A stretch of 55,584 nt of DNA from assembly GCF_016861785.1 (NCBI RefSeq), contig NZ_BOLS01000017.1, forward strand, positions 1-55,584, in the 5' to 3' direction. The translations under genes and the position numbers were made by a program. The DNA is from Lacticaseibacillus mingshuiensis (GTDB lineage: Bacteria > Bacillota > Bacilli > Lactobacillales > Lactobacillaceae). The notes under the pieces are model-generated. The model did no database searches. It saw only the letters and a program-made list of their open reading frames with translations, and was not told the DNA's origin. Positions 1 through 55,584 of this stretch are shown in pieces; the stretch's first letter is position 1; every line of letters starts with the position of its first letter.

Positions 1-85
1 CAGTCGGGCTTCGGTGCGCATGCTCGAGACATCTAGTTGACCCAGTCACTCGGGGCTAAGACCGGCCCCAAGCGTCTGGGCCAAA

Positions 86-298
86 CTAGCTGCTCGACCA
101 TAAACGCGCACCTGCGCACCCTATCCAGTCGAGCTGCAGCACTTTGACCTGGTACCCAGTGGGCGCTTCGCCAGGAAATGGGGCGGCCTGCAGCATCGTT
201 TGATAATCCCGCGCGCGTTGCGGGGAATGAAATGCCTTGATCAGGCGCACCGGTTGCTCGGGTTGCGCATGATAGACCACATAGATGAGATGGGCCAT
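86..298 (-). CDS. small conserved-looking protein of unknown function
   Basis: A 70-residue protein I do not recognise. It starts MAHLIYVVYHAQPEQPVRLI and has no membrane segment, signal peptide or known motif that I can see. The start is supported by an AGGAG sequence 6 nt upstream of the ATG, which is why I treat it as real. It lies just downstream of rplS in the same direction, but a terminator-like hairpin separates the two and leaves almost no room for a promoter. It is therefore probably expressed by readthrough from rplS or from a promoter inside the end of rplS. The first 85 bases of the window, downstream of it, show nothing recognisable. Confidence 0.6.
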   Translation of the reverse strand: MAHLIYVVYHAQPEQPVRLIKAFHSPQRARDYQTMLQAAPFPGEAPTGYQVKVLQLDWIGCAGARLWSSS

Positions 299-322
299 GA
301 CAAACTCCTATCCTTGGCATAC

Positions 323-348
323 AAAAAGCCGCGACCAGGCGCGGCTTT
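323..348 (-). terminator. hairpin terminator after rplS
   Basis: On the minus strand a GCCGCG/CGCGGC stem with a 6-nt loop, flanked by A and T runs, follows the rplS stop within about 10 nt. It ends just before the Shine-Dalgarno of the 70-residue gene, so it may act as a partial terminator between the two. Confidence 0.75.
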
Positions 349-358
349 CTGGGGTCGA

Positions 359-706
359 TCAGCGACGTTTCTCGCGGATACGAGCTGCCTTGCCGCGCAA
401 TGCACGCAGATAGTACAGCTTGGCCCGACGAACTTGGCCGTGACGAACGACTTCGATCTTCTCAACACGCGGGGTGTGAAGCGGGAATGTCCGCTCAACG
501 CCGACGCCGCTTGAGATCTTACGAACGGTGTACATGGCGGAAACGCCAACGCCGCGACGCTTGATCACAACACCTTCGAAGATCTGGATACGTTCGCGTT
601 CGCCTTCAACGATCTTGGCGTGAACACGGACGGTATCCCCAGGCCGGAAGTCTGGAATGTCATCGCGTAATTGCGACTTGGTAATGGCTTCGATCAATGG
701 GTTCAT
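359..706 (-). CDS. rplS: 50S ribosomal protein L19
   Basis: L19 sits at the interface of the two ribosomal subunits and contacts 16S rRNA. The 115-residue protein begins [14 protein letters not shown] and shows the family features [13 protein letters not shown] and [10 protein letters not shown], with a basic C-terminus [12 protein letters not shown]. The longer reading frame would add 8 residues, but the ATG at 706 has AAGGAG 8 nt upstream and matches the usual L19 start. It lies downstream of trmD, as in other Firmicutes, and has its own strong promoter in the trmD-rplS gap. The leader between promoter and start could carry an L19 autoregulatory structure. Confidence 0.97.
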
Positions 707-780
707 AAAACTTTCTCCTTTGGCCGACATTCATGATCGTCCCGATCAGCGGAATACCGTTGTTATGTGAGTTATCACAA
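707..780 (-). promoter_or_regulatory. rplS 5' leader, possible L19 leader
   Basis: About 74 nt lie between the predicted transcription start and the rplS ATG. The minus-strand leader contains CCGCTGATCGGG followed by CATGAATGTCGGCC just before the Shine-Dalgarno, with short pairing possibilities. Firmicutes often carry an L19 autoregulatory leader at this position; identity here is an inference from location and needs a covariance-model search. A TGTGA-4-TCACA palindrome lies at 766-779, at the start of the transcript. Confidence 0.35.
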
Positions 781-786
781 GTAAAC

Positions 787-815
787 ATTTTAGCATAGCT
801 ACTGGGCGGTGTAAA
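787..815 (-). promoter_or_regulatory. sigma-A promoter of rplS
   Basis: Minus strand TTTACA (810-815), 17-bp spacer, TAAAAT (787-792). Good match to the housekeeping consensus, located in the trmD-rplS gap. Confidence 0.75.
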
Positions 816-890
816 GGCGCAGACGTGTTGTTGTGAAACGTCAACAAGAACCATTCGAGAGGCCAGTGCCGGATCAGTGATGCCAAATAG

Positions 891-1694
891 TCAGTGCGAC
901 GCATTTGCCCCGTCTCCCGCATCGGGCTTTTGATCAGCCCGCAGCTGTGCTTCTGCGCGGCGCGTTGCGGCCTCAGTTTTGACCTCACGCAATAGGCGCT
1001 GGCCTTCTTTATCCAGCTCAAGGCCTTCGAGCAGGTCCGGTCGCCGGTCGTAGGTGCGCCTTAGTGCTTCCTTCAACCGCCAGTTGGCGATCTTCTGGTG
1101 GTCCCCATTTTGCAGCACCGCCGGCACGTCCATCCCGCGATAACTGGCTGGTCGCGTGTATTCTGGATACTCAAGCAGACCGCTGGAAAAACTATCCGTC
1201 GGTGCACTTTCTTCGTTGCCTAACACCCCGGGCAGCAGGCGGACGATCGCATCGATCATCACCATCGCGGGCAGTTCCCCACCCGTGACAACAAAATCGC
1301 CCAGCGAAAATTCATCGGTGACCAGCGTGCGAATGCGTTCGTCGTAGCCCTCGTAATGACCGCAAATAAAGACAAGGTGGTCTTCAGTCGCTAGTTCAGC
1401 GGCAGCTGTCTGATCGAACCGTCGCCCTGCCGGATCAAGCAGAATCACCCGCTTTTTGCCAGGATGCTTCGTCTTCAGGTCATCCATGGCCTCAAACAGC
1501 GGCTCCGGCTTCAGCAGCATCCCCGCCCCGCCACCATAAGGCGTGTCGTCAACGTGATGATGCTTATCATGGCTGTACTGGCGAAAATCGGTGGCTTCAA
1601 ACGCGAGCTTGTCATTCTCCAATGCCTTGCCGATCATACTTTGGGTCAGCGGGGCGAACATGTCTGGAAAAAGTGTCAACACATCAATCCGCAT
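891..1694 (-). CDS. trmD: tRNA (guanine-N1-)-methyltransferase TrmD
   Basis: Methylates G37 of tRNAs with S-adenosylmethionine, preventing +1 frameshifting. At 267 residues it is slightly longer than the usual 240-250 because of an Ala/Glu/Arg-rich C-terminal tail. The SPOUT trefoil-knot domain fills the N-terminal two thirds: [13 protein letters not shown] at the start, [12 protein letters not shown] near residues 54-65, [11 protein letters not shown] near 110-120, and [19 protein letters not shown] near 130-150. The start overlaps the rimM stop by 11 nt, indicating translational coupling. rimM-trmD-rplS is the standard order. Confidence 0.97.
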
Positions 1695-2208
1695 CGTCGA
1701 TCAACCCCGCTGGTACGTCCACATGCGCCGTTTTCGTGGCCAGATCGATGGTCAAAACAACCGACTGGATGAACGGCAATAAGATATCCGTTTTGCCAGG
1801 CCGCGGAATCACCCACACATCATTGGCACCCGGGCTCAGGATCTCGCTGACCTGGCCCAGCGTCGCCCCTGCCTGGTCGATCACCGTCAGCCCGATCAGA
1901 TCCCGGTAAAAATACTCCCCGTCTGCCAGGGCATCGCGGCTTTCATCGGCCGTGCTGAGCGTGCAGCCCTTGAGCGCTTCGGCGGCCGTCATGTCGGTGA
2001 TCTCCGCAAATGTCACGAGCAAGGTCCCCTTTTGCGGCCGCGCACCGGTCACGGTCAGTTTTTGCTCCGGCTTGGTGTCCACGTACAGGACACTATTTTT
2101 GGCGAAGCGTTGCGCGGGAAAATCCGTGATCGTGATCACTTTCAGTTCTCCGCGAACGCCATGCGTGTTGACGATCTTGCCGACCTTGAAGCGGTTCGTT
2201 TCTCCCAT
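1684..2208 (-). CDS. rimM: ribosome maturation factor RimM
   Basis: RimM binds S19 in the 30S head and assists late 16S rRNA processing. The 174-residue protein has the N-terminal RimM barrel ([17 protein letters not shown]) and a C-terminal PRC-barrel ([29 protein letters not shown]). The ATG has AAGGAGG about 11 nt upstream. It is coupled to trmD by an 11-nt overlap. A strong hairpin with T-run lies 15 nt upstream of its Shine-Dalgarno, at the end of khpA, so its expression may depend on readthrough of that hairpin. Confidence 0.95.
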
Positions 2209-2235
2209 GTTGGTCTAATCCTCCTTGTTCCTAGC

Positions 2236-2263
2236 AAAAAAGCCGGCAAAGGCCGGCTTTTTT
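2236..2263 (-). terminator. terminator-like hairpin between khpA and rimM
   Basis: A GCCGGC/GCCGGC stem flanked by six A and six T bases overlaps the khpA stop codon. It could work in both directions. Because rimM begins only 28 nt further on, it acts inside a probable operon as a terminator, an attenuator or a processing boundary. Confidence 0.8.
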
Positions 2264-2525
2264 AGTTTGCCTCAGAAGCGGTCTGCGGCGCATCCAAGAT
2301 GTTGAGCCGAATCCGCTTCGCATAAGGCGATTTAACGGCATAGACAATGGTTCTGATCGCCTGAGCGACCCGACCCTGTTTGCCGATCACCCGGCCGACG
2401 TCATCTGCGGCGACAGTCAGGTCAAATGCCATGTACTCGCTTGTTTCATGACTCGCGATCACGATGGCATCGGGGTGAGTGACTAATGGCGTCACGATCG
2501 TTTTGATCAGCGCTGCGATATCCAC
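2262..2525 (-). CDS. khpA: KH-domain RNA-binding protein KhpA
   Basis: A single KH domain of the YlqC/KhpA family, 87 residues. In streptococci and lactobacilli KhpA pairs with KhpB (Jag/EloR) and affects cell elongation through RNA binding. The GXXG loop is visible as VIGKQGRVAQAIRTIV. The start is GTG at 2525 with an AAGGGG sequence upstream, 11 nt after the rpsP stop. The rpsP-khpA-rimM-trmD order is that of other Firmicutes. The gene ends inside a terminator-like hairpin. Confidence 0.92.
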   Translation of the reverse strand: MDIAALIKTIVTPLVTHPDAIVIASHETSEYMAFDLTVAADDVGRVIGKQGRVAQAIRTIVYAVKSPYAKRIRLNILDAPQTASEAN

Positions 2526-2536
2526 AGGCTAGCCCC

Positions 2537-2812
2537 TTACTTCTTGGTGAAGCGCGCTTCGTGATACTTCTGCATGATGCCCTTGCTCGAAAGCAGGGTG
2601 CGTACTGTATCAGAAGGCTGTGCCCCTTTTTGGAGCCATGCGAAGATCGAGTCCTCGTTCAGCTTCAGATCGACCGGTTCGGTCAATGGGTTGTAATAAC
2701 CGACTTCTTCGATAAAGCGGCCATCACGTGGGAAACGGGAGTCCGCAACGACGACGCGATAAAACGGCTTGCGCTTTGAACCCATTCGCTTCAAACGAAT
2801 TTTTACTGCCAT
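2537..2812 (-). CDS. rpsP: 30S ribosomal protein S16
   Basis: S16 is an early-assembling 30S protein. The 91-residue product begins [20 protein letters not shown], the classic S16 N-terminus, followed by [19 protein letters not shown]. The longer open frame adds 17 upstream residues, but the ATG at 2812 has a strong AGGAGGTGG Shine-Dalgarno. It is the first gene of the rpsP-khpA-rimM-trmD set and has a near-consensus promoter just upstream. Confidence 0.97.
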
Positions 2813-2846
2813 TAAGTCCACCTCCTGTAAATTTCTCAACTTCAAA

Positions 2847-2875
2847 ATAATAGCAAACATCATGCCAAGTGTAAA
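2847..2875 (-). promoter_or_regulatory. sigma-A promoter of rpsP
   Basis: Minus strand TTTACA (2870-2875), 17-bp spacer, TATTAT (2847-2852). Located in the short ffh-rpsP gap, 35 nt upstream of the S16 start. Confidence 0.8.
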
Positions 2876-2902
2876 GAGTTTTTTCTTTACAACCCAGCTC
2901 GA

Positions 2903-4342
2903 TCACTGAGATTTGAAATTACGTGCGTTCTTGAGCCGCTTTTTCTTGTTCTTCTTGGTCTGGCGCACCATCCGGTTCATCGCCATTTTGCCCAACCGGC
3001 CCTGAACGCCGTTGCCCATCATGCCTTCCATTCCGGAAAAGTTGCCCTTGTACATCTGGGTCATCATTTTCTTGGACTGATTGAACTGCTTGATCATCCG
3101 GTTGACCTCGACGATCGGGCGGCCGGACCCAGCGGCGATGCGGCGCCGGCGCGACGGATTCAGCAGATCTGGATCTTCGCGTTCCTTGGCCGTCATCGAA
3201 TAGACGATCGCCTTCATGTGGTCGATGTCTTTAGGATTCATCTGAAAATTCTTCAGTGCTGGATTGTTGGCCATGCCGGGGATCATCTTGATGATGTCCT
3301 CGAAATTACCCATCCCCGCCACTTGGTCCATCTGATCCAAAAAGTCATTGAAGTCGAAGGTGTTCGTCCGCATCTTTTCAGCGACTTCGGCGGCCTGTTT
3401 TTGGTCATAGTTCTTCTGGGCCTTGTCGATCAGGGTCAGCATGTCCCCCATGCCGAGGATTCGATTGGCCATGCGATCTGGATAAAAGACATCCAGCGCA
3501 TCCATTTTTTCACCTTGACCGATGAACTTGATCGGCTTGCCGGTCACCTGGCGAATAGACAGCGCGGCCCCACCACGGGTATCGCCATCCAACTTGGTCA
3601 AAACAACGCCGGTGATATCGAGTCGATCATTAAAGCCCTGGGCCACTTCGGTCGCGGCTTGTCCAGTCATACTATCGACGACCAGCAGAATCTCATCCGG
3701 ATGTGCCGATTCCTTGATGTTGGCCAACTCGGTCATCAGCTTCTCATCGATCTGCAGGCGGCCCGCCGTATCGATGATCACGTAATCGTTATGCTGCAGG
3801 GCCGCTTGAGCGAGTCCTTGCCGCACGATCTCGACTGGATCGGTATCCACGCCCATGTCAAAAACAGGGACGCTGAGTTGCTCCCCGATCGTTTTCAACT
3901 GGTCGACCGCAGCCGGCCGGTAAATATCCGCGGCGATCAAAAGCGGCCGCGCCTTTTCATTTTCCTTGAGATAATTGGACAGCTTGCCGACCGTCGTTGT
4001 TTTCCCAGCCCCTTGCAAGCCGACCATCATGATGATCGTCGGAATGTGCGGCGACTTGTTCAGCGGCACCGCGGCCTCGCCCATGGTCTTGGTCAGCTCA
4101 TCATTGACGATTTTGATGATCTGTTGGGCTGGCGTCAGGCTATCGAGGACCTCCGCGCCCAGGGCCTGTTCGCGCACCGTTTTGATGAAGTCTTTGACCA
4201 CGCCAAAATTAACGTCGGCTTCAAGTAACGCCAGGCGAATCTCGCGCATCGCGGTGCGAACATCGTCTTCTGAGACCTTGCCTTTTCGGCGCAGGCCGGA
4301 GAACGCCTTTTGCAGACGCTCAGATAATCCTTCAAATGCCAT
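2903..4342 (-). CDS. ffh: signal recognition particle protein Ffh
   Basis: The SRP54-type GTPase that with the SRP RNA binds signal sequences on nascent membrane and secreted proteins and delivers them to FtsY. At 479 residues it has the N domain (1-90), the G domain with P-loop GLQGAGKTT (around residue 109), DTAGR (around 191) and TKLDGDTRGG (around 250), and a methionine-rich M domain from about 300 to the end (MMTQMYKGNFSGMEGMM). The C-terminus is highly basic. The ATG at 4342 has AGGAGG 6 nt upstream. It follows ylxM by 14 nt, the conserved ylxM-ffh pair. Confidence 0.98.
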   Translation of the reverse strand: MAFEGLSERLQKAFSGLRRKGKVSEDDVRTAMREIRLALLEADVNFGVVKDFIKTVREQALGAEVLDSLTPAQQIIKIVNDELTKTMGEAAVPLNKSPHIPTIIMMVGLQGAGKTTTVGKLSNYLKENEKARPLLIAADIYRPAAVDQLKTIGEQLSVPVFDMGVDTDPVEIVRQGLAQAALQHNDYVIIDTAGRLQIDEKLMTELANIKESAHPDEILLVVDSMTGQAATEVAQGFNDRLDITGVVLTKLDGDTRGGAALSIRQVTGKPIKFIGQGEKMDALDVFYPDRMANRILGMGDMLTLIDKAQKNYDQKQAAEVAEKMRTNTFDFNDFLDQMDQVAGMGNFEDIIKMIPGMANNPALKNFQMNPKDIDHMKAIVYSMTAKEREDPDLLNPSRRRRIAAGSGRPIVEVNRMIKQFNQSKKMMTQMYKGNFSGMEGMMGNGVQGRLGKMAMNRMVRQTKKNKKKRLKNARNFKSQ

Positions 4343-4356
4343 ATTTTCCTCCTATT

Positions 4357-4698
4357 TCAACGGGCCGCTTGATCGGCGACACGGGTCAACAGCGCACTGA
4401 TGGTGTGATCATCCGGATAAGTCTCATGGACGTACCGGACAAGGGCATCGACCGCCTGATTTTGCGCCTGGTAATTCGCGAGCAGGTGCAACTTCTCTTC
4501 GTAATCTTCCAGACTCGCTTCTGTGCGCCGGATATTATCATACACCGCTTGGCGCGAGACATCGAATTCCGTCGCGATCTCGCCCAACGAATAATCATCG
4601 CCATAGTAAAGCGCCAGGTAACTGTGCTGCTTATCCGTCAGCAATGCCCCGTAAAACTCGAACAGCGAATTCATGCGGTTGTTTTTTTCGATCTCCAT
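4357..4698 (-). CDS. ylxM: YlxM family helix-turn-helix protein
   Basis: A 113-residue all-helical protein of the YlxM/p13 family. It is usually encoded directly upstream of ffh and in streptococci was reported to modulate SRP activity. The helix-turn-helix is visible at about residues 38-60 ([20 protein letters not shown]). It begins [20 protein letters not shown], a typical family start, with GAGGGG upstream. A TTGACG-17-TATGCT promoter precedes it and it is probably co-transcribed with ffh. Confidence 0.93.
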
Positions 4699-4729
4699 GC
4701 CATTGTCCCCTCATTTTAGCTTCTTACAA

Positions 4730-4758
4730 AGCATACTGAACTGCCCGCACGCCGTCAA
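4730..4758 (-). promoter_or_regulatory. sigma-A promoter of ylxM-ffh
   Basis: Minus strand TTGACG (4753-4758), 17-bp spacer, TATGCT (4730-4735), about 30 nt upstream of the ylxM start. Confidence 0.7.
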
Positions 4759-4783
4759 TGGTGCCAGAGGCGGAGCAGCAGGC

Positions 4784-4820
4784 AAAAAAACAGAGCTGAG
4801 GCAATTTGCTCGCCTAGCTC
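4784..4820 (-). terminator. terminator after the small membrane protein gene
   Basis: On the minus strand GAGCTAGGC pairs with GCCTCAGCTC (one bulge), followed by a run of seven T. It separates the membrane protein gene from ylxM-ffh. Confidence 0.8.
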
Positions 4821-4864
4821 CGTCTTATATTCTCAATTGATCTGCATCACGTGGTCTGAGGTGA

Positions 4865-5182
4865 TCACGCCGCAGCAGGTGCCTTCTTTTCACGGCCCAA
4901 AATGATCTGTGCGACCACCAGGACGATGTAGAAGATCAGCACGTAAAGCAGCCAAGGGCCGATCTTTACGGAGCTGTCCACCCAGTACTTCTGCCAGGCC
5001 GTGTTGCTGAAGACCCAGTAGAAGATCGCCAGTAAGATCGTGGTCAGCGCGTTCAAGATCGCGAAGAACCACAGATTGCCATTTTCGTGGTTATGCACGT
5101 AAATGCCAGAAAAGACGACGTTCCACAGCCCCCATCCGCACGCGGCGGCGATGACGGCCCAGTACAAAATCGTTGCGACCAT
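4865..5182 (-). CDS. small membrane protein, unknown function
   Basis: A 105-residue integral membrane protein with three predicted transmembrane helices, roughly residues 5-27, 37-58 and 75-96, and a short basic, Ala-rich tail (GREKKAPAAA). I do not recognise the family. Tryptophan- and aromatic-rich helix ends (GWGLWNVVFSG, NLWFFAILNAL) suggest a compact bundle. I chose the ATG at 5182 because GGAGGG lies 8 nt upstream; the longer frame only adds five residues. It is monocistronic: a terminator follows and about 285 bp of apparently empty sequence separates it from ftsY. Confidence 0.75.
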   Translation of the reverse strand: MVATILYWAVIAAACGWGLWNVVFSGIYVHNHENGNLWFFAILNALTTILLAIFYWVFSNTAWQKYWVDSSVKIGPWLLYVLIFYIVLVVAQIILGREKKAPAAA

Positions 5183-5467
5183 AAAATTTCCCTCCAATTC
5201 ATTCCTTTCTCATTCTAACACGCATGTAAGCGCAATACATCACAAAAAAGGCCTGGAAGTGAAAATTAACAGGAAAGCAGGCGCTCAGCGGCATGGTGCT
5301 GACCAACTGCTGGAAAAGTCCCGGAATCAGCGACTACGAGAGAAACAAATGGTCGATGGAAGCGGGCTTAAAGTCACTTGTCCGCTCTACTGCGGTCGCC
5401 AGCCGTTTCTGGCCGCCGCCCACCCGCACGCTAACTGTCAACTAGCGCGTCAGCACGTCATTCGAAC

Positions 5468-6535
5468 TTAAAGCGGGTCGTCCTGATGGTTCGGCGAGTC
5501 CTTGGGATTGACGACCGGCTTGTCCGCCTCGCGCGCGCGGCGCTTGTCGGGATCGATCAGATCCTTGAACAGTCCATACGCAAACTTGTTTGGATCAAAT
5601 ACCTGCAGATCATCCATCTGCTCCCCGAGCCCGACCAATTTGACCGGCACATGCAGGTCATTGCGAATGGCCAGCACGATGCCGCCTTTCCCGGATCCAT
5701 CCAGCTTCGTCAACACGATGCCGGTGACCTGAGTGGTCTGATTGAATTCCTTGGCCTGACTCAATGCATTTTGCCCAGTGGTCGCATCCAGTACCAGCAA
5801 TGTTTCCTGAGGGGCATCCGGCAATTCGCGGACGATCACGCGGCGAATCTTGTCCAGCTCATTCATCAAGTTGACTTTGTTCTGCAGGCGTCCAGCTGTG
5901 TCGACCAACAAGACATCGACTTGCTCATCCTTGGCGCGGCGGACCGCATCGAAAATGACGGATGCCGGATCACTGCCGGCACTGGAAGCCACCACCGGCA
6001 CACCATCCCGGCGGCCCCATTCTTGGAGCTGCTCGATCGCGCCTGCACGGAAGGTATCCCCGGCCGCCAGCAGGACTGACTTGCCCTGTTCCTTCAATTG
6101 ATGCGCGAGCTTGCCGATCGTCGTGGTCTTGCCGGCGCCGTTAACGCCGACGAAGAGAAACACGGTCGGGCCCTCAGCTGCATAATGCAGCGTATTGTCT
6201 TCTCCCTCACCGGCCTCGCCATAGAGATCGACCAATTTTTGAACAATGGTCTGTGCGACCGCGGCCGGTTTCTGGGCATTTTGCAGTTTGACTTCTTCGC
6301 GGAGCTCCTCTGTGAGTTGCTCGGCGGTGGCAAAACCGACATCCGCCTCGATCAGCATTTCTTCAAGGTCATCAAAGAAATCCTCGTCGACCGTGCGAAA
6401 ATTGGCAAACAGCGCATTGAGCCGGTCGGCAAAAGACGTTCGACTTTTTTCAAGGCCGGTATCATACTTGGCTTCTTCTGTCGTCTCTGGCTTGCCACCA
6501 CCAAAGGCCTGCTTGATTCGATCAAATAATCCCAT
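5468..6535 (-). CDS. ftsY: SRP receptor FtsY
   Basis: The membrane-associated SRP receptor GTPase, partner of Ffh. It has 355 residues, with a short acidic/basic A region, an N domain and a G domain. The P-loop GVNGAGKTTTIGKLA lies near residue 130; DTAGR and TKLDGSGKGG are clear further on, and it ends with the amphipathic ALGLGEQMDDLQVF type region. The ATG overlaps the smc stop by one base (TAATG) with AGGAGG just upstream inside smc, so the two are translationally coupled. rnc-smc-ftsY is the conserved Firmicutes order. Confidence 0.97.
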   Translation of the reverse strand: MGLFDRIKQAFGGGKPETTEEAKYDTGLEKSRTSFADRLNALFANFRTVDEDFFDDLEEMLIEADVGFATAEQLTEELREEVKLQNAQKPAAVAQTIVQKLVDLYGEAGEGEDNTLHYAAEGPTVFLFVGVNGAGKTTTIGKLAHQLKEQGKSVLLAAGDTFRAGAIEQLQEWGRRDGVPVVASSAGSDPASVIFDAVRRAKDEQVDVLLVDTAGRLQNKVNLMNELDKIRRVIVRELPDAPQETLLVLDATTGQNALSQAKEFNQTTQVTGIVLTKLDGSGKGGIVLAIRNDLHVPVKLVGLGEQMDDLQVFDPNKFAYGLFKDLIDPDKRRAREADKPVVNPKDSPNHQDDPL

Positions 6536-9500
6536 TATTGCGCCTCCTCATGATTGACCTGGTCCAAACTGACTGCGACCATCTTGGATACCCCAGATTC
6601 TTGCATCGTCACCCCATACAGCATATTCGCGGCGAGCATCGTCCCGCGGCGATGCGTGATGACGATGAACTGCGTGTCGCTGGCATAGTGGCGCAGGAAC
6701 TCGCCAAAACGGTTCACATTGACCTCGTCCAGGCTTGCTTCCACCTCATCGAGAATGGAAAACGGCACCGGGCGCACCTGCAAGATGGCAAAGAGCAAAA
6801 CGATCGCCGTCAGCGCACGTTCCCCGCCGGATAAAAGCGAGAGCCGGCTCAGTTTTTTGCCAGGCGGCTCGGCCGCGATCTCGATGCCGGTGTTCAACAA
6901 GTCGTCCGGATCCGTCAACGACAGATGCGCATGGCCGCCGCCGAACATCTTCGGGAAGATCTCCTTGAAGGCCGCGTTGGTCTTGTCGAATATCTCCTTG
7001 AAGCGCCCCTTCACCTCTTCGTCGAGCTCCCCCATGGTGGCAAGCAATTGGTCCTTGGCAAGATTCAGGTCACCTTGTTGCTTGACCAGAAAATCGAACC
7101 GGGTCTTGACGTTGTCATATTCGGTGATGGCATTCGGGTTCACCGGACCAAGATCATCGATGCCGCGTTTCAGTAGCTTCAATTGACTCCGCAGCGTCGG
7201 CAGGTCCGCCGGCGTCAGTTTCGTGTCAGCCAGGGCCGCCTCATAGGTCAGCTGGTAATCCTCGGCCAGCGTTGTCAGGCGGTTGTCGATATTGATCTTG
7301 ATCCGATTCAGGGACACGCTTTGTTGCTCTTGTTCGGTCAGTGCAGTGTGCTGCTGGGTATAGGCCGTGGTGATCTGGGCCGAGACCTGACTGAGTTCGC
7401 CGCGATTGGCCGCCTTGGTCTTCGTCAAATCGTCCTGGTTGGCCTTCATGGTCGCCAGCGAGGCTTTCAGGTCACTGATCGTTTTTTGCCGATCTTCTTT
7501 ATCCTGGGCGCTTTGTGTGGCGCCTTTGGTGATCGCCGCAATGCGCGCAGTCAATTGATCGACTGTTTGCTTCGCCTGAACGCGATTTTCTTGCCATTGC
7601 GCGAGCTGCTGGGCCGTGGTCTTGTGATCACTGGCTAATAAGGCTGCGCGCGTCTTGAGCTGTGTCAACGCCGCCTGTTGATCAGCCGCTGAACTGCTGG
7701 CAGCGGCCACTTGCGCCTTGAGCGTTTCGATCAGCTGATCACCGGCCTTGACCGCCGCATCGGCCTGCGCAGACGCCTCTTGCGCTGCGGCCAAGCGACC
7801 GGCCAGATCTTGACCGCCATCCGCTGATAACGCGGTGGCCTGCGTCTGACGATCCAGTTGCGTCAGCTGACTCTGTTGCGCCGCAAGCTGGGCATCGCTG
7901 CCTTCAACCTTGGCCGCCGCATCGCTGGCCGCCTCCTGCAGCGCTTGGCGTTGTTGCTGCGCGGTGCCCAATGCCTCATGGGCCTCTTTTTGTTTTTGCT
8001 GCTGGGCCTTCAGCGCGTCGACCATTTGCCGGAGTTGGGCCTTCAGTTCGGTGACTTCCTGGTTACGGGCCAGTGGCGAGCTCCCAGTCTGTTTGACCTG
8101 GCCCCCTGTCATCGACCCCCCCGGATTGATCAGGTCGCCTTCGAGGGTGACGATGCGATAGCGGTGGCCACTCACATTGGCTAGGGCGATCGCCGCGTCC
8201 ATGTCCTGGGCCACGACGAGGCTGCCCATCAGGTTAGCCATCACATTTTCCAATCGTGGGTCGTAGCTGACAAGGTCCTTGGCCACGCCAATGAAGCCGT
8301 TGCGTCCGACCAGCGCCTGTTGCACATTGGCTGGCAACGGTCGGGGCCGTATCACGCTAAGCGGTAAAAAAGTGGCCCGGCCACTTCGCGTTTTTTTCAA
8401 ATAGGCGATCGCGTTTTTCGCGGCGGTCTCATCTTCGGTGATAATCGCCTGGAGGTTGGCTCCCAGTGCGATATCCAGCGCCTGCTGATAGGCGGCCGGC
8501 ACGGTCACCAATTCGGCGACTGCCCCGATCACACCGGTCAGCGTCGCCTTTTGCTTCAAGACCACGCGCACACCGGCGAAAAAGCCAGCGTAGTCTTCCT
8601 TCAACTCCTGCAGCGTCTCATAACGGGACTTGGCGCGCTGAAAAAGACTGTAGCCCTTCTGGTACCGGTCGCTGATGTCCGCGTAGTCGCGTTGCAGGCT
8701 CGCCGCTTGATTCTCGGCAGCGGCCAGCGCCGCTTGAGCCTGTTTTTTCGCGTCGCGGTCGGCAGTGTTTTGCGCCGTCAGCGCGTTGACTTGCGCCTGC
8801 TGGGCCGCAAGCTGGGTCCGCAGATCATTGAGCCGGGCCGTGGCCGCCGCATTTTGGTTCTCGGCAAGCTGTTGGTCCTTTTGAATGCTGGCGACGTCAT
8901 TGGCGGCGCGGGCCTGTTGCTGAAGCAGGTCGATGTAATCCGCACGCGCGCTTTCAAGCTGCGCCTGCAGTTGGGCTGGGGTAGCCGCCGCTTGCGTTTG
9001 CGCGTCAAGCTGGGCGGCCACTTGTTTTGCCGCCTGATCGTTTTCCGTCTGGTGGGCGGTCAGTTCTTTGATCTTCTCAGCAGCTGCCGCGAGCTGATCC
9101 CGCGCGGCTTGTTCGCGCTCGCGCAGATCGCTGAGGGTCGCTTCGGCATTGGTCGCACGCTCCGCCGACAGATTGGCCTCGCCGGTCAGACTCTCAAGCT
9201 TCATTGAGGCGCTCAGGATGGCATCGTTCAGCGCCGTCAATTGCGCCTCATACGTCTGATCCGCGGCCGTCAATTTTTCCGAGCGGTCTTCCAAATGGGC
9301 GATCTTGCTTGTCAGGGCGGTGACGGTCTGCTTTGTGATCGTCGCATCGGCGTCGGTCTGGCTGCGCTCAGCCGCCAGTTGGGCGATCTCAAGCGCCAAC
9401 AGTGCCTGGTGGCTGGCGTGATAGTCCCCGGACAAGCGTTCATAATCGCGCGCCAAGGAGGCCTGCTCAGCCAGCGGTGCGACTTGGCGCTGCAACTCAC

Positions 9501-10086
9501 TGACAATGTCGCTGACCCGAGCCAAATTATCGTCAGTCGTCTGCAGTTCGTGCTCGGCCTTCAATTTTTGCTGCTTATACTTGAAAACACCAGCGGCCTC
9601 TTCCAGAATCCCGCGACGGTCCTGAGGCTTGCTATTAAAGATTGCCTCCACGCGGCCCTGAGAAATAAAGGAAAAACTTTCCTTACCCAGACCCGAGTCC
9701 ATGAAGAGGTCCACAATATCCTTCAGCCGGACCTGCTGATTATTGATCAGAAATTCCGATTCGCCATCACGATAAAGCCGGCGACAGACTGTGACCGTCG
9801 CCGGCTGTTCTTTGAGATAGCCATCTGAATTGTCGAACGTCATGAGCACTTCGGCCCGGTTGAGCGGCGGGCGCGTGGCGGTACCGGCAAAAATGACGTC
9901 CCCCATTTTCTCGCCGCGCAGGCTCTTGGCGCTTTGCTCCCCCAGCGTCCACCTGATCGCCTCGGTGATGTTGCTTTTCCCGCTGCCGTTTGGGCCAACG
10001 ATACCGGTCAGGCCAGGGACAAAATCGATCTCGGTCTTATCGGCAAATGATTTGAAGCCATTGATCACAAGGTGCGTTAACTGCAT
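6535..10086 (-). CDS. smc: chromosome partition protein SMC
   Basis: The condensin-type ATPase that organises and segregates the chromosome together with ScpA and ScpB. At 1183 residues it has full family length. The Walker A GPNGSGKSN lies near residue 32. Two long coiled-coil arms, very rich in Ala and Gln, flank a hinge at about 510-650, and the C-terminal head carries the signature SLLSGGERALTAI and Walker B ILDEVEASLD. The arms are unusually Ala/Gln-rich, consistent with the GC-rich genome. It begins 15 nt after rnc with only a weak GAGAG Shine-Dalgarno, so coupling to rnc is likely. Confidence 0.98.
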   Translation of the reverse strand: MQLTHLVINGFKSFADKTEIDFVPGLTGIVGPNGSGKSNITEAIRWTLGEQSAKSLRGEKMGDVIFAGTATRPPLNRAEVLMTFDNSDGYLKEQPATVTVCRRLYRDGESEFLINNQQVRLKDIVDLFMDSGLGKESFSFISQGRVEAIFNSKPQDRRGILEEAAGVFKYKQQKLKAEHELQTTDDNLARVSDIVSELQRQVAPLAEQASLARDYERLSGDYHASHQALLALEIAQLAAERSQTDADATITKQTVTALTSKIAHLEDRSEKLTAADQTYEAQLTALNDAILSASMKLESLTGEANLSAERATNAEATLSDLREREQAARDQLAAAAEKIKELTAHQTENDQAAKQVAAQLDAQTQAAATPAQLQAQLESARADYIDLLQQQARAANDVASIQKDQQLAENQNAAATARLNDLRTQLAAQQAQVNALTAQNTADRDAKKQAQAALAAAENQAASLQRDYADISDRYQKGYSLFQRAKSRYETLQELKEDYAGFFAGVRVVLKQKATLTGVIGAVAELVTVPAAYQQALDIALGANLQAIITEDETAAKNAIAYLKKTRSGRATFLPLSVIRPRPLPANVQQALVGRNGFIGVAKDLVSYDPRLENVMANLMGSLVVAQDMDAAIALANVSGHRYRIVTLEGDLINPGGSMTGGQVKQTGSSPLARNQEVTELKAQLRQMVDALKAQQQKQKEAHEALGTAQQQRQALQEAASDAAAKVEGSDAQLAAQQSQLTQLDRQTQATALSADGGQDLAGRLAAAQEASAQADAAVKAGDQLIETLKAQVAAASSSAADQQAALTQLKTRAALLASDHKTTAQQLAQWQENRVQAKQTVDQLTARIAAITKGATQSAQDKEDRQKTISDLKASLATMKANQDDLTKTKAANRGELSQVSAQITTAYTQQHTALTEQEQQSVSLNRIKINIDNRLTTLAEDYQLTYEAALADTKLTPADLPTLRSQLKLLKRGIDDLGPVNPNAITEYDNVKTRFDFLVKQQGDLNLAKDQLLATMGELDEEVKGRFKEIFDKTNAAFKEIFPKMFGGGHAHLSLTDPDDLLNTGIEIAAEPPGKKLSRLSLLSGGERALTAIVLLFAILQVRPVPFSILDEVEASLDEVNVNRFGEFLRHYASDTQFIVITHRRGTMLAANMLYGVTMQESGVSKMVAVSLDQVNHEEAQ

Positions 10087-10101
10087 AAAAGGTCTCTCAT
10101 T

Positions 10102-10800
10102 TCACTTGGCTTTGAGCGTGGTCAGCGCATCTTGCGCCGCCGCTTGTTCAGCCGCTTTTTTACTACGTCCACTGCCACTGCCGAGGATCTTGCCATCCAC
10201 AGCGACTTCAACGGAAAAACTGCGATCATTCGCCGGGCCACTTTCCGAAAGCAGCCGGTATTCGATCGCGACCTCGCCGCCTTGCTGGACAAATTCCTGT
10301 AATTCCGTCTTATGATCCATGTCCGCCGCAAATTCGCCAGCATCGATCTTTGGAAAGATCACCTGCTCCGCAAACTTGATGACGGCGCCGCGCCCCTGAT
10401 CAAGATACAACGCGCCATTGAAGGCCTCAAACAGATCTTCAAGCAGCGTCTTGCGCTTGCGAGCGCCTGCCGCCTCTTCGCCTTTGCCGAGCTTGATGTA
10501 CTGGTCAAAGTGCGCTTCCTTGGAAAACGCCGAGAAGCTCTTGGTCTGCACGATCGCCGCCCGCATTCGGGTCAATTTGCCCTCGGGCTGGTCCGGGTAA
10601 TGGCGGTAGATGTAATCCGAGACCGTCAGCTCAAGCACCGCATCGCCGAGAAATTCAAGCCGCTCGTTATCCTTAAGGCCGAGTTCTTTATGTTCGTTGA
10701 CGTAAGATGAATGCGTGAAGGCCTCATCCAAGATCGCCAAATTCTTAAACTCGACGCCGTACCGTTGTCTCAACTCGCTGACAAACTCTGAAGCGACCAT
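10102..10800 (-). CDS. rnc: ribonuclease III
   Basis: Double-strand-specific endoribonuclease that processes rRNA precursors and structured mRNAs. It has 232 residues, with the catalytic signature NERLEFLGDAVLEL at 45-58, catalytic Glu/Asp partners further on (EDLFEAFNGALYLD), and a C-terminal double-stranded-RNA-binding domain from about 160 (HKTELQEFVQQ; SGRSKKAAEQAAA). The ATG at 10800 has AAGGAGG 6 nt upstream and is preferred over a start 8 codons earlier. It heads the rnc-smc-ftsY operon, downstream of the oppA terminator. Confidence 0.97.
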   Translation of the reverse strand: MVASEFVSELRQRYGVEFKNLAILDEAFTHSSYVNEHKELGLKDNERLEFLGDAVLELTVSDYIYRHYPDQPEGKLTRMRAAIVQTKSFSAFSKEAHFDQYIKLGKGEEAAGARKRKTLLEDLFEAFNGALYLDQGRGAVIKFAEQVIFPKIDAGEFAADMDHKTELQEFVQQGGEVAIEYRLLSESGPANDRSFSVEVAVDGKILGSGSGRSKKAAEQAAAQDALTTLKAK

Positions 10801-10846
10801 ATTTTCCTCCTTGAAAGTTCCCACTGCCTAGTAATTAGTCTATTTT

Positions 10847-10874
10847 ATTATACAAGAGCTGACACAAAAAGGCA
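10847..10874 (-). promoter_or_regulatory. possible promoter of rnc-smc-ftsY
   Basis: Minus strand TATAAT (10847-10852) is perfect, but the best -35, TGCCTT at 16 bp, is poor and lies within the oppA terminator stem. Confidence 0.45.
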
Positions 10875-10896
10875 CCCGCAATTGCGAGTGCCTTTT
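10866..10896 (-). terminator. terminator of oppA
   Basis: A 10-bp stem (AGGCACTCGC/GCGGGTGCCT, one G-T pair) with an AATT loop and five T on the minus strand, directly after the oppA stop. Confidence 0.9.
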
Positions 10897-10906
10897 AGAC
10901 CTAGAA

Positions 10907-12676
10907 TTACTTCGAGGTAACGGAGACATCAGCCCAGCTAGAGGTCGGCTGAAGGCTAAGCCCCTTAACACGGTTGGTCACAGCATACAGATCCTTGATG
11001 TAAAGGGTCGGGATGACGTAGGCCTGATCGTGCATGTACTGCTGCCACTGATGGAACTGATCGATCCGGTAATCCGTATCGAAGGCCTTGTCGCTGTTCA
11101 TGTTCTTCAGCAATTCGGTGTTCTTAGCAGTGACGAAGCGTTCCCAGTTGAATGGTGCCGCTTCGGAGTACAGATCATCCTGGGAAGGTTCTCTGGACAT
11201 GGACCAGCCAGAATCATACATATCAACGTTAGACGCGTCGTTCATGACCGCATCCTGCCATGCGTTAGCATCCATTGGCTTGCCGCCGGTGTAGACAACG
11301 TGCAGACCGATCTTCTTCCATGCCTGCATGTAAGTCTTGTTCATCAGCTCGGTGTTCTGGTTGCCAGAAATGGTTGCCCAGTTGATGGTCAGCTTCGAGC
11401 CATCTGGGTTCGTCCGGTAGCCGTCTTTGCCCTTCTTGTAGCCTGCCTTGTCAAGGAGATCTTCAGCCTTCTTCAAGCTGTAAGGATATGCCTTGATGGA
11501 GCTGTCACTCCACTTGCCAAATGCAGGCGGAATGAGGGTCGCAAGTTGCGAGCCGGTGTCTGGATAGAGCTTTTCAGCCACGCCCTTGACGTTCATTGCG
11601 TAAGCGATCGCAAGACGAAGACTCTTGTTGTTCATCTTCGCGTCCTTGTTCATCACGTTCTTGCCGGTCTTGGAGTCCCACTTGCCGACCTTGAAGCCCA
11701 TGTATGAATAGGAAAGCGGATCTTTGCCAATGACGGTGACCTTGTCAGAGTCCTTGACCTTCGCATAAGAGGTCGGTCCGATGGCAAGCATGTCGTACTT
11801 GGCGGCAGCTGCGGCGGTCGGTGCCTGGTTAGGCGAAACAACTTCGAAGGTGATCTTCGCAAGCTGCGGCTTCTTGCCGTAGTAATACTCGTTTGGTACG
11901 AACTCAGCAGACTGACCAGAAACGAGTTTGGTCATCTTGTATGGGCCGTAGAAGATCGGGTTCTTACGAATCTGATCAGAGGAAATGAGCTTGTTGAAGG
12001 CGATGCCCTTCAGGTAGTGATAAGGAACAGCACTTTCCCAGATAAAGCCGTTACCAGAAGTGTTCATGCCAGGCTTCATCTGCTTGAAGTGAATAACGAC
12101 CTTCAAGCCGTCATCGCCATCAGGCATCTCGATCCCGGAAATGGTCTTTGCGGTGCCTGCGTGGTATTCCGCCATGCCGACAATGTTCTGCAAAGACTCG
12201 GTGTAACGCTGGCTCTGAGTACCCTTGTTGGCGATGATCTCGTAGGCGTATTCAACGTCTTTTGCGACCAAGGACTTGCCATCGGACCACTTCACCTTAG
12301 GATTGATCGTGATGGTCGCCGTCTTCGCGTCATCGTCCAACTTGATGTCAGCCGCGCCGCCCTTAACAAAGGCGTAGCTATCATCAACTTTGAACAGGCT
12401 TTCGTTGGCGAACTGAATGACATCGGAGTCAACCGCGTCAACGGAAAGTTCGTTAGAGAAGATCCCGGTGAACGGAGAAGCTGACTGCTCGCCATACTTG
12501 AAGGTTGCGCCAGAAACGCTCTTCTTGTTGTTTGTCGTATACGGCTTGATCTTGGACGTATCAGCGTTTGAGCTGGTCGTCTTTTTGCTGCTTGAGCTAT
12601 TGCTACCACAAGCCGCAAGTGTTACGGCCGCGATGCTGGTAAACATCAGCGTGCCGATAACTTTCGCTTTATTCAT
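10907..12676 (-). CDS. oppA: oligopeptide ABC transporter substrate-binding lipoprotein
   Basis: Extracytoplasmic peptide-binding protein of the SBP family 5, anchored to the membrane by lipid. It has 589 residues, with a signal peptide and lipobox TLAACGSN (lipidated Cys23), a Ser/Lys-rich linker, then the binding domain (KWSDGKSLVAKDVEYAYEII; LRLAIAYAMNVKGVAEKLYP). I use the ATG at 12676, which has AGGGGG 7 nt upstream; an upstream in-frame TTG is less likely. It lies last after oppD-F-B-C but has its own strong promoter, allowing the binding protein to be made in excess of the permease. Confidence 0.95.
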   Translation of the reverse strand: MNKAKVIGTLMFTSIAAVTLAACGSNSSSSKKTTSSNADTSKIKPYTTNNKKSVSGATFKYGEQSASPFTGIFSNELSVDAVDSDVIQFANESLFKVDDSYAFVKGGAADIKLDDDAKTATITINPKVKWSDGKSLVAKDVEYAYEIIANKGTQSQRYTESLQNIVGMAEYHAGTAKTISGIEMPDGDDGLKVVIHFKQMKPGMNTSGNGFIWESAVPYHYLKGIAFNKLISSDQIRKNPIFYGPYKMTKLVSGQSAEFVPNEYYYGKKPQLAKITFEVVSPNQAPTAAAAAKYDMLAIGPTSYAKVKDSDKVTVIGKDPLSYSYMGFKVGKWDSKTGKNVMNKDAKMNNKSLRLAIAYAMNVKGVAEKLYPDTGSQLATLIPPAFGKWSDSSIKAYPYSLKKAEDLLDKAGYKKGKDGYRTNPDGSKLTINWATISGNQNTELMNKTYMQAWKKIGLHVVYTGGKPMDANAWQDAVMNDASNVDMYDSGWSMSREPSQDDLYSEAAPFNWERFVTAKNTELLKNMNSDKAFDTDYRIDQFHQWQQYMHDQAYVIPTLYIKDLYAVTNRVKGLSLQPTSSWADVSVTSK

Positions 12677-12743
12677 TGCCAAACCCCCTAAAATTTGAGC
12701 AACTTACTAGAAACTCGTTCGCTTCTTTGCTCCTGTGACTATG

Positions 12744-12772
12744 ATGATACATTATGAGAAAACGATTGTAAA
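12744..12772 (-). promoter_or_regulatory. sigma-A promoter of oppA
   Basis: Minus strand TTTACA (12767-12772), 17-bp spacer, TATCAT (12744-12749), in the oppC-oppA gap. The untranslated leader would be about 60 nt. Confidence 0.75.
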
Positions 12773-12816
12773 GCTTAAATTTCGCTCAGAATACAATTAA
12801 ATTCAGAAATCGGTCA

Positions 12817-13731
12817 TCAGGTCCGCTGACGGGCATCTGCGGCGCGGCGAATCGCGTTACCGAAGAAGCTGATCGACAGGGCCAACACCATGATCAACAG
12901 CGATGCTGGCAGCCAGACCCACGGATAGGCCGTGATGATATCTGGGTCGTTCGCATAGGCAATCATCGTCCCCAAGGATGGCGTGTCAGGCGGCAGCCCG
13001 AAGCCAAGGTAGGACAGCCCCACTTCGAGCCCGATGTTCCCAGCGATGCCCAAAGTCAGATCCGTGATGATCATGGACGAGATATTCGGAATCAGCTCAC
13101 GCCACATGATCGTAAAATTAGAAGTCCCTGACGTTTTCGAAGCCGCGATATAATCTCGACTGGCCTGGGAGAAAATGAGCGAGCGCATGAGTCGCGTCGT
13201 CCCCATCCACCCAAAGGCCGAAATGATCAGGACCAAGGTGACAGCGTTGTAGTGCGTCGTGATTTTCACGAGCAAGATGATGACCAGGGTTGTCGGGATG
13301 ATCATGAAGAAATCAACGATACGCATCACAACATTGTCGAGGATGCCGCCAAAATACCCACAGATCGTCCCAACGATCAGGCCGATGAATTCGGTGATCA
13401 AGGTGACCGAGACCCCGATCAAGATCGAGTTACGACCGCCGAGCATCAGGTAGTTCCAGACATCACGGCCCGATGGATCGGCGCCGAGAATGTGGCCATC
13501 TTGGCCCGGGGCAAGGAAGCGATCCAGCAAGGAGGCTTCGGTGACCTTATCCTGGTTGAGCAGACTGCCCCAAACAGTGATTCCGATCAGCAAGGTGGCG
13601 GCAATGACCAAGGAGATCATCGCGACTTTATCATGGCGCAATTCACGCCAGATGACCTTGAAGCCAGAGGGTGTCTCGGACATTGTATTCGCGTTTGTTT
13701 CTACAGCATCGACCATATTTTTGTTTTCCAT
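12817..13731 (-). CDS. oppC: oligopeptide ABC transporter permease OppC
   Basis: One of two membrane-spanning subunits of the peptide importer. It has 304 residues: a cytoplasmic N-terminal stretch, a first transmembrane helix (AMISLVIAATLLIGITVWG), the OppC N-terminal feature GADPSGRDVWNYL, then five helices of the BPD_transp_1 fold. The EAA-type coupling loop is visible as YIAASKTSGTSNFTIMWREL. Start ATG with a GGGGGG sequence upstream; 13 nt from oppB. Part of the oppDFBC operon. Confidence 0.95.
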   Translation of the reverse strand: MENKNMVDAVETNANTMSETPSGFKVIWRELRHDKVAMISLVIAATLLIGITVWGSLLNQDKVTEASLLDRFLAPGQDGHILGADPSGRDVWNYLMLGGRNSILIGVSVTLITEFIGLIVGTICGYFGGILDNVVMRIVDFFMIIPTTLVIILLVKITTHYNAVTLVLIISAFGWMGTTRLMRSLIFSQASRDYIAASKTSGTSNFTIMWRELIPNISSMIITDLTLGIAGNIGLEVGLSYLGFGLPPDTPSLGTMIAYANDPDIITAYPWVWLPASLLIMVLALSISFFGNAIRRAADARQRT

Positions 13732-13744
13732 CGTCGATCCCCCC

Positions 13745-14710
13745 TTACTCGATCCGGATCCGCGGATCCACGATCGACATGATGATATCGGAAAGCAAGT
13801 TCCCCATCAGTGTCATCAGCCCGAACAACAAGGTCAGCGAGGTGATGATCGGATAGTCGTTGCTGTTCATCGAATCGATGAACAACTTCCCCATCCCAGG
13901 ATAGGAGAAGACGTTTTCGATGAAGACCGACCCACCGATCAAACCGGTGATGGTATTCCCCATGAACGCCGCGATCGGCAGCAGGGAGTTCCGCAAAATG
14001 TGGCGGTCAAAGACGATGCGTTCCGGCACCCCTTTGGCACGCGCGGTCCGCGTGAAGTCTTCCTGCGTGTTATCGATGATCCCAGACCGCAGATACTGGA
14101 TGATCCCAGTAGTCGAGATCACGGAGGACAAAATGGCTGGCAGGATCATATGGTAAATACGGCTGAAGAACTTGGCGAGCAAGCCGTCAGCGGCGATCGA
14201 GATCGAACCAGTGGTTGGGAACCAGCCGAGCTGGTAACCGAAGAGCCACAGACCAAGCAGGTAGAAAACAAAGCCTGGGATGGCAATAATGGCAAATGCG
14301 TAAAAGGAGATCCCGCCGTCAATATGGGTGCCCTGGTAGCGGCCGGCCAAAACGCCAAGCGGCACCGCGATCAGATACGTCAGCAAAACGGAGAACAGCG
14401 ACAGCCAAATAGTGTTGCCGGCACGTTCAGCGATCAAGTTGATGACCGGAACCTTGTAGGCATAAGACATGCCAAGGTCGCCGTGCAAAATGTTGCCGAT
14501 CCAGCGGAAATATTGAACAGGTAATGGATCCAGCAACCCTAATTCCTTTTTAATGGCCTGAATCTGATTGAGGTCCATTTGCGGTGAGAGCTTCCCTGAA
14601 CCGGTGAATGGATCCCCTGGCATCAGTTTGGCCAAGAAGAAAACGATCAGTGACAAAATGATGATCTGCGGGACCATGATGAGGACCCGTCGGATAATTG
14701 TCTTCCACAT
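13745..14710 (-). CDS. oppB: oligopeptide ABC transporter permease OppB
   Basis: Second permease subunit, 321 residues. It starts MWKTIIRRVLIMVPQIIILS with the usual first helix followed by FFLAKLMPGDPF, typical of OppB/DppB. Six transmembrane helices in total; the coupling loop is FTRTARAKGVPERIVFDRHI. The start overlaps the oppF stop by one base (TAATG), so the two are coupled. Confidence 0.95.
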   Translation of the reverse strand: MWKTIIRRVLIMVPQIIILSLIVFFLAKLMPGDPFTGSGKLSPQMDLNQIQAIKKELGLLDPLPVQYFRWIGNILHGDLGMSYAYKVPVINLIAERAGNTIWLSLFSVLLTYLIAVPLGVLAGRYQGTHIDGGISFYAFAIIAIPGFVFYLLGLWLFGYQLGWFPTTGSISIAADGLLAKFFSRIYHMILPAILSSVISTTGIIQYLRSGIIDNTQEDFTRTARAKGVPERIVFDRHILRNSLLPIAAFMGNTITGLIGGSVFIENVFSYPGMGKLFIDSMNSNDYPIITSLTLLFGLMTLMGNLLSDIIMSIVDPRIRIE

Positions 14711-15672
14711 TACGCAAGGCCCCCCTTCAGCTTTTCGAGCTCCGAATCCGGCAGTGCGACTTGATGCGTGGCAGAGATCTGCTTCAGATCCAGGACACGG
14801 CCGTTTTCATTGTAGTAACGCGACTCCTCATCGCGATAGATGTGCTCGACTTCTTTGCGATGCGCCAGATCCGCTTCCCGAGTGGCTGGTGACATGCTTG
14901 GAATCGCTGACAAAAGACGTTGCGTGTAGATATGTAATGGATCCTTGTAGATATCTTCACGCGTGCCGATCTCAACGAACCGGCCGCGAGTCATGATCGC
15001 CATGTTTTTGCACATATGCTTCACGACACCAAGGTCATGTGAGATGAACAAATAGGAAATGTTATATTCCCGCTGAATCTGCTTCATGAAGTTCAGCACC
15101 TGCGCCTGCACGGACAGATCCAGGGCGGAAACAGGTTCATCGGCGACGATCAGCTTCGGGTTCGTGGAAACGGCCCGGGCGATGCCGATACGCTGACGCT
15201 GGCCACCTGAGAACTCGAATGGGTATTTGTACATCGAGTCCGCCGGCATCCCAACAATATCCAGCAGTTCACCGACGCGTTTGCGTTCCTCGGTATCGGA
15301 CATCCGTTCAAAATTGCGAATCGGCTCCGCGATGATGTCGCGGATACGCTTTTTCGGATTCAGACTCGACAAAGAGTCCTGGAAGATCATCTGGACATCT
15401 TTGTTGTAGTGAATCTTGCTCCGATTGCTCTTTTTGGTGATGTCGACGCCTTTGTAGATGATCTGGCCGCTGGTCGGCTTTTCAAGGCCGACGACCGCTT
15501 TGCCGATCGTGGACTTCCCTGAGCCGGATTCCCCGATCAGCCCGTAAGTCTCGCCTTCTTCAATATCGAAGTTGACCCCATCGACGGCGTACACATAATC
15601 CGTGACTCGATTAAAGAAACCGGAGCGAATCGGGTAGTGGATCTTTAAATTCTTGATCTCGATCATTGCCAT
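14710..15672 (-). CDS. oppF: oligopeptide ABC transporter ATP-binding protein OppF
   Basis: Cytoplasmic ATPase subunit, 320 residues. Walker [10 protein letters not shown] lies near residue 47, the Q-loop region MIFQDSLSSLNPKKRI near 95, the signature SGGQRQRIGIARA near 155 and Walker B LIVADEPVSALD near 175. The SSLNP Q-loop sequence is typical of OppF/DppF. The start chosen has GGAGGGG 10 nt upstream; an ATG two codons later is possible. It follows oppD by 7 nt and is coupled to oppB. Confidence 0.95.
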   Translation of the reverse strand: MAMIEIKNLKIHYPIRSGFFNRVTDYVYAVDGVNFDIEEGETYGLIGESGSGKSTIGKAVVGLEKPTSGQIIYKGVDITKKSNRSKIHYNKDVQMIFQDSLSSLNPKKRIRDIIAEPIRNFERMSDTEERKRVGELLDIVGMPADSMYKYPFEFSGGQRQRIGIARAVSTNPKLIVADEPVSALDLSVQAQVLNFMKQIQREYNISYLFISHDLGVVKHMCKNMAIMTRGRFVEIGTREDIYKDPLHIYTQRLLSAIPSMSPATREADLAHRKEVEHIYRDEESRYYNENGRVLDLKQISATHQVALPDSELEKLKGGLA

Positions 15673-15679
15673 GTGCTGC

Positions 15680-16711
15680 TCACCCCTCCGTTTGCGCCGT
15701 TAACGTGGATTCTGGTTCGTCCCTGAAATGGAAATGCTTATAGCAGGTGCACTGAACAAAATGGTTCGGCCCTACTTCATGCATTGTCGGATGCGCTTCA
15801 TGCGCCTCTTCTGGAATCCACGGAATCCGCTTGGCAAAGCGGCATGTGTCGACTTGCATTTCCTTCAAGGTCGGCACCACCCCATCGATGACATACAGTT
15901 CATCATCATCGGAATCGGCCTGTGGCATCGACCGCAGAAGACTCCGTGTGTACGGATGGGTCGGATGCTGGAAAATGTCGTAGACGCTGCCTGTTTCGAC
16001 CAGTTGCCCCGCATACATCACGGCCACCCGGTCCGCTGTTTCGGCCACGACCCCAAGATCATGCGTGATCAGGATGATGCCGGAATGCGTCTCTTTTTGA
16101 ATCTGCTTGAGCAAGTCGAGAATCTGGGCCTGAATGGTCACATCCAGCGCGGTGGTCGGCTCGTCGGCGATGATGATCGGCGGCTTGCAGGCGATCGCAA
16201 TGGCGATGACAACACGCTGCCGCATCCCACCGGACAACTCATGCGGATACTGGCGGAAAACACGTGGCGGGTTTGGAATGCCGACCTGGTCGAGCAGCTC
16301 GAGGACACGCTTTTCACGATCCTCTTTGTTGAGCTTTGTATGATAGACCAAGGTCTCGGCGATCTGATCGCCGATGCGCATCAGCGGGTTCAGCGCCGCC
16401 AACGGATCCTGGAAGATCATGCCGATATCATTGCCGCGAATGCGGTTATAGATCGGCTCGTTTAAGCCCACCAGATTCAGGTCGCTGTACAAAATGTCCC
16501 CAGTCACCTTGGCATTGGTCGGGTTATGCAACCCGATGATGCTGGTGGCCAGTGTACTTTTCCCTGAGCCTGATTCACCCACGATCGCGAGCACCTCGTC
16601 CTTTTTCAAGGTCAAGTTGACATCATCGACCGCATCGTAAAAATCGTCCCCGACACGAAATGCAGTGTGCAGATGCTGGATATCTAAAAGCAGATCCCCT
16701 GGCTTATCCAC
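15680..16711 (-). CDS. oppD: oligopeptide ABC transporter ATP-binding protein OppD
   Basis: Cytoplasmic ATPase subunit, first gene of the opp operon. With a GTG start at 16711 it has 343 residues. This start is preferred to the ATG seven codons upstream because AAAGGGGGA sits about 7 nt before the GTG, inside the longer version. Walker A is GESGSGKST, the signature [14 protein letters not shown] and Walker [13 protein letters not shown]. The C-terminal oligopeptide-specific region keeps only two of the usual four cysteines ([11 protein letters not shown], where many homologues have RCP, and HFVQCTCY). Confidence 0.93.
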
Positions 16712-16793
16712 AGTGATTCCCCCTTTTTCCATCAAATCCCGACCAGATCTTAATGATGAGAGCCAGATTAGACTTCAAATGAATTTATGATTC

Positions 16794-16822
16794 ATTATAT
16801 ATAAGGCCCTGCGGATATGCAA
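16794..16822 (-). promoter_or_regulatory. sigma-A promoter of the opp operon
   Basis: Minus strand TTGCAT (16817-16822), 17-bp spacer, TATAAT (16794-16799). The untranslated leader would be about 75 nt. Confidence 0.75.
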
Positions 16823-17101
16823 GTTAAGTTCGCGATTGCCGCGCGGTTTTTATCAAATATTCGTGGCAAAAAAATAGCAGTTCGCAGGCCAGAAAAATCG
16901 GTTGCATTATCATTTTTGCGGACAGCATTTCTCATTTCTAAGACACAATTTCATTTTCGTTTGGAGATCGCAGACAAATGTCAGGCTGAGATGGACATAT
17001 CAGCCGCCACTCGACGGCCACGCCGCTTTCAATGCTCGAACCTCGATCCATCCAAAAAAAACGCAAAAAAATTGCCGGTTCCCGCCTTGCCGACGGGACA
17101 C
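16823..17101. other. gene-free stretch upstream of the opp promoter
   Basis: About 280 bp between the opp promoter and the acpP terminator. It is more AT-rich than the genes around it and I see no credible gene, RNA or long repeat. It is where regulation of opp would be expected, but I could not identify a CodY box or other operator with confidence. Confidence 0.5.
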
Positions 17102-17141
17102 AAAAAGAGGTCCCCCCTGCGAAATCAGAGGGGACCTCTTT
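17102..17141 (-). terminator. terminator of acpP
   Basis: AAAGAGGTCCCC pairs with GGGGACCTCTTT around a 12-15 nt loop; the minus strand ends in five T. Good intrinsic terminator downstream of acpP. Confidence 0.85.
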
Positions 17142-17191
17142 CATCATAACGCGCGATCGCATTTGACCACGCCGCAATTTCTTATCTCGTG

Positions 17192-17437
17192 TTAGTGCGC
17201 TTGATGGGTCATGACATACTGGACCGCGTCGCCCACCGTCACGATCTTTTCGGCATCCTCATCGGGAATCTCGGCCCCAAAGGTATCCTCGAGTTCAAGC
17301 ACGAACTCTACGATATCGATGGAATCGGCATCAAGGTCTTTTTTGAAGTTCAGGTCGTTTGAGATCTTCGCTTCCGGGATCTGAAAATGATCTTGAATCA
17401 ACCCAGAGATTTTTGCGAATACTTCTTGCTCAGTCAT
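17192..17437 (-). CDS. acpP: acyl carrier protein
   Basis: Carries growing acyl chains on a 4'-phosphopantetheine arm. The 81-residue acidic protein has the attachment motif DADSIDIVEF with Ser39 as the modified residue. The start at 17437 has AAGGAGG 5 nt upstream; the longer frame is not supported. It follows plsX, whose product makes acyl phosphate from acyl-ACP. It has its own promoter in the plsX-acpP gap. Confidence 0.96.
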   Translation of the reverse strand: MTEQEVFAKISGLIQDHFQIPEAKISNDLNFKKDLDADSIDIVEFVLELEDTFGAEIPDEDAEKIVTVGDAVQYVMTHQAH

Positions 17438-17467
17438 GACGTCCTCCTTGTGCTTAATACGCATTAC

Positions 17468-17496
17468 AGCATAGCGGTTTTACACGCCTTTGTCCA
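17468..17496 (-). promoter_or_regulatory. sigma-A promoter of acpP
   Basis: Minus strand TGGACA (17491-17496), 17-bp spacer, TATGCT (17468-17473). Confidence 0.6.
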
Positions 17497-17515
17497 CTTA
17501 TTTCACCTGGCCGGC

Positions 17516-18526
17516 TCAATCCTTAGGCGCGGTCACCGGATGGGCGCTGAACCAATCGACGACCTTGGTCAGCGTCTGCCCCTTCACCATCGCATCGATC
17601 TGCTTGACGGTGTAGTAGACCGCATCCGCATCCGCGCCGCCATGAGCTTTGACCACCGGCGCCTTCAGCCCAAGGAGCACCGCGCCGCCGTAACTGGACA
17701 CATCGAACGTCGAGGCGATGCCGCGGACCTGTTTTTGCAGCAGGAGGCCGCCGAGCTTGCCCTTGACCCCGCCGTTCATGATCGCGTCCTTGACCAAGTG
17801 CATGATCGACTTGGCCGTCCCTTCGATGGCCTTCAGGGTCGCGTTGCCCGTAAAGCCATCCGTGACCACGACATCCGCGACCCCGCGCAGCAGACTGTCA
17901 CTTTCGACATTACCGATAAAATCGATCCCGGGCAGCTCGGACAACAGCTGATACGTCGTCTGGTGGAGCTCATCGCCCTTGTTGGCCTCGGTGCCGTTGT
18001 TGAGCAGGCCGATGCGCGGGGCCTTGATGCCGCGCACATCGCGGGCGTAAAAATCACCCATGATCGCATATTGAATCAGTTGGGCAGCGCGGTTCTCCGC
18101 GTTCGCGCCGACATCGAGCATGTTGAAGCCGCGGCCATCCAGCGTCGGCAAGGTTGGCATCAGGCCTGGGCGATCGATGCCTTTGATGCGGCCGACAATG
18201 AACAAGCCCGCGGCCAGCAATGCCCCTGTCGAGCCGAGGGAAAAACACGCATCCGCTTCGCCGTTTTTCACCGCCTGGGCAGCCAGGACCATCGACGCAT
18301 TTTTCTTCGTGCGAATGGCACGGACCGGCTCGTCATCGCTATTGATCTTTTCGGTCGTGTGCACCAGCGTCAGCCGCTCATCGTTTTTGATCAGCGGGCG
18401 AATCTTGGTCTCGTCGCCATAAAGCAAAAACTCGACATCCTTGAGCTCGTCGCGTGCGCGCTCGACGCCTTGAATCACGACTTCCGGGGCATGGTCGCCG
18501 CCCATTGCATCCACTGCGATTTTCAT
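17516..18526 (-). CDS. plsX: phosphate acyltransferase PlsX
   Basis: Converts acyl-ACP to acyl phosphate, the donor for PlsY in the first step of phospholipid synthesis. It is a peripheral membrane enzyme. The 336-residue protein begins [20 protein letters not shown], the family hallmark, and has [13 protein letters not shown] near residue 140 and [20 protein letters not shown] near 210. It sits between recG and acpP, the usual Firmicutes order, and close to fakA, which supplies acyl phosphate from exogenous fatty acids. Confidence 0.97.
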
Positions 18527-18574
18527 CTGTCCAACTTCTTCCTATATAAAAGTCTGTTCAGTCTCTCAATTATA

Positions 18575-20614
18575 TCAATCCAAGCTGCCCTGCGTCTGTT
18601 GCTGGCGGGCCAGGTACCCCCGCAGCGGCGCAAATTCCGGTGCCGACAGCCCGGGGTCCGCCTCAAACAGCGTCTCAGCGGCTTGCTGCGCAGTGTTGAG
18701 CACCGCGTAATCGCCGACCGGATCGCCGAGCTTGAACGCCGGCAGCCCGCTTTGGTTCGTGCCGAAGATGTCGCCGCCGCCACGCATTTCCAGATCCTTT
18801 TGCGCCAGTAAAAAGCCGTCCTGCGTCTCGGTCATGATCTGCATGCGGGCCACACCGGTCTCATTTTTCGGATCGGCGACCAAAATGCAGTAGGCCGCCG
18901 CCGAGCCACGACCCACCCGGCCGCGTAACTGATGGAGCTGCGCGAGGCCAAACCGGTCGGCGTCGAAAATAATCATCACGGTGGCGTTTGGCACGTCCAC
19001 CCCGACTTCAACGACCGTCGTGGCCACCAAGAGTTGCACCTCGCCGTCGCTGAAGGCCCGCATGATCGCGTCCTTCTCGTCGTTTTTCATCTGCCCATGC
19101 AGCAGCGCGACCTTGGCCACCTCATGAAACGCATGGTCCATGTCTTCATACAGCTGCTCGGCGTTTTGCAGATCGATCTTCTCCGACTCCGCGATCAGCG
19201 GCGTGATGGCAAATACTTGGTGGCCGGCCAGCAGCTCGGTTTTGATCCGGGCCATGGCGTCGCGCAACTGATTCTTGCGCACCCAAGTCGTCGTGATCGG
19301 CTGGCGGCCCGCCGGCAGTTCGTCGATCGTCGACACATCCATTTCACCATACGCCGTGATCGCCAAAGTCCGCGGAATCGGTGTGGCCGTCATCGCGAGC
19401 AGATCCGGCTTCAACCCTTTTTCCTGGAGGATCTTACGCTGCTGGACGCCGAAGCGGTGCTGCTCATCGATCACGACCAGGCCAAGCGCGGCGAAGTTGA
19501 CCTCTTTTTGAATCAGCGCGTGGGTACCGATCACAATGTCGACATCCCCGGTCATCAACCCATCCAAGGTCGCCCGCCTCTCCTTGCCCGGCGTGCTGCC
19601 CGTCAGCAGGCGAATCCGCACGGGAAAATCGGCGAAGAGCTTCGTCAGTTTGGCAAAATGCTGCTCAGCCAGCACTTCCGTCGGCACCATCAAGGCCGCC
19701 TGGTAGCGCGCGGTCACCGTCGCGTAAAGCACGATCGCGGCGACAATCGTTTTGCCTGACCCCACATCCCCTTGCAACAGGCGATTCATGTGGCGCGGCC
19801 GGCGCATGTCGCGGCAGATCTCATTCACCGAGCGTTTCTGCGCGTTAGTCAGATCAAACGGCAGGGTTTTGATCAGCGCCTTGAGCTCGTCGTTATCATA
19901 CGGAATCGCCAGCCCGTTGGCAACATTTAAGTCGTCCTGACGCAGGCTCTGGATCTTGCACTGAAACAGGAAGAATTCACGGAAGATCGCGCTGCGCCGA
20001 GCAGCCTTGGCCTCATCAGCGTCGCTTGGAAAATGCATCCCGTGGACGATCGCCTGATCCGGCAGCAATTTCAGCCGCTCACGCACCGCCAGTGGCACGA
20101 CATCCGGAATATTTTGGCCATCGCGCTGCCAGGCCGCCTTGATCAAGTCGATCACGGTGCTTTGGCGAATATATTTATTCACCGTGTAAATGCCGGCAAG
20201 GGATGGCGCATCTTCTGTCTGCGTGGCCAGTACCTTCATGCCGGTCAGTGTGTGGCGCCCAGCGTCCCATTTGCCATAGATCGCCGCCTCGGTGCCCATG
20301 GTGAACCGGTCCTTCAGCCAAGGTTGGTTGAAAAACGTGACCAGCACCACCGCATGCACCACCTGAATTTTGACATTCAGCCGGTTCTTATGCGGGCCAA
20401 ACCGCGTCACCACCGGATCACTGACGACGACCCCTTTGACTGTTAATTTTTCCTGGTCGGCCGCAAGCGTCAGGTCCTTGACCTGCAGATCATCGTAGCG
20501 GTAGGGAAAATAAAATAGCAGATCCCCAACCGTGCGAATTGCAAGGGTCGCCAGCGCATCCGCGCGTTTTGGCCCGACGCCTGGTAGCACCGTGACCGGA
20601 TCATCGATTGCCAT
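18575..20614 (-). CDS. recG: ATP-dependent DNA helicase RecG
   Basis: Remodels stalled replication forks and branch-migrates Holliday junctions. It has 679 residues, with an N-terminal wedge/OB domain (GVGPKRADALATLAIRTVGD; VKGVVVSDP), Walker A LLQGDVGSGKTIVA, the DEQH box VVIDEQHRFG, and helicase C motifs (EVGVDVPNATVMII; HQLRGRVGRG). The ATG at 20614 has AAGGAGGG 6 nt upstream. The fakA terminator lies about 90 bp upstream, so recG-plsX may start from a promoter there that I could not place clearly. Confidence 0.97.
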   Translation of the reverse strand: MAIDDPVTVLPGVGPKRADALATLAIRTVGDLLFYFPYRYDDLQVKDLTLAADQEKLTVKGVVVSDPVVTRFGPHKNRLNVKIQVVHAVVLVTFFNQPWLKDRFTMGTEAAIYGKWDAGRHTLTGMKVLATQTEDAPSLAGIYTVNKYIRQSTVIDLIKAAWQRDGQNIPDVVPLAVRERLKLLPDQAIVHGMHFPSDADEAKAARRSAIFREFFLFQCKIQSLRQDDLNVANGLAIPYDNDELKALIKTLPFDLTNAQKRSVNEICRDMRRPRHMNRLLQGDVGSGKTIVAAIVLYATVTARYQAALMVPTEVLAEQHFAKLTKLFADFPVRIRLLTGSTPGKERRATLDGLMTGDVDIVIGTHALIQKEVNFAALGLVVIDEQHRFGVQQRKILQEKGLKPDLLAMTATPIPRTLAITAYGEMDVSTIDELPAGRQPITTTWVRKNQLRDAMARIKTELLAGHQVFAITPLIAESEKIDLQNAEQLYEDMDHAFHEVAKVALLHGQMKNDEKDAIMRAFSDGEVQLLVATTVVEVGVDVPNATVMIIFDADRFGLAQLHQLRGRVGRGSAAAYCILVADPKNETGVARMQIMTETQDGFLLAQKDLEMRGGGDIFGTNQSGLPAFKLGDPVGDYAVLNTAQQAAETLFEADPGLSAPEFAPLRGYLARQQQTQGSLD

Positions 20615-20705
20615 CTTTTTCCCTCCTTTCGAATGCAAATCAGGTTTCGGCTCATCAACAAACGCTCATTTCGGTTGACGCGCAAAAAACCTTTCACCTC
20701 AAAAC

Positions 20706-20738
20706 AAAAACCGCCTGCACGTTCTCAGCGCAGGCGGT
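20706..20738 (-). terminator. terminator of fakA
   Basis: A perfect 9-bp stem (ACCGCCTGC/GCAGGCGGT) with an 11-nt loop and a T-run on the minus strand, right after the fakA stop. Confidence 0.88.
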
Positions 20739-20743
20739 CATCA

Positions 20744-22411
20744 TTACTCCACCGAGACCAGATACGGATAAACAGGTTGGTCGCCGTGATGGATCTCGAC
20801 TTCCAATTCGTCATTCGCTTCCTGAATGGCGGCTGCGATCGCCTCAGCTTCGTCTTCGCTGCCACCTTCACCGATGATCAAGGTGATGATCTCGCTATCC
20901 TCATCGATCATCTGCAAGATCATGTCCTCAGCGGCTTTTGCGCGATCGCCTTCGCTGACCTTGATCTTGCCATCAATGATGCCCATCCAGTCATCTTTGT
21001 GAATCGCCAAGCCGTCGATCGTGGTATCGCGAATGGCCTGCGTGACAGAACCAGACACAACATTGGCCAATTCCTCGGTCATCGCTTCCTGGTTCGCGTC
21101 AAGATCGGCTTCCGGATTGTAACCCAGCATCGCCGTCAAGCCCTGGTTGATCGTCTTGGATTTGACGATCGCGACTTCAACGGCCGCCGCCTTGGCCGCT
21201 TCTTCAGCGGCCATGAAAATGTTGCCGTTGTTTGGCAACACGATCACACGCTTGGCATGCGCGGCGTTGATCGCATCCAAAATATCATTGGTGCTTGGAT
21301 TCATCGTCTGGCCGCCGCTGAGCACATGGGTCACCCCGAGGCTCTTGAACAGCTCACTGAGGCCATCGCCGGCTGCGATCGCGACCACGCCACTTTCTGC
21401 AAGCGGCTGTGGTTTGGCTTTTTCCTCTTCTTCGCGTTCAATGATGCTTTCGTGTTGCAGGCGCATGTTGTCGACTTTGATCTTCGCCAATTCGCCGAAC
21501 TGTTGGCCATAGCGGAAAACAGTCCCTGGATGTTCGGTGTGCACATGGACCTTGACCACTTCATCGTCGGCAACGACCAAAGTGGAGTCGCCCAGCGAGT
21601 TCAGGTAGTTGCGGAAGGTCTCATAGTCAAACGGCTTGTCGCGGCCGCCGGTACCCAAGGTGACCATCATTTCCGTGCAATAGCCGTAAACAATGTCATC
21701 AGGATTGAGCTGCGCCTGGGCGCCTTGATGATGGGTCGCGTTGACCATTTCATTCATCTCGGCTTCATCCGGGACATAAGCGTCATCGGCCGCATCCCCG
21801 GACAGCCCTTCGCGAAAGCCTTCATAAATGAAGACCAACCCCTGGCCACCGGAATCCACAACACCGACCTCTTTGAGCACCGGCAACAGATCCGGTGTTT
21901 TGGCCAACGCGCGCTTAGACGCTTTGACCACACTGGTCATCACCGCAACGGCATCATTGGTCGTACCGGCTGTTTTCAACCCGGCCTTGGCCCCTTCGCG
22001 CGCGACCGTCAAGATCGTGCCTTCGACGGGCTTCATCACCGCTTTGTAGGCCGTTTCGACCCCAGCGGCAAAGGCATCCGCCAAGTCTTGCGCGGAAAGT
22101 GTCTGCTTCTTCTCAACACTTTTGGCGAAGCCGCGGAAAAGCTGGGAACTGATGACCCCAGAATTGCCGCGCGCGCCCATGAGCAGGCCCTTGCCCAGCA
22201 ATTGCGTGAGCGCGCCGACATGGTCGCTGTCGCTTTCCAGCACCGCCTTGGCGCCGGTCTGGAAGGTCAGATTCATGTTAGTGCCGGTGTCGCCGTCCGG
22301 AACGGGAAAAACATTCAACGAATTGACAAATTCCGCATTTTTATTGATACGATGCGCGGCGACGCGAATCATATCCTGGAACTTTGCGGCTGTGATCTCA
22401 GTAACTTCCAC
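20744..22411 (-). CDS. fakA: fatty acid kinase subunit FakA (YloV)
   Basis: Phosphorylates fatty acids held by FakB to give acyl phosphate for phospholipid synthesis. It has 555 residues. The N-terminal DhaL-type ATP-binding domain (about 1-200) shows FPVPDGDTGTNM and GARGNSGVISSQLFRG. A middle region and the C-terminal DAK-like domain (IIDGKIKVSEGD; IITLIIGEGGSEDEAEAI) follow. The start is GTG at 22411 with GAGGAGG upstream. It pairs with yloU 22 nt upstream, the conserved asp23-fakA operon. No fakB gene is in this window. Confidence 0.95.
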   Translation of the reverse strand: MEVTEITAAKFQDMIRVAAHRINKNAEFVNSLNVFPVPDGDTGTNMNLTFQTGAKAVLESDSDHVGALTQLLGKGLLMGARGNSGVISSQLFRGFAKSVEKKQTLSAQDLADAFAAGVETAYKAVMKPVEGTILTVAREGAKAGLKTAGTTNDAVAVMTSVVKASKRALAKTPDLLPVLKEVGVVDSGGQGLVFIYEGFREGLSGDAADDAYVPDEAEMNEMVNATHHQGAQAQLNPDDIVYGYCTEMMVTLGTGGRDKPFDYETFRNYLNSLGDSTLVVADDEVVKVHVHTEHPGTVFRYGQQFGELAKIKVDNMRLQHESIIEREEEEKAKPQPLAESGVVAIAAGDGLSELFKSLGVTHVLSGGQTMNPSTNDILDAINAAHAKRVIVLPNNGNIFMAAEEAAKAAAVEVAIVKSKTINQGLTAMLGYNPEADLDANQEAMTEELANVVSGSVTQAIRDTTIDGLAIHKDDWMGIIDGKIKVSEGDRAKAAEDMILQMIDEDSEIITLIIGEGGSEDEAEAIAAAIQEANDELEVEIHHGDQPVYPYLVSVE

Positions 22412-22433
22412 CTAACAAATCCTCCTCAACGCG

Positions 22434-22802
22434 CTAGTCCTCGTCGCCCAGCACGCGGACGCCTTGAACGATCACCGTGACCTCATTGGCTGTGACACCG
22501 AGCATCGTTTCAAGATTATACTTCACTTTGTCTTGAACGTTGCGGCAAACTTCTGAGATCTTCGTGCCATAGCCAACGACAATATTCACCTCGACCGCCA
22601 CGCCATTATCTTGCTGGCGAACAACGACCCCACGGGAATAATTCTCGCGGTTCAAAATATCATTGAGGTTATCGCGAATCTGATTTTTGCTGGCCATGCC
22701 GACGATACCGTAAATATCCGTTGCTGCGCCACCGACTACTGTCGCGATCACGCTGTTTGCAATATCGATCGTGCCCAGCTTGGTTTTGATTTTGACCGCC
22801 AT
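22434..22802 (-). CDS. yloU: Asp23/YloU family envelope stress protein
   Basis: A 122-residue Asp23 (DUF322) domain protein, the conserved partner gene of fakA. The family is linked to the cell envelope and to fatty-acid metabolism, but a molecular role is not settled. Conserved stretches are ANSVIATVVGGAATDIYGIV, GVAVEVNIVVGYGTKI and TMLGVTANEVTVIVQGVRV. Good GAGGAGG Shine-Dalgarno. Its promoter faces away from rpmB. Confidence 0.93.
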   Translation of the reverse strand: MAVKIKTKLGTIDIANSVIATVVGGAATDIYGIVGMASKNQIRDNLNDILNRENYSRGVVVRQQDNGVAVEVNIVVGYGTKISEVCRNVQDKVKYNLETMLGVTANEVTVIVQGVRVLGDED

Positions 22803-22844
22803 GTGCTGACCTCCTCTTATTCTGTTGGGTTTCTAAGATAGTTT

Positions 22845-22872
22845 ATCATAGCACTACCCGTTTTTAAAGCAA
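22845..22872 (-). promoter_or_regulatory. promoter of yloU-fakA
   Basis: Minus strand TTGCTT (22867-22872), 16-bp spacer, TATGAT (22845-22850), in the divergent yloU/rpmB gap. Confidence 0.55.
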
Positions 22873-23000
22873 CCGGCCCCGGCGTGGATCTGCTGTCAAG
22901 TATTTTCACTTTGCAAAAAACATTGCATTCAACGCGGCGTTATGATAAGTTAGTCAAGTGAAAAATTCGCAGCACGCGGATAAGCAAGGAGGTCCACGAT

Positions 23001-23186
23001 TTGGCAAAAGACGTCATTACAGGTCGTCACACCACGTTTGGCAACAAGCGCTCCCATGCGCTTAACTCAAGCCGACGTTCTTGGAAGGCAAACCTGCAGA
23101 AGGTCCGTATCTTGATCGACGGCAAACCAAAGCGCGTTTGGGTATCTGCCCGCGCGCTGAAGTCCGGCAAAGTGACTCGGGTCTAA
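23001..23186 (+). CDS. rpmB: 50S ribosomal protein L28
   Basis: A 61-residue ribosomal protein with the L28 hallmarks [20 protein letters not shown] and the C-terminus [16 protein letters not shown]. The start is TTG at 23001, 8 nt after AAGGAGG; no ATG is available in frame. It is one of the few plus-strand genes, divergent from yloU and convergent with thiN across the repeat region. A clear terminator follows. Confidence 0.97.
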
Positions 23187-23202
23187 CCTGAACATAAAAA
23201 TT

Positions 23203-23233
23203 GCGGTGTCCCCAGTGGACGCCGCTTTTTTTG
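23203..23233 (+). terminator. terminator of rpmB
   Basis: A 9-bp stem (GCGGTGTCC/GGACGCCGC, one G-T pair), 5-nt loop, then seven T on the plus strand. It insulates the repeat region from rpmB transcription. Confidence 0.9.
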
Positions 23234-23270
23234 TGCCGTTTTGGGCAGTTGGGGCGTGCGAAGAAAATAG

Positions 23271-23423
23271 TGGGATGGTGTCACACGATGATGGCAAGCG
23301 CATCTGGGCAGCCGGACTCAGGGTCCACAAATTTGCCGCTTTTGGTTGCGAAAGACAACATCCGCGGTCCCAGGGTCCGCACATCCCCAAATAACTGCCG
23401 AAAACTAATGTCACGCCATCACA
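23271..23423. repeat. solitary palindromic element E1 with bordering 15-mers
   Basis: The core is an inverted repeat (left arm 23312-23328, right arm 23361-23380) whose arms CGGACTCAGGGTCC and CGGTCCCAGGGTCCG are each imperfect palindromes; the spacer is about 32 nt. It is the same type as the second inverted repeat of the tandem array. The borders are two degenerate copies of the TGTGATGnCATCACA palindrome (23271-23285 and 23409-23423) in opposite orientation. Another copy of the 15-mer, TGTCACCGCATCACA, follows at 23461-23475. Confidence 0.6.
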
Positions 23424-23512
23424 CTGATTGTTGCCACACAACCCGGGGCCCTTGAAATAGTGTCACCGCATCACACTAGTTTGGGGTGCCAACACACTGG
23501 GCGGCAAACGCT

Positions 23513-23581
23513 GCGATCTCTGAGACCGCGACTTTGTGTTTTTCGGCGAGAAATATCGATATTCCCGGTCTCAGGGATCGC
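23513..23581. repeat. solitary palindromic element E2
   Basis: Left arm GCGATCTCTGAGACCGC (23513-23529) and right arm CGGTCTCAGGGATCGC (23566-23581) pair over 16 bp with a single G-T pair across a 36-nt spacer. Each arm is itself nearly palindromic. It is the same type as the first inverted repeat of the tandem array. Confidence 0.65.
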
Positions 23582-23615
23582 AAGCAGTGACGGTTTTTGC
23601 AAAGTGGCTATTCCA

Positions 23616-23688
23616 CCGCGTACTCAGGGAATACGGCTTACTTAATTTGAGTGCCAAAAAGACAGAACGGCATACTCCGAGGATGCGG
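23616..23688. repeat. solitary palindromic element E3
   Basis: Imperfect inverted repeat with left arm at 23616-23637 (CCGCGTACTCAGGGAATACG) and right arm at 23668-23688 (CGGCATACTCCGAGGATGCG), spacer 30 nt. The arms share the CTCnGRG core with the other elements. Confidence 0.5.
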
Positions 23689-23730
23689 ATCTCTTGTGAG
23701 CCGCACACCCGAAGTTTCCGCTTTGAAGGC

Positions 23731-23839
23731 GTGTGATGGCATCACATTTCTTTCCATCCGCGCGCCCCGGGGATGGCGCCTCTTGCCAAGCCCCGCGCAA
23801 CTGAAAATTCGATGGAAAAGATGTGTGATGCCATCCCAC
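23731..23839. repeat. long inverted repeat E4 built on the 15-mer palindrome
   Basis: About 28-bp arms (23731-23758 and 23811-23839), each starting from a TGTGATGnCATCACA-type palindrome: TGTGATGGCATCACA at 23732 is perfect, TGTGATGCCATCCCA at 23824 has one change. The arms also share the CTTTCCATC/GATGGAAAAG part. The 52-nt interior is very GC-rich. Confidence 0.65.
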
Positions 23840-24236
23840 ATCTTTATCCCCACATCCCCAGCGCTCCGCGTGAGACCGGGTTGGTGCCCAGAAATTAAAG
23901 GCCAACAACTCTATCAGTGCTTGATTGGGCACAACTCTCTCACGCACATTCTACGACATTTTCGCGACCAATCCATCAATTTCAATACGAAAACGACCTT
24001 CTACTGCGCTTCTGAGACGTTTCATCGGGCATTAAAAACCGCGGTCTATCAACGTTTTCCATAAACTGGTCAGAATCTGTCGAACACAACAAATAGTCTC
24101 GGTCACAGGAATGCCGTCAATTCAACGTTTTGATTGTCGAGAATCGAGCGACGATCGAGGTAGTTCGGCTGGCTTACCGAATAGACAAGTCCCGGCTAAC
24201 TGCACGCCCCTGGGGAATTGAAACTCGCGTACCCTG
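23840..24236. other. unassigned stretch in the repeat region
   Basis: About 400 bp between E4 and E5. I see no convincing gene or long repeat, only short self-complementary pieces (for example around TCGAGAATCGAGCGACGATC at 24138). It may hold decayed elements of the same family. Confidence 0.4.
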
Positions 24237-24297
24237 AGTATGCCTATTATCATCTTTCGAGGGAAACCAGCGACCTCCGCATACCCGGGGTATGGGC
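24237..24297. repeat. solitary palindromic element E5
   Basis: Left arm GCGTACCCTGAGTATGCC (24237-24254 region start 24237) and right arm GCATACCCGGGGTATGGGC (24279-24297). The arms are inverted copies and each is palindromic around CCCnGRG. It directly abuts the first unit of the tandem array. Confidence 0.5.
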
Positions 24298-24299
24298 TT

Positions 24300-25917
24300 G
24301 CAGTCTCTGAGAATGCAAGTGTTGAGAAATATGGCCTGAAAAGACAAATCGGCAATCTCCCAGATCCCGACGAGTCACTCGTTTCACATCAACCGGACTC
24401 ACGGTCCGCAAATGTGCTTCTTTTTCTCGTGAAATTCGACATCCGCGGTCCCGTGGTCCGCAAAGAGTGCCAGTCTCAGACGCTCGATATCAAGTTTTGT
24501 GACGGGGTGACACGAATGTGGAGGCCACGATCGGATTCGCGATCTCCGAGACTGCAAATTGCGTGATTCCTACGCAGAAAACCCCAAATCGGCAATCTCG
24601 GAGATCGCGCCGGGTCATTCATTTCACATCAACCGGACTCACGGTCCACAAAATTGCTTCTTTTCCTCGTGAATCTCAAAATCCGCAGTCCCGTGGTCCG
24701 CAAAGATTGCCAGTCCCAGACGCTCGATATAAGTTTTGTGACGGGGTGACACCAATGTGGATGGCACAGTCCAAGACGGGCAATCTCTGAGACTGCAAAT
24801 CACCTGATTTCTACGCAGAAAAACCAAATCGGCAATCTCCGATATCGCAACGGGTCACTATTTCACATCAACCGGACTCACGGTCCACAAAATTGCTTTT
24901 TTTCCTCGTGAATCTCAAAATCCGCGGTCCCATGGTCCGCAAAGATTGCCAGGCCTCAGACGCTCGATATCAAGTTTTGTGACGGGGTGACACCAATGTG
25001 GAAGTCACAGTCCGGCCGTACGATCTCTGAGACTGCAAATCGCGTGATTCCTGCGCAGAAAAACCAAATCGGCAATCTCCGATATCGCAACGGGTCACTC
25101 ATTTCACATCAACCGGACTCACATTCCATAAAAATGCTTCTTTCCCTCGTGAAATTCGACATCCGCGGTCCCGTGGTCCGCAAAGATTGCCAGGCCTCAG
25201 ACGCTCGATATCAAGTTTTGTGACGGGGTGACACCAATGTGGAGGTCACAGTCCGGGCGTGCAATCTCTGGGACTGCAAATTGCGTATTTCCTAATCAGA
25301 AAAACCAAATCGTCAATCTCCGATATCGCAACGAGTCACCCATTTCACATCAACCGGACTCACGGTCCACAAAATTACTTTTTTTCCTCGTGAATCTCAA
25401 AATCCGCGGTCCCGTGGTCCGCAAAGATTGCCAGGCCTCAGACGCTCGATATCAAGTTTTGTGACGGGGTGACACCAATGTGGAGGTCACAGTCCGGCCC
25501 TACGATCTCTGAGACTGCAAATTGCGTGATTCCTAGGCAGAAAAACCAAATCGGCAATCTCCGAGATCGCGACGGATCACTCAGTTCACATCAACCGGGC
25601 TCACGGTCCACAAAATTACTTTTTTCCTCGTGAATCTCAAAATCCGCGGTCCCGTGGTCTGCAAAGATTGCCAGTCTCAGACGCTGAATATCAAGTTTTG
25701 TGACGGGGTGACACCAATGTGGATGTCACAGCCCCCGGCCCTACGATCTCTGAGACTGCAAATTGCGTGATTCCTAGGCAGAAAAACCAAATCGGCAATC
25801 TCCGAGATTGCACTGGGACAAAAGCCCCATATCGGCCAGACTCACGGTCCGCAAATATGGCTCTTTTGTCTGTGAATCTAAAAATCCGCGTTCCCGTGGT
25901 CCGCAAAGATTGCCACG
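24300..25917. repeat. tandem array of seven 239-241 bp palindrome-rich units
   Basis: Units begin at 24300, 24539, 24780, 25020, 25261, 25502 and 25743. Each contains: (i) an inverted repeat with arms GATCTCTGAGACTGC and GGCAATCTCCGAGATCGC about 40 nt apart (13-bp perfect in unit 2); (ii) a second inverted repeat with arms CGGACTCACGGTCC and GCGGTCCCGTGGTCCGC about 33 nt apart; (iii) a GTCTCAGAC or CCTCAGACGCTC stretch; (iv) GTGACGGGGTGACAC, at 24501, 24740, 24981, 25222, 25463 and 25702. Neighbouring units share long identical blocks; the first and last units are the most diverged. The mostly 241-bp period shifts reading frame every unit, arguing against coding function. The array lies between convergent rpmB and thiN, behind both terminators. 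Confidence 0.92.
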
Positions 25918-25940
25918 CCCACATTGCATGGATAAATTGT

Positions 25941-26030
25941 TGTGATGGTATCACACACATATTCCTTTATCCCGCGGACGCCTATTCCTGCCCCCCTGAT
26001 TCCGCAGAAAAGTAGTGTGACGCCATCACA
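25941..26030. repeat. inverted pair of 15-mer palindromes closing the array
   Basis: TGTGATGGTATCACA (25941-25955) and TGTGACGCCATCACA (26016-26030) lie in inverted orientation, with extra pairing inside between CCGCGGA and TCCGCAG. The layout matches element E4 on the other side of the array. Confidence 0.6.
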
Positions 26031-26063
26031 ATACTTTCTGCCCTTTTCCCTCGGACCGCACGA

Positions 26064-26089
26064 CAAAAAAAGCGCTCATCACTGAGCGC
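26064..26089 (-). terminator. terminator of thiN
   Basis: GCGCTCA/TGAGCGC stem with a TCAC-type loop and seven T on the minus strand. It insulates the repeat region from the thiN operon. Confidence 0.9.
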
Positions 26090-26100
26090 CCCTGTCATGC

Positions 26101-26775
26101 TTAGTTATCCCGAGTCTGCCCAATGCGATCGCGGCTGCGAATCACAGCGACCACCCCTTCTGAAAAGCTGACACGAACTGGCGCCTCGCCCAAAAATTCG
26201 TTGGAGGCCCAGGAAAACGGTCGGTCGTTGGTCCACGCCGGCAACGCGTATTTGGCACCAGCAATTGTGAGATCCCGGACCGCCGTTAAGTTGGCGATGC
26301 CGAGATACCGAAACTGTGGACGCGGCTGAAGTAGATGCGCGCCAGGCAACAAAAAGTCGATCCAATTCTGTTGATCAACGAAGCTCACCCGTTCGGCGTA
26401 AGGCTCAAACCGCGGCTGGGTCAAAAGCCACAAATTGGACAGTAAATGATCGAGTCGGCCGCCTGTCCCGCCAAGCACCAGGACCCGCGTCGCATGAAAT
26501 TGCTCAAATGCCACGCGCAACCCCATTTCGGTGTCGGTCTCATCTTTTTCTGGAGAGACGCGGGCCACGTCGGCAACCGCCGCGCGGACTTTCGCGTATT
26601 CCGCTTCCGTTTGCGAATCAAAGTCGCCAACCGCAAACGTAGGTGTCACCCCTGCTTCAAGCAAGGTCAACGTGCCGCGGTCGACGCCGGCCCAGGTTGG
26701 CGCCAGACTCGACCAGTCAGTCGGCAAAAGTGCGCGCGGACCACCGACCATTAGCCCAAGCAACGACTTTTCCAT
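26101..26775 (-). CDS. thiN: thiamine pyrophosphokinase
   Basis: Transfers pyrophosphate from ATP to thiamine to give the cofactor TPP. The 224-residue protein has the motifs VGDFDS near residue 49, KDETDTEMGL near 75 and GGTGGRLDHLL near 100, typical of the N-terminal catalytic domain, and a C-terminal beta domain (RDLTIAGAKYALP; SNEFLGEAPVRVSFSEG). The ATG overlaps the rpe stop by one base. It is the last gene of the coaBC-to-thiN gene string; rpe-thiN after rsgA is the usual order. Confidence 0.94.
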   Translation of the reverse strand: MEKSLLGLMVGGPRALLPTDWSSLAPTWAGVDRGTLTLLEAGVTPTFAVGDFDSQTEAEYAKVRAAVADVARVSPEKDETDTEMGLRVAFEQFHATRVLVLGGTGGRLDHLLSNLWLLTQPRFEPYAERVSFVDQQNWIDFLLPGAHLLQPRPQFRYLGIANLTAVRDLTIAGAKYALPAWTNDRPFSWASNEFLGEAPVRVSFSEGVVAVIRSRDRIGQTRDN

Positions 26776-27419
26776 TAAGCGCGGCCCTCAAGCTTTGCCA
26801 GCCGCTGCGCGGGGTCACCACCGAAAATATACGAGCCGGCCACCGCGATATCCGCGCCGGCCGCCGTCACGTCGCCAATCGTCTGGTCGTTGATGCCGCC
26901 GTCGACTTCGATGGCAAAATTGAGTCCGCGGGCCGTCCGAGTTTTCGCTAAGGCCGCAACCTTCGCCGTCATCGCCGGCAGAAAATGCTGGCCGCCAAAA
27001 CCTGGGTTGACCGTCATGATCAGCACCTGATCGACCAGCGGCAGGACCTCGTCGAGTGTGTTCAGCGGCGTGCCGGGGTTCAGCACGACGCCGGCTTGAA
27101 CGTGATGCGCGGCGATGGTCTGCAGGGTGCCGTAGAGATGCGCGGTCGCTTCCTGATGCACGAGCAAAATGTCGGTGCCCGCATCGGCAAAACCGGCGAT
27201 CCAGCGATCCGGGTCGTCGGCCATCAAATGGACTTCAAGCGGCAGGCTGGTCCGCGGCCGCAACGCGCGCACGGTGTCTGGCCCAAATGTCAGATTTGGC
27301 ACAAAATGGCCGTCCATCACATCAATATGTAGCCGGTCCGCCCCTGCTGCTTCAACAGCCGCGACGCCGGTGGCAAGATCCGCAAAATCCGCACTCAAGA
27401 TCGAAGGTGCGATCTTCAT
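26775..27419 (-). CDS. rpe: ribulose-phosphate 3-epimerase
   Basis: Interconverts ribulose 5-phosphate and xylulose 5-phosphate, a central step of the phosphoketolase/pentose phosphate route. The 214-residue TIM barrel begins MKIAPSILSADFADL and has HIDVMDGHFVPNLTFGP near residue 33, VNPGFGGQ near 140 and EVDGGIN near 172, carrying the metal and phosphate ligands. The start at 27419 has a GGGAAG sequence upstream; a longer frame reaching into rsgA is not supported. It lies 16 nt after rsgA. Confidence 0.96.
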   Translation of the reverse strand: MKIAPSILSADFADLATGVAAVEAAGADRLHIDVMDGHFVPNLTFGPDTVRALRPRTSLPLEVHLMADDPDRWIAGFADAGTDILLVHQEATAHLYGTLQTIAAHHVQAGVVLNPGTPLNTLDEVLPLVDQVLIMTVNPGFGGQHFLPAMTAKVAALAKTRTARGLNFAIEVDGGINDQTIGDVTAAGADIAVAGSYIFGGDPAQRLAKLEGRA

Positions 27420-27435
27420 GTTCACATCTTCCCTT

Positions 27436-28344
27436 CTATTTTTTCTGATACGTTGGCCGCAAGCCGGCCAGCTCACTGCGAAACTGCAGGTAATCGTCGT
27501 AGCGACTCTGCATGATGGTGCCAGCTTGGACCCCGGATTTCACCGCGCAGCCTGGTTCCTTGTCGTGCTGGCACGAGCGGAAACGGCATTCATCGGCGAC
27601 CGCAACGAATTCCGGAAACCGGTTGCGCAGGTCACTGAGGTCAACGTCCAGCAGGCCAAGCGACGAAAAGCCAGGGGTGTCCGCAACCAACCCGCCGTTT
27701 GCGATGAACAGTTCCGTCGTCCGCGTGGTGTGGCGGCCGCGATTGAGCGCCTTGGAGATCTCGCCGGTCGCCAGCTGCAGGCCTGGCACCAGATGATTGA
27801 TCAGGGTCGATTTGCCGGCCCCGGTCTGCCCGGTGAAAATCGTTAGCTTATCGGCAAAACTGGCGCGCACGGCCGCCAGTGTCTCCTCGGCAAACGGCGG
27901 TAGTGGCGCGAAGGTGGCATAGCCGATCTGTTCGTAGCCCGCCAGCGCCGTTTGAATTTTCGCCAGATCCGCAGCCGGTACCAGATCTGTTTTCGTCAGA
28001 TAGATCTCGGCGTGAATCGCCTTCCCCTCAAGATACACGAGAAAGCGATCGAGCAGGTTCAGGGAAAAATCGGGCTCGGCAGCGGCCACGACCAACAGCG
28101 CCTGATCGATGTTGGCCACAGGCGGCCGCACCAGCGCATTCTCGCGGGGCAACACGTCGATCAGCACACCATCATCGTCTGCGGTGGCGCCGGGGGTGTA
28201 GGTCACGCGGTCGCCGACCAGCGGCGTGACATCGCGCTTGCGCAACACGCCGCGGCCGCGGGTGCGGGTCACCTCGCCGTCCGTCGCGATATCATAATAC
28301 CCACTCAGCTGGCGAATGATCTGCCCAGTTTTGACTTCAGCCAT
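27436..28344 (-). CDS. rsgA: ribosome small subunit GTPase RsgA
   Basis: Late 30S assembly GTPase with circularly permuted G motifs. It has 302 residues: OB-fold (about 1-65), then G4 (YLTKTDLV) before G1 (GQTGAGKSTLIN) and G3 (DTPGFSSLGL), and a C-terminal zinc site C-x4-C-x-H-x5-C (CRFRSCQHDKEPGC). The ATG at 28344 has AAGGAAG upstream. It follows pknB by 20 nt, the conserved stp-pknB-rsgA-rpe-thiN gene order. Confidence 0.96.
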   Translation of the reverse strand: MAEVKTGQIIRQLSGYYDIATDGEVTRTRGRGVLRKRDVTPLVGDRVTYTPGATADDDGVLIDVLPRENALVRPPVANIDQALLVVAAAEPDFSLNLLDRFLVYLEGKAIHAEIYLTKTDLVPAADLAKIQTALAGYEQIGYATFAPLPPFAEETLAAVRASFADKLTIFTGQTGAGKSTLINHLVPGLQLATGEISKALNRGRHTTRTTELFIANGGLVADTPGFSSLGLLDVDLSDLRNRFPEFVAVADECRFRSCQHDKEPGCAVKSGVQAGTIMQSRYDDYLQFRSELAGLRPTYQKK

Positions 28345-28364
28345 AAAAACTTCCTTTCACGGAA

Positions 28365-30365
28365 CTACTTCACGGTGACCACGATCACTTTGGTCGTGTC
28401 ATCGACGCTTTCAATGCTCTCGATGATCACGGAATCCGAGGATGGATCTCCGGCGTCGGTGGTCAGCGTATAACCCTTTTCAGTTGCAAAGCCTTGGAGC
28501 TGACTGTATGTTTTGCCGATATACGCCTCGACCTGGCTCTTGACGGTTGGCGTTGAGGACGACGTGTCATCGGGCTCACTTGAGGACGACTCGCTCGAGC
28601 TGGAAGACGCCGGGGCGCCAGTCGAGCGAGCGACGGTCAAGGTTTCGCCGGCTGTCAGGGTACTGCCGGAAGCTGGGGAAACAGAGATCACATCACCCTT
28701 CGCGATCGTATCCGATTCCTGATCCTCGAAGATGACCTTCATGCCGTTTTCACTTGCCCAGGAACTCACCTTGTCTGCGGACTGGCCGATAAAATCTGGC
28801 ACCGTCACGGTCTTTTCCTCAGGCTCAGAGGAGCTGCTGGACGAGACGATCGGCTTTGGCCCTTTCGAAACAGTGAGTGTGATCGTCTCATCGGCCGGGA
28901 CGACCTTGCTGCCGGCTTTCAAACTTTGCGAGAGGATGGTGCCTTCTGGGGCATCGTCTTCTTTTTCCGTCTTTTTGACCGTAAAGCCGGCCGACTTCAG
29001 ATCGCTGTGCACGTCGTCGTAAAGTTCGCCGGTGTAATCATCCACGGTGAATTTTTCCACGCCTTTGCTCAACACGATGTCGACCTTGCTCTTACTCTTC
29101 ACGCTGGTCTTGCGTCCTGGCTCCGAGCGAATGACACGATTTTTTGCAACGGTATTCGAGTTGGCTTTGGACACTTTGCCGAGTTCCAGATCCGCGGCTT
29201 TCAACGCCGATTTCGCCTGGGTCTGGGTCATGCCCCGCAGATCCGGCACATTGACATCCCCTTTGGCCCCGGTGAACGCAAAGATCAAAAAGGCGATCAG
29301 CGCCAGCAGTGCGACGCCCGCCACGATCAACGGCCAGTACTTGGTCCAGGTCGGCTGTTTCTTGGCGTTCTTGTTGTCACGTTTTTTGGCCGCCGAATCG
29401 GTCGTGGCCGCTTGCGTTGAAGCTGGCTGAGTCGAGGCCGCAGCTGCAGAAGCTGCCGCGACGGCCCCGGCACTTGGCAGGACTTTTGTTTCATCGAGGT
29501 CGCTGTTGGTCGCTGCGACGAATTTTGGCTCATGCGCCCGCGACGCGGAAAGTGCCGTCTTCAGGTCATCCGCCATCGCGGCTGCACTCGTGTAGCGATC
29601 GGCCGGCTCCTTAGCCGTGGCCTTGAGCACCACATTTTCCAAGGCTTGCGGAATGCGCGGGTCAAAATCGCGAACGGCGGGCATGTCCTCTTGAAAATGT
29701 TTGAGCGCGATGGACACCGCCGAGTCGCCTTCAAATGGCACCGTCCCCGTCAGCATCTCGAACAAAATGATGCCCAGCGCGTAAATGTCGCTTTGCTTGG
29801 TCGGCATGCCGCCGCGGGCTTGCTCCGGCGACAGATAATGGACCGAGCCAAGCAGCGAATTGGTCTGCGTCATCGAATTGTCCGACAACGCCACGGCAAT
29901 GCCAAAATCCGTGATCTTCGCGTTGCCATCTTCATCGATCAGGATATTTTGCGGCTTCAAGTCCCGGTGGATGATGTTGTGGTCATGGGCAAGCTGCACC
30001 CCCGACAGAATCTGGGCCATGATGTCGATCACGCGCTGATACGGAATCGGAAAATGCTCGACGATGTATTTTTTCAGATCGGTGCCATGGACATATTCCA
30101 TGACTAAGTATTGCTGGCCATGACTTTCCCCGACATCATAGATCGACACGATGTTGGGATGGACCAGCTCCGATGTCGCCATCGCTTCCCGCTGAAACCG
30201 GCGAATAGTGTCGGGATCATTTTGCAGGTCGAGCCGCAAGACCTTGACGGCGACGTCGCGGTCCAAGATCAGGTCATGGGCCAGGTAAACATTGGCCATG
30301 CCGCCTTCGCCCAAGGTCTTCAGAAGCTGATAGCGTTCATTGAGAATATTGCCAGGTTCGATCAT
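28365..30365 (-). CDS. pknB: PASTA-domain Ser/Thr protein kinase
   Basis: Membrane receptor kinase that senses peptidoglycan fragments or lipid II and controls cell wall synthesis and division. It has 666 residues. The kinase domain (about 10-270) has GEGGMANVYLA, the catalytic HRDLKPQNILID and TDFGIA. An Ala/Thr-rich juxtamembrane linker leads to one transmembrane helix near 345-367. Outside are three clear PASTA domains (VPDLRGMTQTQAKSAL; VDDYTGELYDDVHSDL; VPDFIGQSADKVSSW) and a final weak one (IGKTYSQLQGFATEKGY) after Ser/Glu-rich linkers. It overlaps stp by 4 nt (ATGA). Confidence 0.97.
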   Translation of the reverse strand: MIEPGNILNERYQLLKTLGEGGMANVYLAHDLILDRDVAVKVLRLDLQNDPDTIRRFQREAMATSELVHPNIVSIYDVGESHGQQYLVMEYVHGTDLKKYIVEHFPIPYQRVIDIMAQILSGVQLAHDHNIIHRDLKPQNILIDEDGNAKITDFGIAVALSDNSMTQTNSLLGSVHYLSPEQARGGMPTKQSDIYALGIILFEMLTGTVPFEGDSAVSIALKHFQEDMPAVRDFDPRIPQALENVVLKATAKEPADRYTSAAAMADDLKTALSASRAHEPKFVAATNSDLDETKVLPSAGAVAAASAAAASTQPASTQAATTDSAAKKRDNKNAKKQPTWTKYWPLIVAGVALLALIAFLIFAFTGAKGDVNVPDLRGMTQTQAKSALKAADLELGKVSKANSNTVAKNRVIRSEPGRKTSVKSKSKVDIVLSKGVEKFTVDDYTGELYDDVHSDLKSAGFTVKKTEKEDDAPEGTILSQSLKAGSKVVPADETITLTVSKGPKPIVSSSSSSEPEEKTVTVPDFIGQSADKVSSWASENGMKVIFEDQESDTIAKGDVISVSPASGSTLTAGETLTVARSTGAPASSSSSESSSSEPDDTSSSTPTVKSQVEAYIGKTYSQLQGFATEKGYTLTTDAGDPSSDSVIIESIESVDDTTKVIVVTVK

Positions 30366-31105
30366 TCGTGCTCCCTCCGATCTTGATGAATGAGCAGTGC
30401 GGTGATGTTATCCGGCCCGCCCGCGGCATTGGCCTTCAAGATCAGCTCTTGCGCCTTACTGCCAAGCGGCAACGCAGAGCCGATGACCGCCTCCAGCTGG
30501 GCATCCGGCACCTGATTGGTCAGGCCATCCGAACACAGCAAGAGGTAATCATCGTATTCCATGTCGTAAATGGTCACATCCGCATCGACATCGCTGGACA
30601 CCCCAAGCGAGCGGGTGATCACATTACGCTGCGGAAACCGCTGCGCCTCTTCCTTGGTCAGCTCACCGTGTTTGACCAGCTCGTTGACCAGGCTGTGATC
30701 CTCGGTGATCTGCAAAAGATGCCCACCGCGATACAAGTAGCAGCGCGAATCGCCGATATTGGCCACGACAAAGCGGCTGCCGGAGATCACCACAGCCACA
30801 AGGGTCGTGCCCATTCCGGTCAGGTCGGTATAGCGCTGCGCCTTTTCCAAGATGACATCATTTTCGTTTTGCAGCTCGAAGATCAACCAGCGCACGATCG
30901 TCTCAACGTCCGCCGTTTTGGTCTCGCGAAAGGCATGCCCGATATGAGAGACGGCCATTTCACTGGCAACATCCCCGCCTTGGTGCCCGCCCATTCCATC
31001 GGCCACGATCGCCAATGTGGCATCGGCCTGATTGTTGAAAAGACCGACATAATCTTGATTGTTCGGCCTGCGTCGCCCCAGGTCGGTTCGGTATGCATAT
31101 TCCAT
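30362..31105 (-). CDS. stp: PP2C-family Ser/Thr phosphatase
   Basis: Cytoplasmic Mn-dependent phosphatase that reverses PknB phosphorylation. The 247-residue protein shows the PP2C motifs RRPNNQDYVG, VADGMGGHQGG near residue 35, NIGDSRCYLYRGG near 115, and LLCSDGLTNQV and GGPDNITALLIH towards the end, carrying the metal-binding aspartates. GGAGAA Shine-Dalgarno. It overlaps pknB by 4 nt, giving a coupled kinase/phosphatase pair. Confidence 0.96.
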   Translation of the reverse strand: MEYAYRTDLGRRRPNNQDYVGLFNNQADATLAIVADGMGGHQGGDVASEMAVSHIGHAFRETKTADVETIVRWLIFELQNENDVILEKAQRYTDLTGMGTTLVAVVISGSRFVVANIGDSRCYLYRGGHLLQITEDHSLVNELVKHGELTKEEAQRFPQRNVITRSLGVSSDVDADVTIYDMEYDDYLLLCSDGLTNQVPDAQLEAVIGSALPLGSKAQELILKANAAGGPDNITALLIHQDRREHE

Positions 31106-31114
31106 CGAGTTCTC

Positions 31115-32455
31115 CTATTTACGCACAAAGCTCGCAATGAAAAAGCCATCGGTGCCATAGTCATCGGGAAAAAGCTGAAGCGCCGGCGCCCCATGCGCGT
31201 GGGTCAAGGCCTCGGCGCCGGGAACGGCCACTTGCTCAAAATCCGGTGAGGCCGCCAAAAAAGCCGCGACCACATCCTGATTTTCTTCATTGACGATCGT
31301 ACAGGTGCTATACGTGAGGCGGCCGCCTCGCTTGAGCAGCGGCGCGACGCTCTTTAAGATGGCGAGCTGAATCGCCGGCAGCGCCTCAAGATCGCTGGGC
31401 TGCTTGGCGTAGCGAATCTCTGGTTTGCGGCGCATCAGACCCAAGCCCGAGCACGGCGCATCGACCAAAATGCGATCGAAGGTCTCTTCGGCAAATTCAT
31501 CCCCTGCCTGCCGGGCATCCATCACCCGACTATCGATGCGCTTTTGCAGCCCAAGCCGCCGGGCATTTTGGTCGATCAGGCGCACCTTGTGGGGATGCAG
31601 ATCCAGCGCGATCACCCGGCCGCCTTGGTCAGAATCCAGATATTCGGCAATATGCGTGGTTTTGCCGCCCGGGGCCGCGCACGCATCCAGCACCAAGTTA
31701 TCCGGCGCAATCGCCAAACTCGGCGCGACCAACTGGGAGCTTTCGTCCTGCATCGTGTAGTCCCCAGCCGAAAACGCATAGGTCTGGACCAAATGGCCGC
31801 CTTCTGACGTCAACCCAACAGGACTGACAACAGAAGGGGTCAACTTGAATTCCAGGGCAAGCGCCTGCTGCAGGGCCTCGCGCGTCGTCCGCGTGGTATT
31901 CACCCGCAGCGCCGCCGCACTCGGCCGGTCGATGTCGCTGAGAATCGACGTGGCTTTGGCCAGACCTTGCTGGGCGATCAAGCGGTCCACCAGCCACAAA
32001 GGCGTGGAGGTCGCGATGCTCAGCCGTTCATGGTCGTCTTCGATGGCATCAAGACTGGGCGCCCCATCGCGTTGAAACGCGCGCAGCACGCCGGTCACAA
32101 ACTTGGCAAGCCCCACATGGCCACGTGTTTTGGCGATCTCGGTGGATTCATAAAAAATCGCCCGGGCCGGAATTTTGTCCAGATAAACGAGTTGAAAAAT
32201 GGCCGTCCGCAACAAGATTCGGACCCACAGATCGAGCTTGCGGTCCTTGATGAATGGCGCAAGGTCATAATCGAGCGTCAGCTGATGCTGCAGCACCCCG
32301 TACACGATGGTGGTGACCAGGCCAGCGTCGCGTGGATCGAGATGGGCCTTGGCCAACGCCGCATCCAGCGCCAGATTTGAATAACCGCCGCGCAACTCCA
32401 GCTGTTCCAGAATCGAAACCGCCAGTGCTCGGGCATTACTTTGTGGTTGGCTCAA
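31115..32455 (-). CDS. rsmB: 16S rRNA (cytosine-5) methyltransferase RsmB (Sun)
   Basis: Methylates C967 of 16S rRNA. It has 446 residues: an N-terminal NusB-like RNA-binding domain (about 1-140) and a SAM-dependent NOL1/NOP2/Sun domain with DACAAPGGKTTHIAEYL, DAPCSGLGLMRRKPE and TYSTCTI (the two catalytic cysteines). The start is TTG at 32455, chosen because AAAGGGGGACC lies about 9 nt upstream and no in-frame ATG is near. It overlaps the end of fmt by 20 nt. Confidence 0.93.
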   Translation of the reverse strand: MSQPQSNARALAVSILEQLELRGGYSNLALDAALAKAHLDPRDAGLVTTIVYGVLQHQLTLDYDLAPFIKDRKLDLWVRILLRTAIFQLVYLDKIPARAIFYESTEIAKTRGHVGLAKFVTGVLRAFQRDGAPSLDAIEDDHERLSIATSTPLWLVDRLIAQQGLAKATSILSDIDRPSAAALRVNTTRTTREALQQALALEFKLTPSVVSPVGLTSEGGHLVQTYAFSAGDYTMQDESSQLVAPSLAIAPDNLVLDACAAPGGKTTHIAEYLDSDQGGRVIALDLHPHKVRLIDQNARRLGLQKRIDSRVMDARQAGDEFAEETFDRILVDAPCSGLGLMRRKPEIRYAKQPSDLEALPAIQLAILKSVAPLLKRGGRLTYSTCTIVNEENQDVVAAFLAASPDFEQVAVPGAEALTHAHGAPALQLFPDDYGTDGFFIASFVRK

Positions 32456-33392
32456 TGAGCTGGTCCCCCTTTTTGATCGCTTGACCGGCGCCGTTGAGAT
32501 AAGCGGCGATCGGCTGGGCGGCTTTGCCCGCCGGCTGCAGCGTGTCGATCTGCAATTGCGTGTGGTCGCCGGCCGCGACGATCAATTGTTTCTTGGTGCG
32601 CTCGACCACTTCGCCCGATTTGGCGTCAGTGGTTGCCTTCAGCGGCGTCACCGCCCAAAGCTTGACGCGCTGGCCGTTGATCACAACATACCCGCCCACT
32701 TCAGGCCGCAGCGCACGGACCCATTGATCCACCTGCTTGGCTGGAAGCGTGAAATCCAGTTGTTCCTGGTCCTTCGTGATAGTCGGCGAAAATGTGACGT
32801 GTTTTTCTTCTTGTGGCAGCGGCTTCAATGTGCCATCGATGATCTGCGGAAGGACCCGAAGCAGGAGATCACGGCCGATCAGGCTCAATTTTTCAAAAAC
32901 AGTCCCGCTGTCGTCTTCGGGGGTCAGGGTCAGCCGCGCCTGGGCGTAGATTCCACCGGCGTCCATCGCCTTGACCATTTCCATGATGGTCACCCCAGTC
33001 GCGCTGTCACCGCTGAGAATGCTGTATTGAATCGGCGCCCCACCGCGCCAACGCGGCAGCAGCGACCCATGAACATTGAGCGCCGCAATTTTTGCCGCGT
33101 TCAGGAACCGCACCGGCAAAAATTGGCCATAGGCAGCGGTGATGATCAGATCCGGCGCCAAGGCGATCGCCTCGTCCAACTCGGGGCTCTTGCTGAGTTT
33201 TTCCGGTTGCAGCACATGCAGCCCCAAGCGGACAGCCGCCTGTTTCACCGGCGATTGTTCGAGCAGTTGCTTGCGGCCCACGCGGCGATCAGGTTGGGTG
33301 ATCACGGCGCGCACGTCATAGTGATCGGCGACCAGCGCCTCGAGAATCGGGACGGCGAACTGGGGGGTCCCCATAAACACAACAGATGTCAT
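32436..33392 (-). CDS. fmt: methionyl-tRNA formyltransferase
   Basis: Formylates initiator Met-tRNA using 10-formyl-tetrahydrofolate. The 318-residue protein begins MTSVVFMGTPQFAVPILEAL and carries the catalytic region LNVHGSLLPRWRGGAPIQ near residue 108 and the C-terminal OB domain. The start at 33392 has AAGGAG 7 nt upstream; the longer frame runs into priA. The priA-fmt-rsmB order is standard. The folate donor links to folD elsewhere in the window. Confidence 0.96.
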   Translation of the reverse strand: MTSVVFMGTPQFAVPILEALVADHYDVRAVITQPDRRVGRKQLLEQSPVKQAAVRLGLHVLQPEKLSKSPELDEAIALAPDLIITAAYGQFLPVRFLNAAKIAALNVHGSLLPRWRGGAPIQYSILSGDSATGVTIMEMVKAMDAGGIYAQARLTLTPEDDSGTVFEKLSLIGRDLLLRVLPQIIDGTLKPLPQEEKHVTFSPTITKDQEQLDFTLPAKQVDQWVRALRPEVGGYVVINGQRVKLWAVTPLKATTDAKSGEVVERTKKQLIVAAGDHTQLQIDTLQPAGKAAQPIAAYLNGAGQAIKKGDQLIEPTTK

Positions 33393-33417
33393 TGATGCGC
33401 TCCTTTCGTTTCTTCCA

Positions 33418-35838
33418 TTAAATAAAGTTGACGGGCTCACGATCGATACCGATCTGGAACCCGCGCCGGGTGCTTTGCTGCGTTTCGTCCAAAATGCGCG
33501 CCAACGTCGGGCCAAGCTGCGGCTCATTTTTATATTTGATCACGATCTGATAGTAATACCGATTCTTCAACCGAGCAATGGCCCCCGGCGTTGGGCCGAG
33601 CACCAGGGCCTGGTCGCTGAGCGCCTGTTTGAGCTCATTGGCCAGCGAATAGATCGCCTTGGCCGCCTGTTGCTCGTCTTGATGACTGACGGTCACCTTC
33701 ACCGTGAAAAAATACGGCGGATAATCCCCGCGGTGGCGAATGGCCATCTCCTGCCGGAAAAAGCCTTCATAATCCTGTTTTTGGGCATAGCGAATGGCGT
33801 AATGATCCGGGTTAAAGCTCTGCACGATCACCTCGCCGGGCTTGTCCGCCCGCCCCGCGCGGCCGCTGACCTGAGTGAGCAACTGAAACGTCCGCTCGCT
33901 GGCGCGAAAATCCGGCAGCCCCAGACTCGTATCGGCGTTGATCACCCCGACCAACGTGACATCGGGATAATCGAGCCCCTTTGCGATCATTTGCGTGCCG
34001 AGCAAAATGTCTGCCTCGTGATTGCCAAAGGCGCGCAAGATCTTTTCATGCCCGCCTTTTTTCCGCGTGGTGTCGACATCCATGCGCAGCACCCGCGCAG
34101 CCGGCAACAGCTCATGCAGCGCACTTTCCACTTTCTGCGTGCCGGTGCCGTAGTAGCGGATCTTATTGGACCCACAGTTGGGGCAAACATGCGGAATCGC
34201 TTCCTCATGCCCGCAATAATGACACTTCAGGGTGTGGGTGTCCATGTGCAGCGTCAGGCTGATATCACAGTTGGGACACTGCACGACATACCCACACTCG
34301 CGGCACATGACAAATGACGAATACCCGCGCCGGTTGAGCAGCAAGACACTTTGTTCATGCCGATCAAGCCTGAGTTGAAGGGCCGTCAATAATTCCTTGG
34401 AAAAATCGCCCTGCGCGCCGTTTTGATATGCCTCGCGCATATCGATCAAGGAAACGGTCGGCAGCGCCTGATGATTGATGCGGTTGGGCAGGCGAAGCAA
34501 CGTGTAGACCCCTTTTTCCGCGCGGGCGCGGGATTCAAGGGATGGGGTGGCGGAGCCCAACACGACCGGCGCGTGATGCAGGGCCGCCCGGTGCCGGATC
34601 ACATCGCGCGTATGATAGCGCGGCGCGTCATCCTGTTTATAACTACTTTCATGCTCTTCATCGATGATAAACAAGCCGATATTCGTCAGCGGCGCAAATG
34701 CGGCGGAGCGGGCCCCAACCACCACTGCGGCCTCGCCGCGGGCGATACGCCGCCACTCGTCAAATTTTTCGCCATCGGATAAGCCGGAATGCAGCACCGC
34801 GACGGCATTGCCGAAGCGGCCTTTGACGCGCTGCACCATTTGCGGCGTCAGCGCGATCTCCGGCACCAACATCAACGCGGTGCGCCCCATCGCTAAGGCC
34901 TTCGCAATGGCCTGCAGGTAGACCTCTGTTTTCCCAGAGCCGGTGACGCCTTCAAGCAAAAATGTCTCGGCACGCTTGGCGCCGGTCGCATCATTGATCT
35001 GAGAAACAACGGCCTGCTGATCAGTCGTGAGGGGCAGTGGCGTGGTCAATTTTTCGCCGGTGTATTGTGGGTACGGATTCCGGTAGACTTCACGAGGTTC
35101 AAGGCGCAGCCAGCCTTTGCCTGCAGCGGCGGTGAGCTGGCTGCGGGTGAGACCGACTGTCGTCTCGATGGTTTTGACGGAAGGCGTCTGCTTAGTGGTG
35201 GCCCAATTTGCCAATGAGGTGAGCAACAATTGCTGCTTAGCGGCATTGGCCCGCACCGTGGTCTGCAATTCTGCATAGGCTTCAGGCGTCAGCAGTGGCA
35301 CCACATGATCCACTGTTTTCACCTTTGCGCGATCCTTGCTTTGATAATGCAAGGTTAGCCCCTCATGCGCGAGTAGCGTCAGAATCTGCGCCATCGTGGC
35401 CGGGTCCAGGTCAGGCGTGAGTTCGAGTTGGTCGCGCCCGGCCAGCAGCGCAGCCGTCGCGTCGCTTGCAGCCGGCCCCGCGGTCACATACCGCACCGTA
35501 TCGACCTTCAGCATGGTCGGCAACATGGTCTGAATGCACGTGATCCAAAACGCGTAGGTGGTCTGCGCCAACCAATGCGCCAGGTCCAAGCGTTCCTGAT
35601 CCATTACAGGCTCCGGATCCAGCACCGCCAAGATCGGCTTTAGCTCGCCGTCAAATGCCGGGGCCTCCGCGAGGCCAACGACCATGCCGCTCACTTGGCG
35701 CTTGCCGCTGCCAAATTGGACCCATACCCGCATGCCGGGGCGAATCTCGCCGGCCAAAACAGAGGGAATCAAATAGTCGAATGGCCGATCGGTCTGCATC
35801 GTCGGCACATCGACGATCACTTTTGCTACCGTTGACAC
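33418..35838 (-). CDS. priA: primosomal protein N' (replication restart helicase)
   Basis: Binds stalled forks and reloads the replisome. It has 806 residues from a GTG start at 35838, chosen for the AAAGGGGGA Shine-Dalgarno and the family start STVAKVIVDVPTMQTDRPFD. It has the 3'-end binding domain, Walker A LEGVTGSGKTEVYLQ, the DEEH box IIDEEHESSYKQ, and a zinc-binding insert (CRECGYVVQCPNC, CHYCGHEE, CPNCGS) within the second helicase lobe. It lies between coaBC and fmt as in other Firmicutes. Confidence 0.96.
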   Translation of the reverse strand: MSTVAKVIVDVPTMQTDRPFDYLIPSVLAGEIRPGMRVWVQFGSGKRQVSGMVVGLAEAPAFDGELKPILAVLDPEPVMDQERLDLAHWLAQTTYAFWITCIQTMLPTMLKVDTVRYVTAGPAASDATAALLAGRDQLELTPDLDPATMAQILTLLAHEGLTLHYQSKDRAKVKTVDHVVPLLTPEAYAELQTTVRANAAKQQLLLTSLANWATTKQTPSVKTIETTVGLTRSQLTAAAGKGWLRLEPREVYRNPYPQYTGEKLTTPLPLTTDQQAVVSQINDATGAKRAETFLLEGVTGSGKTEVYLQAIAKALAMGRTALMLVPEIALTPQMVQRVKGRFGNAVAVLHSGLSDGEKFDEWRRIARGEAAVVVGARSAAFAPLTNIGLFIIDEEHESSYKQDDAPRYHTRDVIRHRAALHHAPVVLGSATPSLESRARAEKGVYTLLRLPNRINHQALPTVSLIDMREAYQNGAQGDFSKELLTALQLRLDRHEQSVLLLNRRGYSSFVMCRECGYVVQCPNCDISLTLHMDTHTLKCHYCGHEEAIPHVCPNCGSNKIRYYGTGTQKVESALHELLPAARVLRMDVDTTRKKGGHEKILRAFGNHEADILLGTQMIAKGLDYPDVTLVGVINADTSLGLPDFRASERTFQLLTQVSGRAGRADKPGEVIVQSFNPDHYAIRYAQKQDYEGFFRQEMAIRHRGDYPPYFFTVKVTVSHQDEQQAAKAIYSLANELKQALSDQALVLGPTPGAIARLKNRYYYQIVIKYKNEPQLGPTLARILDETQQSTRRGFQIGIDREPVNFI

Positions 35839-35870
35839 ATGACTTCCCCCTTTCTGGTCGTGATGATCGG

Positions 35871-37064
35871 CTACTTGTGGCGCTCGATCAACGGCGCCAC
35901 CTCGGCCAAGATCTCTGCGGCGATCTCCGTCTTTGACGCTTCGGCGATGGGGCGTGGCGCCCGGTCTGGCCAAAGGAGCGTCACCGCATCGGTCTCCTGG
36001 TTAAATCCTTGATGCACGCCCACTTGATTGGCGACCAGCAGATCGGCGTGTTTGCGCGCCAATTTGGCGGTCGCGTTCGCCAGCAGCGCCGTCGTTTCAG
36101 CCGCAAAACCGACCACCACTTGATGCGTTTTGGCCGCGCCAAAGCCAGCCAGCAGGTCCGGATTTTGCGCCAGCTGCAGTGTCAGGGCCGCATCGCCCTG
36201 TTTTTTGATCTTATTTGCGGCGACTTGATCCGGCCGAAAATCCGCAACTGCGGCTGCCATGATCAGCGCATCAGTCTGCGCAAAATGCGCGGTCAGTGCC
36301 GCCCCCATTTCGCGAGCCGAACTGACCGGCACCACCTGCACCTGGGTCAATACAGGCTGGGTGGCCGTGGTGACCAGGGTGACCTCAGCGCCAGCTGCGG
36401 CCGCCACATTGGCCAGCGCTGCGCCCATTTTGCCTGAGGAATCATTGCCAATGTAGCGCACCGGATCAATGCGTTCCTTGGTGCCGCCGGATGAGATCAG
36501 AATCTTTTTCCCAGCCAAAAACGGCGTGGGCTGATAACTTTGAATGAACGCCTCGATCACAGAAAGGTCTGGCATCCGCCCCACGCCGGCATAGCCTTCT
36601 GCCAAAAATCCGGTCGCAGGCGGCAACACCGCCATCCCCAATTCTTGCAGATGGTGGACGTTGGCCTGGGTCTGGGCATTTTCCCACATGTGGTCGTTCA
36701 TCGCTGGCACAACCAGTTTCGGTCCGGCAAACGCGAGCAACGCACTCAGCGCCTCATTGTCGGCGATGCCCACGGCCATTTTCGCGATCGTGTTGGCCGT
36801 GGCCGGCACCACCACTGCCATATCGAGCGAATTGGCGAACTCGACATGGGCCACGTGGCTGGCATCCGCAAAGGCGTCGTTAGCCATTAAAACAGGCTGC
36901 TTGCTGACGGTGGCCAGCGTTTCAGGCGTCACAAACCGCGTGGCGGCATGCGTCATCGCCACCCGCACAGAATGGCCGCGCCTGATCAACGCGCGCACCA
37001 AAAGCGGCACTTTGTATGCTGCGATTCCACCTGTGACAAATAAGCCGATCTGTTTTCCCGTCAT
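35871..37064 (-). CDS. coaBC: bifunctional phosphopantothenoylcysteine decarboxylase / synthetase
   Basis: Catalyses two consecutive steps of coenzyme A synthesis. It has 397 residues. The N-terminal flavin decarboxylase domain (about 1-180) begins MTGKQIGLFVTGGIAAYKVP and has PAMNDHMWEN. The C-terminal CTP-dependent synthetase starts at ISSGGTKERIDPVRYIGNDS and has AAAVADFRPDQVAANKIKK. One oddity: the substrate-clamp segment reads FLAEGYAGVGRM, with Glu where the E. coli protein has its catalytic Cys (ACG). The ATG at 37064 has AAGAAGG upstream and an extended -10 promoter lies close by. Confidence 0.94.
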   Translation of the reverse strand: MTGKQIGLFVTGGIAAYKVPLLVRALIRRGHSVRVAMTHAATRFVTPETLATVSKQPVLMANDAFADASHVAHVEFANSLDMAVVVPATANTIAKMAVGIADNEALSALLAFAGPKLVVPAMNDHMWENAQTQANVHHLQELGMAVLPPATGFLAEGYAGVGRMPDLSVIEAFIQSYQPTPFLAGKKILISSGGTKERIDPVRYIGNDSSGKMGAALANVAAAAGAEVTLVTTATQPVLTQVQVVPVSSAREMGAALTAHFAQTDALIMAAAVADFRPDQVAANKIKKQGDAALTLQLAQNPDLLAGFGAAKTHQVVVGFAAETTALLANATAKLARKHADLLVANQVGVHQGFNQETDAVTLLWPDRAPRPIAEASKTEIAAEILAEVAPLIERHK

Positions 37065-37091
37065 CGTCGCACCTTCTTTATGTCTGGATTC

Positions 37092-37100
37092 ATTATACCA
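37092..37100 (-). promoter_or_regulatory. extended -10 promoter of coaBC
   Basis: Minus strand TGGTATAAT: a perfect -10 (37092-37097) with a TGn extension; no good -35. It lies 28 nt upstream of the coaBC start. Confidence 0.6.
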
Positions 37101-37180
37101 GAGTTGTCGCATAGGCGGGGACCGGGCGTTGGCTCGTAGACGTTAAGGTTTTCTCGCTCTGACAAACGCGCGGGATCGCC

Positions 37181-37195
37181 CGCTTGCCATTTTGA
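37181..37195. repeat. 15-nt direct repeat, copy 1
   Basis: CGCTTGCCATTTTGA, repeated exactly at 37650-37664. The two copies flank a 455-bp gene-free segment that contains the structured element at 37216-37372. Confidence 0.6.
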
Positions 37196-37215
37196 TTTGG
37201 TTTGCGGAAAATTGC

Positions 37216-37372
37216 GGGTGTGCACCAGCCAGAAATTGGCTGGCGACCGTAGTAGACGGACAAGCAACTTTGAGCCCGCAGAGTACGCGGTCTCAAAGCT
37301 TGCTTTCGGCGTAGGCGGCAGACCCGCCAACGCCGACGAGGGGGCTGAGCCATTTCTGGCTGGCGCACGCCC
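37216..37372. repeat. long inverted repeat with two internal hairpins
   Basis: The outer arms (37216-37240 and 37349-37372) pair over about 23 bp with one mismatch, one bulge and one G-T pair. Each arm contains a copy of the CCAGCCAGAAATTGG/CCATTTCTGGCTGG motif, itself partly palindromic. Inside are two further strong hairpins: 37261-37304 (arms AAGCAACTTTGAGCCCGC and GCGGTCTCAAAGCTTGCTT) and 37307-37335 (CGGCGTAGGCGG/CCGCCAACGCCG). Overall a cruciform or three-way-junction layout. No protein is encoded and no obvious promoter was found. It could be a small mobile palindromic element or a structured RNA. Confidence 0.7.
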
Positions 37373-37649
37373 TCGATTCAGCCTTATATCTCAATGACAA
37401 GTAATGCAAGTGCTGCTACAGGATTTATTGAATTGACCACAATTCTCCCAACCATACGCTTTGCTTCCAACCGAAATCGAAATTGATCAGCAACACAACG
37501 GTTTGTCTGCGTTGAGATACCCTTCAAAAACGTTTAGCATCATCGCTGCTTTGCCACAGCCCAGGTCCACAATTGCCAGTATTCTTATTCTGAGTCAACG
37601 GTCACCTTGTTAAACGCTTCACAGCCCAATCGCACAACGGCCAATTCGC
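37373..37649. other. gene-free stretch in the coaBC-rpoZ gap
   Basis: About 280 bp of sequence with moderately lower GC than the genes. I see no credible gene, RNA or strong repeat apart from the direct-repeat copy at its right end. Confidence 0.4.
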
Positions 37650-37664
37650 CGCTTGCCATTTTGA
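37650..37664. repeat. 15-nt direct repeat, copy 2
   Basis: Second exact copy of CGCTTGCCATTTTGA (first at 37181-37195). Confidence 0.6.
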
Positions 37665-37690
37665 GAGGCGCTAACCGAACCCCAGGCGTC

Positions 37691-37725
37691 AAAAAAACCG
37701 GCGCCTCATTTGCTGGGCACCGGTC
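37691..37725 (-). terminator. terminator of gmk-rpoZ
   Basis: ACCGGTGCC/GGCGCCGGT stem (one G-T pair), 10-nt loop, seven T on the minus strand. Confidence 0.9.
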
Positions 37726-37736
37726 CATTTTCCCTT

Positions 37737-37991
37737 TTATTCGACGTCCTCGCCGCCGTGATCCAGGCGTTCAGCGTCGCGTTCGAGCATTTTGGAAGCG
37801 GGGTCGATGATCACGTCACCGGCAGCCACTTCTTCAAGGGCTTTGCCGACCGTTTTCAGGGAACGGTATTCGGCGAGCATTGGGACTTCGTTGCTTTCCA
37901 GTTCATGCGCGCGTTTGGCCGCCAACACCGCGAGTGAATAGCGGGAAGGCACCTTGCTCAACAGCTTATCGATAGATGGATAGATGATCAT
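37737..37991 (-). CDS. rpoZ: RNA polymerase omega subunit
   Basis: Small accessory subunit that helps assemble the beta-prime subunit. It has 84 residues and starts [20 protein letters not shown], with the conserved [18 protein letters not shown] Shine-Dalgarno. It follows gmk by 12 nt, the standard gmk-rpoZ pair, and ends at a strong terminator. Confidence 0.95.
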
Positions 37992-38003
37992 ATTGTCTGC
38001 TCC

Positions 38004-38633
38004 TTATCCCTGCTGCGCCTGTGTGTGCGCCAGCATTCCTTTGTAACGGTCGATCACGCGCGGCACCCGCAGATGCTCCGCTTCAATGATGCGCTCGATG
38101 CGGCGCACGGCCAGCTCAACTTGATCATTCACAACGGCATAATCGTAATTTTCCATCATGGCGATCTCGTCGGCGGCCTGGGCGATGCGTCGTTCGATGA
38201 CATCTGGCGCATCAGTGCCGCGGGCGGTCAGCCGGTGCTTCAGCTCGATCAGATCGGGTGGGGTCAAAAAGATGAAGACCCCATCCGGACATTTTTCCCG
38301 AACTTGCATCGCGCCTTTGACCTCGATCTCAAGCAGGACATCCTGCCCGTCATCGAGCATCTTGTTAACATACTTCAACGGCGTCCCGTAATAGTTGCCG
38401 ACATACCGCGCGTATTCAAGCATCCCGCCTTCTGCGATCTCCTGCTCAAATTGCGCCTTGGTGCGAAAATAATAATCCACCCCGTCTTGTTCACCGGGCC
38501 GCATCTGCCGTGTCGTCATTGAAATCGAATACTTGAAGTCACGGTAGTTGCCTGCGAGCATGGCTTGCCGAACGGTCCCTTTCCCAACACCGCTGGGGCC
38601 GGAAAGCACGATCAGCATTCCTCTCTCCTGCAT
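38004..38633 (-). CDS. gmk: guanylate kinase
   Basis: Phosphorylates GMP to GDP with ATP. It has 209 residues: P-loop [14 protein letters not shown] near residue 10, the GMP-binding region [17 protein letters not shown] near 40, and [18 protein letters not shown] near 100. I keep the ATG at 38633 (GAGGTG upstream); an ATG five codons later also has an AGGAG. A TTGAAA-17-CATAAT promoter precedes it. Confidence 0.96.
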
Positions 38634-38664
38634 GGCGCACCTCTTTCGTCATAGTTTACTGTCC

Positions 38665-38693
38665 ATTATGCCGTTGATGCGCCACTTTTTCAA
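38665..38693 (-). promoter_or_regulatory. sigma-A promoter of gmk-rpoZ
   Basis: Minus strand TTGAAA (38688-38693), 17-bp spacer, CATAAT (38665-38670). The -35 overlaps the stop end of the patatin-like gene. Confidence 0.6.
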
Positions 38694-39373
38694 TAGGAAC
38701 CGCGGATTCCCGCAAGAAAATCGGCCTCCTGGCACAAGCGCTGCCCAGCTTCCTGCCCCGCCTGAAGCAAGCGCTGGCGATTGCCCCGCGAAAAATCAAG
38801 GATCCGCCCCACCGGCTCTGGCGGGGTCAACAGCCGATCCGCCTTGGCTGCCGGCTGAGGGCCAAGCCCCGCCGCGCTGATCGCCAGAATTTTGGTTGCT
38901 CCTAAGTCGCGCGCGATGTCGATCGGCAGATCATTGACCAGCCCGCCATCCGCATAGCGCGTCCCATTGATCGTCACTGGCCGCGTGACCCCGGGCAAAC
39001 TACAACTGGCGCATAACCGATCTAGCGTCGTCCGATCAGTCAGCGCATTGACGACGGGCCGCCTTCGCTTGAGGTCAGTCGCCACGGCCAGCGTCGGCCA
39101 CGGTTGCTGGACCGGCGTCGCTAAAATTGCCCCGCCGAATTCTTTGATCGTGCGACTCAGCTGATAGGCGCGAAAATGGTCGAGGCGCGGATCCTGCCAC
39201 CACGCGACTAACGCTTCCGGCGCCAAGCGCGCCGTTGCCGCTCCATTCAGCGCCCCGATCGAGCTGCCGATCAAAAAGCGCGGGGAGAACCCAGCGGTCG
39301 CCAGCGCCTGCCAAACGCCGGCTTGAAAGGCGCCGCGCACCCCACCGCCGCCAAGTACCAATGCCCAAGTCAT
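38690..39373 (-). CDS. patatin-like phospholipase family protein
   Basis: A 227-residue protein of the patatin/RssA fold. The oxyanion loop GGGGVRGAFQAG lies near residue 8, the nucleophile elbow GSSIGALNG near 36, and the second catalytic residue is in YADGGLVNDLPID near 140 (Asp of DGG). It lacks a signal peptide and is probably a cytoplasmic lipid acyl hydrolase; the substrate is unknown. AAGGAGG lies 8 nt upstream of the ATG. A perfect 31-bp palindrome sits 19 bp upstream of the start. Confidence 0.88.
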   Translation of the reverse strand: MTWALVLGGGGVRGAFQAGVWQALATAGFSPRFLIGSSIGALNGAATARLAPEALVAWWQDPRLDHFRAYQLSRTIKEFGGAILATPVQQPWPTLAVATDLKRRRPVVNALTDRTTLDRLCASCSLPGVTRPVTINGTRYADGGLVNDLPIDIARDLGATKILAISAAGLGPQPAAKADRLLTPPEPVGRILDFSRGNRQRLLQAGQEAGQRLCQEADFLAGIRGSY

Positions 39374-39391
39374 CTGCGTCCTCCTTTTGTC

Positions 39392-39422
39392 GGAACCGGG
39401 ACAAAACTTTTGTCCCGGTTCC
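39392..39422. repeat. perfect 31-bp palindrome upstream of the patatin-like gene
   Basis: Two 15-bp arms (GGAACCGGGACAAAA and its complement) around a single C at 39407. It lies just before the Shine-Dalgarno of the patatin-like gene. It could be an operator or a hairpin in the leader, or one arm set of a palindromic element. There is no T-run, so a simple terminator is unlikely. Confidence 0.85.
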
Positions 39423-39452
39423 TGTATCGTGCACTAATGTGACTGCAGTGTC

Positions 39453-39564
39453 GTGGGCCAAATGTCCATGTCCGAGCAGCTAAGGCGCCAATCGCCTGGT
39501 TCAAAGTTCGAACTTGGCGCTTAGCACACTTACCTGTCGGACCCAGGCGTGACATTTGTCCCAC
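39453..39564. repeat. nested imperfect inverted repeat
   Basis: Outer arms GTGGGCCAAATGTC (39453-39466) and GACATTTGTCCCAC (39551-39564) pair with one mismatch. Inside, TGTCCGA pairs with TGTCGGA (offset), GCTAAGGCGCCAA pairs with TTGGCGCTTAGC, and the centre contains the palindrome AAGTTCGAACTT. The whole spans about 112 bp of the gap between two divergent genes. Confidence 0.65.
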
Positions 39565-39582
39565 TTCTTTTTCAAAAAACAC

Positions 39583-39611
39583 TTGCGTCTCGGAACGCTT
39601 GTTCGTATAAT
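39583..39611 (+). promoter_or_regulatory. sigma-A promoter of the gene at 39646
   Basis: TTGCGT (39583-39588), 17-bp spacer, TATAAT (39606-39611), 35 nt upstream of the ATG. Confidence 0.75.
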
Positions 39612-39645
39612 AAGAATTGCAAACAGACGTTCGGAGGCGTTGACA

Positions 39646-39945
39646 ATGGAAAACAAAGCACGTTCTTTTCAATCAATGACACAAGAGCTGGCTCGGGCCA
39701 CGCGCCAATTTTTCGCATTGGCAACGCCGGCTGCTGAAATGCCGCAGACCCAACTGGATCAATTTGCGGCGCAGGCATTTGCGCGGCATTATCGCGTCGC
39801 GCTGTTTTTCCGCGGCGAAGAAGCCCCGCTGGCGGGTACGTTGACGCGCCAACTCACAGGCGGCCGCTACCTCTTTCAAGCATACCGTAGCAACCTCTAT
39901 CGTGTCGTGCAAAGCGATCAGCTGACTTACATTCAAAAAGTATAA
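39646..39945 (+). CDS. small protein of unknown function
   Basis: A 99-residue soluble protein beginning MENKARSFQSMTQELARATR; I do not recognise it. The first half is helical in appearance; the second half (YRVALFFRGEEAPLAGTLTR, then GRYLFQAYRSNLYRVVQSDQ) looks beta-rich, like a small barrel or nucleic-acid-binding fold, but this is only an impression. Strong promoter, CGGAGG Shine-Dalgarno 8 nt before the ATG, and a shared bidirectional terminator with recN. It is divergent from the patatin-like gene. Confidence 0.8.
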   Translation: MENKARSFQSMTQELARATRQFFALATPAAEMPQTQLDQFAAQAFARHYRVALFFRGEEAPLAGTLTRQLTGGRYLFQAYRSNLYRVVQSDQLTYIQKV

Positions 39946-39956
39946 CCTAGAGAATC

Positions 39957-40008
39957 AAAAAGGACTCATCCAAAACGCGCTCAAAACGTTTTGGATGAGT
40001 CCTTTTTT
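39957..40008. terminator. bidirectional terminator between the 39646 gene and recN
   Basis: A long perfect stem (AAAAGGACTCATCCAAAACG and its complement) with a 9-nt loop, A-rich on the left and T6 on the right, serving convergent transcription. Confidence 0.92.
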
Positions 40009-40013
40009 CGTGG

Positions 40014-41717
40014 TCACGCCGAGGCGTGTAGTTTGGCTTTGGTCTGCGCGGCCATCGTCAGCATTTCCTGCGCATGTTCCAGCGCGAGCTGTGTGACTTC
40101 GGTGCCGGCCAGCATCCGGGCGATCTCGTGAACACGCGCTTCATCGGACAGTTTGGTGACCTCGGTCATGGTGCGGCCATGGGTCACTTTTTTGGTGATC
40201 AGATATTCGTGGTCACTCATCGCGGCGACTTGCGGCAAGTGCGTGATGCACAGCACCTGCGAGTGATGCGCGATCTGCGAGATCTTGTTGGCGATCGCCT
40301 GGGCCACGCGTCCGGAGACCCCAGTGTCGACCTCATCGAAAATAATGCTGGTCACGCCATCCGTTTCAGCGAAGATCGTCTTCAGTGCCAGCATGATTCG
40401 CGATAATTCGCCGCCACTGGCAATTTTGGCAAGGGGCTTGGCGGCTTCCCCAGGGTTGGTCTGAATGTAAAATTCACAGCTGTCGGTGCCATCCGGCCGA
40501 AGCTCATCGACCAGCGCCGTCAGCCGCACGCTGAACACAGTTTTCGCCATATAAAGAGCGGCCAATTGCTTATGAATCGCGGTGCTCAACTGCTCGTCCG
40601 CTTTTTCACGGGCGTCATGCAGCTGGTGGCCGAGCGTGATCAGGGCCTTTTTTTCGCTGGCGACGCGGCCTTCAAGTCCTTCATCCCCGGCCTCCGTTGC
40701 GGTCATGCTGGCCAGTTCACGTTTGGCCTTTTCGCCATAATCGATCACATCTTGGACGCTGTTGCCATATTTGCGCTCAAGTTGGCTGATCAGATCCAGC
40801 CGTTTTTCGACCTCGTCGAGACGCCCTTCATCCCATTCAAGATCATCGACCTGCCGAGACAGCGCCGACTGGGTGTCCTGCAGGCTGTAATAGGCGGTCT
40901 GCAGGTCGCTGGCGATGCTCGCAAAATCGGTATCCAGGTGCGCGATGCCCTGCATCTGTTCCATGGCGCTGGCAATCTGATCCAGCGGGTTGGCTTCCTC
41001 GCCGTTCAAAATGTCGTAACTACCCGTCAAAGCATCCGAGATGCGCTGGTAATTGGCCAGCCGGTCGCGCTCCTGGGTCAAGGTCGTGGCCTCATCCGGC
41101 TGGAGGTCGGCCGAGGAGATCTCGTCGACTTGGAACGTCAGCATGTCCAGCCGCTGCGCCCACTCCTGTTCGTTGGCCTGCTTTTTCCGCAGCGCCTTGG
41201 CCGCCGTTTGATACGCCGCATAACGGGTCTGATAATCAGCCAAAAGGTCCAGCACCGGGGCGCCCGCAAAGGCATCCAGCAATCCGAGATGCGTCTCCGC
41301 ATGTATCAATTGCTGATGCTCATTTTGCCCGTGAATATCCACCAGCGTCTCGCCGATCGCCCGAAGCGTCGCCGTGTTGACCAGATGCCCATTGACCCGG
41401 CAAATGTTGCGACCATTTTCGTAAAGCTCCCGCGACAGGAGGACACTGCCTTCGTCGGGTTGCAGGCCAAAACTGCTCATCACCGCGGCCGTGCGCGGAT
41501 TGGAAGTCGCATCAAATAAGCCTTCCAGCGTGGCTTTGGTCGCGCCGGTTCGCACAAAATCAGCGCTGCCGCGGCTGCCCGCCAACAAGCTGACAGCATC
41601 AATGATGATGGATTTCCCCGCGCCGGTTTCGCCGGTCAGGGCCGTCATGCGGTCGGCAAAGCTCAGTTGGAGTTGGTCGATGATCGCAAAATCGTGAATC
41701 TCAAGTTCCTGCAGCAT
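40014..41717 (-). CDS. recN: DNA repair protein RecN
   Basis: SMC-like ATPase acting early in double-strand-break repair. It has 567 residues: Walker A TGETGAGKSIIID near residue 28, long coiled-coil arms, signature IASGGELSRIMLALK, and Walker B IIFDEVDTGVSG. Start MLQELEIHDFAIID at 41717, immediately after argR with a GGGGTGA Shine-Dalgarno inside the end of argR. The longer frame (7 residues) is not supported. argR-recN is the conserved pair. Confidence 0.96.
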   Translation of the reverse strand: MLQELEIHDFAIIDQLQLSFADRMTALTGETGAGKSIIIDAVSLLAGSRGSADFVRTGATKATLEGLFDATSNPRTAAVMSSFGLQPDEGSVLLSRELYENGRNICRVNGHLVNTATLRAIGETLVDIHGQNEHQQLIHAETHLGLLDAFAGAPVLDLLADYQTRYAAYQTAAKALRKKQANEQEWAQRLDMLTFQVDEISSADLQPDEATTLTQERDRLANYQRISDALTGSYDILNGEEANPLDQIASAMEQMQGIAHLDTDFASIASDLQTAYYSLQDTQSALSRQVDDLEWDEGRLDEVEKRLDLISQLERKYGNSVQDVIDYGEKAKRELASMTATEAGDEGLEGRVASEKKALITLGHQLHDAREKADEQLSTAIHKQLAALYMAKTVFSVRLTALVDELRPDGTDSCEFYIQTNPGEAAKPLAKIASGGELSRIMLALKTIFAETDGVTSIIFDEVDTGVSGRVAQAIANKISQIAHHSQVLCITHLPQVAAMSDHEYLITKKVTHGRTMTEVTKLSDEARVHEIARMLAGTEVTQLALEHAQEMLTMAAQTKAKLHASA

Positions 41718-41721
41718 GTGG

Positions 41722-42174
41722 TCACCCCGCGATCTCATCGAAAAATGCGAGCAGTTGCGCCGCCTGCGCCGCTGCGTGACAGATGATCAAGATCGTGCTG
41801 TCGCCGGCGATCACAGTGAAGATCCGGGCATCGCGCAACTGCTCGATCAGCGTGCCGATCGCAGGCGCCGTCCCAGGATCCATGTTCAGCGCGACAAAAT
41901 AAGCCATTGTTTCCCCACTGCGATACGAGGCGCCAAACGTCCGCCGCAATTTTTCCAGCGGAGCCAACTGCTTTTCAGGCGGCAGCGAATAGCGATAATG
42001 GCCCGTGCCAGTTGGGACTTTGACCAGCTGCATGTCCTTGATATCGCGTGAGATCGTTGCCTGAGTCACCGGAATGCCAAGCGCATTGAGTCGATCGACC
42101 AAATCGCCTTGCCGCTCGATCATCTCCGCTTGAATCAACTGCCGAATGTGGCCCTGCCGCTCATTCTTTTGCAT
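41722..42174 (-). CDS. argR: arginine repressor ArgR/AhrC
   Basis: Arginine-responsive transcription factor, 150 residues. The N-terminal winged helix-turn-helix (about 1-70) includes VTQATISRDIKDMQLVKVP. The C-terminal oligomerisation and arginine-binding domain has GTAPAIGTLIEQL and AGDSTILIICH. Two adjacent ATGs (42177 and 42174) are possible; the second is better spaced from AAGGAGG. It may regulate recN cotranscription and arginine metabolism genes outside the window. Confidence 0.93.
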   Translation of the reverse strand: MQKNERQGHIRQLIQAEMIERQGDLVDRLNALGIPVTQATISRDIKDMQLVKVPTGTGHYRYSLPPEKQLAPLEKLRRTFGASYRSGETMAYFVALNMDPGTAPAIGTLIEQLRDARIFTVIAGDSTILIICHAAAQAAQLLAFFDEIAG

Positions 42175-42196
42175 CATGCACCCTCCTTGCAGGCGC

Positions 42197-43033
42197 TCAG
42201 TGTGCCTGCCGCAGCCAACTTGGTTGCAATGTGTCATACGCCGCCGCCTGAGTGGCCTCGATCGAAACGCCCTCGGCCATCACGCCGGTCGTGTCTGCTC
42301 GCCGCAGATGAATCAAGAACTCGATGTTGCCTTCCCCGCCCTTGATGGGACTGAAATCAAGGCCCTCAACGTCATACCCGCTGGCTAGGGAAAAAGCCAC
42401 GATCTCCTGCAAAACATCGCGGTGCACCGCCGCATCGCGCACGATGCCCTTTTTGCCCACACGCTCAGGCCCTGCTTCGAACTGGGGCTTGATCAACGCG
42501 ACCGCATCCGCCCCTGGCTGCAAGATCGCGTGAAGGGGCGGCAAGATCAGCTTCAGCGAAATGAACGACACATCAGTCATCGCGAATTCGACCGGCCCTT
42601 CTGTGAAATCATCCGGCTTGCTATAACGAAAATTGACGCGCTCCATCACGACGACACGCGGGTCTTCTCGCAATTTCCAGGCCAGCTGATTGTAGCCCAC
42701 ATCCAGCGCGTAACTCTTAAGGGCCCCATTTTGCAGCGCGACATCAGTGAACCCGCCAGTTGACGCGCCGATATCCAGCACCGTTTTACCGGTCAGATCA
42801 ATATTAAAGACCGTCAGCGCCTTGGCCAGCTTCAGCCCGCCTCGGCTCACATAAGGCATGGTCTTACCCTTCACGTGAAGCGGCGTCTCTGCGGGGATCT
42901 TGACCCCGGGCTTGTCCAGCCGCTCATTATTTTGATCATAGACCTCGCCGGCCATGACGGCACGCTTGGCCTGCTCGCGGGACAAAAACAGGCCCTGCTC
43001 GACCAACATGACATCGATGCGTTCTTTTGTCAT
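42197..43033 (-). CDS. tlyA: TlyA family rRNA methyltransferase (YqxC)
   Basis: Predicted 2'-O-methyltransferase acting on rRNA; homologues were once called hemolysins. It has 278 residues: an S4 RNA-binding domain at the N-terminus (RIDVMLVEQGLFLSREQAKR) and an FtsJ-like SAM domain with VLDIGASTGGFTDVAL near residue 83 and AMTDVSFISLKLILP near 150. It lies between ispA and argR, the usual position in Firmicutes. Confidence 0.93.
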   Translation of the reverse strand: MTKERIDVMLVEQGLFLSREQAKRAVMAGEVYDQNNERLDKPGVKIPAETPLHVKGKTMPYVSRGGLKLAKALTVFNIDLTGKTVLDIGASTGGFTDVALQNGALKSYALDVGYNQLAWKLREDPRVVVMERVNFRYSKPDDFTEGPVEFAMTDVSFISLKLILPPLHAILQPGADAVALIKPQFEAGPERVGKKGIVRDAAVHRDVLQEIVAFSLASGYDVEGLDFSPIKGGEGNIEFLIHLRRADTTGVMAEGVSIEATQAAAYDTLQPSWLRQAH

Positions 43034-43042
43034 TTCAACCTC

Positions 43043-43900
43043 TTATTCAAAATACGTCAGAAACGAATCCAGCTGCGGAGCAGGCCGGCTCAGCCGATGA
43101 AGCGCGGCCTCGGCTGCGGCCACATGTGCCTGCAGGGCATCTTTCGCGCCCGTCAGCCCAAGCAGCGCCGGATACGTGTTTTTATGCTCGCTCAGATCTT
43201 TGCCCGCTGTTTTGCCTAATTGCGCGCTGGTCTCGGTCACATCATTGATGTCATCTTGGATCTGAAACGCAACGCCAAATTGTTCGCCAAAAGTGGCCAG
43301 CGCCGCCTGATCAGCTGCACTGACAGCCGCCAGTTGCGCGCCCATTTGGACGGCCGCCGCCAGCAACGCCCCAGTTTTGAGGGCATGCAACTGCTGCAAG
43401 GTCGGCAAGTCATAATGCACCGTCTCCCCGTCCATATCCATCACCTGGCCGGCCACCATCCCGCTTGCGCCACTGGCCTTCGCCAGTGTCCGCACCAGCT
43501 TGACCACCACTTCAGGGGCGGCCGGTGTTGCGCTGACCAACTCAAAGGCAGCTGTTTGCAGGGCATCGCCGGCCAAGATCGCCAGCGCCGAGCCAAACAC
43601 TTTGTGGCTGGTCGGCTGGCCGCGCCGCAGATCATCGTTGTCCATGGCTGGCAGATCATCGTGAATGAGCGAATAGGTGTGCAAACACTCGATGCCGGCC
43701 GCAGCAGGCAACGCCGCTTCAACAGGCCCGGCAAAGCTCTGCACCACCGCCAGCAACAAAAGCGGCCGCAGCCGTTTTCCGCCTGCAGTCAAAGAATACG
43801 CCATTGCCTTTCGTAAATGCACATTGGCCACTTGATCGAGATGGGCCTGCAAGGTTTGCTCAACCGCCGGAAGCAGCGCCACCACCTTGTCGTCAAGCAT
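43043..43900 (-). CDS. ispA: polyprenyl (farnesyl) diphosphate synthase
   Basis: Builds short-chain prenyl diphosphates for undecaprenyl phosphate and quinone synthesis. It has 285 residues from ATG 43900. GGKRLRPLL lies near residue 42, the first aspartate-rich motif is HDDLPAMDNDDLRRG, and the second is FQIQDDINDVTE. The start overlaps the xseB stop by 8 nt without an obvious Shine-Dalgarno, suggesting coupled translation; an earlier ATG at 43936 also lacks one. The xseA-xseB-ispA order is typical. Confidence 0.93.
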   Translation of the reverse strand: MLDDKVVALLPAVEQTLQAHLDQVANVHLRKAMAYSLTAGGKRLRPLLLLAVVQSFAGPVEAALPAAAGIECLHTYSLIHDDLPAMDNDDLRRGQPTSHKVFGSALAILAGDALQTAAFELVSATPAAPEVVVKLVRTLAKASGASGMVAGQVMDMDGETVHYDLPTLQQLHALKTGALLAAAVQMGAQLAAVSAADQAALATFGEQFGVAFQIQDDINDVTETSAQLGKTAGKDLSEHKNTYPALLGLTGAKDALQAHVAAAEAALHRLSRPAPQLDSFLTYFE

Positions 43901-44138
43901 CGGCTTTAGGGTCAAAGGGTTTGACCTGCCCGTCATCCGTGACCATATTTGTCACCGTTTGTTCGGCATCCTTCAGCGTTTTTTCCAGTTGCTGGCTCAA
44001 CGTGATGCCCTGTTTATAGGCAGTCAGCGCCTGTTCCAACGGGACATCGCCCTGCTCCAGCTGATTGACGATCTGCTCAAGCTGCGCCAATTGCTGCTCA
44101 AATGTGGGCTGTGCTGCTGTCTTATTTTCATCTGCCAT
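43893..44138 (-). CDS. xseB: exodeoxyribonuclease VII small subunit
   Basis: Small helical subunit of the single-strand-specific nuclease, 81 residues. The characteristic motif is FEQQLAQLEQIVNQLEQGDV, followed by PLEQALTAYKQGITL. Starts on the TAATG overlap with xseA and is thus coupled to its partner subunit. Confidence 0.95.
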   Translation of the reverse strand: MADENKTAAQPTFEQQLAQLEQIVNQLEQGDVPLEQALTAYKQGITLSQQLEKTLKDAEQTVTNMVTDDGQVKPFDPKADA

Positions 44139-45499
44139 TACTGATCTTCCGCCTTTCCTGACTGCGTGATCTGATCAACCGTCACCTCAAGCACCCCATC
44201 TTGCAAATGCACCTGCGCGCGATCGCCGACATGCATCGCCGCAGCGTGGGACTGCAGGGCCCCGGTGTCATCCGTCACATACCCATACCCGCGGGCCAAA
44301 ATACGCAGCGGGCTGAGATGATCCAACGCCGCTGCCTGGGCGGCGAGCTGCTGGCCCGCCTGCTGCAAGCGCGCGGCAATCGCCAGTTGCAACTGCCGGG
44401 TCTGGCCGGCCACTTGTTGTTGCGCATTGGCCACGCGCTCTGCCGGCCGGGTCGCCTGCAGCTTGGCTTGGGCCAGGCGCAGGCGGCGGTCCGCCCCTTG
44501 CAATTGCGTTTGCATGGCCCGGTCCCGCCGCATCGAAAATTGATCCAGCGTCTGCAAATATTGATCGTACAGCCGTTGCGGTTGCGTAAGCACCACGGCG
44601 TTTTGAATCCGCGTGAGGCGCTCCCGTAGCACAGTCAGCTGCTGATTCATCGCGGCCTGCACGCGCAGCCGATCTTCTCCCAGCCGTGTCAGCGCATCGC
44701 TCAGCTTGATCGGCGTGACCAATTCGGCCGCAGCCGTGGGGGTCGCAGCCCGATGATCGGCGATAAAATCGGTGATCGTCGTGTCTGTTTCATGGCCGAC
44801 TGAACTGACGATCGGCATCGGCATGTCGATCAAGGCGCGCGCGACGCTTTCTTCATTGAACGGCCAGAGATCCTCAATGGAGCCGCCGCCGCGCCCGATG
44901 ATCAGCGCGTCAAAGCCGCCCATCGCCTTGACTTTTGCCAGCTGCTTGACCAGACTCGGCGCCGCCTGCTCGCCTTGTACCTGGGCCGGAAACAGCGTCA
45001 GCTGCAAAATCGGATACCGCCTCGCAACCGTGGTCATGATGTCTTGAATCACCGCCCCGCTCGGACTGGTGATCACAGCCACCCTTTTTGGAAAAAGTGG
45101 CAGCGGCCGCTTGTTGCGATCAAACAGACCTTCGGCGCTCAGTTTTTGCTTCAGCTGTTCAAGCGCGGCGTACAAGGCGCCGACGCCATCCGGTTCCATT
45201 TTTTCAATCACGATCTGGTATTCGCCCGACCGCTCGTACAGCGTGATGCGACCGACCACAAGGACCTTCATCCCCTCTTCGGGACGAAATTTGAGCTTCG
45301 CAAAATTACCGGCAAACATCACCGCGTTGATCTTGGCGTTATCGTCCTTCAGCGAAAAATATTGGTGCCCAGGTCGCTGGCGAAAATTCGAGATCTCGCC
45401 ACTCAAATAGACCTTGGCCAAATATGGATCCAGGTCATATTTTCGTTTAATGTATCGCGTCAGTAAACTGACGGTCAAGTACTCACTTTGCGCTACCAT
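44138..45499 (-). CDS. xseA: exodeoxyribonuclease VII large subunit
   Basis: Catalytic subunit, 453 residues. N-terminal OB-fold (about 1-100, YLTVSLLTRYIKRKYDLD; VYLSGEISNFRQRPGHQYFS). The catalytic domain has ITSPSGAVIQDI near 155, IGRGGGSIEDLWPFN near 205 and SSVGHETDTTITDFIADHRA near 235. A long helical region rich in Gln and Arg follows. AAGAGGCGG Shine-Dalgarno; overlaps folD by 17 nt. Confidence 0.96.
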   Translation of the reverse strand: MVAQSEYLTVSLLTRYIKRKYDLDPYLAKVYLSGEISNFRQRPGHQYFSLKDDNAKINAVMFAGNFAKLKFRPEEGMKVLVVGRITLYERSGEYQIVIEKMEPDGVGALYAALEQLKQKLSAEGLFDRNKRPLPLFPKRVAVITSPSGAVIQDIMTTVARRYPILQLTLFPAQVQGEQAAPSLVKQLAKVKAMGGFDALIIGRGGGSIEDLWPFNEESVARALIDMPMPIVSSVGHETDTTITDFIADHRAATPTAAAELVTPIKLSDALTRLGEDRLRVQAAMNQQLTVLRERLTRIQNAVVLTQPQRLYDQYLQTLDQFSMRRDRAMQTQLQGADRRLRLAQAKLQATRPAERVANAQQQVAGQTRQLQLAIAARLQQAGQQLAAQAAALDHLSPLRILARGYGYVTDDTGALQSHAAAMHVGDRAQVHLQDGVLEVTVDQITQSGKAEDQ

Positions 45500-46343
45500 T
45501 CAACCGCCTCTTTGCGAGTTCGACTGTTTGCATCATTAACGCCGCGATCGTCATGGGGCCAACGCCCCCAGGAACAGGAGTGATCGCGCTGGCATGAGGG
45601 GCCACCTCGGCAAAATTCACATCCCCAACGAGTTTACCGGCCGCATCACGATCCATGCCGACATCGACCACCACGGCGCCATCTTGGACCATGTCGCCGG
45701 TGATCATTTCAGGCCGCCCCGTCGCGACAAACAAGAGGTCCGCCTGCCGCGTGTGCGCTGCCAGATCCGCCGTCTGACTGTGGGTCATCGTCACAGTGGC
45801 ACTGGCATTGAGCAACAGCGCCGCCAGCGGCCGCCCCACAATATTCGAGCGGCCAACGATCACCGCGTGTTTGCCAGCGACCGGAATCTGGTACGCCTTG
45901 AGGAGTTGCATGATGCCAAATGGCGTCGAGGCGACGACCCCAGGTTCATTCGTCCAGAGGCGCCCGACATTGACCGGATGAAAGCCATCCACGTCTTTTT
46001 CAGGTGCGATCGCGTTGAGTACCGCGGCCTCGGAGATCTGCGCCGGCAGTGGCAACTGAACCAAAATACCGTCGACATCCGGATCGTCATTCAGTTCGGC
46101 GATCTTCGCCAGGAGATCCGCTTCAGAAACGGTGGCTGGCATCGCGATGGTGAAAGAGCGGATTCCGATCTTATCCGCGCGGCGGTGCTTGTTGCGCACA
46201 TAGATTGCGCTGGCCGGGTCTTCACCCACGAGAATCACGGCGAGCCCTGGCGTCACGCCACGGGCTTTCATCTCAGCGACCGTTTCGGTCAAGGCCGTCA
46301 TCAAGGCATCTGCAGTTTTCTTTCCGTCTAGGATGGTGGTCAT
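45483..46343 (-). CDS. folD: bifunctional methylenetetrahydrofolate dehydrogenase / cyclohydrolase
   Basis: Makes 10-formyl-tetrahydrofolate, the donor used by Fmt. It has 286 residues from ATG 46343 (GAGGGGGAACC upstream). It carries the catalytic Lys region AIYVRNKHRRADKIGI, VQLPLPAQI, DVDGFHPVNVGRL, the NADP-binding GRSNIVGRP and TPVPGGVGPMT. The usual PCTP segment reads ASTPFGIM here. It is first in the folD-xseA-xseB-ispA-tlyA-argR-recN gene string. Confidence 0.96.
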   Translation of the reverse strand: MTTILDGKKTADALMTALTETVAEMKARGVTPGLAVILVGEDPASAIYVRNKHRRADKIGIRSFTIAMPATVSEADLLAKIAELNDDPDVDGILVQLPLPAQISEAAVLNAIAPEKDVDGFHPVNVGRLWTNEPGVVASTPFGIMQLLKAYQIPVAGKHAVIVGRSNIVGRPLAALLLNASATVTMTHSQTADLAAHTRQADLLFVATGRPEMITGDMVQDGAVVVDVGMDRDAAGKLVGDVNFAEVAPHASAITPVPGGVGPMTIAALMMQTVELAKRRLNGSAK

Positions 46344-46416
46344 GCGTGGTTCCCCCTCTAATATATCAAACTCCAATAGACAATAATCACTCAAATGATA
46401 ATAAAGTGCCCATACG

Positions 46417-46451
46417 AAAAGCCGGCCAAAGTCCTCACTTTGAGCCGGCTT
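46417..46451 (-). terminator. terminator of efp-yqhY-nusB
   Basis: AAGCCGGC/GCCGGCTT stem with an inner AAAGT/ACTTT stem; the minus strand ends TTTTC. Located just after the nusB stop. Confidence 0.8.
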
Positions 46452-46456
46452 CTTGA

Positions 46457-46876
46457 TCACGCGTTCGCGTGTGCGACAAAATGTCCTAAGATGCCGTTCA
46501 CGAATTTTGCGGCCTGCTCGTCGCTGTACCGCTTCGTCAACTCGATCGCCTCATTGACCGCAACTTTGTCAGGCAGGTCCGGCTCGAACTGAATCTCGTA
46601 AAGCCCGAGACGCAACGCGATCAGATCGGCTTTTGCCAGCCGGCTGAGTTGCCAGCCAGCCTTAAGCTTGCTGGTGATCGCCGCATCGAGTGCGTCTTGA
46701 TTCGCCAAGACGCCGTCGACCAGCCCAGTCAAATACTCAGGTGGCTGAACATCTTCCGGCAAGACTTCTTGATACACAAGGGCGCGGTCCGTTTCAGTGG
46801 TGCCGGCGCCGGCGAAAAGCACCTGAAAGGCCGCTTCCCGCATCTCGTGCCTCGACATTGTTTGTTCCGTCGTCAT
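46457..46876 (-). CDS. nusB: transcription antitermination factor NusB
   Basis: RNA-binding antitermination factor for rRNA operons, 139 residues, all helical. Typical stretches are SRHEMREAAFQVLFA at the start, RLAKADLIALRLGLYEI near 80 and VAVNEAIELTKRYSDEQAAKF near 105, then VNGILGHF. The ATG overlaps the yqhY stop (ATGA). An ATG six codons later is possible but less likely. Confidence 0.95.
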   Translation of the reverse strand: MTTEQTMSRHEMREAAFQVLFAGAGTTETDRALVYQEVLPEDVQPPEYLTGLVDGVLANQDALDAAITSKLKAGWQLSRLAKADLIALRLGLYEIQFEPDLPDKVAVNEAIELTKRYSDEQAAKFVNGILGHFVAHANA

Positions 46877-47310
46877 GCCTCGCTGTCCTCACTATTGTCG
46901 TCGTCGGCGAACAGCTCGGTTGGGTCAAGCTGTTCCGCTTTTTCCGGAACCACACCCAGCACATGCACGTTGACCTCATCAAGGGTGAGGTCTGTCATGT
47001 AGAGCAATTGCTCGCGCAGCGTCTCCTGCATCTTCAATGCGACCTTGGGCACGGAAACGCCATAGTCCAGATACACATAGACATCGGCGGTCAGGCGGCC
47101 GTCTTCAACGGTCAGATCGACGCCTTTGCCGTGATTGGTCCGGCCAAACCAAGCGTTGACCGTGCTGGCCAGTGAGCCGCGCATTTGGTACACGCCATCG
47201 ATCGAGACCGCTGCGATGCCCAAGATCACTTCGAGCACTTCCGGCACGATCTCAATGGTCCCCTGAGCATCGGTCCGGTTTGCAAGTACGATATTCGTCT
47301 CTTCAGCCAT
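46873..47310 (-). CDS. yqhY: Asp23/YqhY family protein
   Basis: A 145-residue Asp23 (DUF322) domain protein, second paralogue of the family in this window after YloU. IEIVPEVLEVILGIAAVSID near residue 20 and DLTVEDGRLTADVYVYLDYG near 60 are conserved; the C-terminus is acidic (LFADDDNSEDSEA). The efp-yqhY-nusB order matches Bacillus, where YqhY is linked to acetyl-CoA carboxylase control. Start at 47310 with GGAGG upstream. Confidence 0.92.
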   Translation of the reverse strand: MAEETNIVLANRTDAQGTIEIVPEVLEVILGIAAVSIDGVYQMRGSLASTVNAWFGRTNHGKGVDLTVEDGRLTADVYVYLDYGVSVPKVALKMQETLREQLLYMTDLTLDEVNVHVLGVVPEKAEQLDPTELFADDDNSEDSEA

Positions 47311-47356
47311 TGAAAAGCCTCCATTATTTGTCGGCAGCCATGGCGACTGCCGCGAG

Positions 47357-47920
47357 TTAGCTGTTCGACCGCGAGATGTAGCTGCCATCTTGCGTGTTGA
47401 TCGTCAGCTTATCACCTTTGTTAATGAAAAATGGGACCTGAACCACAAGCCCAGTCTCCATCGTCGCGGGCTTTGAACCGCCTGACGAGGTATTCCCGCG
47501 GATTCCGGGTTCCGTGTCAACGACTTCAAGATCCACAACATTTGGCAGGTCAACGCCAAGCGTCTCGCTCCCGTGCATCATGATCTTGACCTCCATGTTC
47601 TCCTTGATGAACTTCAGCTCATCGCGGATCTCATCGCCTGGCAAGGTCAGCTGCTCGTAAGTGTCCGTATCCATGAAGACATAAGAATCCCCATCGGCGT
47701 ACAGGTACTGCATCGTCTTGGTGTCGATCTGCGCTTTTCCGACCTTTTCAGTCGAACGGAACGTTTTTTCCTGCACCGCGCCGGTCCGCAAATTCTTCAG
47801 CGTGGACCGGACAAAGGCTGAGCCCTTGCCTGGCTTCACGTGCTGGAACTCGACAATGCGCCACAGGTCGCCATCGACCTCAATGGTCAAGCCGTTTTTA
47901 AAATCGTTAACAGAAATCAT
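47357..47920 (-). CDS. efp: translation elongation factor P
   Basis: Relieves ribosome stalling at polyproline stretches. The 187-residue, three-domain protein has the modification loop VKPGKGSAF with Lys32 at the tip, as in Firmicutes EF-P. The C-terminal OB domain ends [17 protein letters not shown]. Shine-Dalgarno GGAGG 8 nt upstream; own promoter. PepP lies next to it, as in other lactic acid bacteria. Confidence 0.97.
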
Positions 47921-47955
47921 CCGGATCCTCCACTTTCGTCACTAAGCTTAATAAT

Positions 47956-47984
47956 ACTATATCAATCCAACCATGGCGGCGCAA
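47956..47984 (-). promoter_or_regulatory. sigma-A promoter of efp
   Basis: Minus strand TTGCGC (47979-47984), 17-bp spacer, TATAGT (47956-47961). Confidence 0.65.
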
Positions 47985-48033
47985 GTTGTCGCCGTCCGCT
48001 CAACGCGTTGCCTAGTCTCATTGTTTCTGGCAC

Positions 48034-48057
48034 AAAAAACGCCTCCTCTCCTGCGTT
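48034..48057 (-). terminator. terminator of pepP
   Basis: AACGC/GCGTT stem around a 10-nt loop and six T on the minus strand, overlapping the pepP stop. Short stem, so a modest terminator. Confidence 0.65.
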
Positions 48058-49126
48058 ATCGCACAGCGATAACGGGAATTTCTGCCGGCGCCTCACGGGT
48101 CAATTGCGTGGCGCCTGTTGCGGTGATCAACAGATCATCTTCGATGCGCACCCCGCCGACTTCCGGCAGATAAATACCTGGTTCATTTGTTTCAACATTG
48201 CCAATTGCTTGCGGCACATCGCGATACGGTCCCCATGCGCCAGGCCCTTCGTGAATCGACAGCCCAATGCCATGGCCGGTGCCGTGGCCAAAATACTGAC
48301 CGTACCCCGCCCCATCGATGAAACCGTGGGCCAGCGCGTTGATTGCCGCGCCAGTCACGCCAGGGGCCATCAACGCCTTGACTTTCTGATTGGCCGCATA
48401 AACGACCCGATAGATCTCACGAATTTTCGGATCGGGCTCACCGACCGCAAACGTGCGGGTAATATCCGACACATATCCATGATACACCGCACCCCAGTCC
48501 AGCGTCACGACATCGCCCTGCGCGATCACTTTCGTTGTTGCGGCCCCATGCGGCATTGCGGAGCGCGCCCCACTGGCCACAATGGTCTCAAATGACGTGC
48601 CGCTTGCGCCTTGTTGCCGCATAAAAAAGTCGAGGTCCGTCGCCACTTCAAGTTCGGTCATGCCTGGGTGAATGGTCGCCACCACATGATCATACCCGGC
48701 TTCCGCGATCGCGATCGCCCGCTTGATCAGCGCGAGCTCTTCATCGTCCTTGACCTCGCGCAACTCGGCCACCATGTTGGTCGTCGGGACCCATTCAGTC
48801 TGCTTTGGCAGCTTCGCGAATTCGGCGTAAGTCATGGTCTCACTTTCAAAGCCAACTCGGGAAAGGCCGTGCGTGGTTGCAAGTTCACCAGCCTTTGCAG
48901 CGAGGCCATGCTGCTGAAGGACCAGCGCACTGTTTGTCACCTGGGCTTTGACCTGCTCCGTGAACCGGGAGTCGGTGATGAACCAACTCTGGTCTTTGGC
49001 GACCAGCAAGGCGCTTTCGTCGCCTGTAAAACCGGTCAGATAGGACACATTCACCGGATCTGTGACCAGCAGCGCATCGATCTGCGTGCCGGCCAATTTT
49101 GTCTGCAATTTTTCCAATCTTGTCAT
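48056..49126 (-). CDS. pepP: Xaa-Pro aminopeptidase/dipeptidase (M24B)
   Basis: Metallopeptidase that removes residues before proline. The 356-residue protein has a creatinase-like N-terminal domain (DPVNVSYLTGFTGDESALL) and a pita-bread catalytic domain. Metal ligands are visible in VTLDWGAVYHGYVSDITRTF (two Asp), FGHGTGHGIGL (His), NVETNEPGIYL (Glu) and GVRIEDDLLI (Glu). GAGGCAATCC precedes the ATG. It works with PepX in using proline-rich peptides. Position next to efp matches yqhT-efp of Bacillus. Confidence 0.92.
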   Translation of the reverse strand: MTRLEKLQTKLAGTQIDALLVTDPVNVSYLTGFTGDESALLVAKDQSWFITDSRFTEQVKAQVTNSALVLQQHGLAAKAGELATTHGLSRVGFESETMTYAEFAKLPKQTEWVPTTNMVAELREVKDDEELALIKRAIAIAEAGYDHVVATIHPGMTELEVATDLDFFMRQQGASGTSFETIVASGARSAMPHGAATTKVIAQGDVVTLDWGAVYHGYVSDITRTFAVGEPDPKIREIYRVVYAANQKVKALMAPGVTGAAINALAHGFIDGAGYGQYFGHGTGHGIGLSIHEGPGAWGPYRDVPQAIGNVETNEPGIYLPEVGGVRIEDDLLITATGATQLTREAPAEIPVIAVR

Positions 49127-49198
49127 GAGGATTGCCTCTTTTCAGCCCAGCGGCCTAGCTTCGCCGCGGACCCGCGACGATAACTGACCACTATGAAT

Positions 49199-49224
49199 AA
49201 AAAAAACGCTCCGTCTCCGGAGCG
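49199..49224 (-). terminator. terminator of rplU-prp-rpmA
   Basis: CGCTCCG/CGGAGCG stem, TCTC-type loop and eight T on the minus strand. Confidence 0.9.
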
Positions 49225-49232
49225 CATCGCGA

Positions 49233-49523
49233 TTATTCAGCTTTTGCAACTGGATAAACAGATACCTGCTTTTTGTCGCGGCCAAGGCGTTCGAATTTAA
49301 CGACGCCATCTGCCGTTGCAAACAAGGTATCATCGCCGCCGCGGCCGACGTTCGTACCCGGATGGATCTTCGTGCCGCGCTGGCGGTACAAGATGTTTCC
49401 GGCTTTAACGAACTGACCATCTGCGCGCTTGCTACCAAGACGCCGACCGGCTGAGTTACGGCCGTTAGAGGTCGAGCCGCCCCCCTTATGATGGGAGAAG
49501 AATTGCAAGTTCATCTTTAACAT
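49233..49523 (-). CDS. rpmA: 50S ribosomal protein L27 with cleavable N-terminus
   Basis: L27 reaches the peptidyl-transferase centre with its N-terminus. The 96-residue protein starts [20 protein letters not shown]. The MNLQFF-S extension is the recognition site of the Prp protease, which exposes the mature N-terminus as in other Firmicutes. The body has [17 protein letters not shown] and [13 protein letters not shown]. The gene for Prp is directly upstream. Confidence 0.96.
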
Positions 49524-49546
49524 ATCAGTACACCTCCGAATTCAGA

Positions 49547-49888
49547 TTACGAATTTCTTGTCGTGATCGTGACATAATCGCCGTACTGTTCGGCAATGCT
49601 CTGCAGTGACAAGAGCAGATTCTCAAGCAAGAGCTGCGCGATATGGTGCTGCTCCCCGGAGACAGTTTTGTCAAAAGCCACGTCGAGATGCCCGCCGTTG
49701 ACTTCATCCGCCTGCACATCCGGCTCAAACCCGGCTAAGGATTCAATGCCGTTCACTGCCCCGATGCTGACTGCGGAGACTGCGGCACAAACAATGTCGT
49801 GTCCGAAGTCGCCAGAATCAGCATGGCCAGTGATGAGAAAATGCGCGATATCACCGCTTGCATCGCGGTCAAAACGTGCTTTGATCAT
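49547..49888 (-). CDS. prp: ribosomal-processing cysteine protease Prp
   Basis: Cleaves the N-terminal extension of L27. The 113-residue protein has both known catalytic residues, His22 and Cys34, in GHADSGDFGHDIVCAAVS. It lies between rplU and rpmA, the invariant Firmicutes order (ysxB). ATG with GGAGG upstream; 23 nt before rpmA. Confidence 0.95.
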   Translation of the reverse strand: MIKARFDRDASGDIAHFLITGHADSGDFGHDIVCAAVSAVSIGAVNGIESLAGFEPDVQADEVNGGHLDVAFDKTVSGEQHHIAQLLLENLLLSLQSIAEQYGDYVTITTRNS

Positions 49889-49907
49889 GGCGCCCTCCTA
49901 GTTGAAA

Positions 49908-50219
49908 TCAGGCATTGATCGCGTCGATCGTCACTTTCGTGTAGGGTTGACGATGACCTTTTTTCTGATGGCTATGCTTCTTAGGCTTGTATTTGAAGGT
50001 CACGACCTTCTTTTCACGCCCTTGCTTGTCCACCTTGCCAGTTACCGTCGCGCCATCGATCGTTGGTGTGCCGATCTTAGCTGAGCCTTCGCCGCCGACC
50101 AGAATGACTTGGTCAAACGTGACCGTTTCACCCTCTGCGACATCCAGTTTTTCAACATAGATGGCTTGGCCAACTTCGGCTTTGTACTGCTTGCCGCCAG
50201 TTTTGATGATTGCGTACAT
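49908..50219 (-). CDS. rplU: 50S ribosomal protein L21
   Basis: Binds 23S rRNA in the large subunit. It has 103 residues starting [20 protein letters not shown] and ending with the basic [20 protein letters not shown] region. The ATG at 50219 has TAGGAGG 8 nt upstream and is the family start. First gene of rplU-prp-rpmA with a strong promoter and a structured leader. Confidence 0.97.
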
Positions 50220-50332
50220 CTTGTGCACCTCCTATATGCCCTTAGGCTAATCCCCTGAATACTCGCCGCAACAGGTGCTAGGCTTTGATACCTGTCTGCG
50301 TGCGGTTGCAGATGAGGGGTGACAAATACAAC
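50220..50332 (-). promoter_or_regulatory. rplU leader, probable L21 leader
   Basis: About 113 nt of untranslated leader. On the minus strand CCCCT near the 5' end pairs with AGGGG about 57 nt further on, enclosing smaller stems (CTGC/GCAG type). Firmicutes rplU genes commonly carry the autoregulatory L21 leader here; assignment is by position and a closing stem, not by a model search. Confidence 0.5.
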
Positions 50333-50338
50333 GTTGCA

Positions 50339-50367
50339 ATTGTACCAGAGCGCAAGGCCCCGTGCAA
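50339..50367 (-). promoter_or_regulatory. sigma-A promoter of rplU-prp-rpmA
   Basis: Minus strand TTGCAC (50362-50367), 17-bp spacer, TACAAT (50339-50344) with a TGG extension. The rest of the gap up to 50509 shows nothing further. Confidence 0.8.
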
Positions 50368-50509
50368 GCAATTCGCAAAGAAATGGTGACAGTGCGCGTG
50401 GCCCGGAATGATCTGACGACCTGGCGCGCCTGCCACAATGAGACAGCAAAGGACGAGCTGAGACGACACTCGGTTGCTCCCTTGGCAAAAGGATGACAAG
50501 TCCGCGTCT

Positions 50510-51118
50510 TCAGCGTGCCACAAAAAAATCGGCTAGAGTGGCTGTCTGGGCCCCGCCTTGGCACAACATCGCGAGCGTTTTGGCCACATAGCGTGGGGAA
50601 TAGACCATCCCCTCCTCCAACCAATGCGCTGCCGTGCCCACGATCGCCATGACCTCATATTCGATGATCAGGTCGATCGGCACCTCGCTGATGCGGGGCG
50701 GCACACCGGTGACTTCGCAGTAGCGCTCGACCGCCGCATACAGATTGGACAACAGCTTGCGGTCAAAGAGACGCTGCCCGTCTTTTAATAGGTAGTGATA
50801 TTCTTTGGCATGCGCCGCGACAAACCCGAAGGCCGCCGTCAGATCAAGCACCGGAAAAGAATTGCCGTTGACGGAATAGCCCTCTGTGATCGCCGCGCGA
50901 TACAGGTCGTCGACCATCATATGAAGCACGCTGTCATAAAAATCGGCGCGGTCTTCGTAATGCAGGTAAAAAGTTGTCCGGGTGACATGCGCCTGGGCAA
51001 CCAATTCGGCCACGGATAATGTGTTCACGTCAGCGCCTTTTTCAAGCAACTCAAACAGCGCGTTGACTAGCTTTTCGCGTGATTTTCTGTAGCGCGTATC
51101 ATTTCGTTCGACTCCCAT
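50510..51118 (-). CDS. TetR family transcriptional regulator
   Basis: A 202-residue DNA-binding regulator. The N-terminal TetR helix-turn-helix is at about residues 10-60: RYRKSREKLVNALFELLE, then NTLSVAELVAQAHVTRTTFYLHYEDRADFYD, a classic TetR recognition helix. The C-terminal ligand domain is not recognisable. The start at 51118 has GGAGGG upstream; the much longer open frame is spurious. A TTTGCGCAAA palindrome about 35 bp upstream could be its own operator (inference). It faces away from the small membrane protein at 51255, which could be a target. Confidence 0.9.
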   Translation of the reverse strand: MGVERNDTRYRKSREKLVNALFELLEKGADVNTLSVAELVAQAHVTRTTFYLHYEDRADFYDSVLHMMVDDLYRAAITEGYSVNGNSFPVLDLTAAFGFVAAHAKEYHYLLKDGQRLFDRKLLSNLYAAVERYCEVTGVPPRISEVPIDLIIEYEVMAIVGTAAHWLEEGMVYSPRYVAKTLAMLCQGGAQTATLADFFVAR

Positions 51119-51206
51119 AATCGCCCTCCGTTTGGAGTATAGCGCATCTTTGCGCAAAAGCGGTAAAATAAGTCTCGCGAAAATGACGTCTGCGCCGGCT
51201 CGCGGC

Positions 51207-51235
51207 TTGTCCCGCACAAAATGGTCAAGTATACT
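51207..51235 (+). promoter_or_regulatory. sigma-A promoter of the gene at 51255
   Basis: TTGTCC (51207-51212), 17-bp spacer, TATACT (51230-51235), 19 nt upstream of the ATG. Confidence 0.65.
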
Positions 51236-51254
51236 GAAACGCGGAGGTGGCCGC

Positions 51255-51488
51255 ATGCTTGTCGATAGTTTGATTTTTATCCTGGCGGGAGGCCTCGTGG
51301 TGGCAATTGTTGCCCGCCTGAAATTCCCGCTCAATCTGATCTTAACGGCTTTGGTGATGATCACGCTGGCCACCATCAGTCGTAAATTGTTTGACGCCGA
51401 TGACCTGGCATGGCTCCTGCTAGCATGGCAGGCCGCGCTTGTCGCTGTCATGTACGGGCTGCGCTACTGGCTTCATCACCGTAAATAA
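51255..51488 (+). CDS. small membrane protein, unknown function
   Basis: A 77-residue hydrophobic protein with three likely membrane helices (about 3-21, 27-43 and 51-70) and a basic C-terminal YWLHHRK. Not recognised. GGAGGTGG lies 7 nt before the ATG; the longer frame upstream is not supported. It has its own promoter and terminator and is divergent from the TetR gene. Confidence 0.75.
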   Translation: MLVDSLIFILAGGLVVAIVARLKFPLNLILTALVMITLATISRKLFDADDLAWLLLAWQAALVAVMYGLRYWLHHRK

Positions 51489-51492
51489 CCAA

Positions 51493-51528
51493 GGGCACCA
51501 AGGAAAAATTCCTCGGTGCCCTTTTTTT
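51493..51528 (+). terminator. terminator after the 51255 gene
   Basis: GGGCACC/GGTGCCC plus GGA/TCC stem and seven T on the plus strand. It lies between two convergent genes. Confidence 0.88.
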
Positions 51529-51536
51529 CGAACCGT

Positions 51537-51782
51537 TTATCGCCGAGTATCACTGAATTCATAGTGAACAAGGTCGCGGAATTCAAACTTGTGCCCTTCG
51601 CCAGCGGTCAAGGATCCAGTCTTCGTGCGAATCTTCGTCATCAGATCGTCATAAGCCTTTGTGTTACCCGGCTTCGTGCGCACCGGTAGCTCGACTGTGC
51701 TGCCATCAGTAAAAGTGCCATAGAAATATTGAATCTTCGTTGCCTGTTGCTTCAATAATTTTTTCGCCAGTCGCTTATCCAT
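51537..51782 (-). CDS. small soluble protein of unknown function
   Basis: An 81-residue, Lys- and Thr-rich protein (MDKRLAKKLLKQQATKIQYF at the start, then TFTDGSTVELPVRTKPG). It has a beta-strand-like middle and no known motif. The ATG at 51782 has AGGTG 6 nt upstream; a GTG three codons earlier is an alternative. A hairpin with T-run in its leader suggests attenuation. Confidence 0.65.
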   Translation of the reverse strand: MDKRLAKKLLKQQATKIQYFYGTFTDGSTVELPVRTKPGNTKAYDDLMTKIRTKTGSLTAGEGHKFEFRDLVHYEFSDTRR

Positions 51783-51815
51783 GTGTGTCACCTGCGTTTG
51801 TTGTAGTCAAGAAAA

Positions 51816-51838
51816 GGCCCGAAAAACAACTTCGGACC
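51816..51838 (-). promoter_or_regulatory. leader hairpin (possible attenuator) of the 51537 gene
   Basis: On the minus strand GGTCCGAA pairs with TTCGGGCC, followed by TTTTC, between the extended -10 promoter and the start codon. It resembles an intrinsic terminator placed in a leader. Confidence 0.5.
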
Positions 51839-51858
51839 CCGCCCCTGCCAAGGCCTTA

Positions 51859-51867
51859 AGTATAGCA
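51859..51867 (-). promoter_or_regulatory. extended -10 promoter of the 51537 gene
   Basis: Minus strand TGCTATACT; no clear -35 box. Confidence 0.45.
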
Positions 51868-51903
51868 CAGCCCGGGTTTGATGGCATCAATTGGGCAAGA
51901 ATC

Positions 51904-51929
51904 AAAAACGCCAGCGCGAGGCCGGCGTC
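51904..51929 (-). terminator. terminator of the 40-residue gene
   Basis: ACGCC/GGCGT stem with further GC/GC pairing and five T on the minus strand, 6 nt after the stop codon. Confidence 0.7.
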
Positions 51930-51934
51930 TGTGA

Positions 51935-52057
51935 TCAGCGTTGCAGCTGGGCAACAGCCTGTTCGATGGTCGCACCGGTCCCCTTGTGGTTCTGGTCTGC
52001 GGGATCAATTGCGATGAACAGCTGCGTCTTCGTATCAAGTTGAATACGATATTTCAT
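51935..52057 (-). CDS. 40-residue protein of unknown function
   Basis: A very short gene with full expression signals: TTGACA-17-TAGAAT promoter, TGGAGG Shine-Dalgarno 8 nt before ATG, and a terminator just after the stop. It begins MKYRIQLDTKTQLFIAIDPA and ends AVAQLQR. The sequence looks soluble and folded (beta then helix). Function unknown; I do not recognise the family. Confidence 0.7.
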   Translation of the reverse strand: MKYRIQLDTKTQLFIAIDPADQNHKGTGATIEQAVAQLQR

Positions 52058-52111
52058 AAATATTACCTCCATTCGATAACACATGAATGGTCGTTCGGTA
52101 GCGATACCATG

Positions 52112-52140
52112 ATTCTACGCGCTTACTGGCGTCGTGTCAA
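52112..52140 (-). promoter_or_regulatory. near-consensus promoter of the 40-residue gene
   Basis: Minus strand TTGACA (52135-52140), 17-bp spacer, TAGAAT (52112-52117). Confidence 0.8.
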
Positions 52141-52377
52141 TTGGTATCCCTTTCAATTTGGTTAAGAATGGTCAGAAGCAAAAACAATTTTTGTTAAATA
52201 ACCCAAGTTCTATTAAGCTAATTGGAACGATAATCATGTCGTTTGTTTATTTGGTGTTGGAGATGATGATAGGCGTTCTTCTAACTAAATGCAAGTGAAA
52301 TTTGTTAAAGATTATTGAAAGCCGCGCGACCGTTGGCTGTAAGGCGTATTCGGGCCCGCACGCCAGATCACGATAGA
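52141..52377. other. gene-free AT-rich stretch
   Basis: About 240 bp with lower GC than anything around it in its first half. I see no credible gene, RNA or repeat. Confidence 0.4.
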
Positions 52378-52430
52378 AACGAAAAAAGCAGGAAGGCACA
52401 GGGGTTTCCCCTTCGTCTTTCTGCTTTTCG
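52378..52430 (-). terminator. terminator downstream of tRNA-Arg
   Basis: On the minus strand GAAAAGCAG pairs with CTGCTTTTTTC around an inner GGGG/CCCC stem, ending in T6. Its 5' arm overlaps copy 1 of the 19-bp repeat. Confidence 0.7.
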
Positions 52431-52444
52431 AAATAAAATGCGCC
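52426..52444. repeat. 19-bp repeat copy 1 (tRNA 3'-end duplicate, att-like)
   Basis: TTTCGAAATAAAATGCGCC, identical to 52610-52628, where it spans the last 6 bases of tRNA-Arg and its downstream flank. Separation 184 bp. Confidence 0.75.
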
Positions 52445-52481
52445 CCTTGTGCCGCGAGGCCTACAGCGTTCCGTCTGGTCT

Positions 52482-52526
52482 CCGTCTGGTTACGACCCCC
52501 GAAAACCCGTACCAATAACCAGACGG
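52482..52526. repeat. inverted repeat between the att-like copies
   Basis: CCGTCTGGTTA (52482-52492) and TAACCAGACGG (52516-52526) form a perfect 11-bp inverted repeat. A further direct copy CCGTCTGGT lies at 52471. Confidence 0.7.
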
Positions 52527-52609
52527 TAACCGAACGAGCTTATTTTCGCCCCTTTTCGCGTATTCAAAAGGCCGCAAAATCGGGCTTTTACTTTCGCTGT
52601 TTTCCGCTG

Positions 52610-52628
52610 TTTCGAAATAAAATGCGCC
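52610..52628. repeat. 19-bp repeat copy 2, at the tRNA-Arg 3' end
   Basis: Second copy of the repeat at 52426-52444; bases 52623-52628 belong to the tRNA acceptor end. The typical layout of an integrase attachment site. Confidence 0.75.
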
Positions 52629-52696
52629 AGCCGGGATTCGAACCCGGGACCGATGGTTTAGAAGACCATTGCTCTATCCAACTGAGCTACTGGCAC
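52623..52696 (-). tRNA. tRNA-Arg (anticodon UCU)
   Basis: Complete 74-nt cloverleaf: acceptor GTGCCAG/CTGGCGC with one G-T pair, D arm with AGTTGGATAG, anticodon stem ATGGT/ACCAT with loop CTTCTAA (anticodon TCT), and T arm with GGTTCGAATCCC. The CCA end is not encoded. It has a perfect consensus promoter and reads towards a terminator about 190 bp away. Confidence 0.97.
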
Positions 52697-52711
52697 GTGT
52701 TGAACCTGTTT

Positions 52712-52740
52712 ATTATAGGAAAGCGGGCCAAACGTGTCAA
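52712..52740 (-). promoter_or_regulatory. consensus promoter of tRNA-Arg
   Basis: Minus strand TTGACA (52735-52740), 17-bp spacer, TATAAT (52712-52717): identical to the sigma-A consensus. Confidence 0.88.
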
Positions 52741-52749
52741 TGAAACGCC

Positions 52750-52778
52750 TTGCGACTCGCCTGCCGGATGGCTACACT
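52750..52778 (+). promoter_or_regulatory. promoter of pepX
   Basis: TTGCGA (52750-52755), 17-bp spacer, TACACT (52773-52778). Confidence 0.6.
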
Positions 52779-52811
52779 GACATTAGACTAAAAATGAAAT
52801 GAGGCCTCAAT

Positions 52812-55217
52812 GTGAAACTTAATCAAATCGCCCGGCTGACGCCAGACACGACGACTCAATATGCCGAGCTGAAAGCGCTGGGCTTTAATGCAGCTCCAGC
52901 TGAAGACCTGACCACACTGGTTCAGTCAGACCTGCCACTTCTTTTTCCTGAAGCATACAGCGCTGCCGCCAAACGCGAGGCGCTCGCCAACATTGCGATC
53001 GATGAGACGCACACGTTGCGCGACCTGGTCGAGGCACCGGCGCAATGGCTGAACGCCACGACTTTTTACGCGGCGGCTCTGCAGCTGCTTGGGTTTGAAC
53101 CATTCACCGACTATCAGCTGAGCGATCCAGCCAGCTTCATGGCGGCGACCCAATTGCCGGCAGTCGAGACGATCGCGACAAGCGCTGATTTTTTGCAGGC
53201 ACTTTATCTCCTGCTAACGACGCGCACGAAGCACCTGGTCAATTATCTGGATGACCTCGCTAACCGCGGCTTTTTTGCCCATTACCAAGACGGTAAGGAG
53301 ACGCCGACCTATCTCTTTTTCAATGGCAAGGCGCAGGCTGTTTTCGACCCTCGCAAACTGGTGCGCGAAGTCGTCTGGGTCGAATCGGACCTCGACACGG
53401 ATCACGACGGCCAGCGTGACCTGCTGGAGACCACGATCTTCCGGCCAGCCGCGACAGATCAAGGCGTGAAAATGCCGGTGCTGTTTACCGCTAACCCCTA
53501 CTTCCATGGGACCAACGATGAAGCGGTCAAGGCGATCACCCATGTGCCGGATCCGCATTTGGCCGTGAAAACCGTCAGCCACACCAAAGCAGACGTGACC
53601 GCAACACCGGCCGAACCGGTGACCCTGCCCCATAAAGCGATCGAGCAGACCAGCACAATCGCTGAAGTCTATGCCGATGAGCAAGGAATCTACTCGCTCA
53701 ACGACTTTTTCCTCAGTCGCGGCTTTGTCACCGTGTATTCAGCCGGGGTTGGGACTCGCGGGTCTGATGGGTTGCGAACGACGGGTGACCCGGCCGAGAC
53801 AGCCAGTGCGGTCGCGGTGATCGAATGGCTGACTGGCAAACGTCCTGCCTTCACCACCCGCGATGGCCACACCGCGATCAAAGCTTGGTGGTGCAATGGC
53901 AACGTCGCCATGACCGGGAAATCATACTTGGGCACCTTGTCCATTGCGGCGGCCACCAGTGGCGTCGAAGGACTGAAGACGATCATCTCCGAATCGGCGA
54001 TCTCAAGCTGGTACGATTACTATCGGGAAAACGGATTGGTCGTTGCCCCAGGCGGCTTCCAAGGCGAAGATGCCGATGTTTTGGCCGTTGATACCTATTC
54101 GCGGCAAAAACGCACCGGCGATTTTCTCCGCGTCAAGCCGAAGTGGGACCAGGCGCTGGCCGAGATCGCAGCCGGCCAAGACCGCACCACCGGCGATTAT
54201 AACGCCTGGTGGGATGCTCGCAACTACCGCAACAATTTGGCCAACATCACCTGCGACGTCGTGTCCGTCCACGGCCTCAACGACTGGAACGTCAAGCCGA
54301 AAAACGTGATCAAGTTGTGGCAAGGGCTGCAGGCGCTGCCGATCGCGCACAAACTGTTTTTGCATCAAGGCCAGCACGTCTACCTCAACAATGTGCTGTC
54401 ACTGGATTTCACCGACCAGATGAACCTTTGGCTGTCCTATGAACTGCTCGGCGTGGAAAACGGGGCCAAAGACGTGATTCCAGATCTGACTGTGCAAGAT
54501 AATGTGACCCCGCAGACCTGGCATCATTACAGTGACTTTGGGGCCCCCGCTGCCGACCATCCAGTCCAGTCGCTGACCCTCGATCAGGCAACGGGCCGTG
54601 GTGCCAGCTTCGTCGACGATGCGACTGCCATCTTCACCGCCCATCATCAGACCTCCGATGATTTTGAAGCCGAGATCGTTCGCCCAGGGAAAAATAGTCT
54701 GTACAATGATGTTCGGTTGTGGCTGGACCTGCCTGCGTTCGGCAACGAGGTCACGCTGGAAGGCATTCCAACGCTGAAGCTTCGGCTTTGGATCGATCAA
54801 CCAACGGCGATCATTTCTGCCCGGTTAGTCGATGTCGGCGACGCCAAACGCTTCACCCCAAACGCCAGCGTCATCGAGGCCAGTGGCTACCAGCTCGGCT
54901 ATGATTTCAAAGCCGATCGCATCGTCGAATTTGGCGAAGGCACCGAGTCTGCCAGCAAGCTGATCACGTTCGGCCACGTCAACGCGCAAAATCCGACCAA
55001 CGCGTATGAGATTCAGCAGATCGAGCCGGGCAAACCTTTCACCGTCGATTTCGAGCTTCAGCCGACCCATTATCGCCTGCCAAAAGACCGGCACCTCGCC
55101 CTGATCATTCACGGCGCCGACATGGCCCAGACACAGCGCCCAACCACGATCACGAATTACCACATCGATCTTCAGGCCAGCATCCTTCACCTGCCGTTGC
55201 GGACGGACGAACATTGA
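52812..55217 (+). CDS. pepX: Xaa-Pro dipeptidyl-peptidase PepX
   Basis: Serine peptidase (family S15) that removes X-Pro dipeptides from peptides, key to casein use in lactic acid bacteria; cytoplasmic, no signal peptide. It has 801 residues, full length. An N-terminal helical domain (MKLNQIARLTPDTTTQYAEL) precedes the alpha/beta hydrolase domain. The catalytic triad is visible as Ser371 in MTGKSYLGTL, Asp491 in HGLNDWNVK and His522 in LHQGQHVY. A C-terminal jelly-roll domain follows. The start is GTG at 52812 (GAGG upstream); the ATG two bases earlier runs straight into a stop. It acts downstream of the Opp importer. Confidence 0.97.
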   Translation: MKLNQIARLTPDTTTQYAELKALGFNAAPAEDLTTLVQSDLPLLFPEAYSAAAKREALANIAIDETHTLRDLVEAPAQWLNATTFYAAALQLLGFEPFTDYQLSDPASFMAATQLPAVETIATSADFLQALYLLLTTRTKHLVNYLDDLANRGFFAHYQDGKETPTYLFFNGKAQAVFDPRKLVREVVWVESDLDTDHDGQRDLLETTIFRPAATDQGVKMPVLFTANPYFHGTNDEAVKAITHVPDPHLAVKTVSHTKADVTATPAEPVTLPHKAIEQTSTIAEVYADEQGIYSLNDFFLSRGFVTVYSAGVGTRGSDGLRTTGDPAETASAVAVIEWLTGKRPAFTTRDGHTAIKAWWCNGNVAMTGKSYLGTLSIAAATSGVEGLKTIISESAISSWYDYYRENGLVVAPGGFQGEDADVLAVDTYSRQKRTGDFLRVKPKWDQALAEIAAGQDRTTGDYNAWWDARNYRNNLANITCDVVSVHGLNDWNVKPKNVIKLWQGLQALPIAHKLFLHQGQHVYLNNVLSLDFTDQMNLWLSYELLGVENGAKDVIPDLTVQDNVTPQTWHHYSDFGAPAADHPVQSLTLDQATGRGASFVDDATAIFTAHHQTSDDFEAEIVRPGKNSLYNDVRLWLDLPAFGNEVTLEGIPTLKLRLWIDQPTAIISARLVDVGDAKRFTPNASVIEASGYQLGYDFKADRIVEFGEGTESASKLITFGHVNAQNPTNAYEIQQIEPGKPFTVDFELQPTHYRLPKDRHLALIIHGADMAQTQRPTTITNYHIDLQASILHLPLRTDEH

Positions 55218-55352
55218 TTGTGCCTGCTTTGAGGTGATAGTCAGCGCCCTTCCCTTGAAAACAGCGCTCACTGAAACGTGATTTTGCGTTTCAGATCAGT
55301 CGTCGCATAAGTTATTTAAAATAATTTTTTCGTGGCCTGACACGACACATCT

Positions 55353-55386
55353 AAAACGCCCGTATCATCGCGATACGGGCGTTTTT
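55353..55386 (+). terminator. terminator of pepX
   Basis: A 14-bp perfect stem (AAAACGCCCGTATC and its complement) with a short loop and T5. It could also act in the other direction. Confidence 0.9.
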
Positions 55387-55403
55387 ATTGTGCAATAAAA
55401 AAG

Positions 55404-55433
55404 TTGACAATACCGTTTACACAGTGCTATATT
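55404..55433 (+). promoter_or_regulatory. strong promoter near the window end
   Basis: TTGACA (55404-55409), 18-bp spacer, TATATT (55428-55433), placed right after the pepX terminator. Confidence 0.75.
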
Positions 55434-55440
55434 AATCGAC

Positions 55441-55584
55441 AGCAGAAGGGGCTTCTGGTGTGGCCACACGGACCGATCTCCCCCGAGGCAAGCGGACCCA
55501 GTGCGGGGGATACCGTACGCAAACCTAGAGTGGCTGCTATGAAGGGCATCCGAGTCAGTGGTGTCATAAATTAGGCGAGTGGGT
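55441..55584 (+). ncRNA. structured leader or non-coding RNA, identity unknown, cut by window end
   Basis: At least 144 nt of transcript without a start codon in good context. Local stems are visible: AGAAG/CTTCT, the palindrome GTGTGGCCACAC, and TCCCCC/GGGGGA around 30 nt. It could be a riboswitch leader of the next gene or a stand-alone small RNA. I could not match it to a named class. Confidence 0.4.

Follow-up and report, generated by a model that had tools for sequence, protein, structure and literature searches.

Mosaic arrays of 15-bp palindromes, mostly in helical phase, as candidate operators of lineage-specific TetR-like proteins in two Lacticaseibacillus species

Judged by analogy, the repeats analysed here have two nearest counterparts among described systems, sopC as an array and the BIMEs as a repeat family. 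According to the excerpts of the published accounts on which we draw here and throughout, sopC/parS of the F plasmid comprises twelve 43-bp tandem repeats with 16-bp inverted repeats that are bound by a dimer (PMC6238139), and BIME/REP elements are mosaics of regularly spaced, alternating intergenic palindromes (PMC2817692). Several other proteins are described as acting at scattered chromosomal sites. SlmA, a TetR-family dimer, has palindromic sites dispersed over the chromosome and can spread on DNA (PMC4726725, PMC6657595); RefZ, a Firmicute TetR-family protein of Bacillus, has nearly palindromic sites (RBMs) at conserved chromosomal positions (PMC6657595); Noc, of the ParB family, has ~70 sites (NBSs) that are scattered 14-bp palindromes (PMC4726725); and MatP has matS, a 13-bp odd palindrome, GTGACRNYGTCAC, present at 23 sites that average 35 kb apart in Ter (PMC6907758).

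The array that we describe lies in the window, a 55,584-nucleotide stretch of Lacticaseibacillus mingshuiensis contig NZ_BOLS01000017.1, where two genes that we take, from reading their sequences, to be rpmB-like and thiN-like converge on the gap that it occupies, with a terminator-like site behind each. The original prediction of seven tandem units is borne out by TRF (period 241, 6.6 copies, 87% matches at 24338-25919) and by a unit HMM, which places the starts at 24300, 24539, 24780, 25021, 25261, 25503 and 25744, all within 1 bp of those first given, and runs the last unit to 25962. Boxes, the palindromes of classes A, B, b and C that make up the units, extend further, from ~23271 to 26030. 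The features of the gap and its borders are these:

23001..23186, + strand: left neighbour gene, 61 aa, rpmB-like; detected by tblastn at 20 of 30 examined thiN loci
23203..23225, + strand: terminator-like stem-loop after the left gene (terminator scan)
23313..23379, no strand: outlying B-B box pair, 52 bp apart (box scan)
23514..23580, no strand: outlying A-A box pair, 52 bp apart (box scan)
23732..23746, no strand: perfect C box TGTGATGGCATCACA (exact pattern and box scan)
23824..23838, no strand: C box bordering the core gap on its left (box scan)
23883..24195, + strand: non-coding core element, full-length in six arrays of this genome and at one sister-species locus
24228..24294, no strand: b-b box pair, 52 bp apart (box scan)
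24300..24538, + strand: repeat unit 1, A-A-B-B-C, with the first A box too degenerate to call (HMM 24300-24532)
24539..24779, + strand: repeat unit 2 (HMM 24539-24772; boxes called)
24780..25020, + strand: repeat unit 3 (HMM 24780-25013; boxes called)
25021..25260, + strand: repeat unit 4 (HMM 25021-25254; boxes called)
25261..25502, + strand: repeat unit 5 (HMM 25261-25495; boxes called)
25503..25743, + strand: repeat unit 6 (HMM 25503-25733; boxes called)
25744..25962, + strand: repeat unit 7 (unit HMM), whose terminal C box, 25941-25955, differs
26016..26030, no strand: outlying C box (exact pattern and box scan)
26068..26093, - strand: terminator-like stem-loop after the right gene (terminator scan)
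26101..26775, - strand: right neighbour gene, 224 aa, thiN-like, with matches in 30 of 30 genus genomes

Each unit contains two inverted pairs with arms that are themselves palindromes, just as the original prediction had described; the pairs are A-A and B-B, with centres 52-53 bp apart, and some of the boxes are degenerate. The conserved sequence that it had assigned to every unit, TGTGACGGGGTGACA, is present in units 1-6, and unit 7 terminates in TGTGATGGTATCACA instead. Identity to unit 4 is 85-92% in five units and 79% in the last, incomplete one, and the orthologous array of the sister species, L. yichunensis, has eight units; the divergence of the units and the eight-unit orthologue together make it unlikely that the array is an artefact of assembly. 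Neither of the outcomes that the original prediction had named as refuting it was observed: the locus is not a single unit, and Rfam gave no match to a described RNA family. Nor is the locus protein-coding or a CRISPR, as had been stated at the outset: its spacers are homologous between units, and no Cas protein was among the flanking proteins scanned. Beyond what had been noticed before, the boxes continue past the units, a 313-bp core lies among them, and the array is one of many such loci. Elsewhere in the genus (for example at L097, L092 and L096), 20 of 30 loci have both genes: the rpmB-thiN gap measures 59-449 bp at 16 of them and 685-1282 bp at the other 4. One of these four long gaps has a G+C content of 0.72, and those that were read resemble accessory coding sequence.

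The basic element of the arrays is a 15-bp odd-centred palindrome, not the 241-bp unit. All four box classes (A, B, b and C) have consensuses of one design, YGxxMYS-n-SRKxxCR with AT-rich shoulders, the whole site reading roughly AAATnn-YGxxMYS-n-SRKxxCR-nnATTT. Alignments resolve modules A and B into inverted pairs of these palindromes, and module scans reveal arrays that are mosaics of A, B and C, with ABC repeats of ~241 bp, AC repeats of ~195 bp and BC repeats of ~140 bp. We examined 14 arrays in the window's genome (G000, 2.76 Mb). A scan that allowed at most 3 mismatches, required at least 4 of 7 complementary pairs and made no use of spacing called 482 boxes in the 34.1 kb of array regions versus 80 in 148.9 kb of flanks, the consensuses having been derived from the same arrays that were scanned. 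A count free of any consensus gave 55 perfect 15-bp odd palindromes in 34,121 bp of array versus 9 in 149,167 bp of flank, a ~27-fold higher density, and even 14-bp palindromes showed no enrichment in these regions (3 in array, 13 in flank). The density of boxes in the 14 arrays relative to flanking DNA excludes a chance origin. The scattered Noc sites, as described, differ in being even palindromes without phased arrays and in belonging to another protein family. C boxes resemble matS; exact matS occurs nowhere in the 14 arrays, and a search of three genomes for a MatP homologue (PF06303) found none, with E. coli positive as a control. Membership of the MatP/matS system was rejected on these two results.

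Boxes are placed mostly 52 bp apart, or five helical turns, and otherwise mostly 41-43 bp apart, or four turns. Between same-class neighbours less than 70 bp apart, the distance is exactly 52 bp in 42 of 45 cases for A, 67 of 75 for B and 17 of 21 for b. Among box distances of up to 130 bp (n = 451), 80% deviate by no more than 1.5 bp from a multiple of 10.5 bp, compared with 29% expected, and periodicity is strongest at 10.6 bp (R = 0.67; maximum 0.13 in a jittered null). Taking one value per locus and link type leaves R at 0.59 (n = 191), and removing the 49-56-bp class leaves the best period at 10.5 bp (R = 0.42, n = 174); in the 87 distances that belong to neither main distance class, the peak is at 14.2 bp (R = 0.49) and R(10.5) is 0.23. 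Eleven regions of L. yichunensis give R(10.5) = 0.79 and a best period of 10.3 bp (n = 191). The ruler is most evident at array L076, where 24 consecutive B boxes follow one another at 52/53 bp over spacers of 37-38 nt that average 45-55% identity, and at its L. yichunensis counterpart, L077, where 37 B boxes keep the same ruler over two empty positions. In the sister species' version of the window array, A-A, B-B and B-C links are nearly all 52 bp, A-B links 40-41 bp and C-A links 43-44 bp. Phasing is not universal: arrays L043, L038 and L044 are weakly phased (R = 0.23, 0.45 and 0.50), and the C boxes 5' of tetR-2, a gene described below, lie mostly 36-41 bp apart (L043 4189-4765), ~3.5-4 turns, unlike the 52-bp ruler.

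This geometry has several implications. First, dimers on sites 52 bp or 41-43 bp apart would be aligned along the same side of the helix, where they might bind jointly, and we regard it as very likely that the arrays are bound by some protein. The suggestion that the locus is an array of binding sites for an oligomeric protein is now well supported, by dyads that are mostly in phase, by boxes better conserved than spacers and by single-class rows beside TetR-like genes. Second, the arrays resemble sopC, in which inverted-repeat sites are likewise arranged in tandem at 43 bp, about four helical turns; as described, sopC differs in being a single plasmid centromere with one class of site for a ParB-family protein. 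Third, spacing that tracks the helix repeat might suit sites of a topological kind, bound for instance by DNA gyrase or a histone-like protein and placed where supercoils have to be absorbed, and BIME-2 elements bind gyrase (PMC2817692). Such sites would not be expected to fall into four specific palindrome classes, two of them adjoining TetR-like genes, and the arrays lack general A/T phasing (L021 and L024 show some at 10.5 bp), for which reason intrinsic curvature was rejected as an explanation. Moreover, the arrays occur in two species only, whereas gyrase is, to our knowledge, universal; of all the readings weighed here, a topological role seems the hardest to credit.

Several searches bear on this restriction. 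Unit 4 matches at 38 places in G000 and 23 in L. yichunensis (G027), the sole matching genome of the 29 others from the genus. The exact C box, TGTGAYGGYRTCACA, occurs 85 times in G000 and 22 times in G027, with eight single matches spread over seven of the other 28 genus genomes, and its reversed control pattern is absent from all 30. Module models (R1 and R2) were built from every second module above the score cut, 40 of 80 and 45 of 90. Among at most 150 candidates scored per genome in the 30 genus genomes, the A-module model matches G000 (103), L. yichunensis (69) and, weakly, G003 (E = 4.9e-4), and the B-module model matches the first two alone (145, close to the 150 scored, and 98); neither unit 4 nor the B model matches in the 28 others. 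Under stricter filters, with at most 12 candidates scored, the same two among 397 family genomes have the A module. A pattern based on the array period also matched one Flavobacteriales contig (L074), in which a module search found none. An ancestral C box in other species was rejected, four of the eight outside loci lying in one shared, conserved, coding-looking sequence; two more lie in a second shared sequence. A plasmid or phage origin was likewise rejected on database searches: nothing in plasmids matched the core, the window array, the L076 array or either TetR-like protein, nothing in phages matched the core or TetR-2, and nothing in viral contigs matched the B-pair pattern or the TetR alignment.

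Between the two species, arrays are related site by site. Correspondence was assigned by matching the lengths of flanking ORFs and was checked by sequence for the window and L076. Across 86 A modules, copies in one array share an identity of 0.82, those at corresponding sites of the two species 0.81 and those from different sites 0.69, and a module's nearest neighbour lies in the same array in 42 cases, at the same site of the other species in 25 and elsewhere in 19. These identities and nearest neighbours indicate that the arrays are largely older than the species split, have stayed in place and have been homogenised locally. What separates the two species' versions of the window array is one whole 240-bp unit and a number of indels of 1-4 bp. 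Site divergence in this array is 7.8% in boxes, 9.3% in the core, 12.6% in spacers and 14.9% in shoulders. Fourfold sites of the three genes neighbouring the array differ by 20.0% and those of tetR-1 by 10.7%, so the neutral yardstick varies, and the shoulders, no better conserved than spacers, show no constraint at this scale. If confirmed, the arrays would be satellite-like DNA evolving alongside its regulators in two species, with 28 genus relatives giving no match.

This kinship bears on the possibility that the arrays are selfish repeats of the BIME/REP kind, non-autonomous, multiplied by a transposase and now mosaic and inert. Regular extragenic palindromes in alternating orientation and mosaic units are BIME features (PMC2817692) that the arrays share, and G000 has three Y1_Tnp matches, with others in G027. 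The one inspected is, by eye, a TnpA-like gene beside a TnpB-like gene, as in IS200/IS605, and we recognised no RAYT or REP-type transposase in that inspection of one of the three. REP elements, as described, carry a GTAG/CGTC tag, whereas the boxes are four 15-bp odd palindromes whose consensuses contain neither GTAG nor CGTC over 45 columns, and REP/BIME was rejected as the family on this ground. Arrays that resemble those at the same sites of the sister species also sit poorly with inert selfish copies, a reading we therefore consider improbable. The original prediction had offered an amplified family of palindromic mobile elements; as a present activity, this is not supported, A identity being 0.81 at the same site versus 0.69 at other sites.

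Two arrays stand out by their genes. TetR-1, a 223-residue TetR-like protein (L076 725-1396), borders the pure-B array, and its paralogue TetR-2 (32% identity; L043 4903-5544) is encoded inside array L043. In both species, tetR-1 is preceded by B boxes at -71, -123, -175 and -227 relative to its ORF start, and 14 C boxes, with no box of another class, stretch from -674 to -138 of tetR-2. Single-class runs reach 24 B boxes in L076 and 16 C boxes in L043 (14 before and 2 after tetR-2); no run in the other 12 arrays exceeds 3, and label shuffles produced any run of at least 13 in 1 of 20,000. Farther along, L043 contains b and B boxes as well. As with TetR-type operators, a regulator gene adjoins the sites, and dyad sites lie in its own upstream region. 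Assignment to the TetR family is suggested by a TetR profile that matched 16 PDB sequences (E = 2.4e-4 to 0.009), 15 of them named as transcriptional regulators or repressors, most of the TetR family. Pfam TetR_N scores (19.6 and 23.8) fall just under the 24-bit cut-off for both proteins, and Foldseek matches of the TetR-1 model are TetR-like, all with E above 0.02; the AlphaFold model itself is too poor to use (pLDDT 50).

We propose that the arrays are amplified operators of lineage-specific TetR-type dimers that form nucleoprotein platforms, the account that we consider probable from the sequences at hand, and that the two TetR-like proteins are, with similar or slightly greater likelihood, the ones that bind them. 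B boxes would most likely be operators of TetR-1 and C boxes of TetR-2, with the sites amplified into mosaic arrays that could load protein at no fewer than 14 chromosomal positions. The C-terminal sequence GLRQPRRP is identical in the two proteins, was found on no other ORF in the loci scanned, and may contact a common partner or the shoulders. No third paralogue was detected in the 30 genus genomes with TetR-1 as query (E <= 0.001), nor any protein for the A and b boxes in ~340 kb of further stretches. Strong TetR-1 matches are confined to 2 of the 30 genomes, G000 and G027 (98% identity), with a weak match in G023 (E = 2.3e-4), and all five differences between the species fall at residues 88-140, outside the N-terminal DNA-binding region. 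With TetR-1 as query, TetR-2 was not found in L. yichunensis, where a deficit of C boxes is suggestive: 22 exact C boxes against 85, compared with 69 A-model matches against 103 (Fisher, 7e-4 against A-model and 4e-4 against B-model matches, among at most 150 candidates scored per genome). We treat this deficit as weak evidence, because the model counts come from no more than 150 scored candidates and arrays interrupt the assembly of L. yichunensis. Paralogous regulators with related classes of site beside them would present a case of recent divergence in DNA-binding specificity.

The same arrangement could serve regulation alone. If both TetR-like proteins are autoregulated, as boxes of their own class directly upstream of both genes would lead one to expect, then the hundreds of boxes elsewhere would titrate them as decoys, setting or buffering protein level with no structural role. 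A sponge of this kind, taken alone, leaves unexplained why spacing is fixed over diverged spacers and why the arrays of the two species are related site by site, and we think it rather unlikely as the whole account.

The inverted pairs also raise the question of whether transcribed hairpins, terminators or cruciforms, rather than bound proteins, account for the arrays, and a cruciform-forming locus was among the first proposals. Unit 4 folds no better than its shuffles, whether treated as + strand DNA or as RNA from either strand, and class A shows no compensatory covariation, its pairing being equal within and between boxes; pointing the other way, unit 2 forms a long A hairpin by minimum energy (computed without shuffles). 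Class B covaries between boxes to a degree reached in 0 of 500 shuffles, as a stem would also be expected to do, and this is partly a b/B class switch. In the window gap, terminator-like sites number 9 versus 3.4 in shuffles, the extra ones mostly in A modules, and promoter-like sites number 2, equal to the shuffle mean of 2.0. Arrays sit alike between converging genes (the window) and diverging ones (NFACT and DegV genes, L021). Rfam returned tRNAs alone at curated score for the window and seven other loci, and at E <= 1 four matches for L040, all far under their cut-offs. RNA structure as the main explanation was rejected on folding, Rfam and class A covariation, class B covariation notwithstanding; RNA or single-strand structure appears very unlikely to underlie the arrays, and the cruciform proposal is not supported by unit 4 or by class A.

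More broadly, amplified TetR operators loaded with protein could mark or organise the chromosome much as SlmA, RefZ or Noc do, a role that we consider possible and somewhat doubtful. Ten of the 14 arrays were placed on G019, a relative with a complete genome and one of the four compared, at 0.63-0.72, 1.43-1.74 and 2.62-2.67 Mb (the L026 query piece was weak and was dropped; L022, L024 and L076 were left out). Their clustering there is significant (p = 0.004). On G019 the sign of the GC skew switches between 1.35 and 1.65 Mb; with the terminus assumed to be at 1.475 Mb, 5 of the 10 mapped arrays are no more than 0.3 Mb away from it (post hoc p = 0.03). SlmA resembles the proposed system in being a TetR-family dimer with dispersed palindromic sites; as described, its sites (SBSs) number ~24-52 and are underrepresented in Ter, whereas here there are hundreds of phased boxes in four classes, and half of the mapped arrays are near the inferred terminus, in the gene order of the relative, where an SlmA-like depletion is thus not seen. 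RefZ, in the account excerpted, has five RBMs in all, which are not arrayed and are linked to sporulation. Arrays on contig C1 lie 23-66 kb apart, a spacing similar to that described for matS. A more ambitious version, in which a TetR family with class-specific sites and the shared GLRQPRRP tail links arrays into a centromere- or satellite-like scaffold, is equally tentative. Laboratory arrays of engineered tetO sites act in a comparable way. If our proposal holds, phased operator arrays with named candidate binders would offer a testable system for chromosome marking and folding.

Arrays are accompanied by further conserved sequence. The core (23883-24195, 313 bp in the window) occurs at its full ~310 bp in six G000 arrays, within a box-free gap of ~400-450 bp; one full copy occurs in L. 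yichunensis, and nine incomplete ones were also noted. Copies of the window core in L024, L026, L027, L039, L040 and L048 share strongly conserved blocks. The core is non-coding, all six reading frames being interrupted by stops in each of the seven copies, is not clearly structured (double changes in 7 of 38 predicted pairs) and matched nothing in Rfam, plasmid or phage searches. A second interspersed repeat of ~1-2 kb, with a C box at its edge and, by eye, a core-like stretch, is found in G000 (L041 4030-4951, L045 2152-3788 and L047 4639-6464) and G027 (L066 and L060); the L047 copy has internal repeats ~271 and 921 bp apart. The IS200/IS605-type element of the inspected transposase lies at L078 166-1753 in G000, its TnpA- and TnpB-like ORFs recognised by eye. 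Finally, candidate defence genes lie beside three arrays (L022 5794-10790, L044 7043-7957 and L076 2742-4277), where PADLOC matches are JetB/C/D-like (Wadjet), PDC-S42 and PDC-M09B.
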